Assembly (NCBI GenBank): GCA_027858895.1
Contig: JAQIBX010000015.1
Location: forward strand, 1 to 45,296
Direction of reading: 5' to 3'
Origin: Desulfuromusa sp.
GTDB lineage: Bacteria; Desulfobacterota; Desulfuromonadia; Desulfuromonadales; Geopsychrobacteraceae
Length of the DNA: 45,296 nt
A program made the position numbers and the translations under genes. Shown here one piece after another: positions 1-45,296 of the stretch. A model generated the notes under the pieces. It searched no databases. It saw only the letters and a program-made list of their open reading frames with translations, and was not told the DNA's origin. Positions within the stretch are counted from its first letter, which is position 1, and the number at the start of each line of letters is the position of its first letter.

Positions 1-111
1 GTCGTTGCAGCATCAATTGCTTACGTGATTGGACGCTTGCTGGCAATAGCGGCACTGCAGCGCCCATTAACATCCCAATTGAAACAACTATCCGGTAAGA
101 AAGAATCCTGA
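1..111 (+). CDS. C-terminal fragment of an unidentified, probably membrane, protein truncated by the window edge
   Basis: Frame 1 reads VVAASIAYVIGRLLAIAALQRPLTSQLKQLSGKKES* and stops 4 bp before the next ATG. Confidence 0.55.
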   Translation, partial: VVAASIAYVIGRLLAIAALQRPLTSQLKQLSGKKES

Positions 112-115
112 ATCG

Positions 116-1024
116 ATGACTATGCAACAAGAAGAAAAAAGTACCGCCATCAGTGGGCATTGGTTCGTCATTGGTGCTGCACTTCTCTGGGGCACGACCG
201 GCACAGCTCAGGCGTTTGCCCCGGTCGGCTTTGACCCAAAAGTGATCGGTGCTCTGCGCCTGCTGGTTGGTAGCATAGCACTCCTGTTTCTGGCCATAAA
301 ACGGAAAGAGTTAGGACATTTCAGCGACTGGACGCTGCTACCAGTACTTCTTGCGGCAGCTTTTACCGCCAGTTATCAACTCTGTTTTTTTGCCGCAGTC
401 GCAAAAACTGGTGTGGCAGTAGGGACCATTGTTGGCATCGGCAGTGCTCCCATTTCCGGTGGCTTGCTCGGCTTGATCTTTCGCGGTGAACGTCCCGGAA
501 AACGTTGGTTACTGGCAACAGTCCTGGCGATTATCGGCTGTTCATTACTCAGCTTAAGCGGTGGTGATGTTGCCATCGATCCGCTTGGGATTCTGCTCGC
601 CCTGGGTGCCGGGCTCTCCTACGCAGCCTATACCCTGATAATCAAGGGGTCACTGGTAAAACATACCCCAAATGCCGTCATGGCGGTTGTATTCGGTCTG
701 GGAGCCTTGTTACTGTCGCCAGCATTGTTCAATATTGATCTTGACTGGCTGCTGCAACCACGCTCCATCGGCGTAGTTCTACATCTCGGCCTGGCCACTG
801 TGGCTCTTTCATACTGGCTGTTTGCCCGAGGCCTGCAATCGGTACAAGTGGCTACCGCCACCACCCTTTCCCTGGCCGAACCAATGACTGCAGCAACACT
901 GGGAATTCTTGTACTTGGCGAACAATTAAACCCTCAGGCATTCTTCGGTATCAGTCTGATATTTGCCGGATTAGCGGTGCTGATGCTGAAAGTCCGCAGC
1001 AGACCCTACAAGATCACCACATGA
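116..1024 (+). CDS. EamA/DMT-family transporter
   Basis: 302 aa, about 10 hydrophobic segments, typical EamA repeats (ALLWGTTGTAQAF, LGEQLNPQAFFGISLIFAGL). Confidence 0.85.
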   Translation: MTMQQEEKSTAISGHWFVIGAALLWGTTGTAQAFAPVGFDPKVIGALRLLVGSIALLFLAIKRKELGHFSDWTLLPVLLAAAFTASYQLCFFAAVAKTGVAVGTIVGIGSAPISGGLLGLIFRGERPGKRWLLATVLAIIGCSLLSLSGGDVAIDPLGILLALGAGLSYAAYTLIIKGSLVKHTPNAVMAVVFGLGALLLSPALFNIDLDWLLQPRSIGVVLHLGLATVALSYWLFARGLQSVQVATATTLSLAEPMTAATLGILVLGEQLNPQAFFGISLIFAGLAVLMLKVRSRPYKITT

Positions 1025-1893
1025 CCAGTCAGCGACAGGCAATTCTTTACGGCCTTGGTGCCGTCCTGCTCTGGTCAACGGTCGCTACGGCGTTTAAATT
1101 ATCACTCCGCCATTTCAGCCCGATTGAACTGCTCCTCTATTCCGGCTCCTTTTCAACTCTTCTATTGGGGGCAATCCTGCTCTTTCAGGGGAAATTCCAC
1201 TTGGTATTCCAGTGCAGTCGGCCTGAATATCTGCTATCAATCCTGTTGGGGCTGCTCAGCCCATTTCTCTATTACCTGATTCTGTTCAAAGCTTATGAGC
1301 TACTTCCGGCGCAGCAGGCACAACCACTTAACTACACCTGGGCAATTACTCTTTCGCTGTTGGCGGTTCCGCTGTTGAAGCAGAAAATCGGTTGGCAACA
1401 GTGGCTGGCTCTGCTGGTGAGCTATTGCGGCGTGGTGGTGATTGCAACCGAAGGGCGGCCGTTTAGCCTGCAGTTTACCGATCCGCTCGGCGTTGCCTTG
1501 GCACTGATCAGCACTGTCATCTGGGCGCTTTATTGGATTTTCAGCACCCGTGACCGCCGCGATCCAGTCGTCGGGTTGTTCGTCAACTTTCTCTGCAGTT
1601 TTCCGTTTGTCTTCGGCTATTACCTGCTGACGACAGAATTAAGAATGCCGCCTCTCAGCGGTCTGTTAGGTGCAGCCTATGTGGGAACTTTCGAAATGGG
1701 GATCTGCTTCGTGCTCTGGTTAATGGCGATGAAGTTAACCGACAGTACCGCAAGAATCAGTAATCTGATCTTCCTCTCCCCGTTCCTCTCGTTGGTATTT
1801 ATCCATTTTTTGCTTGGTGAAGAGATCCTGGCAGCCACATTTATCGGTCTAGTGCTGATTGTTGCCGGATTATTCTGCCAAAGGATCAGATAA
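1021..1893 (+). CDS. EamA/DMT-family transporter (second, tandem)
   Basis: 290 aa, overlaps the previous CDS by 4 bp (ATGA), EamA-type hydrophobic pattern. Confidence 0.85.
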   Translation: MTSQRQAILYGLGAVLLWSTVATAFKLSLRHFSPIELLLYSGSFSTLLLGAILLFQGKFHLVFQCSRPEYLLSILLGLLSPFLYYLILFKAYELLPAQQAQPLNYTWAITLSLLAVPLLKQKIGWQQWLALLVSYCGVVVIATEGRPFSLQFTDPLGVALALISTVIWALYWIFSTRDRRDPVVGLFVNFLCSFPFVFGYYLLTTELRMPPLSGLLGAAYVGTFEMGICFVLWLMAMKLTDSTARISNLIFLSPFLSLVFIHFLLGEEILAATFIGLVLIVAGLFCQRIR

Positions 1894-1994
1894 ATGATCT
1901 CAGCATAAAATTGTATTTTTTAGTAGATACAGTTAAACTTCGTCTCAAATATCCTTTCCGGATGTTTGAGACTGTGTATGGGGGGGAGTCGCAC

Positions 1995-3989
1995 ATGGTG
2001 GACAAATCACAATCATTCGAAACGCTGACCCAACAAATTTCAACGCTGCAAGAAGAAAATCAACGCCTGCAACAATCCCTGCAAGCAGTGCAAGACAATT
2101 CAGATCGTTACGAAGATTTAATCGAATTTGCAGTTGACGCCATCTTCATGGGTGATCCTGCTGGAAATATCATCGATGCCAACCAAAGTGCCACGACGTT
2201 AAGTGGCTATAGCTATGCAGAGCTGGTTGAAATGACTCTCGGTCAGTTATTTTCTACTGCTGAGCAGCAACGTGTGCCCCTGAGATATGACCTTCTCAAA
2301 CAAGGGAAACCCGTCAAAACCGAACGCCTTCTCAGCCGCAAAGATGGAACCACCGTCCCCGTTGAAATGCACAGTCGAATGATGCCTGATGGTTCATATC
2401 ATTCTTTTATGCGAGACATGAGTGAGCGCAGGCAGATGGAAGAGTCTTTGCGCCTTTCGGAAGAAAAGTTTTCTCAAATTTTCAAACTCAGCCCGGAGGC
2501 AATAGCCCTGACGTGCATGAATGATGGTCGCTACATCGATGTTAATATTGGGTTTACTGACATTTCCGGTTGGACTTACGATCAAATTATTGGTACCAGC
2601 TCCCTGCCAGGAGGTCTGGATATCTGGTGTCATAAAAAAGACCGGGACCGGATGATACAAGGCCTCAAGGACAAGGGCAAAGTGACGGGACTGGAGGCAG
2701 AATTTCGACACAAGGATGGCAGGAGCATAATTGGTTTAATGTCTGCAAGGATTATTGAAATTAATCATGAAACCTGTATTTTATCGGTCACCCGAGATAT
2801 TACCGAACGGGTCAAACTACAGAAGAAGCAACGGAAACTTGAAAAGCAGATGCAGCAGGTGCAAAAGCTGGAAAGCCTGGGTGTCCTCGCCGGAGGGATT
2901 GCACACGACTTCAATAATATCCTGATGGCAGTGATTGGCCACTGTGAGTTGGCTCAGCGGCGCTTGACCTCTGAATCCCCCGCGATGGAGCACCTGCACC
3001 AAATGAAACTAGCGACCAGCAAGGCGGCAGATTTATCCAACCAGATGCTTGCTTACTCTGGAAAAGGGAAGTTTGTTGTCGAACCATTAAATCTTTCCCA
3101 GATCGTTGAAGAGATGGAACATATGCTGGCCGTTTCCAGCAGCAAGAAAGCCACCATACGTTACGACCTGGCTCTGAATCTACCTAGTGTTAATGCCGAC
3201 GCAACCCAGCTGCAACAGATTATTATGAATCTTGTCATTAACGCCTCTGACGCTATTGGTGACAACAGCGGCGTTATTGCAATTTCAACGGGAAGCATGG
3301 ATTGTGACCGCACATACCTGCAGGAAACCTGGCTGGATGAGAATCTGGCGGAAGGCCGCTACGTTTTCATCGAAGTTGCAGATACTGGCTGTGGCATAGA
3401 ACCAAGCACAGTTCCACGGATTTTTGAACCATTTTTCAGTACAAAATTTACCGGCCGTGGGCTTGGAATGGCGGCTGTTTTAGGCATTGTTCGCGGTCAT
3501 AGCGGCGCCATAAAAATCTACACCGAAGTCGGCAAAGGGAGCACCTTTAAAATTCTGTTGCCCGCATCAACCCTGCCTGCACTTAAGATGGATCTAGAAA
3601 TACCAGCAACTCCGTTACAAGAAACCGGACTGGTTTTGTTAGTTGATGACGAAAAAACAATAAGAGACATCGGCAAAGAAATGTTGAATGAATTTGGTTT
3701 TGAAACGGTCACCGCTTGTGATGGCAAAGAGGCCTTAGATATTTTCAAACAACAGCATCACCAGATCCGTTTTGTCCTGATGGATCTGACCATGCCGCGG
3801 ATGAACGGGGATGAGGCTTTTCGAGAGTTCAAAAGAATTGATCCCGCCGTCAAAGTCATTATCTGTAGTGGCTACAATGAACAGGAAGTTTCGCAAAAAT
3901 TTGTCGGCAAAGGCTGGGCAGGATTCCTGAAAAAACCTTATCACTTTTCAGAACTGCAAAAAAAGATTCAAGAATTATTGAACCACTGA
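1995..3989 (+). CDS. PAS-domain hybrid sensor histidine kinase with C-terminal receiver domain
   Basis: PAS segments (FAVDAIFMGDPAGNIIDANQSA; LSPEAIALTCMNDGRYIDVN), H-box LAGGIAHDFNNILMAVIGH, ATPase motifs, receiver VLLVDDEKTIRD...LMDLTMPRMNGDEAF. Start chosen at the ATG after GGGGGGGAG rather than 1911. Confidence 0.85.
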   Translation: MVDKSQSFETLTQQISTLQEENQRLQQSLQAVQDNSDRYEDLIEFAVDAIFMGDPAGNIIDANQSATTLSGYSYAELVEMTLGQLFSTAEQQRVPLRYDLLKQGKPVKTERLLSRKDGTTVPVEMHSRMMPDGSYHSFMRDMSERRQMEESLRLSEEKFSQIFKLSPEAIALTCMNDGRYIDVNIGFTDISGWTYDQIIGTSSLPGGLDIWCHKKDRDRMIQGLKDKGKVTGLEAEFRHKDGRSIIGLMSARIIEINHETCILSVTRDITERVKLQKKQRKLEKQMQQVQKLESLGVLAGGIAHDFNNILMAVIGHCELAQRRLTSESPAMEHLHQMKLATSKAADLSNQMLAYSGKGKFVVEPLNLSQIVEEMEHMLAVSSSKKATIRYDLALNLPSVNADATQLQQIIMNLVINASDAIGDNSGVIAISTGSMDCDRTYLQETWLDENLAEGRYVFIEVADTGCGIEPSTVPRIFEPFFSTKFTGRGLGMAAVLGIVRGHSGAIKIYTEVGKGSTFKILLPASTLPALKMDLEIPATPLQETGLVLLVDDEKTIRDIGKEMLNEFGFETVTACDGKEALDIFKQQHHQIRFVLMDLTMPRMNGDEAFREFKRIDPAVKVIICSGYNEQEVSQKFVGKGWAGFLKKPYHFSELQKKIQELLNH

Positions 3990-4011
3990 CCAAGGAGATC
4001 CGTCGACAGCG

Positions 4012-4698
4012 TCATGCCAGCCCGAAGCCCCAGAGAAGCGCAATTGCGACAAAAATAGACGGCAGCAAATTGCCGACGGGCAAACGCTTTATCCCCATCA
4101 AGTCGAGCGCGATAGCAACTATCAGCAGCCCACCAACAGCATTCATTTCCGTAATTACCGGTTCCGTCAAAATTGTCTTAGCCAGTTCCGCAACCAGCGT
4201 AATACTCCCCTGGTAAAGTAGCAGGGGAATGATAGAAAAAATAACTCCAATCCCGAGAGTTGATGTCAAAGCGATAGCGGCAACCCCATCAAGGGCCGAT
4301 TTAGCATAGAGGATTGTCGGTTTTCCACCCAGGCCATCCTGTAACGCACCCATAATTGCCATGGCACCAACACAGAACAGCAGGCTGGACGTGATAAACC
4401 CTTCGGCAATAGATCCAAACCCGGTGAAGCGTTTTTGCAATCCCAAACCAAACGCCTCGAGTCGTTTCTCAATCCCGATTATCTCACCAATCAGACCACC
4501 CAGAATCAAACTGCCGATGACAACCATCAGCTGCTGACTCTCCAATGCCAGTTGCAAACCGATCAACAGCACCGCCAAACCAAGCCCGGCCATCAATGTT
4601 TGACGCAGTTTCGCCGACATAAAACGGCCGGCCCAGCGACCGATCAGGCTGCCGATGATCACAGCAACAACATTAACCAGAGTTCCTTGCAATATCAT
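4012..4698 (-). CDS. DUF554 family membrane protein
   Basis: 228 aa, MILQGTLVNVVAVIIGSLIGRWAGRF start and LLPSIFVAIAL C-terminus typical of DUF554/YdfK-like proteins. Confidence 0.8.
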   Translation of the reverse strand: MILQGTLVNVVAVIIGSLIGRWAGRFMSAKLRQTLMAGLGLAVLLIGLQLALESQQLMVVIGSLILGGLIGEIIGIEKRLEAFGLGLQKRFTGFGSIAEGFITSSLLFCVGAMAIMGALQDGLGGKPTILYAKSALDGVAAIALTSTLGIGVIFSIIPLLLYQGSITLVAELAKTILTEPVITEMNAVGGLLIVAIALDLMGIKRLPVGNLLPSIFVAIALLWGFGLA

Positions 4699-4732
4699 AG
4701 CGATCCACTAAACAGAGGGAAAGTATAAGTAG

Positions 4733-6331
<1,599 letters not shown>

Positions 6332-6365
6332 TCAAAAACTAAATAAGATGATGGCATCGCATAAT

Positions 6366-6396
6366 AGCCCTTGGACATAATCCGGGGGCTTTTTTA
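6366..6396 (+). terminator. Rho-independent terminator of gdhA
   Basis: AGCCCTTGGA-CATAA-TCCGGGGGCT (10-bp stem with two G-U pairs) followed by TTTTTT. Confidence 0.8.
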
Positions 6397-6625
6397 TGCC
6401 AAAAAAAACTGCTGTCATAACATAACAAAATACCCGGCTGAAGAGACTCTTTTAGCCCTCTCAATGCAATATATTACAATGTAACTTCAGTGCTTTATGT
6501 GCGTTAAATGAAAATAATTTCTTTCCGCTTGATTTGAACCTTTTTCGACTACACAGTTGCTGTTAAGTCAGATTTTTTGATTCAATCATTCTTCATTGTC
6601 TCGATTAAAACAAAGGGGAGAAAAA

Positions 6626-8155
6626 ATGAGAATACCAACAAAACTGATTTTCACACTATTTTTTACCACCATACTGGCGGGCTGTGTAGCGCCAGATCTA
6701 AAAGTTGCCCCGGTAGCGATTTCAGACAACCCAAGTAGCAAAATTTTCCAGCTGGAGGAAACTCTTGCCGAAGGGCGTACACAACAAATTCACGTCCTCT
6801 CTCCAACCTGGTATGCAAAAGCTGACGGCTACCTGGACAAAGCCAGGTACGGCCTGGCTAACAATGATTCCGTAACAGGGGTCTTACAAAACGTTGCCTA
6901 TGGTCATGCAAATTTTGACAAAGCAAAGGAATACGCCCTGATTGCTCAATCAGCCATTTCTCAAGCCATCAAAGCACGTGAATTAGCGAATGCAGCTGGA
7001 GCAGCATCCCTCGGCGATGATTATCAGAAACTAGAATATCAGTTTACCGCATTAACAGCCGATATCGAAAACAACAACCTCGCACGTGCAGAAAAAAATG
7101 AAGCCAAAGTCGCCAAAGGATTTGCCGATCTCGAACTCCGCGCTATCAAAGAAAATACTCTGGGAGAAGTAAGAACTTTATTAGCCACAAACATTGAGAA
7201 TGGCGCAAAAAAGCTGGCTCCAAAAACCCTGCAAGAAACTCAGGATGCTCTAACCGATGCCGATCAGTTCATTACCCAACAACGTTATGAGCGGGCAGAG
7301 ATGCAGAACAAGGCAAATGCAGCTCTGTTTCAAGCACAAAGGCTCGGTCAAGTCATGACGATGAGCAATTCGCTTAAGACCATGTTGCCGGAAGATATTT
7401 CTCTGCGTCATGAAAATCAGTTACAGCAAATTACCAGCAAAGTCGGTGGACGTGATTTAAGGAATGAATCTGTCGATCTCCAGCTACAGAATATTCTTGA
7501 ATCGGTCGCCTCCTTGCAGGACGATAACCAATTTCTCAAAGATAATCGTCAGCAGGAAAAAATTGACTTCGAGGCAAAACTGACTGAGAGACGAACTGAA
7601 ATTGACACCCAAAGACAGCAAATTGCTGCACTTGAAGGACAAAGCAAAGAGGCCCAGAGAGAACGTGAACTCATCGCTTTGCGTGAGAAAGAAACTACGG
7701 CCAACCTGGAAGCTGAACGCCGCTTTCAGCAACTTTTCATTGAAGTGCAAGGGATGTTTGCCCAAGATCAAGCCGAGGTTTATAAGCAGGCAAAAAATCT
7801 TGTCATTCGCTTAAAGACTATTCAGTTCCCGGTCGGGAAAGACCTGATCATGCCCGACAATTATGCCCTTCTGAGTCTGGTCCGCAATGCCATCCGCACC
7901 TTTGGCGAACCAGATGTTGTTATAGAAGGACACACTGACAATACCGGATCAACTGCAATCAATGCGCAACTCTCGCAAAATCGGGCTGAAGCAGTTCGAC
8001 AGTATTTCATTGCCAACGGAACCCTGGATGGACAGAAACTAACCGCTATTGGTTACGGTTCGGAAAGACCCTTGGCAGCAAACGATACCGTCGTAGGGCG
8101 TGCCATCAACCGCCGGATTGACGTTATTATCAAAACAGAAATGACGAATAACTAG
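6626..8155 (+). CDS. OmpA-family outer-membrane lipoprotein with helical/coiled-coil N-terminal region
   Basis: Lipobox TTILAGC; long helical middle region; C-terminal OmpA motif VVIEGHTDNTGSTAINAQLSQNRAEAVRQYFIANG...GYGSERPLAAN. Confidence 0.88.
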   Translation: MRIPTKLIFTLFFTTILAGCVAPDLKVAPVAISDNPSSKIFQLEETLAEGRTQQIHVLSPTWYAKADGYLDKARYGLANNDSVTGVLQNVAYGHANFDKAKEYALIAQSAISQAIKARELANAAGAASLGDDYQKLEYQFTALTADIENNNLARAEKNEAKVAKGFADLELRAIKENTLGEVRTLLATNIENGAKKLAPKTLQETQDALTDADQFITQQRYERAEMQNKANAALFQAQRLGQVMTMSNSLKTMLPEDISLRHENQLQQITSKVGGRDLRNESVDLQLQNILESVASLQDDNQFLKDNRQQEKIDFEAKLTERRTEIDTQRQQIAALEGQSKEAQRERELIALREKETTANLEAERRFQQLFIEVQGMFAQDQAEVYKQAKNLVIRLKTIQFPVGKDLIMPDNYALLSLVRNAIRTFGEPDVVIEGHTDNTGSTAINAQLSQNRAEAVRQYFIANGTLDGQKLTAIGYGSERPLAANDTVVGRAINRRIDVIIKTEMTNN

Positions 8156-8188
8156 CTCCTTTCTTACCAACTTAGTCCTCTCAAACAG

Positions 8189-8223
8189 CAAAAAAGCCAG
8201 CCTTTTAAAGGGCTGGCTTTTTT
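8189..8223. terminator. Bidirectional rho-independent terminator between ompA-like and cbiET
   Basis: AAAAAAGCCAGCC-TTTTAAAG-GGCTGGCTTTTTT between convergent genes. Confidence 0.85.
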
Positions 8224-8237
8224 ATAACTACTTAATT

Positions 8238-9449
8238 TTACTTCACAGCAGTCAGGATATAAACCGGATCGTAGGCTTCAAAGAGTTTATAGTTCGAGTG
8301 GGGACGAGTTCTGGCAATATTAACCGTGACAACTTCAACATGATAACCAGCGTTGCCAAAATATTCATTTGCTGCCGTCAGAGTATCCAGCGTACTGGCA
8401 TTCAAAACAATCCTGCCGCCAACGGCAAGCCGCTGATCGACCGTATCCAGAATATCCCAAAGCCTGCCACCGCTGCCGCCAATAAATACACGGTCTGGAT
8501 CGGGCAATTCTTCCAAACAATCGGGAGCATCCCCTTCAATCAAAGCAACATTTCGCGTATTGAATTTTTGTAAATTCTCTTTAATAAACTGTCGATACTC
8601 GTTGTTGCGCTCGATAGCAAAAATCCGCCCATCCGGCAAAAGGTAATCTGCCTCGACACAGATGGACCCGGAACCAGCACCAATATCCCATAAGCACATA
8701 TCGTGTCGCAGTTTCAATTTGGCTAAGGTAATAACCCGCACTTCTTCTTTGGTAATCAGCTGTTTGAGACTGACAAACTCGTCATCAGGAATCCCAAAAG
8801 TTGGTATATAAGCTTGAGTATCATCCTCATATTCCTTGATTAAAATTAAAACATTGAGAGGAGCAACTTCCAGTTCGAGTAAACCTTTAACGTTCGTGAC
8901 ACGGATTTTTTCTGCAGCGGTGCCTAAATTTTCACACAAATAGGCTTTATAACCACTCCGACGACGACTAAGTAACTCTCTGCCGATCATCCCTGGAGTA
9001 TTGATTCCATCGGTTAAAATAGCCGCCTTATCATTCGCCACAATGCGATCAACAACATCTTTCAAGGCTCTGTCATGAACTGAGATAAAAACCGAATCAT
9101 CCCAAGGTTCACGGATTTTTGCAAAAGCGTATTGCACTGAGGTGACATTAGGTAAAAATTCAATCAGCTCATCCGCTAGATTGCGTAATAAATAGCGTCC
9201 AAGACCAAAAAACAGGGGATCTCCCGAAGCAAGAACGACCACTCGACTGTCACAGTCCTGCAAGCGAGCAACCATTTTGGCCAGATTGCGATCGTCAACC
9301 GCGAATCTCTCTCCGGGAAAATCGGGAAACAATCCAAGCAAGCGCTGCGCCCCAAACAAAATTTCACTCTGATTAATCAGTTCAAGAGCCTGTGGGGTAA
9401 ACCCTTCGTGACCAGCAATTCCTGCGCCGATAACATGAATTGACTTCAT
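8238..9449 (-). CDS. cbiET: Bifunctional precorrin-6Y/cobalt-precorrin methyltransferase-decarboxylase, CbiE-CbiT fusion
   Basis: N-terminal MKSIHVIGAGIAGHEGFTPQAL (CbiE) and C-terminal LRHDMCLWDIGAGSGSICVEADYL (CbiT). Start with SD at 9449, not 9548. Confidence 0.88.
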   Translation of the reverse strand: MKSIHVIGAGIAGHEGFTPQALELINQSEILFGAQRLLGLFPDFPGERFAVDDRNLAKMVARLQDCDSRVVVLASGDPLFFGLGRYLLRNLADELIEFLPNVTSVQYAFAKIREPWDDSVFISVHDRALKDVVDRIVANDKAAILTDGINTPGMIGRELLSRRRSGYKAYLCENLGTAAEKIRVTNVKGLLELEVAPLNVLILIKEYEDDTQAYIPTFGIPDDEFVSLKQLITKEEVRVITLAKLKLRHDMCLWDIGAGSGSICVEADYLLPDGRIFAIERNNEYRQFIKENLQKFNTRNVALIEGDAPDCLEELPDPDRVFIGGSGGRLWDILDTVDQRLAVGGRIVLNASTLDTLTAANEYFGNAGYHVEVVTVNIARTRPHSNYKLFEAYDPVYILTAVK

Positions 9450-9540
9450 TATTGCCTCCCTTTGGAGATTATTTCTAAATTCGAGGTTCCAGGACTTACT
9501 TAACGGGAAGTCGCGGGGAAAACCGTTATAACCAAAGATT

Positions 9541-9621
9541 GCCACCAAGGCACCAAGGGAGGCTTTTCTTTGAGTTTAAAGCATAAAAAAATTGGCGTTG
9601 TTTCTCTTAGTGCCTGGTGGC
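9541..9621. repeat. Imperfect inverted repeat GCCACCAAGGCACCAAG ... CTTAGTGCCTGGTGGC
   Basis: Arms at 9541-9557 and 9606-9621 with one indel and one mismatch, about 48-bp spacer, in the gap between cbiET and the phosphatase gene. Confidence 0.6.
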
Positions 9622-9638
9622 TAAGCAATTTTTTAGCA

Positions 9639-10238
9639 TCAGCCATTCAATTGTTTCACTACGGCAATTCCATCGGCATAGTAATCGATAATATTGTAGC
9701 AGCCGAAATCCTGCTCAATATGGAACAATCGCTCCAGAGGAGCTCCAATGGCGTCAAGCAGAATAACCCGGTTGACCCCACCATGGGCGACAATAACAAC
9801 TTCTTCGCCGGCATGGGCAGAAACAATCTTCTTTATCACTGGCCGCACCCTCGCGGCCATCTGCAGCAAGCTCTCACCTGCCGGTGGTGATATGTTGACG
9901 ATATCGTCAAGTCGTGCCTGCCATAATGCGGGATAATCGCGCTGTAATTGTTGCCAGGTTTGTCCCTGCCAGTCACCAATATGCAATTCTCGTAGCTCTT
10001 CCAGATACTCTGGCTGCACTTCCTGTAACAGCGCAATCTGATCAGCGGCAACCCGGCAACGGTACAGATCACTCGAATAGATACCACTGAGCTTTAGATG
10101 CTGTAACCGCCCAGCAAAAGCTGCCGATTGTTGTCGCCCGAGGTCGGTCAAGCGAACATCACCTTGGCCATTGTAGCGTTTGTGTTCAAATCCATCCACC
10201 TGCCCATGGCGCAGTAGATGTAATCGTGTCGCTTTCAT
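9639..10238 (-). CDS. cobC: Histidine phosphatase family protein, likely alpha-ribazole phosphatase
   Basis: LHLLRHGQVDGFEHKRYNGQGDVRLTDLGRQQ (RHG motif), VVIVAHGGVNRVIL; next to cbiET. Confidence 0.7.
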   Translation of the reverse strand: MKATRLHLLRHGQVDGFEHKRYNGQGDVRLTDLGRQQSAAFAGRLQHLKLSGIYSSDLYRCRVAADQIALLQEVQPEYLEELRELHIGDWQGQTWQQLQRDYPALWQARLDDIVNISPPAGESLLQMAARVRPVIKKIVSAHAGEEVVIVAHGGVNRVILLDAIGAPLERLFHIEQDFGCYNIIDYYADGIAVVKQLNG

Positions 10239-10255
10239 TTCCCCTCACCCATTAT

Positions 10256-10849
10256 TTATAAATTTTCCGGTTCAAGAGCTGCCTCAATCCGCTCCCAGAT
10301 CTCGTCGCAACCCTCCCGGCTAGTTGCGGAAAACAAACTGAACGCATCTCTCGGGAGTCCGGTTTCCTCAACAATCAGCTTGATCTGCTTCTCCCGCTGC
10401 GAGCGGTTAACTTTATCTATCTTGGTGATAACCGCAATCGTTGGCACACCAAACTCCTCCAGCCAGTCGAGGAATTTTATGTCATCTTCACGTGGAATTC
10501 TGCGGATATCAAAGATAAAAACCACCCCACAGAGAGGTTCACGCATTTCAAGATATGTCCGAATCATCGGCCCCCAGGCTTTTTTCACCGCCAGAGGAAC
10601 TTTCGCATATCCGTAACCAGGCAAATCAACCAGAGAGAACTGACCGTTAACATTAAAAAAATTGATCAGTTGCGTGCGCCCCGGGGTTGAAGAAGTTCTG
10701 ACCAGGCTTTTTCTGTTGACCAAAACATTGATCAAAGAACTTTTGCCAACATTACTGCGGCCGGCAAAAGCAATTTCCGGGAACTGCTCCGGTGGATAAT
10801 TCACCGGCTTGGTTGCACTTTTAATAAATTCCGCTAAAGTTATTTTCAT
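10256..10849 (-). CDS. engB: Ribosome biogenesis GTP-binding protein YsxC/EngB
   Basis: [65 protein letters not shown]. Confidence 0.93.
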
Positions 10850-11000
10850 AATTAATCCAATAAATGCGTCCACTTGTTTTAGTTCCCAGAGAATAGCCTA
10901 TGCAAAACAGGTTTGGCAACTGTCAAGCGATCTTTGCCCGCCTCATGAAACAATTGTGATTTTGTGCTATTCTATCTATGGTTCGGTTAGATTATTTATC

Positions 11001-11030
11001 TTTACAGAATCGATCAATTATTACTATAAT
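11001..11030 (+). promoter_or_regulatory. Candidate sigma70 promoter of ferritin gene (TTTACA-N18-TATAAT)
   Basis: Hexamers at 11001-11006 and 11025-11030, 45 bp upstream of the ATG. Confidence 0.5.
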
Positions 11031-11074
11031 CATCATATTTATATCACTGCATTAAACCCTGAAGGAGGCATAAA

Positions 11075-11587
11075 ATGCTGAGTCAAAAACTTATCGATGC
11101 AATCAATGATCAAATCCAATATGAATACTATTCTGCTTTTATTTACAAAGCGATGCAGGCGTACTTTGAAGATGAAGATCTCCCTGGTATGGCCAACTGG
11201 ATGGATATTCAATTTCAGGAAGAAGTGTCTCATGCTGAAAAAATGTTCCACTTTGTCTGCGACACGGGCGGCCGCGTTCTGATGCAGGCAATGGAGACCC
11301 CGCATAATGATTACAGTTCCCCACTGGAAGCATTTGAAGAAGCTCTGAGACATGAACAGATTGTCACATCAAAAATCAATGACCTGATGGAGCTTGCTCA
11401 GCAGGAAAAGAATCACGCCGCACAAATTTTTTTCCAGTGGTTTGTCACCGAACAGGTTGAAGAAGAAGCAAATGCCAGCCACATTATCGCCAAACTGAAA
11501 AGGGTCAAAGAAGATGGCCGCGGATTAATGATGGTTGACCAGGACCTGGCAAAGCGTGTTTTTGTTCCCATCGCCGGCGAGGCATGA
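11075..11587 (+). CDS. ftn: Ferritin
   Basis: 170 aa; MLSQKLIDAINDQIQYEYYSAFIYKAMQAYFEDEDLPGMANWMDIQFQEEVSHAEKMF carries ferroxidase residues. Confidence 0.93.
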   Translation: MLSQKLIDAINDQIQYEYYSAFIYKAMQAYFEDEDLPGMANWMDIQFQEEVSHAEKMFHFVCDTGGRVLMQAMETPHNDYSSPLEAFEEALRHEQIVTSKINDLMELAQQEKNHAAQIFFQWFVTEQVEEEANASHIIAKLKRVKEDGRGLMMVDQDLAKRVFVPIAGEA

Positions 11588-11652
11588 TTACAGCAGGAAC
11601 ACTATGCAGCCTGTCCAAGAATAGACATCATACGTCATAACGAAGCAAAACA

Positions 11653-11691
11653 ACAAAGAGGGTCGTACTGTTTCAGTACGACCCTCTTTGT
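11653..11691. terminator. Bidirectional terminator between ferritin and dctM
   Basis: Perfect 18-bp inverted repeat ACAAAGAGGGTCGTACTG-TTT-CAGTACGACCCTCTTTGT between convergent genes. Confidence 0.75.
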
Positions 11692-11713
11692 ATGCATGGA
11701 AATAATAACTAAA

Positions 11714-13015
11714 TCAATAAGTGCTGCTTATACCAAAGACACCCGGAAATATCACCAGAATTGCCAATACAAAAACTTGTATCGCAATAAAAGGCAGCAC
11801 CCCCGAATATATGTCGGTTGTTTTAATTTCGGGCGGCGAGACTCCTTTCAGATAAAAAAGGCTGAAGCCGAAGGGAGGAGTCAGAAAAGAGGTCTGCAGG
11901 TTCATCGCAACCAGAATGGCATACCAGATTGGGTTGATCCCCAGATTAGCCGCTATTGGTGCCAGTATCGGCACGATGATATAAGATATTTCAACAAAAT
12001 CGATGAAGAACCCGAGCACCATGATAACCAGCATCGACAGGATCAGGAAGCCCCACTTTCCTGCGGGTAGCCCCATCATGAAGTCTTCGACCAGGTAATC
12101 ACCACCTGTGTAAGTAAAAACCATAGAAAAAGCGGTGGCACCCACCAAAATCGCAAAAACCATCGAAGTAATTTTAACTGTTTCCAGTGCGCTATCCCAA
12201 ACCATTTTTACCGATAACTGCCGGTACAACCCCGCTAAGATGACGGCACCAACACCACCAACAGCAGAAGATTCGGTGGGGGTCGCAATGCCGAACAGAA
12301 TGGAACCAAGCACCAGGATAATCAAGGTCAACGGGGGAACAATGGCCTTAAGAGCTCTGCCAACCTGTTGTTTTTTAGTCCCGTACTCCTCCCCTTCCAA
12401 ATGAATTGGTGGAGCCAGATCTTTTTTAAAATAGGTCAGGATCGCAATATAAATAACATAAAACAGCACCAGAGATAGCCCGGGCCAAAAAGCCGCCATA
12501 AACAGGTCACCGACCGGCACTTGAAAAACATCCCCAAGAATAATCAGAATAATGGATGGTGGTATAATCTGCCCGAGAGTTCCCGCAGCACAGATTGCCC
12601 CCGTTGCCAATTTTTTATCGTAGTTATACTTCAGCATAACCGGCAGGGAGATAACCCCCATAGCAACAACACTGGCTCCGACCACTCCCGTAGAGGCTGC
12701 CAATAACGCCCCAACCAGAACTGTCGAAATAGCAACGCCACCGCGCATTTCACCAAACAGAAACCCCATTGATTCAAGCAGCCGCTCGGCCAACTTGGAT
12801 TTCTGCAGAATAATTCCCATAAAGATAAACAGCGGGATCGCCATCAGAATCGTGTTGTTCATAACCGACCAGATGCGATGCGGCATCATGGCAAACATGC
12901 CCTGCCCCTCAGCAATCAGGCCGAAAACAACGGCAGCCCCTCCGAAAGTAAATGCGACCGGGAAGCCAAGCAACAGCAATCCCAGGCAGACAGCAAACAT
13001 TGTTAAACCAATCAT
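11714..13015 (-). CDS. dctM: TRAP transporter large permease (DctM)
   Basis: 433 aa; LLLGFPVAFTFGGAAVVFG, CAAGTLGQIIPPSI, MNLQTSFLTPPFGFSLFYLKGVSPPE. Confidence 0.93.
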   Translation of the reverse strand: MIGLTMFAVCLGLLLLGFPVAFTFGGAAVVFGLIAEGQGMFAMMPHRIWSVMNNTILMAIPLFIFMGIILQKSKLAERLLESMGFLFGEMRGGVAISTVLVGALLAASTGVVGASVVAMGVISLPVMLKYNYDKKLATGAICAAGTLGQIIPPSIILIILGDVFQVPVGDLFMAAFWPGLSLVLFYVIYIAILTYFKKDLAPPIHLEGEEYGTKKQQVGRALKAIVPPLTLIILVLGSILFGIATPTESSAVGGVGAVILAGLYRQLSVKMVWDSALETVKITSMVFAILVGATAFSMVFTYTGGDYLVEDFMMGLPAGKWGFLILSMLVIMVLGFFIDFVEISYIIVPILAPIAANLGINPIWYAILVAMNLQTSFLTPPFGFSLFYLKGVSPPEIKTTDIYSGVLPFIAIQVFVLAILVIFPGVFGISSTY

Positions 13016-13076
13016 GACAACAACTTCCTTCTATTCATACATAGCGTTATCGCTATATATTCTTACGGATTTAACA

Positions 13077-13622
13077 TCAAAGAATATTATCTTCGATCTT
13101 ATGTTGCGGAGGAAATTCCAGACCACGATACATGCGGATATTCCGAACCACAAATCCCAGCGCAGATATAATCAAAAAAACAAAAGAGAGCGGGATCACA
13201 GCCTTGATCAGATAAGTGTGGGTCAACCCTCCCGGGTCCCCACTGATTTCGCCCATCGTATAAGATTCATGAACAAACCAGATCGACCCACTTATAATCA
13301 AATAAGCCAGTGGAATCAGAAAAAGAAAAGTTCCAGAGATATTAATGATGGCTTTTAACTTAGGACTGAAGCGGTCATACAAGACATCGACCCGCACATG
13401 TCCTTCTTCTTTCAGAGCATAGGAAATACCGAAGAGAAACACGACGGAAAAAATGTGCCACTCCAGTTCCTGCATTGCAATAGAACCAGTGCGAAAAAAA
13501 TAGCGCATGATTGCATCATAAAATACGTTGACCAACATCACCAACATCAGAGCAGCTGAAATCCAGCCGATAACATCGGAAAATCGATCCAGAATTCGTT
13601 CAGTTTTTAACAGCATAATCAT
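13077..13622 (-). CDS. dctQ: TRAP transporter small permease (DctQ)
   Basis: 181 aa, four TMs, QELEWHIFSVVFLFGISYALKEEGHVRVDVLYD. Confidence 0.9.
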   Translation of the reverse strand: MIMLLKTERILDRFSDVIGWISAALMLVMLVNVFYDAIMRYFFRTGSIAMQELEWHIFSVVFLFGISYALKEEGHVRVDVLYDRFSPKLKAIINISGTFLFLIPLAYLIISGSIWFVHESYTMGEISGDPGGLTHTYLIKAVIPLSFVFLIISALGFVVRNIRMYRGLEFPPQHKIEDNIL

Positions 13623-13647
13623 CCTGCCGGTGGATAAGAGAAATAAG

Positions 13648-13678
13648 AAAAAAGCTCCCAGCAGAGTTTGCTGGGAGC
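13648..13678 (-). terminator. Hairpin/terminator between dctP and dctQ
   Basis: GCTCCCAGCA-GAGTT-TGCTGGGAGC (13654-13678); the minus-strand transcript continues into TTTTTT. Confidence 0.75.
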
Positions 13679-13701
13679 CATAGCTGTATCATTAAATAAC
13701 T

Positions 13702-14787
13702 TTACTCGAGATTATCTTTCAAATAGGCATAATCGGATATTTCTGTCCAGCGGCGTGCTTTCTTCATGTAAGCAGTTTGAGCGTCATAAATTTTCTTGAA
13801 CATGGGATCTTTAGCTGCACTTTCCTGCAGTAGTTTTTCATTCTCGACCTTCATTGCCGCAATAACTTCTTTCGGGAAGGTTTTGATCTTGACGTTCGGG
13901 TATTCCGTATCAATCTTGTCCAGGTTAACGGCACTGTCATTGTAAGAGCGTGCATACATGTCATAGGCAGCAAACTCCATAGCCACTTCCAGGATCTTTT
14001 GCAGGTGCTTTGGTAGAGCATTAAACTTCTCCTGATTAACCAGGAACTGCAGTTCGGTTGCAGGCTCATGCCAACCAGTATAGTAGTATGGTGCAATCTT
14101 GTGGAAACCCATGTTCAAATCAAGAGAGGGTCCGACCCATTCCAGCGCATCAATTGTCCCGCGATCAAGCGCTGTATAAAGCTCTCCCGGGGGAATATTA
14201 GTAACAACAACACCAAGTTTAGACATAACTTCACCGGCGAAACCGGGGATCCGCATTTTCAGACCTTTTAAATCATCCAGGCTGTTAATCTCTTTCTGGA
14301 ACCAACCACCCATCTGGTTGCTGGTATTTCCACCGGGGTAGGAATTAACACCATGACGATCGTAAACTTCCTTCATCAGCTCCATACCACCACCATAGTA
14401 GAACCAGGCATATTGCTCGGGAGCAATCATACCGAAAGGCATGGTGGTGAAGAACTGGGTATTCTGGTCCTTACCTTTCCAGTAGTAAGATGCGGAATGC
14501 CCCATCTCATACTGTCCTAATTTGACCATGTCAAGAATGCCAAAAGCAGCCTTGTGCTTGTTCGCTGAATCGATGCGAATTTCCATTTCGCCATTCGACA
14601 TTTCCTTGACCATATCGGCCATTTTAATAACCGCATCACCAAAGATCGGGAAGCCGGTTCCCCAGGTCTGGGCCAGCTTCCAGCGATACTTGGGCGCTGC
14701 CTCTGCCTGAGGGGCAAAGGTTCCAACCATCAACAATGAGAAAACGGCCAGTAAACAAACGGTCATGCGTAATACAGATCTTTTCAT
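13702..14787 (-). CDS. dctP: TRAP substrate-binding protein, TakP-like (2-oxoacid type)
   Basis: Sec signal peptide; RMRIPGFAGEVMSKLG-like region, LDRGTIDALEWVGPSLDLNMGFHKIAPYYYTGWHEP. Confidence 0.88.
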   Translation of the reverse strand: MKRSVLRMTVCLLAVFSLLMVGTFAPQAEAAPKYRWKLAQTWGTGFPIFGDAVIKMADMVKEMSNGEMEIRIDSANKHKAAFGILDMVKLGQYEMGHSASYYWKGKDQNTQFFTTMPFGMIAPEQYAWFYYGGGMELMKEVYDRHGVNSYPGGNTSNQMGGWFQKEINSLDDLKGLKMRIPGFAGEVMSKLGVVVTNIPPGELYTALDRGTIDALEWVGPSLDLNMGFHKIAPYYYTGWHEPATELQFLVNQEKFNALPKHLQKILEVAMEFAAYDMYARSYNDSAVNLDKIDTEYPNVKIKTFPKEVIAAMKVENEKLLQESAAKDPMFKKIYDAQTAYMKKARRWTEISDYAYLKDNLE

Positions 14788-14974
14788 ACTTCTCCTCCAT
14801 CTAGGTTAAAGATTGGGTTAACGGGACACCTGAAAACTAAACCTACGTAGTCATAGTTTACAGAAACTAGCCCAACTGACAGTACGTTGTCAAAAGGGAA
14901 AGAAACTCGCTCCCCATATTTAAACTCTGCAACACTAAACCAGAGTTCTAATTGCAGACAACGGGGTAAATAAG

Positions 14975-15003
14975 TAAGCGGTCGGATTGGTCAGTTAAGC
15001 GGT
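14975..15003 (-). promoter_or_regulatory. Predicted BtsR/LytTR operator: ACCGCTTA-N13-ACCGCTTA on the minus strand
   Basis: Identical octamers TAAGCGGT at 14975-14982 and 14996-15003 (plus strand), exactly 13 bp between, upstream of dctP. Confidence 0.75.
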
Positions 15004-15011
15004 AAGCAGCA

Positions 15012-15722
15012 TTAAAGTTTCAGTCGCACCTTCAACTGACGCAGATAGCGACGGCTGACCGGCAGAAGATTGCCCAGCTTGGTTTTAATTTTTCCTGAAC
15101 CATTTTCAAGCAGCTTTATTTCGTCGATTTTATCAGGATTAACCAGATACTGCCGCTGACAGCGCAGCAACGGAGTCCGTTCTTCCAGAACCTTGAGGGT
15201 CAACTCGGTATAAAACTGTCCCTCGGATGTGACAATGTGAATTCCGGACAAATCAGAAAAGACATATTCGACATCAGCAAAAGTAATCAGCTTAAGCCGG
15301 TTGGCAAACTGACAGGGAACATGGCGCAATAACTCTACTTGGTGTTTCGGTGCTTCACCACGGCGGATTGTCTCCCTAACTTTGTGGACTGTTTTTAACA
15401 AGCGCTCAAAAGAGACCGGTTTCAGCAGATAATCTAAGGTTTTCTCTTCAAACGCTTTCAGGGCATGTTCATTGTAAGCCGTCACAAAAACCACATGTGG
15501 CATCAATTCATCTTCGATCATTGTCAGCAATTCAAAACCGTTGAGTGCCGGCATTTCAATATCCAGAAAAAGCAGTTCTGGTTTTTCGACACGAATCCGC
15601 CGTAACGCATCAATCGCATTGGCACAACTGCCCAAGATCTCAAATGCACCCGTCTCTTTGACGAGATGTTCGAGTTCTTCCCGCGCATGCTGTTCATCAT
15701 CAATGATTAACGCACGAATCAT
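15012..15722 (-). CDS. btsR: LytTR-family response regulator, BtsR-like
   Basis: Receiver MIRALIIDDEQHAREELE...LFLDIEMPALNGFELL; LytTR domain RTPLLRCQRQYLVNPDKIDEIKLLENGSGKIKTKLGNLLPVSRRYLRQLK. Confidence 0.88.
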   Translation of the reverse strand: MIRALIIDDEQHAREELEHLVKETGAFEILGSCANAIDALRRIRVEKPELLFLDIEMPALNGFELLTMIEDELMPHVVFVTAYNEHALKAFEEKTLDYLLKPVSFERLLKTVHKVRETIRRGEAPKHQVELLRHVPCQFANRLKLITFADVEYVFSDLSGIHIVTSEGQFYTELTLKVLEERTPLLRCQRQYLVNPDKIDEIKLLENGSGKIKTKLGNLLPVSRRYLRQLKVRLKL

Positions 15723-17397
15723 TCGCCGACTCTTCAACTAGTGGAAACCTAACCTGAACCAAGGTTTTCTGCTGGGGTTCACAAACGACTGTCAAACCGA
15801 ATTCATTACCGTAGTTATTTTTTATCCGTTGATCCACCAACCGCAACCCCAAACCTTGGGAATCGAGTGGTTTACGATAGTTTCCGGCATTATCCTCCAC
15901 CTCAATCACGACCAGCCCCTTATGGCGATAGACCCTGACCCATATCTGTCCCTGATCGAGCAAATCTGCAACACCGTGTTTGATGGCATTTTCAATCAAT
16001 GGCTGCAAAGTAAATACCGGAATGTTCAACCCCAGCAAAATCGGGTCAATCTCCTGATTAACCGTCAAACGGTCACCAAAGCGAGCTTTTTCAATTTCAA
16101 GATAAGAATTGATATGTGCCAGTTCTTCTTCAAGAGTCACAATATCCCGGTTCCGCTTCAGGTTAGTACGAATAAATGTAGACAATTGCAGCAGCAGCCC
16201 CCGGGCCTGATCTGCATCTTTTCGGATAATCGCCATGATGGTATTCAAAGCATTGAATAAAAAGTGTGGATTGACCTGTGCCTGAAGCAGTTTCAATTCC
16301 GATTGAACCAACAGCGTTTTCTGCTCTTCGAAGCGGGAACGGAGTAACTGGTGAGAATAAAGGGTTGCCAATCCCTCGCCAAAAGAACGATTGATATTCA
16401 GAAATAGTTTTGTTTTAGGTTCATAAAGACTGATGGTACCGACTACCTCCTGATCCACCTGAAGTGGAACCACCAGTGCAGACCCCAGTGGGCAATTTGA
16501 GGAAAGAGGACATTGAAAATGCTCATCATAGCCATTCACAAAAACAACCTTATTCTCACGCAATGCCTGCTTTGACCACTTGGTCACAACAGGATTTCCA
16601 GCATGGTGATGATCTGCCCCGATACCTGAGAAAGCCAGTATTTCCTCCCGATCGGTAATTGCGACAGCACCAACCCCTGTTTCCTGGCGAATAACCTCAA
16701 CCATTTCACGTGCTGTTTCGGAGCTGAATCCACGGCTGAGAATTCCCAAGGTTCGATCCGCGACAGTGAATGCCTTGGAAGAAAACCTTGCACCAACTTT
16801 ATCGCGCACCCGCTTCTGATCACGCACCATACTGATAAAAAGTGCAGCCCCAATAGAGTTCGCACAGATCATCGGCAGTGCGATCACCTTGACCAGCGCA
16901 ACCGCATCCTCAAAAGGGCGAGCCAAGGCCAGAATGATTGTCATCTGCAGGACTTCGGCAATCAGCGTAGCAGAAAAAGCGACAAAAGGATGAAATAGCT
17001 GTTCCGGTTTTTTCCGCCGTATCAGATAAAGGTGTACCAGCCCTCCGATTAATCCCTCAACTGTCGTCGAAATCCCGCAGGAAAAATCGGTGAACCCCCC
17101 GAGAGAGAACCGATGTAAACCGGCAGTCAATCCAACCGACAAGCCTAAGACTGGTCCACCAATGAGGCCGGCAAGAACCGCCCCAATGGCTCGAGTGTTG
17201 GCGATAGCACCCTGAATCGGCAACCCGGTGTAGGTTCCAAGGATCGAAAACGAGGAAAAAACAATATACAGGATCAGCAGCTGCCGACGTTGCAACCTTG
17301 CTCCGGACAGATAGTCCATTGCCGGAGATTTACTAAACAGGTAGGCGATCACAATAATAACCGCTGTCTGCTGAAGAAGTTCAAATATGAGAGACAT
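15700..17397 (-). CDS. btsS: LytS-family sensor histidine kinase (5TMR-LYT, GAF, His_kinase, HATPase), BtsS-like
   Basis: IANTRAIGAVLAGLIGGPVLGLSVGLTAGLHRFSLGGFTDFSCGISTTVEGLIGGLVH; GAF VGAVAITDREEILAFSGIG; QAQVNPHFLFNALNTIMAIIR. Confidence 0.9.
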   Translation of the reverse strand: MSLIFELLQQTAVIIVIAYLFSKSPAMDYLSGARLQRRQLLILYIVFSSFSILGTYTGLPIQGAIANTRAIGAVLAGLIGGPVLGLSVGLTAGLHRFSLGGFTDFSCGISTTVEGLIGGLVHLYLIRRKKPEQLFHPFVAFSATLIAEVLQMTIILALARPFEDAVALVKVIALPMICANSIGAALFISMVRDQKRVRDKVGARFSSKAFTVADRTLGILSRGFSSETAREMVEVIRQETGVGAVAITDREEILAFSGIGADHHHAGNPVVTKWSKQALRENKVVFVNGYDEHFQCPLSSNCPLGSALVVPLQVDQEVVGTISLYEPKTKLFLNINRSFGEGLATLYSHQLLRSRFEEQKTLLVQSELKLLQAQVNPHFLFNALNTIMAIIRKDADQARGLLLQLSTFIRTNLKRNRDIVTLEEELAHINSYLEIEKARFGDRLTVNQEIDPILLGLNIPVFTLQPLIENAIKHGVADLLDQGQIWVRVYRHKGLVVIEVEDNAGNYRKPLDSQGLGLRLVDQRIKNNYGNEFGLTVVCEPQQKTLVQVRFPLVEESANDSCVNH

Positions 17398-17468
17398 AGC
17401 GAAATCCTTTAAAAACTATTCCTGTTCAGCATAAAGACATTTCACCCCCTGTGCAAAGAGTTCTCCGT

Positions 17469-17497
17469 CGAGTGGTCAGCATCACTCAATCAGCGGT
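17469..17497 (-). promoter_or_regulatory. Degenerate BtsR-like operator upstream of the lytS-type gene
   Basis: Minus strand ACCGCTGA-N13-ACCACTCG; each half 7/8 to ACC(G/A)CT(C/T)A, exact 13-bp spacer. Confidence 0.4.
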
Positions 17498-17655
17498 AGA
17501 GATTAAGTCGCCGAGCAGCTAACATCGTCCCTGGTAGATTCATAAAAATCCATATAAAGCGATGAATTACACATTGACTCGAAATCACAGTTGACCGATT
17601 ATTAGCGATTCAATATTTCTACATATTGGCATTTCCCCATATAAGTGGAGGCTCC

Positions 17656-18213
17656 ATGAAATTCATCCAGTTGGTCGTTCGCTTGATCGACAGGCTCAAT
17701 ACTAAAGTAGGTCACGCTATTGCCTGGCTCAGCTCAATCCTGGTTCTGGTTGTCTGTTATGACGTCTTTACCCGCTATTTTTTACGCAAAAGTAGCGTTG
17801 CGGTTCAGGAACTTGAATGGCATATCTTTGCCGTTCTTTTTTTGCTTGGAGCCGCCTACACCCTGAAAGTCGATGGCCACGTTCGGGTCGATGTCATCTA
17901 TACCCAGCTATCCGTTCGAGGTAAAGCGTGGATCAATCTGTTCGGTAGCCTTATCTTCTTGATTCCCTTTTCAATTTTAGTGATCTGGGCCTGCCAGGGC
18001 TTTATCAGCATGAGCTGGATGATCCAGGAAACCAGCCCTGACCCCGGAGGGCTCCCCTACCGTTTTCTCCTCAAAGCAATGATTCCAACAGGTTTTGGAT
18101 TGATTCTGCTCCAGGGTATCGCAATTACACTACGTTCGTTTTGTACTGTGATCGGTCGCCCACTGGAAGAAATTGCAGAAAAAGATAATAAAGAGGTACA
18201 GCAACATGCCTGA
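17656..18213 (+). CDS. dctQ: TRAP transporter small permease (DctQ), second system
   Basis: QELEWHIFAVLFLLGAAYTLKVDGHVRVDVIYTQLS, four TMs. Start at ATG 17656 after GGAGG. Confidence 0.9.
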   Translation: MKFIQLVVRLIDRLNTKVGHAIAWLSSILVLVVCYDVFTRYFLRKSSVAVQELEWHIFAVLFLLGAAYTLKVDGHVRVDVIYTQLSVRGKAWINLFGSLIFLIPFSILVIWACQGFISMSWMIQETSPDPGGLPYRFLLKAMIPTGFGLILLQGIAITLRSFCTVIGRPLEEIAEKDNKEVQQHA

Positions 18214-19525
18214 ATATATGTCACTGGTCTTATTTGCCACAGTTTTCGGAGTATTGTTACTCGGCTTCCCGGTCGCATTTACTTTGGGTGGGGTTTCTCT
18301 GATCTTCGGTTATTTTACTTTTGGAATGGGTTTTTTCCAACTGCTTCCTCTGCGGATCTGGGGAACCATGGAAAATTTAGTTTTAATTGCCGTTCCGCTG
18401 TTTGTCTACATGGGGATGATGTTTGAGAAATCGGGGTTAGCTGAAGAATTGCTGGAAACAATGGCGATGCTGTTTGGCAAACTGCGCGGTGGCTTAGCTA
18501 TATCGGTCGTCGTTGTCGGCGCGGTCCTCGCAGCCTCAACCGGAATTGTCGGCGCAACGGTTGTCACCATGGGTCTCTTGTCCCTTCCCACCATGCTGAA
18601 ACGTGGTTATTCTCCTGAATTGTCGACCGGAACAATCTGTGCATCTGGCACCTTGGGGCAAATTATTCCGCCAAGTATCGTTCTGGTACTGCTAGGCAGC
18701 GTCCTGAATGTCCCAATTGGCGATATGTTCATCGGCGCAATTATCCCCGGTCTGATATTAGTGGGCATGTATATTCTCTGGATCATCCTTGTCGCATTCT
18801 TTCGTCCACAATCGGCACCGGCAATGCCCGCCCAGGAGCTCGCCGATTTTCGTAAATCGGGGATGTACCGAAAGATTATTAGAGCGTTCCTGTTACCGTT
18901 CTTTTTAATCGTTGCAGTTCTCGGATCGATCTTTGCCGGGATCGCTTCCCCAACAGAAGCCGCTGCCGTTGGGGCGATGGGAGCCACTCTTCTCACCATC
19001 TGGCAAAAAAAATTAAACTTACACACTTTACGTGAAGTCATGCGTGGCACCACAACACTCACTTGCATGGTTTTTATTTTGATTGTTGGTGCAACAGCCT
19101 TTGGATTGGTTTTCCGGGGAATGGGTGGTGATCGCTACATTACCAATCTTATTCTGGGTGCCGGAATGGAGCCACACCACTTCCTGCTTATTGTCATGTT
19201 GGTTGTTTTTGTGGCTGGTTTCTTCATCGATTTTATCGAAATCACCTTTATTATCGTTCCTGTGGTGGCACCGATCTTCCAACTGATGGGCATCGATCTA
19301 CTCTGGGTCGGAATTCTGATCGCAATGAATCTGCAGACTTCGTTTCTGACACCACCTTTCGGCTTCAGCCTTTTTTATCTGAAAGGGGTTTCTCCTCCGG
19401 AAATTACCACCACACAGATCTACAAAGGGATAATCCCTTTTGTCGGAATTCAACTCATCTGTCTTTTCATCGTCGTCGTCTGGCCAGAAACTGTCACCTG
19501 GCTGCCAAAATATATGGCTCGATAA
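18206..19525 (+). CDS. dctM: TRAP transporter large permease (DctM), second system
   Basis: MPEYMSLVLFATVFGVLLLGFPVAFTLGG...MNLQTSFLTPPFGFSLFYLKGVSPPEITTTQIYKG. Confidence 0.92.
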   Translation: MPEYMSLVLFATVFGVLLLGFPVAFTLGGVSLIFGYFTFGMGFFQLLPLRIWGTMENLVLIAVPLFVYMGMMFEKSGLAEELLETMAMLFGKLRGGLAISVVVVGAVLAASTGIVGATVVTMGLLSLPTMLKRGYSPELSTGTICASGTLGQIIPPSIVLVLLGSVLNVPIGDMFIGAIIPGLILVGMYILWIILVAFFRPQSAPAMPAQELADFRKSGMYRKIIRAFLLPFFLIVAVLGSIFAGIASPTEAAAVGAMGATLLTIWQKKLNLHTLREVMRGTTTLTCMVFILIVGATAFGLVFRGMGGDRYITNLILGAGMEPHHFLLIVMLVVFVAGFFIDFIEITFIIVPVVAPIFQLMGIDLLWVGILIAMNLQTSFLTPPFGFSLFYLKGVSPPEITTTQIYKGIIPFVGIQLICLFIVVVWPETVTWLPKYMAR

Positions 19526-19530
19526 AAAGT

Positions 19531-20745
19531 TTAATCCAGCTTTCGTTGCCGATAGGCTTGAGCCATCCCCCCAGCGGAAGTTTCACGATACAAAGATGGC
19601 AAGGCGTGGCCTGTTTCTCGCATAACCATGGTGATTTCGTCGAAGCTGATTTTGTGTTCCCCTCCGGATAGGAGAGAAAAATGACAGCAGCTCAAGGCTC
19701 GGGTCGCCGCATGAGCGTTGCGTTCGATGCAGGGAATCTGCACTAACCCATCGACCGGATCGCAGGTCAAACCAAGATGGTGTTCCAATCCCATTTCTGC
19801 CGCATATTCAATCTGCTTGGCCGTACCGCCGTGGAGTTGAGTTGCAGCTGCAGCGGCCATAGCACAAGCAGTCCCGATTTCGCCTTGACAACCAACTTCC
19901 GCTCCGGAGATTGAAGCATTGTGCTTCACCAGATTGCCAATTAAACCAGCGGTTGCTAAAGCTCGAAGAATATCCTCATGACTACACTCCAAAGTTTCGT
20001 TCAAATATTGTAGGACTGCAGGAAGGACACCGCTGGCTCCACAGGTTGGTGCGGTAACAATCATGCCGCCGCTGGCATTTTCTTCCGCTACCGCCAGAGC
20101 ATAAGCCCAGACTCTTGCGGTATTTTTCATATCAGGCCCATACAGACTCGATTTACGGTAAAAAGTATGGGCTTTGCGCGCCAGTCCCAATCCTCCGGGT
20201 AAAATTCCTACATGCTTCAATCCCTGGCTGATTGCTAAGGACATGACATCCCAGATTTTATCGAGAAAATCCAAAAAATTGCAATCTTCACAATACTGAA
20301 CATACTCCCAAAGAGATTCACCGCTGCGCTCCAAGTCCCCCAGAATCGCGGCTAATTTTGTTAGAGGATAGATTGACGGTGGAAGCACTAATTCTTCGCT
20401 ATCCTGAAGAGCCCCGCCACCTACGCTATACACCTCCCAACTATGCAATAGCGATCCAGAAACGGTCATTGCCTCGAAACGCATCCCGTTAGGGTGCAAC
20501 GGAAGTTGCTGTTCGGGAACCCAAAGCAATTCCAGCTCTGATTGATGCGCTTGAAATACGCCAAATAACGCTTTGTCGGTCAGATGTCCACGCCCGGTTG
20601 CAGCAAGACTGCCAAATAGTGTAACCCGGTAATGTTCAGCGCCAGGGTGTTTTTCCAAAAAAGTCAAAGCTGCCTGACGCGGTGCCATGGTGTGACTGCT
20701 GGATGGTCCGGTACCGATGCGGTAAAGTTGGCGTAGCGATTCCAT
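19531..20745 (-). CDS. sdaA: L-serine ammonia-lyase (single-chain, iron-sulfur type)
   Basis: YRIGTGPSSSHTMAPRQAA, GGMIVTAPTCGASGVLPAVLQY, ASISGAEVGCQGEIGTACAMAAAA. Confidence 0.92.
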   Translation of the reverse strand: MESLRQLYRIGTGPSSSHTMAPRQAALTFLEKHPGAEHYRVTLFGSLAATGRGHLTDKALFGVFQAHQSELELLWVPEQQLPLHPNGMRFEAMTVSGSLLHSWEVYSVGGGALQDSEELVLPPSIYPLTKLAAILGDLERSGESLWEYVQYCEDCNFLDFLDKIWDVMSLAISQGLKHVGILPGGLGLARKAHTFYRKSSLYGPDMKNTARVWAYALAVAEENASGGMIVTAPTCGASGVLPAVLQYLNETLECSHEDILRALATAGLIGNLVKHNASISGAEVGCQGEIGTACAMAAAAATQLHGGTAKQIEYAAEMGLEHHLGLTCDPVDGLVQIPCIERNAHAATRALSCCHFSLLSGGEHKISFDEITMVMRETGHALPSLYRETSAGGMAQAYRQRKLD

Positions 20746-20778
20746 ATTTCATCCTCCTGACCACTATAATGGTAGCAC

Positions 20779-20812
20779 AAAAAAAGCCCACCAATTTGGC
20801 GGGCTTTTTTTG
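20779..20812 (-). terminator. Terminator downstream of second dctP
   Basis: AAAAAAAGCCCACCAATTTGGCGGGCTTTTTTT; the stem is complete with one G-U pair on the minus strand. Confidence 0.8.
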
Positions 20813-20838
20813 TTTTTATGTTGAGTCAGTCAACACTT

Positions 20839-21933
20839 TTAATCAAACAAAGAATAGTACGCCCTCTCAGAGATTTTACTCCAGGCTTGTTGCTGTTTCT
20901 GGAATTTGCTAAAACTCTCATAAACTTTCTTACTCATTGGGTCCTTAGCAACGATCTCCTCAAGCACCTCCACAGAATACTTTCTCAATTGCTTGACAAC
21001 ATCATCTGGGAATTTCTTGAGAACAACCCCCTCTTCCTTAACCATCTTATCAAGATAAATATTATTCTTGGTCTCAGATTCACAGAGCATCCACATGTTC
21101 GATGCCATCGTTGCTGCCACGACAATTTCCTGCAGATCTTTCGGTAAAGCTTCATAAGCACTCTTGTTAACAAAAGACTCAAGAACGGTTCCCGGCTCGT
21201 GCCAACCCGGATAGTAGTAGTACTTGGCAACCTTATAAAAACCCATTTTGTAGTCGTTATAAGGGCCGACCCACTCGGTGGCATCGATAACACCGCGCTC
21301 AAGGTTAGTGTAAAGTTCACCCCCCGGAGAAAGAACTGCCGTACCTCCAGCTTTGGCCAGGACCTTGCCACCCAGACCGGGGATCCGCATTTTCAAACCC
21401 TTGAAATCATCAATGCTCTTAATTTCACGATTGAACCAGCCACCCATCTGTACCCCGGTGTTGCCTGCAGGTAGAGGCTTCAGATTGAACTTGCTATAAA
21501 CTTCTTCCCAGAGGGCCATCCCGCCACCGGTATAAAGCCAGGCGTTCATCCCTTGCGCATTCAGACCGAACGGGACTGCAGCAAAAAACTGAGCAGCGGG
21601 AGATTTGCCGGCCCAGTAGTAAGCAGCACCATGGCCCATCTGCACCATTCCCTGGCTAACGGCATCAAAGGCTTGCAATGGCGGAACCAGTTCGCCACCA
21701 CCATAAACCTGAATATTCAGCCGTCCGCCAGACATCACCCCGATCATCTCGGCCAGTTTGTCAGCACCTTCGCCGAGAAGGGGAAAGTGTGGCGGCCAAG
21801 TTGTCACCATTTTCCAATTATAGGTTTTTTCAGCCCGAACAATGGCTGGAGCGCCAATCGTTGTTGCCGCAGCAGCCACAGCCGTAGCTGCCGTCGCTTT
21901 TTTAAGGAAATCACGCCGATTGTTTTTTTCCAT
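20839..21933 (-). CDS. dctP: TRAP substrate-binding protein, TakP-like, Tat signal
   Basis: NRRDFLKKATAATAVAAAATTIGAPAIVRA (twin-arginine); GGELVPPLQAFDAVSQGMVQMGHGAAYYWAGK, PAGNTGVQMGGWFNREI, GVIDATEWVGPYNDYKMGFYKVAKYYYYPGWHEPG. Confidence 0.9.
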   Translation of the reverse strand: MEKNNRRDFLKKATAATAVAAAATTIGAPAIVRAEKTYNWKMVTTWPPHFPLLGEGADKLAEMIGVMSGGRLNIQVYGGGELVPPLQAFDAVSQGMVQMGHGAAYYWAGKSPAAQFFAAVPFGLNAQGMNAWLYTGGGMALWEEVYSKFNLKPLPAGNTGVQMGGWFNREIKSIDDFKGLKMRIPGLGGKVLAKAGGTAVLSPGGELYTNLERGVIDATEWVGPYNDYKMGFYKVAKYYYYPGWHEPGTVLESFVNKSAYEALPKDLQEIVVAATMASNMWMLCESETKNNIYLDKMVKEEGVVLKKFPDDVVKQLRKYSVEVLEEIVAKDPMSKKVYESFSKFQKQQQAWSKISERAYYSLFD

Positions 21934-22047
21934 GAATATCTCCCGGTGATAGTTCTAGTTGTTTAGTAAAAAAATTAATGCTTCACGACAAGATATAATC
22001 CTGTTTTAAAAATGTCAAACTTCTGACAACATTTAAGTTTATATTTT

Positions 22048-23514
22048 TCAGGATAGCGGAAGATCCACAATAAAAGTAGCCCCTCCGCCCGGGGTTTCCT
22101 CAACCCAGGTATTACCGCCAGAAATCCGGGCAATTTTTGCTACGGTTGCTAACCCGATTCCGGTTCCAGAAAGTCCCTTGCTACTACTGCCCCGCTTGAA
22201 GGGTTCAAAGACTGTTTCCCGTTCCGCTGCGGCAATCCCCGAACCATGATCGACTACTACAAAGCGCACTCGATCAAAAAATTGGTGCCCAGAAACTTCA
22301 ATATGCGGATTCTGTGGGGCAGCATATTTGAGCGCATTCTCTAAAAGATTTCTGAACAGATCGGTTAACAATGATTCAGGTATCTTCACTGCTGGCAATT
22401 TATCGATCACAATTTTCGCCCGATGCTCGAGGACTTTATCTGCCAATTCAAGGAGAGCATCCTCTGCAATTCGTGTTGCATCAAGTGATTGATCGGGAAA
22501 TTTTAATTGCCCGACACGTGACAATGACAGTAGATCCTCCAACAGGTCTTTCATTTTTTCTGCGGTCTTCTTGATTTCAAAAATACATTCATGACCGAGA
22601 TCATCAAGCTGGTCACCATAACGTTCTTCAAGCAGTTCAGCAAAACCGATCAGCGGTGTGAGTGGAGAACGCAAATCATGAGAAACAGTTGAAACAAAAG
22701 CATCCAATTCACGATTTGTTTGTTGTAAGCGGCTTCTGTAGTCTAACCGCTCGGTGATATCCCGACTGACACTCAATTTGTGGGTTGGTTTTTCTGCCAA
22801 TGGATAGGGAGAATGGACAACTTCATAAGTCCGTCCGAACTCACTCAGAGTCTTTTCCTGATGAACTATGTGCCCCTGTAATACCTGCGGCAACGGACAA
22901 TCATCACACACCTGATTTCTTTGATAGATCGCCTGATAACAGGGTTTTTCACCAACTTCACCAATAATATCCAGCATCGCCTGATTGGCAAAGATGATAC
23001 GATAATTGTTATCACAGATATAAGCAGGATCAAGCATGCCATCAAGAACAGCCCAGAGGACGGCCTTCTCATTTTCAAGTTCCTGAGTACGTTCTTCGAC
23101 TGCAGCCCGAAGACTGGCTTCCAGCTTTTTGAGGCGGGAGATATCAACAAACGCTTCAATACCACCAACAATTTGACCATCATGATCACGAAGCAGGTCG
23201 ACATTTTTTGTCAGTGCGATGGTTCGACCATCTTTGTGTTGAAATGAGCAGGTTAGCCCAATATCTGGCTTGGGGGTTGTTGCAGAGAAAAGATGACATT
23301 CCATATTGCAGGGATCACCAGACAAAAAAGAACAATGCCGCCCGACTGTTTCCTCCGCTGTATAGCCGGTGATCCGCGTTGCTTCAGCGTTCCAGTAAAC
23401 AATTGTTTTGTCGATATCTATCAGGAACAGTCCGGTTGGAATGGTTTGCAGCAGCGTTTCGAGGGGATATTCGGCAAGTAACCGATAAAGGTTCGAGGTC
23501 ATCAAGTCTCCCAA
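22048..23514 (-). CDS. PAS-domain sensor histidine kinase
   Basis: Two PAS segments, H-box FVSTVSHDLRSPLTPLIGF, ATPase GTGIGLATVAKIARISGGNTWVEETPGGGATF. Start could be 23502. Confidence 0.85.
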   Translation of the reverse strand: MGDLMTSNLYRLLAEYPLETLLQTIPTGLFLIDIDKTIVYWNAEATRITGYTAEETVGRHCSFLSGDPCNMECHLFSATTPKPDIGLTCSFQHKDGRTIALTKNVDLLRDHDGQIVGGIEAFVDISRLKKLEASLRAAVEERTQELENEKAVLWAVLDGMLDPAYICDNNYRIIFANQAMLDIIGEVGEKPCYQAIYQRNQVCDDCPLPQVLQGHIVHQEKTLSEFGRTYEVVHSPYPLAEKPTHKLSVSRDITERLDYRSRLQQTNRELDAFVSTVSHDLRSPLTPLIGFAELLEERYGDQLDDLGHECIFEIKKTAEKMKDLLEDLLSLSRVGQLKFPDQSLDATRIAEDALLELADKVLEHRAKIVIDKLPAVKIPESLLTDLFRNLLENALKYAAPQNPHIEVSGHQFFDRVRFVVVDHGSGIAAAERETVFEPFKRGSSSKGLSGTGIGLATVAKIARISGGNTWVEETPGGGATFIVDLPLS

Positions 23515-23600
23515 GGGAAAACATCATGAAAAAATGAGAAGTACCCGACTATAGCACTGCATCGGCTTGCATGGAAAAATTTATTTCTTCGCCCGAAGTT

Positions 23601-24332
23601 TCATGCCGCACGTCCTATGACTGCAACATAAACCTTAGTCGCACCACCCTCAACCAATACTCGGCTGCAGGCTTCAACCGTTGCCCCGGTGGTCATAACA
23701 TCATCAATCAACAGGATCGTCCCTCCCGGAACTGTGCCCTGAAGGTTAAATGCTCCCTGCAGATTTTTGACCCGTTCTTTTGCAGACAACCCTTGCTGTG
23801 ACTCGGTCTCGTGCCCCTTGATCAACAGATTTTTAGCCATTGGCAGCTTTCTGATTCGGGCAAACTCCCGGGCAAGCAAAAGGGCTTGATTGTAGCTCCG
23901 CTGCTGTAACCGCTTGCGATGTAACGGCACCGGCACCACCAGGTCAATTTTCAGGTCACTGTCAACCCGCTGTTCAAGCAAAACTCCCAATGATCGATCC
24001 AGCCCCACTTGGCGATTGAACTTAAATTGATGAATGGCTCGCCGCAAGGATTGATCATAAAGTCCAACTGCGTAAACCTTTGCGTAAGTTGGCGGTTGTT
24101 GTATGCATCGACCGCAAAAGTGAGAACTATTGAATGTGCCGGCAAAAGGGAGCGAACAAAGGGGACAGTGGGCATCAGGAAGGGGTTTGAAGCCGGTCAG
24201 GCAATCCGCGCAAAAAACATTGGAATAATCAATTGGAAAGGTATCACCACAGAGGGGACAGGCGGGCGGAAAAAAGTGTTTAAACAGTGGCCATAAAAGC
24301 GGTCTGATTCCTGGAAATCCCCCTGTTCCCAC
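23601..24332 (-). CDS. comF: ComF family protein (amidophosphoribosyltransferase-like)
   Basis: N-terminal zinc cysteines CPLCGDTF...CADC...CPLC; PRT motif GTILLIDDVMTTGATVEAC. Confidence 0.9.
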   Translation of the reverse strand: MGTGGFPGIRPLLWPLFKHFFPPACPLCGDTFPIDYSNVFCADCLTGFKPLPDAHCPLCSLPFAGTFNSSHFCGRCIQQPPTYAKVYAVGLYDQSLRRAIHQFKFNRQVGLDRSLGVLLEQRVDSDLKIDLVVPVPLHRKRLQQRSYNQALLLAREFARIRKLPMAKNLLIKGHETESQQGLSAKERVKNLQGAFNLQGTVPGGTILLIDDVMTTGATVEACSRVLVEGGATKVYVAVIGRAA

Positions 24333-24342
24333 CGACTACCTC

Positions 24343-25869
24343 TTAATTGACCAACAATGATTGCCCAGTCATGGCGGCAGGTTTTTCCAGCGCCAGCAAT
24401 TCCAGGATTGTCGGTGCCAGATCGGCGAGAATACCGTCACGGACAGGTTGGTCCTTCCTGGCTGGATCAACAAAAATAAGTTGTACCGGATTCGTGGTGT
24501 GAGCTGTATGGGGCCGACCATTCTCATCAACCATCTTCTCACAATTACCATGATCTGCAGTGATTAGTAATTTACCACCAGCCTTTGTCATCGCATTGAC
24601 CACTCTTTCTAAACAGCTATCAACGGTTTCTACCGCGTCAATAGCAGCGTCCAGAATCCCAGTATGCCCCACCATATCGCAATTGGCGAAGTTCATAACA
24701 ATCAACTGGTATTCATCTGATTCAATCCGCTTGACCACTTCATCAGTCATTTCAATGGCGCTCATAGCGGGTTTCTGGTCGTAGGTCGCAACATCTTTTG
24801 GGGAAGGAATCAGAACTCGATCTTCACCCGGCCAAGCACGTTCAACGCCACCATTGAAGAAAAAGGTGACATGAGCATATTTTTCTGTTTCGGCAATCCG
24901 CAACTGTTTGAATCCGGCATTTGAAACAACCTCTGCGAGAATATCAGGATAGGTTGCAGACGAAAAAGCGGCAGGAAGGTCGAAAGTTTCATCATATTCG
25001 GTCAAACAAACATAATCGACTAATTGCGGTATTTTGTTACGCGGGAATTCTGTAAAATCGGCCAAAGCCAAAGCACGGGTTATTTCGCGAGCACGGTCAG
25101 CTCGGAAATTAAAGAAGATAATGCCATCCCCGTCATCAATGGTGCCCGCCGGTCCGACAACCCAAGGCTTGATAAATTCATCAGTTTGATCGGCTAAATA
25201 GGCTGCGGAAATGGCCTCTGCTGAAGAATTTGCGGGCTGGCCAACACCCTCTGTCAAAGTCAGGTAAGCTTTTTGAACGCGATCCCAACGGTTGTCTCGA
25301 TCCATCGCCCAATAACGACCTGTTATCGTTGCAACACGGCCAAGACCAATTATTTTCAGTTCATCTTCAAGTTGCTGGAGATAATCACCAGCACTTTTGG
25401 GTGGCGTATCACGCCCATCCAGAAACGCATGGATACAAACATCCTTGACCCCGAGTTGTTGTGCCATTCGCACCAAGGCATAGAGGTGGGTATTGTGAGA
25501 GTGAACCCCGCCATCCGAAAGTAGGCCGAGCAAGTGCAATTTACCGCCAGAGGCAACCAGACGTTCACAGACTCGCTTCAGAGCGAGATTGTCAAAAAAA
25601 GAACCATCTTCAATAGCCAGACTGATCCGGCTTAAATCTTGATAGATAATCCGCCCTGCTCCGATGTTCAGGTGCCCGACTTCTGAATTCCCCATCTGCC
25701 CATCTGGCAGACCAACATCTAAACCAGAAGCGCTCAATCGGCTGATCGGCCATTCCTGGCGCAAGCGATCCAAGGTTGGTGTCCTAGCCTGGCAAGCAGC
25801 ATTATTCTCACAACTTTCACTGATCCCCCAGCCATCTAAAATGACCAATGCCACCGGACCTGCTGCCAT
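24343..25869 (-). CDS. gpmI: 2,3-bisphosphoglycerate-independent phosphoglycerate mutase
   Basis: [67 protein letters not shown]. Confidence 0.95.
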
Positions 25870-25870
25870 G

Positions 25871-27253
25871 TTATGCCTCCCGAGCCCCGTGTGGAATCAT
25901 TTTCGGCCCCTCAATCAGTTTGGCATCCTGGATCTGTTTCCGCTCCGGTAAAACCAAGGTATCCCAGGTTTTACATTCAGGACAACGGCTGTGCCATTCG
26001 GTGAACCTGGCACCACAAGCATCACAGACAAATCCAAGCAGCAGATGACCATCGATCCCCAATGCTTTCTGGTATTCAACAATCGCTTCTTCGACATTAT
26101 TGCGGCGGCGCTGTGCTTCAGCCAAAAGTAAGTGTAGCTTGGTAAAATCGATTCCGGATGATTCCAGATCGGTCAAGTGGCTCATCGCTTCATCAACCAT
26201 TTCCAGTCGCAGACAAAGCCGTCCAAGGTACAGCTTAAGCAGCAGATCGCCACTATCAACCTGCATCTGGCTACGATAAAATGCCAGCAATGCAGCCGGA
26301 TCCTCAGCATTAATATAAAGATCTTCAAGCCGCGCCAGAAACACGCTCCTCTTCAATGCTTTGTAGCCATCCTGATAAACCTTAACAGCGTCACTATCAC
26401 GACCCGCCTGATGGTAGGCATCACCCAAGGTCACCCTTGCCGGGGTAAACTGGGCATCTTGTTTGATAATATCCCGGAAAACTTCTATCGCCTGTTCCCG
26501 GTCGCCTTTTTCAAACTCATTTCGGGCAATTTCATAACGCAATTGCCTCAATATCAACTTTTCCACATCTGCCTTAGGACCAGACTTGGATGTTTTAAGC
26601 AGCTTCCTCTGTAAAGCCAAGGCGTCCTGCCAACTGCCAAGATCGATTTGTATATCGCGCAACGCACGCATTGCTTTGCGGTTATCAGCATCTTCGGCCA
26701 GCAATTCTTTATAGATAATCATCGCCTCTTCACGGCGACCATCTTCTTCGTAAGTTGTGGCCAATTTGAAGAGAACTTCAAGCTCTTTCGGGTCAAGCTT
26801 ACGTGCTGTCTGCAACAACCCAATGCCCTCTTCGATATTGCCTTCCTGCAAAGCAACACTGGCCAGAGCCAGATGACTATCAACCCGTTGCGGGTCGCGA
26901 TCTAAAGCTTTTTTCAGCAGCGTCCGAGCTTGTTTCAAATCTCCCGAAAGCAGGCGGCCGACACCACGGCGGTAGATCAAACCAACCTCTTCAGCTTGTT
27001 TCAGACGACGTCCCCCTTTCCAGTTACGGAAAGAATAGAGAAAGGCACTTAAGAAATGTACGCCATTGCCAATCAGGAGACCAATCAACAAAACACAGAC
27101 CAACATAATTGCTGACGGTAGTGTGTAACTCAGATCGTTGGTCAAAAAAATCGTTATATCCCCAGGATTGATCCCCCAGAAATAAAGAAATCCAACCGCG
27201 AACAGGATAAAAGCTAATACGAGCAGGGCAATCAGGATCATGACCATCTCCAA
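25871..27253 (-). CDS. lapB: LapB/YciM-like TPR protein with C-terminal rubredoxin-like zinc ribbon
   Basis: N-terminal TM, TPR repeats, C-terminal [26 protein letters not shown]. Confidence 0.75.
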
Positions 27254-27283
27254 GCTAACCCACGTTATGGGTCACAGGGTTAT

Positions 27284-27637
27284 TTACTCACCAAACTTTT
27301 CAACTTCAGCTTTACAGTCTACACAATAACGGGAGAACGGTCGAACTTCCATGCGGCGGGCAGGAATTTCTTCTTCGCAACGCATACAAAGACCGTAGAC
27401 ACCCTTATCCATGCGTTCCAAAGCGGCGTCGATATCGCGCACCCGGGATCGCTGTGTCTCACTGAGAGACATCAATACTTGCTGATTATAGCTGTTAGAT
27501 GACATATCACCAATATCTGGAACGCCATCTTTTCCCAGCGACTGGGAGGCAGCGTAAGCACGCTCAGACTCTGCTAAAACTTCGTCGCGCACCCGCAATA
27601 GGTGCGCCCTTATCTCTGCTAAATCATCTGCTTCCAT
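27284..27637 (-). CDS. TraR/DksA family zinc-finger protein
   Basis: DIDAALERMDKGVYGLCMRCEEEIPARRMEVRPFSRYCVDCKAEVEK. Confidence 0.88.
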   Translation of the reverse strand: MEADDLAEIRAHLLRVRDEVLAESERAYAASQSLGKDGVPDIGDMSSNSYNQQVLMSLSETQRSRVRDIDAALERMDKGVYGLCMRCEEEIPARRMEVRPFSRYCVDCKAEVEKFGE

Positions 27638-27664
27638 CGTTACAATCCTCCTCCATAAACCCAC

Positions 27665-28138
27665 CTACCGATTATGGTAGGGCTCATTTTTGATAATAGT
27701 GCAACTTCGATAGAGTTGTTCAAGCAAAAAAACTCTTGCCATCTGGTGTGTAAAAGTCATTTTTGATAACGACAAGAGCAAATCAGCCCGGTTACGAACG
27801 GCGGGATCAAGACCATAAGGGCCGCCGATGACCAGACACCAGGTGCGGCCACTATGCAGCATTTCCCCAGATAAAAGATCGGCTAACTGTTCTGATTCCA
27901 GATTGCGCCCGCGTTCATCAAGCACAATTAAAAAGGCTCGCTCAGGAACCTTTTCCAAAATCCGTGCTCCTTCGCGTTTGAGCAATCCGGTCGTATCCCC
28001 TTTTCGCCCCCCTTTTTCTTCTTTCAGCTCAACAATGTCCAGCGAAAAATAATGCTGCACCCGCCCGGCATATTCATCAGCTGCATTTCTCTGCCAGGTT
28101 TCGGTCAACTTACCAACGCAAATCAGTCTCAGCTTCAC
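27665..28138 (-). CDS. rlmH: 23S rRNA (pseudouridine1915-N3)-methyltransferase RlmH
   Basis: MKLRLICVGKLTETW...FLIVLDERGRNLESEQLADLL...FVIGGPYGLDPAVRNRADLLLSLSKMTFTHQMARVFLLEQLYRS-like pattern. Confidence 0.93.
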   Translation of the reverse strand: MKLRLICVGKLTETWQRNAADEYAGRVQHYFSLDIVELKEEKGGRKGDTTGLLKREGARILEKVPERAFLIVLDERGRNLESEQLADLLSGEMLHSGRTWCLVIGGPYGLDPAVRNRADLLLSLSKMTFTHQMARVFLLEQLYRSCTIIKNEPYHNR

Positions 28139-28494
28139 TGCGCTTCAGTCTGAACCAATTCAACCTCGGGGGCTTCACTCCACAACCCCTCAAGGTCATA
28201 GAATTCACGGACCGATTGTTGAAAGACATGCACCATGATCTCACCGTAATCGAGCAATACCCAGCGCCCCTGGTCCATCCCCTCAATAGCCAGTGGCACC
28301 ACATCATGCTGATGCTTAAAGTCTGTCCTGATATTTTCTGCAATTGCCTGAACCTGGCGATCGGAACGTCCAGAGGCCAGCAACAGGTAGTCGGTCAGAG
28401 AGGAGAGCCCCCGGACATCAAACAGTTTAAGATTCATTGCTTTTTTATCAAGTGCAAATTCAACGGCTAAAAGTGCAGTTTCAATGGCTTGCAA
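28135..28494 (-). CDS. rsfS: Ribosome silencing factor RsfS
   Basis: KKAMNLKLFDVRGLSSLTDYLLLASGRSDRQVQAIAENI...WVLLDYGEIMVHVFQQSVREFYDLEGLW. Confidence 0.92.
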   Translation of the reverse strand: MQAIETALLAVEFALDKKAMNLKLFDVRGLSSLTDYLLLASGRSDRQVQAIAENIRTDFKHQHDVVPLAIEGMDQGRWVLLDYGEIMVHVFQQSVREFYDLEGLWSEAPEVELVQTEAQ

Positions 28495-28513
28495 ATCAAT
28501 ACCTTCTTATCTT

Positions 28514-29155
28514 CTATTTAAAATAGAGGCTATAAGCCCTAATATGATCGATGACAGCCTGTGGAACCTGTTTCCCGACATCCCGGCTCATCGACAATTG
28601 CTGACGAATTTCTGTGGAGGATATATCCCGGCAGGTATGCGCTACTGTAATCAACGAAAATCCTGTCTCACATTGAAGATTTTTTGAGTCGGAATCATAG
28701 CAGAAGCGATCTGCGATGGCAACCGGCAGTAGCTCTTGTAATGAGCCTGAAAACCCGGGTCGGGCGGTTACCACGATGTGTGCAAATTCGAACAGTCGTG
28801 AGTAGTCTTTCCAGGTACCAATTTCCTGAAAGGAATCAAGTCCCATAATAAAAAAGTACTCGTTCTGGGGAAATTCTGTATGTAACTGCTGCAAGGTTTC
28901 GACAGAATAGCTGGGACCACCGCGACGCCCTTCAATATCGCAGCTGTAAAACATTGGATAAGCTGACAGGGCTGCATCGACCATCGCCAGCCTATGAACA
29001 AAGGAGACCTCACCTGCCAGCTGTTTGTGAGGTGGCTGGCAGGTTGGGATAAACCAGACATGATCCAGGTTGCAACCCTTCAATACCTCTTCAGCGATAT
29101 GCAGGTGGCCGAAATGAATTGGATTGAAAGTACCGCCAAGCAACCCGATACGCAT
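28514..29155 (-). CDS. nadD: Nicotinate-nucleotide adenylyltransferase
   Basis: MRIGLLGGTFNPIHFGHLHIAEEV, ISSTEIRQQLS. Confidence 0.92.
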   Translation of the reverse strand: MRIGLLGGTFNPIHFGHLHIAEEVLKGCNLDHVWFIPTCQPPHKQLAGEVSFVHRLAMVDAALSAYPMFYSCDIEGRRGGPSYSVETLQQLHTEFPQNEYFFIMGLDSFQEIGTWKDYSRLFEFAHIVVTARPGFSGSLQELLPVAIADRFCYDSDSKNLQCETGFSLITVAHTCRDISSTEIRQQLSMSRDVGKQVPQAVIDHIRAYSLYFK

Positions 29156-29165
29156 GAAATCTCCT

Positions 29166-30422
29166 TTATTCGCGGATTTGTCCGTCCCCCAGAACGACAA
29201 ATTTACGCGTGGTCAAATCTTCAAGCCCCATCGGTCCAAAAGAATGGAGCTTGGATGTTGAAATTCCGATTTCCGCACCGAGTCCCAGCTGATTACCGTC
29301 TGAAAAACGGGAAGAAGCATTAACCATCACCACACTGGAATTAATTTCACGCAGAAATTGCTGTGATAATCGATAATCGTTAGTCACAATCACCTCAGTA
29401 TGGAGAGAACCATAGGTTTCGATATGCTGACGAGCCTGCTCATAGCTGTCGACAATCCGCACCGACAGGATCAGTTCAAGGTATTCAGTTGACCAATCTT
29501 GCTCGGTTACTGGAATCAATCCAGCAAAGATCTGTCGCGACTTTTCACAACCGCGAAGCTCAACACCCGCCCGGCCCATAGCTGCTGCAACTTGTGGCAA
29601 AAACTCAGCGGCAATGTCACAGTGAATCAACAAGGTCTCCATAGCATTGCAGACACCAGGTCTCTGTACCTTGGCATTAAGGCAGATTTCCTCAGCCATC
29701 TGCAGATCAGCTGCAGCGTCAACATAGGTGTGGCAAACCCCTTTGTAGTGTTTAATAACAGGTATCCGCGAATTTTCTGCAACAAACCGGATCAGCCCCT
29801 CACCACCACGCGGGATAATAAGATCAATTTCATCTTCACGCTGCAGCAGTTCCATCACAGCATCCCGGTCACTCGTGGTCACCACCTGCAGGGCTGCTGG
29901 CGGCAAGTCCAGATCTTCTAGCACCTGCTGCAGGATAACACCAATCGCACGGTTGGAATTGATCGCCTCTGAGCCACCACGAAGAATCACGGCGTTACCA
30001 CTTTTCAGGCATAAGCCAGCGGCATCCGCGGTCACATTTGGGCGTGACTCGTAGATAATACCAATCACACCCAGCGGGATCCGTTGGCGACCGACCTGAA
30101 TACCATTAGGGCGTAGCCACATACCAGTGATTTCGCCAACCGGGTCAGGCAGAGCAGCCACCTCGCGTAAACCATCCGCCATCCCGCAAATGCGTTCTGG
30201 TGTCAGGGTGAGGCGATCTATCATTGCAGCCGCCATATTATTTTTACGCGCCCGACTGAGATCTTTTTCATTCTCCATCTGCAGCTGTTCTGAACCATTC
30301 TCCAGCGCTGCAGCCATTTTAAATAGCAACTCATTTTTAATTGCCGAAGGCAAGTTGGCTATCTGCCGTGAGGCTTGACGGGCAGCAACAGCCAGATCAA
30401 TCATCTCTGCACGGATAGACAT
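29166..30422 (-). CDS. proA: Glutamate-5-semialdehyde dehydrogenase
   Basis: LGVIGIIYESRPNVTADAAGLCLKSGNAVILRGGSEAINSN. Confidence 0.95.
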   Translation of the reverse strand: MSIRAEMIDLAVAARQASRQIANLPSAIKNELLFKMAAALENGSEQLQMENEKDLSRARKNNMAAAMIDRLTLTPERICGMADGLREVAALPDPVGEITGMWLRPNGIQVGRQRIPLGVIGIIYESRPNVTADAAGLCLKSGNAVILRGGSEAINSNRAIGVILQQVLEDLDLPPAALQVVTTSDRDAVMELLQREDEIDLIIPRGGEGLIRFVAENSRIPVIKHYKGVCHTYVDAAADLQMAEEICLNAKVQRPGVCNAMETLLIHCDIAAEFLPQVAAAMGRAGVELRGCEKSRQIFAGLIPVTEQDWSTEYLELILSVRIVDSYEQARQHIETYGSLHTEVIVTNDYRLSQQFLREINSSVVMVNASSRFSDGNQLGLGAEIGISTSKLHSFGPMGLEDLTTRKFVVLGDGQIRE

Positions 30423-31564
30423 TAATCAACCTCCTCTTCCTCGTCTATGGTCAAAACTAAATTATCGCGACAAACAACTTCGTCACGATATTTATAACCA
30501 AGGACTTTTTCAATATCTGCACACTGTTTCCCCATGATTTGCAGAGTTTCTGCCAATGAATAACTGATCACTCCTCGGGCGAACTCTGCGCCATCAAGGT
30601 TGCAAAGCCGCACTGCATCACCTCTCTCAAAACCACCATCTACACCAAGTATGCCGGAAGGCAACAGACTTTTCCCGTGCCTGATGACAGCCTCCTGACC
30701 CCCTTCGTCAATCAGCAGTTTCCCTCGCGGTTTTTTAGAAAATGCAATCCAGTGCTTTTTCGCAGACAGCTTGGACTGTGCCGGGAGAATGTAGGTACCA
30801 ACATCTTCACCGGAAAAAATCCGGGCCAAGATATTCGCACTGCGACCATTGACAATCAGCGTTCCGACCCCGCTGAGTGCTGCACGCTTGGCGGCTTTCA
30901 ACTTGGTGCTCATCCCTCCGGTACCAAGGTTGCTTTTTGATTCTCCACCCATCGCTTCAATTTCTGGTGTTACTCGTTCAACCACCGGAATCAACTGTGC
31001 GTGTGGATTCTCCGCGGGATCCTGATCGTAGAGTCCATCAACATCAGATAGGATAATCAACATATCTGCTTCCACCAGATTAGTGACCAGAGCCGAAAGG
31101 TTGTCGTTGTCACCAAAGCGGATTTCCTCAACCACAACAGTGTCATTTTCATTGACTATCGGCGTCACTCTATATTCGAGCAAAGTCATGACGGTATTAC
31201 GTGCATTCAAGTAACGGCGGCGGTTTGATAAATCATCACGCGTCAGTAAAACCTGTGCGACATTGTAGTTTAAAGCCTGGAATGTTTCCTGATACTCACG
31301 GATGATACGTGTCTGACCAATTGCTGCAGCGGCCTGTTTCTGCGGAATAGTCTGCGGACGCCCAGTAATTCCCAGCTGCCCTTTCCCGGCAGAGACCGCA
31401 CCGGAAGAAACCACAACCACCTCCAAGCCACGATCAAGCAAGTGACAAATATCCGTCGATATTGCCCCCACCCGGGCATCTTCCAGCCCGGCAACATTAG
31501 AGAGCACTCCACTACCAATCTTGATAACCACTCGTTTTACATGAGCAATTAACGCCTTACGCAT
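30422..31564 (-). CDS. proB: Glutamate 5-kinase with C-terminal PUA domain
   Basis: RVVIKIGSGVLSN, VVVVSSGAVSAGKGQLG, GTGGMSTKLKAAKRAALSGVGTLIVNG. Confidence 0.95.
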   Translation of the reverse strand: MRKALIAHVKRVVIKIGSGVLSNVAGLEDARVGAISTDICHLLDRGLEVVVVSSGAVSAGKGQLGITGRPQTIPQKQAAAAIGQTRIIREYQETFQALNYNVAQVLLTRDDLSNRRRYLNARNTVMTLLEYRVTPIVNENDTVVVEEIRFGDNDNLSALVTNLVEADMLIILSDVDGLYDQDPAENPHAQLIPVVERVTPEIEAMGGESKSNLGTGGMSTKLKAAKRAALSGVGTLIVNGRSANILARIFSGEDVGTYILPAQSKLSAKKHWIAFSKKPRGKLLIDEGGQEAVIRHGKSLLPSGILGVDGGFERGDAVRLCNLDGAEFARGVISYSLAETLQIMGKQCADIEKVLGYKYRDEVVCRDNLVLTIDEEEEVD

Positions 31565-31625
31565 AACCCCTCAATTCAGTAAAATCTCATTCAAACATTG
31601 GAAAAAATTAAAACGCAAAGTTGCC

Positions 31626-32654
31626 TCATTGTGATATCAAAATTGAGACTTCGCGCAACCGATCTAACTCGTTACCAACTGCCGTCACCAAACCCTTCAA
31701 TCCCTCACCTGTTACCGCTGAAACTGCAAATACCAAATAACCGAGAGATTCAAAACGCTCTGCCAACGGCGCAACGAGTTCACGAACTTCTGGAACATCG
31801 ATCTTTGTCAGCACAACAAGTTGCGGCTTGTCGGTCAAAGAATCATCATAGCGCTTCAGTTCAGCATTGATCATCTGAAAATTTTCAAATGGATCCCCTT
31901 CCTGCATGCAAGAAGTATCTACCAAATGGAGAAATAAATCGGTTCTCTCAACATGGCGTAGAAATCTGGTGCCAAGACCATGACCTTCGCTTGCCCCGGC
32001 AATTAAACCGGGGATATCGGCCATCACCATGGTTTTAAACCCGCCATAGGGAACAACGCCGAGATTAGGCACCAGGGTAGTAAAGGGATAATCGGCAATT
32101 TTTGGCTTAGCTGCAGATAATGACGAGATCAAGGTCGATTTACCGGCATTCGGCAATCCCACCAATCCAACATCTGCCAGCAATTTCAATTCCAGGCGTA
32201 AGGATTTAACTTCTCCTGCGATTCCTGGTTGAGCATGACGCGGAGCCCGATTGGTGCTGGTCGCAAAACGGGCATTTCCCCGGCCACCTTTTCCACCTGG
32301 TAGAAACAACAAAGGTTCTCCAACTTCAGTTAAATCAGCGAGCAGTTCATTAGTTTCATCATCATAGACCAGGGTTCCCTTCGGCATCCGCAGTACCAGA
32401 GATTCACCATTTTTACCATGTTTGGTTTTACCCAGACCGGGAGCTCCGTTCTTGGCCTTGCAATGATGTAGATAACGATAATCGAGTAAAGTTGAAAGTG
32501 AGTCATCAACAATAAAAGAGACACTACCACCATCACCACCATCACCACCATCCGGACCACCCTTGGGAATAAACTTCTCACGTAGAAAAGAGACACAGCC
32601 ACGCCCGCCATCTCCAGCCTTGACCTCGATCCTGACTTGATCAACAAACTTCAT
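31626..32654 (-). CDS. obgE: GTPase ObgE/CgtA
   Basis: MKFVDQVRIEVKAGDGGRGCVSFLREKFIPKGGPDGGDGGDGGSV, VGLVGLPNAGKSTLISSLSAAKPKIADYPFTT. Confidence 0.96.
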   Translation of the reverse strand: MKFVDQVRIEVKAGDGGRGCVSFLREKFIPKGGPDGGDGGDGGSVSFIVDDSLSTLLDYRYLHHCKAKNGAPGLGKTKHGKNGESLVLRMPKGTLVYDDETNELLADLTEVGEPLLFLPGGKGGRGNARFATSTNRAPRHAQPGIAGEVKSLRLELKLLADVGLVGLPNAGKSTLISSLSAAKPKIADYPFTTLVPNLGVVPYGGFKTMVMADIPGLIAGASEGHGLGTRFLRHVERTDLFLHLVDTSCMQEGDPFENFQMINAELKRYDDSLTDKPQLVVLTKIDVPEVRELVAPLAERFESLGYLVFAVSAVTGEGLKGLVTAVGNELDRLREVSILISQ

Positions 32655-32683
32655 ATAATCTTTCTGCCAGTTGTGCCTGAAAC

Positions 32684-32724
32684 AGAAGAACCCGGTGACC
32701 GCAATAGCGATACCGGGTTCTTCT
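32684..32724 (-). terminator. Long hairpin between rpmA and obgE (partial terminator or processing site)
   Basis: Perfect 13-bp arms AGAAGAACCCGGT/ACCGGGTTCTTCT, extended by ATCGC/GCGGT with one bulged C. Poor U-tract. Confidence 0.55.
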
Positions 32725-32747
32725 GAATTGTTTCATGACAAAACTGA

Positions 32748-33002
32748 TTATGCAGCGTAAACGCTGATATGCTTACGTCCTTGCGCCTTAGTTTCAAACT
32801 TGACGACTCCATCGATCGTCGCAAACAAGGTATAATCCTTGCCACAACCGACATTATTTCCGGGATGAAAAGTTGTTCCGCGCTGACGCACCAAAATGGA
32901 ACCGGAAGAAACTTGCTCACCACCAAAACGTTTGATGCCGAGCCGTTTACCCGCGCTGTCACGACCATTTCGGGTACTACCAGCAGCTTTCTTATGAGCC
33001 AT
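32748..33002 (-). CDS. rpmA: 50S ribosomal protein L27
   Basis: [52 protein letters not shown]. Confidence 0.97.
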
Positions 33003-33011
33003 GAGACCTCC

Positions 33012-33320
33012 TTAAACTTCGATTGCCGCGACCTTAAGTCGGGTTATGGGTTGACGGTGGCCGAATTTCTTACGACTACCTCCACGCCGCTTGGATTTAA
33101 AAACAAGAATTTTCTTGTCTTTTTCCTGGGCTACGATCCGTGCTTTAACCTTAGCACCTGGTACGAGAGGTGTTCCGAGTTTAACCTCTGCGCCACCGAC
33201 CATGAGGACTTGATCGAGTTCGATGGTATCACCCACCGCACCGTCGATCATTTCGACCTTAAACAGGTCGCCTTCGGAAACTTTATACTGTTTGCCTCCG
33301 GTCTTGATCACCGCATACAT
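33012..33320 (-). CDS. rplU: 50S ribosomal protein L21
   Basis: MYAVIKTGGKQYKVSEGDLFKVEMIDGAVGDTIELDQVLMVGG. Confidence 0.97.
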   Translation of the reverse strand: MYAVIKTGGKQYKVSEGDLFKVEMIDGAVGDTIELDQVLMVGGAEVKLGTPLVPGAKVKARIVAQEKDKKILVFKSKRRGGSRKKFGHRQPITRLKVAAIEV

Positions 33321-33386
33321 TGTTAATATTCTCCTATATCATAGAGCAAAAGCCACGAACACAGAAATTGTGCTGCAACAGCGAAT

Positions 33387-33414
33387 AATATATGGTCAAT
33401 TGTAAAATTGTCAA
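33387..33414 (-). promoter_or_regulatory. Candidate sigma70 promoter of rplU-rpmA (TTGACA-N16-TATATT)
   Basis: Consensus -35 and near-consensus -10 on the minus strand, about 65 bp upstream of the rplU ATG. Confidence 0.5.
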
Positions 33415-33493
33415 GATAAAGTTGAATTTACTGTTGAATCACAACAACCCGGACCGTACCTTGATGTGTACTTTTCAAAGACCTCTGTCAAAG

Positions 33494-33527
33494 CATAAAA
33501 AGACCCATCCGATAAAGATGAGCCTTT
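33494..33527 (-). terminator. Rho-independent terminator of the nuo operon
   Basis: Minus strand AAAGGCTCATC-TTTATCG-GATGGGTCTTT (11-bp stem with two G-U pairs) followed by TT, downstream of nuoN. Confidence 0.65.
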
Positions 33528-33554
33528 CTACAAATGGGTATTGGTCATATTCAG

Positions 33555-34973
33555 TTAAAGCAGGGAGACAACTGCTGCTTTGGCTGCCGCCAAAAGACTT
33601 TGTGGCAAAGAACCAATCAATATAATTGCGAGGATGAAAAAGGTTCCCATAATCTTTGCCCCAAAGGGGAGAATAATTACATCCTTCTCATCATCTGCAG
33701 CACAGTAAGCAGCTCTCGCCATTTTCAGGTAATAAAAGGCAGCCACCGCTGCATTCATCACTGCAATAATGACTAAAGCGTAGAAACCTTCGTGGATCGC
33801 CCCGGTAAAAATCATAAACTTACCAATAAATCCGATGGTGGGTGGTATACCCGCCATACCAAAAACTGAAACTAGCAGAGTTAAAGCCAGCAGTGGTGAC
33901 CGGCGCGATAACCCCTTAAGGTCATCAAAGGTAACATTTTGCCCCTCCGGGGCAATATTGTAGATGACATAAAACACGCCAAGGTTCATCAACAGATAAC
34001 CAACAACATAAAAGATAGCTGCTGCCATCCCCAATTCGGCGCCGGTCAAAATACCGAGCATGACATAGCCGGCATGAGCGATACTGGAATAGGCAAGCAA
34101 GCGCTTTAGATCTGTTTGCACCAAGGCACTAAAGTTGCCTAGAGTCATCGATAAAACTGCAATTGTAGCCAATACCCAAGTGACCTGTGAGACATCAAAA
34201 CCAGCAACTGCAACTAACCGCAGCAGCAACAATACGGCGCCAACCTTGGGAAGGGTTGCGACAAAGCTTGTGGTTTCATTCGCTGCCCCCTGATAAACAT
34301 CGGGGGTCCAGAAGTGCATGGGAAACATTGCTAGCTTATAGAAGAACGCAGTCATCACGAGAACCACTGCAATCACTGCTAAAGGCTGTGTAGCCACCAG
34401 TGCCGGCATTTTTTCTGCCAGTTCCACTAGATAGGTCGTGTGTGCCAGACCAAAAATATAACTCATCCCGTAGAGGGTCAGCCCGGTTGATACTGCCCCA
34501 AACAGAATATATTTAATTCCAGCCTCAACATGTATTCTGCCCTGACCGCAGCGGAAAGGGATAACAACATAGAGAGCAAAAGATGAAATCTCCAGGCTGA
34601 GCAAAATGGTCAATAATTCAACAGAACTGCTTAAAAACATTAATCCCAAGGCGCTTATTGCCAGAAACATATAGTATTCAGTATGTAATTTATCCTGAAT
34701 TCCAGTCAAACCACTGCCAAGGAAAAAAATCAGGAATAAACCAAAGACAATCACCACTTTGAACAGTTGAGACAGGGCATCGATCTGGTAAACATCATAA
34801 AACATCAGACCCTGAGTACCCATGCTGGCAAAGGTAACAATGACAGTGATTGCAGCAAGCACCAGACTAGTTGCCTGAACAGTGCCTGTGCGAAAGTTGC
34901 CCAAGGTCATGAAGAACAAGACCAGGACCGTTAGCATCAGGGCAATTTCTGGCAGAAAAATCGTGTTTAACAT
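33555..34973 (-). CDS. nuoN: NADH-quinone oxidoreductase subunit N
   Basis: LTILLSLEISSFALYVV, MFPMHFWTPDVYQGAANETTSFVATLPKVGAVLLLLRL. Confidence 0.93.
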   Translation of the reverse strand: MLNTIFLPEIALMLTVLVLFFMTLGNFRTGTVQATSLVLAAITVIVTFASMGTQGLMFYDVYQIDALSQLFKVVIVFGLFLIFFLGSGLTGIQDKLHTEYYMFLAISALGLMFLSSSVELLTILLSLEISSFALYVVIPFRCGQGRIHVEAGIKYILFGAVSTGLTLYGMSYIFGLAHTTYLVELAEKMPALVATQPLAVIAVVLVMTAFFYKLAMFPMHFWTPDVYQGAANETTSFVATLPKVGAVLLLLRLVAVAGFDVSQVTWVLATIAVLSMTLGNFSALVQTDLKRLLAYSSIAHAGYVMLGILTGAELGMAAAIFYVVGYLLMNLGVFYVIYNIAPEGQNVTFDDLKGLSRRSPLLALTLLVSVFGMAGIPPTIGFIGKFMIFTGAIHEGFYALVIIAVMNAAVAAFYYLKMARAAYCAADDEKDVIILPFGAKIMGTFFILAIILIGSLPQSLLAAAKAAVVSLL

Positions 34974-34992
34974 AAGTTGATCCGATTCTTAG

Positions 34993-36588
34993 TTAAAAGA
35001 GGTTCTTGATCCAAGTTCCTGCATTTTCCAGCAGGGCGTGACTCTCACCATTCTGTGCCGCTTCTGGCAGTATACTGCCAGCATCAATTTGATGAAGAAG
35101 GTGAGCCACCGTGCTATCCAGCATATCCAGTAAAGGGGTCGGGTGGAGACCGATCCAAAAAACAAAGATAGTCAAAAACCCCAGCTGAAAGATTTCCCGA
35201 TAATTACAATCGAACAGGATACGCTTGCGCTCTTCCGCATGCTCTCCATGTGGCACGTGACCATCGGAATCATCCCAGACCATTTTTTGCAGCAAGCGCA
35301 ACATGTAGGCAGCCGCTAAAACAGCTCCCAGAATTGAAACGGCGCCAACCAGTGGGTATTTATCGAAAGCACCAAAGAGCACCAGGAATTCGCTCACAAA
35401 ACTGTTGGTACCGGGGAAAGCGAGTGATGACAGTGAGAATATGCCCAAAAATGTAACGTAGATCGGCATAAACATCCCCAGCTTACTGTTATCTCCAATC
35501 TCACGGCTATGAGTGCGCTCATAAATAATACCAATCAGAATAAACAGAGCACCCGTTGTAACACCATGATTGAGCATCTGCAGCATGGCGCCTTTGATCC
35601 CAGCATCATTGAGTAGGAAAATTCCCAGGGTGACAAAACCCATATGTCCAACTGAAGAGTAGGCAATCAACTTTTTAATATCTGATTGGCCCAAGGCCAA
35701 ATAACCGCCAACGATAATACTGATTAGCGACATCCCGATCAGTAACGGCACAAAGTATAAGGTTGCTGCAGGTGCCATGGGTAGACAAAAGCGCAAGAAA
35801 CCGTAACCACCCATTTTCAACAAAATGCTGGCCAGAATAACCGATCCGGCAACCGGAGCTTCAACGTGGGCTGCGGGCAACCAGGTATGGAAAGGAAACA
35901 TTGGCATTTTGATGGCAAAGCCAATCGCACATGCCAGAAATATCCAGACTTGAAATGCAAAGCTGTAACTATGAGCCATCAACTCCGGGATGAAGAAGGT
36001 TCCGGTCGTGATATACATAGCAATGATGGCAACCAGCAGGAAGATACTACCGGTAAACGTGTAGAGAAAAAACTTGATCGCTGCATAATCTTTGCGTGCT
36101 CCACCCCAGATCGCGATGATCAGGTACATAGGAACCAGCATCCCCTCCCAGAAAATATAGAACAATACTGTATTCAGACTGACAAAAACCCCAAGCATAG
36201 CTGTTTCCATCAGCAGTGTAACGATGACGAATTCTTTCCAGCGGGTTTTGATGTAAGTCCAGGAACACAAAATACACAGGGGCATCACGAGGGTTGTGAG
36301 CAGCACCAGGAGAACACTGATTCCATCAACACCAAGGACAAAATCAAGATCTAACGCCGGGAACCAGTGACGCAACTCCGCAAATTGATATTTTGCTGTG
36401 GTTTGATCAAAACGGGTCCACAACGGTATTGAGATAAGGGCAGTCACCAAGGTGACTAGCAGGCCCCAGACCTTGAGTACCGTATCACCACGCAAAAACA
36501 TGGCCACAATCGCTCCGACCACCGGCAAAATCAGCAGCATCGATAAAATCGGATAATTTAGTGTATTAAGGATTAAATAGTTTTCCAT
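34993..36588 (-). CDS. nuoM: NADH-quinone oxidoreductase subunit M
   Basis: FYIFWEGMLVPMYLIIAIWGG, MPMFPFHTWLPAAHVEAPVAGSVILASILLKMGGYGFLRFCLPMAP. Confidence 0.95.
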   Translation of the reverse strand: MENYLILNTLNYPILSMLLILPVVGAIVAMFLRGDTVLKVWGLLVTLVTALISIPLWTRFDQTTAKYQFAELRHWFPALDLDFVLGVDGISVLLVLLTTLVMPLCILCSWTYIKTRWKEFVIVTLLMETAMLGVFVSLNTVLFYIFWEGMLVPMYLIIAIWGGARKDYAAIKFFLYTFTGSIFLLVAIIAMYITTGTFFIPELMAHSYSFAFQVWIFLACAIGFAIKMPMFPFHTWLPAAHVEAPVAGSVILASILLKMGGYGFLRFCLPMAPAATLYFVPLLIGMSLISIIVGGYLALGQSDIKKLIAYSSVGHMGFVTLGIFLLNDAGIKGAMLQMLNHGVTTGALFILIGIIYERTHSREIGDNSKLGMFMPIYVTFLGIFSLSSLAFPGTNSFVSEFLVLFGAFDKYPLVGAVSILGAVLAAAYMLRLLQKMVWDDSDGHVPHGEHAEERKRILFDCNYREIFQLGFLTIFVFWIGLHPTPLLDMLDSTVAHLLHQIDAGSILPEAAQNGESHALLENAGTWIKNLF

Positions 36589-36639
36589 GACTTCCTACTG
36601 TCTATGAGTAATTTACCAACCGTCAACCAGCAGACAGGG

Positions 36640-38406
36640 TCAGATCAGAACCACAACTATAAGCACAATGAATAACAGAGCCACTGCAGCACCAATGTAA
36701 TGCTGCAACTTCCCGGTTTGAAACTGCCGTACTTGTTCTCCACCCTTGACTACACCACGAGCGCTGCCATCAAGAGCCCAATCGATGCCTTCCCAGTCAA
36801 ACCAGGACAAGGCACGAGCCAAAGCCATAGTCAGGCGTAGACCAATATTCTGATAAATATTGCTGACCCATTCATTGGTTGCATTAACCGGTTTATTTGC
36901 GACCCACATGAACCAGACAGCACCGCGACGGTAGAACCAATCAAGATCAAGATTAGAAACATCGTGTGGCTTGAGATACTTGACCATGAGATAGAAACCC
37001 AGTCCGGTAAAGCCCATCAGATGAAACGTTTCGGCCAAATGGTAGCTGGTATAAGGGTGATATTGCACCGCGTAGGGCAACATGTCGTACAGATAATCGG
37101 GGTAAAAACCGAGGAAAATACACATAAAGGCCGCCATACCCATTGCAACCTGCATATTCCAATGGGCTTCTTTGGGCTTAAGACCACTATCCTTGGGACC
37201 AAAGAAGACATAATAAGGCAATTTAATCCCGACTGATAAGAAAGTACCAACCGCCGCCAGGAGCAACATACTCATAATGACCAGTTGGTGGTTATTGCCG
37301 GCCGCAGTGATAATCATCGATTTACTGATAAAACCACTCGTCAGAGGGAAGCCAGAGATCGCAATTCCACCGATAACAGTAAATATCATCGTAAATGGCA
37401 TATATTTGTATAAGCCGCCCAACTCAGTGAGTTTGGAGCGTCCCGTCATTTCCAGAACACTACCGATCCCCATGAACAGCAAGGCTTTATAAAGAATATG
37501 GGCATAGGCATGAGCACTGGCACCGTTAATTGCCATTTCAGTACCAATACCGACGGCGCAAACCATGTAACCGACCTGGCTGACAATGTGGTACGCCAAT
37601 ATACGCCGAGCGTCGTTTTCAATAACCGCGTAGAAAACCCCATACAAGGTCATAATGGCACCCATGATTGCCAAGGTTTCAAACCCGGCAAAACCACGAG
37701 CCAGGACATACACTGCAGTTTTTGTCGTAAAGGCACACATAAATACTGCACCAGTGACCGTGGCTTCAGGGTAAGCATCCGGAAGCCAGGCATGGATAGG
37801 TGGAACTGCCGCATTGAGCATGAAACCAATCATGATCAGATAATCGGCCAGCGTGGCGTGATCTACAGATATCCATTCAAAATTCAGATCACCAACATTC
37901 TGGTAGCGGAGAAAGATGCCACCAAGTAACACCAGCCCACCAAAAGTATGCACCAACAGGTAACGATAACCAGCATCAATAGAACGTTTCCGCTTGCGAT
38001 ACCAAATCAGGAAGACGGAGGCAAAAGCCATCAGCTCCCAGAAGATAAATACTGTCAAATAATCGCCAGCCAGCGTTGTTCCCAAAGAACCTGCGACATA
38101 TAGCCATGCGGCTACGTGCTGGCCACTCTCTTTGACATGGAGACCAAAAATACTTCCGATCAGTGCCATTAAGGTGAAAACATGGAGAAAGACCATCGTC
38201 AACTGGTCAACTCGTCCAAATTTCAGCTCAAACCCAAGCCACTCAACATTGCCGAAGGATTCTGGTAAAAACTTAATCTGGATAAAAGCCACCAGCGGTA
38301 CCAGGACCAACCAGATTTTTTGGACATTAAACTTCTTGGCTAAAGGCAAGAGCAGCGCACCAATAATGAACATGGTGGCTGGATGCATAAATATACTACT
38401 TGTCAT
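36640..38406 (-). CDS. MrpD/NuoL-like antiporter subunit with long C-terminal extension, complex I associated
   Basis: MTSSIFMHPATMFIIGALLLPLAKKF; VFIFWELMAFASVFLIWYRKRK; HAWLPDAYPEATVTGAVFMCAFTTKTAVYVLARGF; NuoL-like tail VRQFQTGKLQHYIGAAVALLFIVLIVVVLI. Confidence 0.85.
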   Translation of the reverse strand: MTSSIFMHPATMFIIGALLLPLAKKFNVQKIWLVLVPLVAFIQIKFLPESFGNVEWLGFELKFGRVDQLTMVFLHVFTLMALIGSIFGLHVKESGQHVAAWLYVAGSLGTTLAGDYLTVFIFWELMAFASVFLIWYRKRKRSIDAGYRYLLVHTFGGLVLLGGIFLRYQNVGDLNFEWISVDHATLADYLIMIGFMLNAAVPPIHAWLPDAYPEATVTGAVFMCAFTTKTAVYVLARGFAGFETLAIMGAIMTLYGVFYAVIENDARRILAYHIVSQVGYMVCAVGIGTEMAINGASAHAYAHILYKALLFMGIGSVLEMTGRSKLTELGGLYKYMPFTMIFTVIGGIAISGFPLTSGFISKSMIITAAGNNHQLVIMSMLLLAAVGTFLSVGIKLPYYVFFGPKDSGLKPKEAHWNMQVAMGMAAFMCIFLGFYPDYLYDMLPYAVQYHPYTSYHLAETFHLMGFTGLGFYLMVKYLKPHDVSNLDLDWFYRRGAVWFMWVANKPVNATNEWVSNIYQNIGLRLTMALARALSWFDWEGIDWALDGSARGVVKGGEQVRQFQTGKLQHYIGAAVALLFIVLIVVVLI

Positions 38407-38644
38407 AATGATCCTTGTCCCTCTCCAGCCAAACGTGCGATAGCCCTTTACAGAATACAATCATCGCCAAACACCCTACCAATCCAAACACGGCCCAGTA
38501 GCCGACCAGATGATCGCCCCAAAAATGACCATAAGAACGGTCGGCAAAGAAATCAAAGACCAGCGCAAAGGCTAAATAGGCCAAAAATAACCATTTCAGC
38601 AGACTTGGTCTTTCCCGCAAGTACGTTAGGAAATTTACAATCAT
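38396..38644 (-). CDS. 82-aa membrane protein of unknown function within the complex I operon
   Basis: Two predicted TMs (LLKWLFLAYLAFALVFDFF; VGYWAVFGLVGCLAMIVFC); start overlaps the previous stop (ATGA), end overlaps the next start. Confidence 0.75.
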   Translation of the reverse strand: MIVNFLTYLRERPSLLKWLFLAYLAFALVFDFFADRSYGHFWGDHLVGYWAVFGLVGCLAMIVFCKGLSHVWLERDKDHYDK

Positions 38645-40134
38645 GACTTCACCATTAGGTTAATGAGGTCCAGAAACAAGTTAGGATAAACACCAATCAA
38701 AACCGAGATTGCTCCAGTGATAACCAGCGGAATAACCATAAACATTATCAGCGGCTTACCCTCAAGACTGCTGGTTAGCCCTTCATCAGCAGGCAGTGGC
38801 TTGCCAAAAAAAGCCTTCAGGACAACCGGCACAAAATAACCTGCATTGAGTAAACTACTAATCAGCAAAACACTGAGTAAAATCCAGTTATGGATATCAA
38901 TCGTTCCCAAAGCCAGATACCACTTAGTAACAAAACCACCCACCGGAGGAACACCGATCATCCCCAGAGAAGCAAGCCCGAATGCCGCCATAGTCCAAGG
39001 CATTCTTTTGGCAAGCCCCCCCATTTCAGAGATATCCTTCTTTCCACTGGCAACAAAAATACAACCAGCGGCAAAGAACAGAGTGATTTTGGCGAATGCG
39101 TGGTTCGCAATATGAATCAGGCCACCAGTGATAGAATTCGGAGTCAGCATAGCCACGCCAAGAACAATATAAGACAGTTGGCTGACAGTTGAGTAAGCCA
39201 GTCTTGCTTTGAGATTGGTCTTGGTGAGCGCAATGACCGAAGCGGTCAAAATAGTAAATGAGACAAAATATGCGGTCAGTAAACCCAAGCCAGTCTCAGC
39301 CAGAATGTCGGTACCAAAAACCGACAACATGACACGACAAATGGAGAAGACACCGACCTTGACAACGACCACGGCATGCAGCAAAGCACTGACAGGAGTC
39401 GGTGCAACCATTGCGTCTGGCAGCCAGTTATGGAAAGGCATAATGCCAGCTTTTGCAAAGCCAAACAAACAGAGGACATAGGCGATACCGACGACAAAAC
39501 GATCTGCATCGGGCGGGAAAATACCGTGGGCAATACTGGCGGAGTTAAAATCAAGGGTCCCACAAAGGACATAGATGATCACCATAGCTGGCAGCAGGAA
39601 CGCTTTGGAGGTAAACATCAAATAAACGATGTATTTCTTAGCGCCAGCGTATCCTTCTTTGTCCTGATGATGCATAACCAGTGGATAGGTAAAAATTGAA
39701 ACTATTTCGTAGAACAAATACAGGGTAAACAGGTTGCCTGCAAAAGCGGCTCCCATCGCAGCACCAACCGAGACAGCATAACAGACATAAAATCGGGTCT
39801 GGGCATGCTCATCGAGCCCGCGCATATAACCAACACAATAGAGGCTGGCTAAGATCCAGAGGAAAGACGCCACCATGGCGAAAATCACCCCGAGTGGGTC
39901 CAGATTAAGCTTCACACTGACCCCTGGGTAGAGTTCAAACAAGGTATACTGAAGTTGATCCCCTCCCTGAATAACGGGCAGAAAAGTCAGAATTGAAACA
40001 AAAGTCAGGATCGCACCGATCGTAGACCAACTGTCACGCAAATTCGGCTTTTTCCCCGAAATCATGACAAGTAGAGCCGTAACCATTGGGATCAGCACTG
40101 TTATAATAATTTTGCTGGTGATAATTGTGTTCAT
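38641..40134 (-). CDS. MrpD-like antiporter subunit, complex I associated
   Basis: 497 aa; LYLFYEIVSIFTYPLVMHHQ, MPFHNWLPDAMVAPTPVSALLHAVVVVKVGVFSICRVM. Confidence 0.88.
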   Translation of the reverse strand: MNTIITSKIIITVLIPMVTALLVMISGKKPNLRDSWSTIGAILTFVSILTFLPVIQGGDQLQYTLFELYPGVSVKLNLDPLGVIFAMVASFLWILASLYCVGYMRGLDEHAQTRFYVCYAVSVGAAMGAAFAGNLFTLYLFYEIVSIFTYPLVMHHQDKEGYAGAKKYIVYLMFTSKAFLLPAMVIIYVLCGTLDFNSASIAHGIFPPDADRFVVGIAYVLCLFGFAKAGIMPFHNWLPDAMVAPTPVSALLHAVVVVKVGVFSICRVMLSVFGTDILAETGLGLLTAYFVSFTILTASVIALTKTNLKARLAYSTVSQLSYIVLGVAMLTPNSITGGLIHIANHAFAKITLFFAAGCIFVASGKKDISEMGGLAKRMPWTMAAFGLASLGMIGVPPVGGFVTKWYLALGTIDIHNWILLSVLLISSLLNAGYFVPVVLKAFFGKPLPADEGLTSSLEGKPLIMFMVIPLVITGAISVLIGVYPNLFLDLINLMVKS

Positions 40135-40218
40135 TGCATGTTCTTTCTCAAGTGGTGTGTCGTGCTAGCAGATCAACGTAACTGCTGTTACCAATTGCAA
40201 AACGTCAGACGAGCATTA

Positions 40219-40536
40219 TCACATTTTCATATCCTGAAGTTCTTCAGGATCTTCATTACGATACTTGCGGTACACCGCAATGATAATACTGACCACAATT
40301 GCCGCCTCTGCTGCGGCTATTCCCATAATGAACAAAACAAAAATCTGTCCAACCGCCGGGTTAGGTGCAACAAAGCTATTAAAAGCCATAAAATTTAAAG
40401 CAGCCCCATTGAGGATGAACTCGCTTGAAATCAGCATGCCAATCAAAGAGCGGTGCTGCATCATCCCGTATAAACCGATGACCAATAAAACAGCTGAAAT
40501 AATCAGATAGGTATTTAAATTGCCACTAATCATCAT
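40219..40536 (-). CDS. nuoK: NADH-quinone oxidoreductase subunit K
   Basis: NTYLIISAVLLVIGLYGMMQHRSLIGMLISSEFILNGAALNFMAF. Confidence 0.95.
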   Translation of the reverse strand: MMISGNLNTYLIISAVLLVIGLYGMMQHRSLIGMLISSEFILNGAALNFMAFNSFVAPNPAVGQIFVLFIMGIAAAEAAIVVSIIIAVYRKYRNEDPEELQDMKM

Positions 40537-41060
40537 GACGATTTTTCCTCCCGGCCGCCACGTGCCAGGATGATGGCACCAAGAATAGCTGTTAGCAATA
40601 GGACCGAAACCAATTCGAAGGCCATGCAGTACTGTAATAACAAGCTTTCACCGACAAACTCTATTGACATATCGCCCACCTTCTCTGTCGCCACAGTAAA
40701 CTCGGTTCGGGCAATCGTAGCGACAAACAAGGCGATAAAACCGGTCGAACAGGCGAGTAAAGCCAACGGCAGATTCCTGCCCGTCAGGTGTTTTGCTGCC
40801 AGCTGATCAGGGGTATTGCCTAGCATGACCCCAAGGACAATGATGATACACACGGCTCCAACATAAATCAGAATCTGCATCATCGCCAGAAAAGGGCTGC
40901 CAAGGTGAAAATAGAGGCCGGCAACACCAAACAATGTCGCCGCCAAACCCAGAACTGCATGCATAAGCAGCTTGGATCTGACTGCCATAATGCCGCCCGC
41001 AAAGGTCAAAATCACCAAAGCATAAAAGAGGACTTCGGCGATGTACTTATAAACGATCAT
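40533..41060 (-). CDS. nuoJ: NADH-quinone oxidoreductase subunit J
   Basis: FYALVILTFAGGIMAVRSKLLMHAVLGLAATLFGVAGLYFHLGSPFLAMMQILIYVGAVCIIIVLGVML. Confidence 0.93.
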   Translation of the reverse strand: MIVYKYIAEVLFYALVILTFAGGIMAVRSKLLMHAVLGLAATLFGVAGLYFHLGSPFLAMMQILIYVGAVCIIIVLGVMLGNTPDQLAAKHLTGRNLPLALLACSTGFIALFVATIARTEFTVATEKVGDMSIEFVGESLLLQYCMAFELVSVLLLTAILGAIILARGGREEKSS

Positions 41061-41497
41061 TCCCGTTCCTCCACTCTCTTTAAGAGGTCGTAGTGAAATT
41101 CTTCACGAGTAAAACCTGCGAGTTCATACTCGTTAGAGTAGTCGAGAGCATCAGTCGGGCAAACTTCAACACAAGCTCCGCACAAACTGCACTTGGTGAA
41201 GTTAAGGGTAAATATCGTCAGTGCTTTCCCCTTGACTCCTTCACGCTTCTCACCATCCAGAAAGATACAATCTGATGGACATTCGCGCATACAGCTTCCG
41301 CAAGTAATACACTTATGCGCACCAGTTTCTGCATCTTTAACCAGATCTATATGGCCACGATAGTTAGGGGTAACCACAAGCTTCTCGCGTGGATACTGGT
41401 AAGTAACAATCGGTGAGAACAGTGCCTTGATCGTGACTTTCAAGCCAAGGATAAGGCTCCATGCTCCCGTGAACAACTCTGAGAAATAGGACTTCAT
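41057..41497 (-). CDS. nuoI: NADH-quinone oxidoreductase subunit I (2x[4Fe-4S])
   Basis: CITCGSCMRECPSDC and CSLCGACVEVCPTDA. Confidence 0.94.
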   Translation of the reverse strand: MKSYFSELFTGAWSLILGLKVTIKALFSPIVTYQYPREKLVVTPNYRGHIDLVKDAETGAHKCITCGSCMRECPSDCIFLDGEKREGVKGKALTIFTLNFTKCSLCGACVEVCPTDALDYSNEYELAGFTREEFHYDLLKRVEERE

Positions 41498-42480
41498 AAC
41501 AGCTTCACCATCACGACAGTAATAAGGAGGTTAACCAGAGCGAATGGAATCAAGTATTTCCAGCAAAAATTCATCAACTGATCAAAGCGGGTCCGAGGAT
41601 AAGTCCAGCGAATCCAGACCAGGAAGAACATCAACGTATAAACCTTTAACATAAACCAGATAATCCCACTGTACTCAAAATATGGCAGTGGAATCCCTGA
41701 ACTACCACCCAGGAAGAATACGGTGGCAACGCTGCTGACAATAAACATGTTGGCATATTCGCCCAACACGAACAGACTGAAGCTCATACCACTATATTCG
41801 GTATGGAAGCCAGCTGTCAGCTCACTCTCTGCCTCAGGTAAGTCAAATGGCGCCCGGTTGGTTTCTGCAACAATGGAGACCAGATAAATCAAAAAAGCCA
41901 ACGGTTGAATGACGATAAACCAGACTGGACTCTGCGCCGCAACAACTGCTTTCAAACTGAAAGTATTCGTCATGAAGATAATTGACAGCAACGAGAGCAG
42001 CATCGGAATTTCGTAGGCAACATTCTGAGAAACGGCCCGGAAAGCGCCAAACAGTGAGTACTTATTGTTTGATGACCAACCACCAATCAAAACTGCCAGT
42101 AGATTTATCGAGGCTAGCGCCAATATAACCAACAGCCCGATATCGAGATCAAAACCCTGGAGTTTAGAACTGAACGGAATGACCAGCAGTGGCACAAAAA
42201 CCGGGGCAAAAGCGAGCAGCGGAGCAAACCTGAACAACAGAGGATCAGCCTTGGCCGGCACCACCAGCTGCTTGCCCATCAGCTTCAAGCCGTCGACCAC
42301 CAACTGGTAAATACCGTGGGGGCCAACCTCCATCGGACCGGGACGCAGCATGATATGACCCGCCAATTTTCGCTCGGCATAACCCATGACCAGTGCATTA
42401 CCAAACACGATAACGGCTCCACACACGGCACAGACAACAATCCGAATCAGCTCCGGAAGAATACTATAAAAGATTTCCAT
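41494..42480 (-). CDS. nuoH: NADH-quinone oxidoreductase subunit H
   Basis: GYAERKLAGHIMLRPGPMEVGPHGIYQLVVDGLKLMGK; ETNRAPFDLPEAESELTAGFHTEYSGM. Confidence 0.95.
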   Translation of the reverse strand: MEIFYSILPELIRIVVCAVCGAVIVFGNALVMGYAERKLAGHIMLRPGPMEVGPHGIYQLVVDGLKLMGKQLVVPAKADPLLFRFAPLLAFAPVFVPLLVIPFSSKLQGFDLDIGLLVILALASINLLAVLIGGWSSNNKYSLFGAFRAVSQNVAYEIPMLLSLLSIIFMTNTFSLKAVVAAQSPVWFIVIQPLAFLIYLVSIVAETNRAPFDLPEAESELTAGFHTEYSGMSFSLFVLGEYANMFIVSSVATVFFLGGSSGIPLPYFEYSGIIWFMLKVYTLMFFLVWIRWTYPRTRFDQLMNFCWKYLIPFALVNLLITVVMVKLL

Positions 42481-42485
42481 ATACC

Positions 42486-43613
42486 CTACCTGTCAATCTC
42501 GGGGATTACCAAATCCAGAGAGCCCATCGCCGATACCACATCTGAAAGCAGCATCCCTTGACACATTTCAGGAACAACGCTGAGATTAGAATAGGACGGC
42601 GTCCTCACTTTGAGACGGTACGGGACATCTGATCCATCAGAAACAAGATAGTACGAAAGCTCACCACGCGGCGCCTCAACAGAACTATTGTAGTCACCAG
42701 CCGGAATTTTTAACTTCTTCGGCACCTTGGCGGCCATGATTGGACCCTCAGGCAGCCTATCCAGGGCTTGCTCAATGATTCGAAGACTCTGTTCCATTTC
42801 GCGAAAACGCACCAGGAAGGAGGCCATACAGTCACCCTTGGTTTCGGTTGGAATCTCAAAATCAAATTCAGAATAAATTGAATATGGTTCTGCACGACGC
42901 AGGTCGTAAGCAACACCAGTGCCACGCAGCATCGGGCCGGTGATACCATAACGTGCGCATATATGTGGAGTGAGCTCACCAACATCAATTAAACGTTTTT
43001 GCAATATGACGTTGCCATTAACCAAATCTTCGTACATCGGGAAACGGCTGCGCAAACGATCAATGAAAGCCCTGGTGCTGGTGACAAACTTATCATCGAT
43101 ATCTTTGCTCACGCCACCAACCCGAAAGTAACAATAGGTCAGACGCGAACCGGTCACATCTTCAAGAATATCGAGAATATGTTCACGATCATCAAAAGCA
43201 TACATGATCGGGGTAAATGCCCCCAAGTCGAGCAAATAGGCGCCATACCAAAGCAGGTGACTCTGGATTCGATTAAGTTCTGAAGCCATAACGCGGATAT
43301 ACTCAACCCGCTCCGGAACTTCAATCCCAGCAGCTTTTTCCAGCAACTGGGCAAACCCTTGATTGTAGATCAAGGCCCCCAGATAATCCATCCGCGCCGT
43401 ATTAGGCATAAATGACTTGGCTGGCTTGAATTCAGCAATCTTCTCATGACAACGATGCCCGTAACCCAACACGGGCAGAAGTTCCATCGCATACTCGCCC
43501 TCAAGCTCCAGAAGAACCCGCAATACTCCGTGAGTACTTGGGTGCTGCGGTCCCATATTCAGTACGTAACGATGGTGCCTGCTATCTTCTAATACTTCGA
43601 TATCCATGCTCAT
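42486..43613 (-). CDS. nuoD: NADH-quinone oxidoreductase subunit D
   Basis: NMGPQHPSTHGVLRVLLELEGE; ARMDYLGA; ARYGITGPMLRGTGVAYDLRR. Confidence 0.95.
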   Translation of the reverse strand: MSMDIEVLEDSRHHRYVLNMGPQHPSTHGVLRVLLELEGEYAMELLPVLGYGHRCHEKIAEFKPAKSFMPNTARMDYLGALIYNQGFAQLLEKAAGIEVPERVEYIRVMASELNRIQSHLLWYGAYLLDLGAFTPIMYAFDDREHILDILEDVTGSRLTYCYFRVGGVSKDIDDKFVTSTRAFIDRLRSRFPMYEDLVNGNVILQKRLIDVGELTPHICARYGITGPMLRGTGVAYDLRRAEPYSIYSEFDFEIPTETKGDCMASFLVRFREMEQSLRIIEQALDRLPEGPIMAAKVPKKLKIPAGDYNSSVEAPRGELSYYLVSDGSDVPYRLKVRTPSYSNLSVVPEMCQGMLLSDVVSAMGSLDLVIPEIDR

Positions 43614-44161
43614 CAGCTCTGCTCCTGACTCTTGACGGCTTCAGGTTTGGCTTCTGGCTTAGGTTCAGGTTTAGCCTTAGGCTCTGGTGCTGGTTCAGGA
43701 GGTTGACGTCTCACAGCATCGACATCTTGGAGTTTTGCTTCTTCCTTCAGCAGTGGTTTCAGATCCACATCCTCTTCCGCCAGAATCAACGGCTCAAGAT
43801 AGGGGTGACCAACAAACACCACACCGTGGAAATCACGGGTTTCGCGCTCGTGCCAATTAGCGCCCTGATAAATATCGGAAATGGTTGAAATTTCAACTTG
43901 ATCATCGACAAATGCACGCGCCATCACCCGACAGCGTGTTTCAAAATGGGCAAACTGATATACCACTTCGATAGCCGGAGTCACATGGACCGCCATCAGG
44001 TCAACCAGATAAAACCCTTCATCAAGCATCATTGCAGCAAAGTCGCGCACCTTGTCACGCTCAAGACAAACACTATAGTCATAGCCACTGACTGCATAAT
44101 CAATATCTTCGACAGCTGTTGACAGCTCCTGCCACTGTTTTTTTACTTTATTAATATCCAT
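43613..44161 (-). CDS. nuoC: NADH-quinone oxidoreductase subunit C
   Basis: MDINKVKKQWQEL start; NWHERETRDFHGVVFVGHPYLEPLILAEE typical of NuoC. Confidence 0.9.
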   Translation of the reverse strand: MDINKVKKQWQELSTAVEDIDYAVSGYDYSVCLERDKVRDFAAMMLDEGFYLVDLMAVHVTPAIEVVYQFAHFETRCRVMARAFVDDQVEISTISDIYQGANWHERETRDFHGVVFVGHPYLEPLILAEEDVDLKPLLKEEAKLQDVDAVRRQPPEPAPEPKAKPEPKPEAKPEAVKSQEQS

Positions 44162-44165
44162 TTCT

Positions 44166-44759
44166 TTACGCTCCCTCCGGCATCTTGTTCTGCGGGAAAG
44201 GGAAACGCTTGCCAGTAATCTTCTCTTGTAATTGCAGGATACCTTCAATCAAAGCTTCCGGACGTGGTGGACAGCCGGGAATATAAATATCAACAGGAAT
44301 CAGCTTATCAACACCAAGGACGACACTGTAGTTTACCTCAACGTCGAAGGGACCACCCGCCACAGCACAGTTCCCCATAGCAATAACGTAACGAGGTGCT
44401 GGCATCTGCTCATAAAGGGTCACAAGAGCAGGAGCCATCTTACGGTTGACCGTACCAGCAACAATCATCAAGTCAGACTGACGTGGAGAAGGTCGAAATA
44501 CCTCAGCCCCATAGCGAGCCAGATCAAAACGAGCCATACCACTGCACATCATCTCGATAGCGCAGCAGGAAAGACCAAAGGTGAGAGGCCAGAGGGAATT
44601 GGCTCGACACAGATTAAAAATTGCATCAGACAACTTCATCTGGATCAGAGGGGACGCCTCTGAGGTTTTGGTTCGCTGCGCAGAGGCGCCATCATAGCGC
44701 TCCATACACTCCTTGGTATAGGAGTGGACGTTTAGCAGGCTTTTCTTCTGTTCGGCCAC
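44166..44759 (-). CDS. nuoB: NADH-quinone oxidoreductase subunit B
   Basis: [71 protein letters not shown]. Confidence 0.95.
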
Positions 44760-45124
44760 GTAAATACTCCCTTAACCCAGGCATAAACAATCGCCAGAGA
44801 CAAAATACCAACAAAAATCACAATTTCAGAAATTCCCCGCGCTGCAGACACCTTGTCAAAGGCAGTGGCAACGGGAAACAGGTATAGAACATCAACATCA
44901 AAAGCCAGAAAAATAAGGGCATAAAGATAGTAGGAAACATCAAAGCGGATATTCCATGCGGTGCCGAAGGGATCCATCCCACACTCATACGTTTCCCGAG
45001 TTTTACCAAACAACTCACGTGGCGCAAAAAGTGCGGAGATAATCAGCGGGGCCAGACCACAGACAATTCCCATGGCCAAAAGCGCCCACACATACATATA
45101 TTCGACCAAATACTGTTCAATCAT
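44732..45124 (-). CDS. nuoA: NADH-quinone oxidoreductase subunit A
   Basis: [41 protein letters not shown]. Confidence 0.95.
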
Positions 45125-45296
45125 AATGAATCATGCCTCCGTTAAGTGGAAAACTGCGCGCCAGAGATTTTTTGATGTATGCCTGCGCACGTTTCCATTG
45201 TGTATTCACACATTCTTCATCGGTGTAAATAAACCATATATCTTCTAGCGGAACGACTCTTTCTTGTCAACAATTATATTGTAATGTTTCTTGCCG

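Follow-up and report, generated by a model that had tools for sequence, protein, structure and literature searches.

A BtsS/BtsR-type sensor pair with a predicted operator before a TRAP transporter operon in Desulfuromusa sp.

Introduction

The BtsSR pair serves as a model for LytS receptors with seven transmembrane segments (7-TM), and its physiology is known largely from enterobacteria, where it works with the transporter BtsT. In the Escherichia coli BtsS/BtsR-BtsT system (YehU/YehT-YjiY), the target of the kinase and regulator is btsT, a distantly located gene for a symporter of the CstA family. The pyruvate site of BtsS consists of R72, R99, C110 and S113; the two arginines are highly conserved among LytS proteins, and the cysteine and serine occur in 71% and 79% of them, respectively (PMC10653868). 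The BtsR-binding oligonucleotide from the E. coli btsT (yjiY) promoter, PyjiY, contains ACCGCTTA-N13-ACCACTCA, and LytTR regulators in general use direct-repeat operators of similar spacing (PMC4847170). A second LytS/LytTR pair of E. coli, PyrS/PyrR (YpdA/YpdB) with YhjX, is likewise responsive to pyruvate but recognizes the operator GGCATTTCAT. On the transport side, the residues that ligate pyruvate and a cation in the TRAP receptor TakP of Rhodobacter sphaeroides (2hzk/2hzl) are Tyr100, Gln156, Arg177, Glu214, Trp215 and Glu240 (PMC1839085). Literature searches returned no relevant paper linking LytS/LytTR pairs or BtsS with TRAP transporters.

Genomic organization of the locus

The window, the whole stretch of 45,296 nucleotides that was analysed, is contig C173 of a draft genome of Desulfuromusa sp., a sulfur/iron-reducing bacterium (2.78 Mb, 98.7% complete), the nearest relatives of which are Desulfuromusa and other Desulfuromonadales. 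Five genes are co-directional on the minus strand. The btsS gene (15700–17397) encodes a LytS-type histidine kinase of 565 amino acids with a transmembrane input domain, and it is followed by btsR (ORF of 241 amino acids, 15012–15737), which encodes a LytTR response regulator. The probable start of btsR is the ATG at 15722, which aligns with the start of E. coli BtsR and overlaps the end of btsS. The dct part runs from 14787 down to 11714 and consists of dctP1 for the TRAP solute-binding protein (13702–14787, PF03480), dctQ1 for the small permease (13077–13622, PF04290) and dctM1 for the large permease (11714–13015, PF06808), so that all three subunits are present. A terminator-like hairpin in the dctP1/dctQ1 gap (13653–13679, minus strand) may act as a partial terminator, so that the binding protein is made in excess of the permease, and a second hairpin with an 18-pair stem past dctM1 (11653–11691, minus strand) likely marks the end of the dctPQM-1 operon.

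A second TRAP system was found to be split. Its small and large permease genes, dctQ2 (17626–18213, likely ATG start at 17656) and dctM2 (18173–19525), lie on the plus strand divergent from btsS, and its likely receptor gene dctP2 (20839–21933, 42% identity to TakP) faces them from the opposite strand, with sdaA for a pyruvate-forming L-serine ammonia-lyase (19531–20745) downstream of it. A PAS-PAS histidine kinase gene (22048–23514, minus strand) lies upstream of dctP2; in four relatives (G074, G077, G082, G083), genes of similar length are located immediately before btsS or dctP1. The sequence-only reading had placed the sensor pair between two TRAP gene sets near a serine dehydratase, and this layout agrees with the gene coordinates. 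It grouped both TRAP systems with sdaA into a single island, which held only in part: the pair does lie between the TRAP sets, but the strong operator described below serves dctPQM-1 only, and D. kysingii (L073) has no adjacent sdaA. A conserved unit including the serine dehydratase was rejected on the same observation and on the presence of the gene at a locus lacking btsSR (L213).

Sequence and phylogenetic analysis of the kinase and regulator

Domain analysis of the kinase revealed 5TM-5TMR_LYT, GAF, His_kinase and HATPase_c domains, and it was the sole match to the His_kinase (LytS-type) family in the genome. It shared 50.1% identity with E. coli BtsS over its full length (557 aligned amino acids), compared to 31% with PyrS/YpdA. 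The LytS tree grouped the kinase with BtsS and placed PyrS elsewhere on a very long branch. An AlphaFold2 model of the kinase (pLDDT 79.6, pTM 0.47) supported a helical membrane domain. The kinase is thus assigned, by sequence comparison, as a BtsS orthologue, and the earlier impression of a close likeness to BtsS was borne out by both the alignment and the phylogeny that it had called for.

Residues R69, R96, C107 and S110 of the kinase, proposed beforehand as equivalents of the BtsS site, did align with R72, R99, C110 and S113, numbers that agree with the published site (PMC10653868), and the phospho-acceptor H382 of BtsS aligned with H378. Although compatible with pyruvate sensing, the four-residue match is weak and non-specific evidence, since the arginines are near-universal and the cysteine and serine occur in some 70–80% of LytS proteins. 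Identity to BtsS peaks at the pocket, reaching 69% in residues 60–120 against 46–54% across the whole transmembrane, GAF and kinase domains, and this pocket-centred peak appears more telling than the four residues themselves. In PyrS, the pocket serine is replaced by threonine in the alignment.

The regulator contains Response_reg and LytTR domains. It shared 44% identity with BtsR and only 26% with PyrR/YpdB, and it scored 311 bits against the NCBIfam BtsR model NF008677, above the curated cut-off of 246; the likeness to E. coli BtsR noted from the sequence could be confirmed on both counts.

Prediction of BtsR operators

An exact direct repeat, ACCGCTTA-N13-ACCGCTTA, was found in the btsR-dctP1 spacer at 15003–14975 on the minus strand. 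The repeat has a 21-bp period and the same spacing as the E. coli btsT operator; 9 nt separate it from the btsR stop on one side and 187 nt from the dctP1 ATG on the other. The search pattern was ACCRCTYA-N13-ACCRCTYA with up to two mismatches allowed; the site matched it with zero mismatches, as no other site in the 2.78-Mb genome did. Within the 45-kb window, two matches were obtained at two or fewer mismatches against 0.15 expected, and none of 100 shuffles reached two. A candidate BtsR operator, which would be cognate to BtsR, thus directly precedes dctPQM-1.

The second match, ACCGCTGA-N13-ACCACTCG with two mismatches, is located at 17497–17469 (minus strand), 72 nt upstream of btsS and between btsS and the divergent dctQ2. 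The octamers of this weaker predicted operator can be discerned at the corresponding position in most TRAP-type relatives. The operator octamers were kept across the relatives while the flanks diverged. No box was found upstream of dctP2, and a genome-wide BtsR regulon was rejected, as the two-mismatch class did not exceed that of the reversed control pattern (10 vs 30 in all).

TRAP transporter and the CstA family

The closest solved relatives of DctP1 were 4pet (1e-159) and 5cm6 (2e-156), which we take to be pyruvate-bound TRAP receptors, followed by 7ug8, annotated as 'Ketoacid-binding protein', and TakP (2hzk). DctP1 belongs to the same solute receptor family as these proteins, and all seven ligand and cation positions checked against TakP (Tyr99, Tyr100, Gln156, Arg177, Glu214, Trp215, Glu240) were identical in both DctP1 and DctP2. 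These matches point to pyruvate or other 2-oxoacids as the probable substrates of dctPQM-1.

No protein of the CstA/BtsT family (PF02554) was found in the genome of the window. The family was also absent from seven of the eight other genomes with TRAP-linked btsSR, the exception being G062, in which the CstA-family gene adjoins a second btsSR; G065, counted apart because it is 71% complete, contained no CstA family protein.

Compared to the E. coli BtsSR-BtsT system, the locus shares the kinase and regulator architecture, the four pocket residues, the operator octamer with its 21-bp period and a transporter gene as the predicted target. It differs in the class and position of that target, a TakP-type TRAP transporter encoded immediately downstream instead of a distant CstA-family symporter, in the additional box upstream of btsS and in the absence of the CstA family from the genome. 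A full BtsSR-BtsT system has a CstA-family target, and in this place the locus has dctPQM.

Comparative genomic analysis

Close BtsS homologues were carried by 30 genomes of the order, and in most of these btsR was followed by btsT of the CstA family. The genus of the window and some relatives from the family and order had dctPQM after btsR instead (G059, G050, G049, which is D. kysingii, G056, G077, G074, G062 and G093), and the same was true of G065 (L211). The operator preceded dctP1 in the same place and orientation, with two or fewer mismatches, in all 10 of the sampled dctPQM loci with btsSR, although the relatives are non-independent observations and at one locus (L075) the operator was read from the neighbourhood view because the dctP1 match there was partial. 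The operators of G062, G093 and G065 had two mismatches each. The same operator preceded btsT in 10 of the 15 BtsT-type loci tested, at a distance of roughly 73–114 nt for sites with two or fewer mismatches, shorter than the 187 nt seen before dctP1. It was absent from all 15 same-order dctPQM loci without btsSR and from all eight gammaproteobacterial loci, where the best matches had 4–7 mismatches.

The btsSR-btsT loci of other Desulfuromonadales, Myxococcota and Bacillota resemble the window in having btsS-btsR followed by a transporter gene, but the transporter is of the BtsT/CstA type and the BtsS proteins fall in other clades. In Desulfuromonadales these loci usually have the same operator before the transporter; the Bacillota btsSR-btsT loci examined had none.

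In G055, a genome of the same genus, the order of dctP2-sdaA, dctM2-dctQ2 and dctP1Q1M1 matches that of the window, but neither btsS nor btsR lies between them (L199). Its dctQ2-dctP1 spacer contains a stretch that resembles the operator region of the relatives, with indels inside the repeats. When this spacer was compared with that of the window, the site sub-region was matched by 4 of 1000 shuffles, and the full-length comparison was no better than shuffles. The comparison is only suggestive of an operator that decayed after loss of the regulator. With presence and absence both seen inside a single genus, neither chance nor synteny by itself is a likely explanation.

Phylogenetic history of the sensor-transporter pairing

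The TRAP-linked BtsS proteins formed one clade (support 100/100) and a separate G093/G065 pair. A single origin of the BtsSR-TRAP arrangement was not rejected (AU p = 0.43), so that one or two origins are both possible. The TRAP linkage is likely derived, given that the BtsT linkage occurs in Bacillota, Myxococcota, one gammaproteobacterium and most of this order. An origin of the TRAP link as a cassette from gammaproteobacteria was rejected: 20 neighbourhoods of close gammaproteobacterial DctP1 homologues lacked btsS, and the eight tested lacked the operator. The sampled gammaproteobacterial dctPQM homologues thus lie away from btsSR, unlike those of the window.

In genome G062, a btsSR-dctPQM pair occurs alongside a btsSR-btsT pair, and the two BtsS proteins fall in different clades; the switch may therefore have run through coexisting pairs and not through direct replacement. 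Replacement in place and the sorting of duplicated or transferred pairs among lineages are equally likely. By either route, the transporter differs, and the sensor seems to have been retained together with its wiring. The sequence-only reading had expected a retained sensor with a changed transporter class, which accords with the operator before dctPQM, with btsT in the same slot past btsR in most relatives and with the lack of the CstA/BtsT family in the genome.

Proposed mechanism and alternative explanations

We consider it probable, at roughly 0.78, that BtsS senses external pyruvate and that the transporter activated by BtsR is, instead of BtsT, a TRAP system for pyruvate/2-oxoacids. The receptor kinase, with its several transmembrane segments, would have a pocket formed by two arginines, one cysteine and one serine, in which external pyruvate, or possibly a closely related 2-oxoacid, is bound; pyruvate as the ligand in Desulfuromusa sp. 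is suggested by the likeness to BtsS. BtsS would then autophosphorylate and pass the phosphate to BtsR, and two BtsR molecules on the direct repeat of 21-bp period between btsR and dctP would switch on dctPQM. Activation, rather than repression, is presumed by analogy. The weaker box upstream of btsS would probably confer autoregulation of btsSR. As a Na+-coupled TRAP importer, DctPQM would scavenge pyruvate and 2-oxoacids and do the job of BtsT, the CstA-family symporter of E. coli and most related Desulfuromonadales. Every component of this predicted circuit is supported by the sequences, through orthology, the pocket, the operator, its co-occurrence with btsSR, the TakP-type receptor and the absence of BtsT.

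The same circuit might be tuned to another ligand, with both kinase and transporter directed to lactate or to another 2-oxo or 2-hydroxy acid. TakP-type receptors include the lactate binder TTHA0766 (2zzv) and proteins that bind 2-oxoacids other than pyruvate, and the authors of the BtsS study proposed lactate as a possible signal for LytS kinases whose residues at C110/S113 differ (PMC10653868). Here both C107 and S110 are unchanged, identity is highest at the pocket (69% in residues 60–120), and TTHA0766 is a more distant relative of DctP1 than 4pet/5cm6 or TakP, so that we regard a different ligand as unlikely.

Considerably less probable is that BtsSR mainly regulates itself or the divergent dctQ2M2 and that its linkage to dctPQM-1 is positional. 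A BtsR-like box does sit between btsS and dctQ2, but it is the box before dctP1 that matches perfectly and that is gone where btsSR is absent, and the weaker btsS-proximal box occurs also in relatives in which no adjacent dctQ2 was detected (L075, L077). An ordinary LytS/LytTR pair with only a superficial likeness to BtsS/BtsR and an operator arising by chance is the least credible explanation. The two arginines are indeed common in LytS family proteins, and LytTR regulators as a class bind direct repeats spaced in a similar way (PMC4847170); against this stand the 50% full-length identity, the BtsR equivalog cut-off being passed, and an operator that is perfect and unique in the genome with an association of 10/10 against 0/15.

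BtsS paralogs with altered pockets

In a sister clade of BtsS paralogs, most pocket residues have been lost: positions 72/99/110/113 read G-S-Q-S, S-S-V-L, G-L-Y-S and G-L-Y-A among the loci L102, L103, L096 and L100. At L102 and L103, the pair precedes an operon for a carboxyltransferase and a Na+-pumping decarboxylase beta subunit, with a near-perfect or perfect BtsR-type box between them, which probably represents the same wiring with a new ligand. In two further genomes (L094 in G124, L095 in G105), BtsS variants with R-R-A-A, in which both the cysteine and the serine are changed to alanine, are followed by a gene pair resembling a flavoprotein reductase and glutamate synthase; at L094 a box with one mismatch was present.

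Significance

The BtsSR-BtsT system itself is known; what is new is the retention of the BtsSR sensor half, with a predicted BtsSR-BtsT-like mode of working, alongside a TRAP transporter in the role of BtsT. We lean slightly towards a broader reading in which BtsS, BtsR and the operator form a portable module placed on non-homologous transporters for the same ligand (BtsT or TakP-type TRAP), with the operator arising and decaying as the pair is gained and lost, and with pocket-altered paralogs placed on other outputs such as the Na+-pumping decarboxylase. The arrangement allows a regulator to predict the substrate of a TRAP system. The btsSR-dctPQM arrangement is present in a cultured strain, Desulfuromusa kysingii DSM 7343, and G055, which lacks btsSR at this very locus in the same genus, provides a natural control. 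The conservation of sensor, regulator and operator with another class of importer suggests that the selected function may be high-affinity pyruvate scavenging and not BtsT itself.
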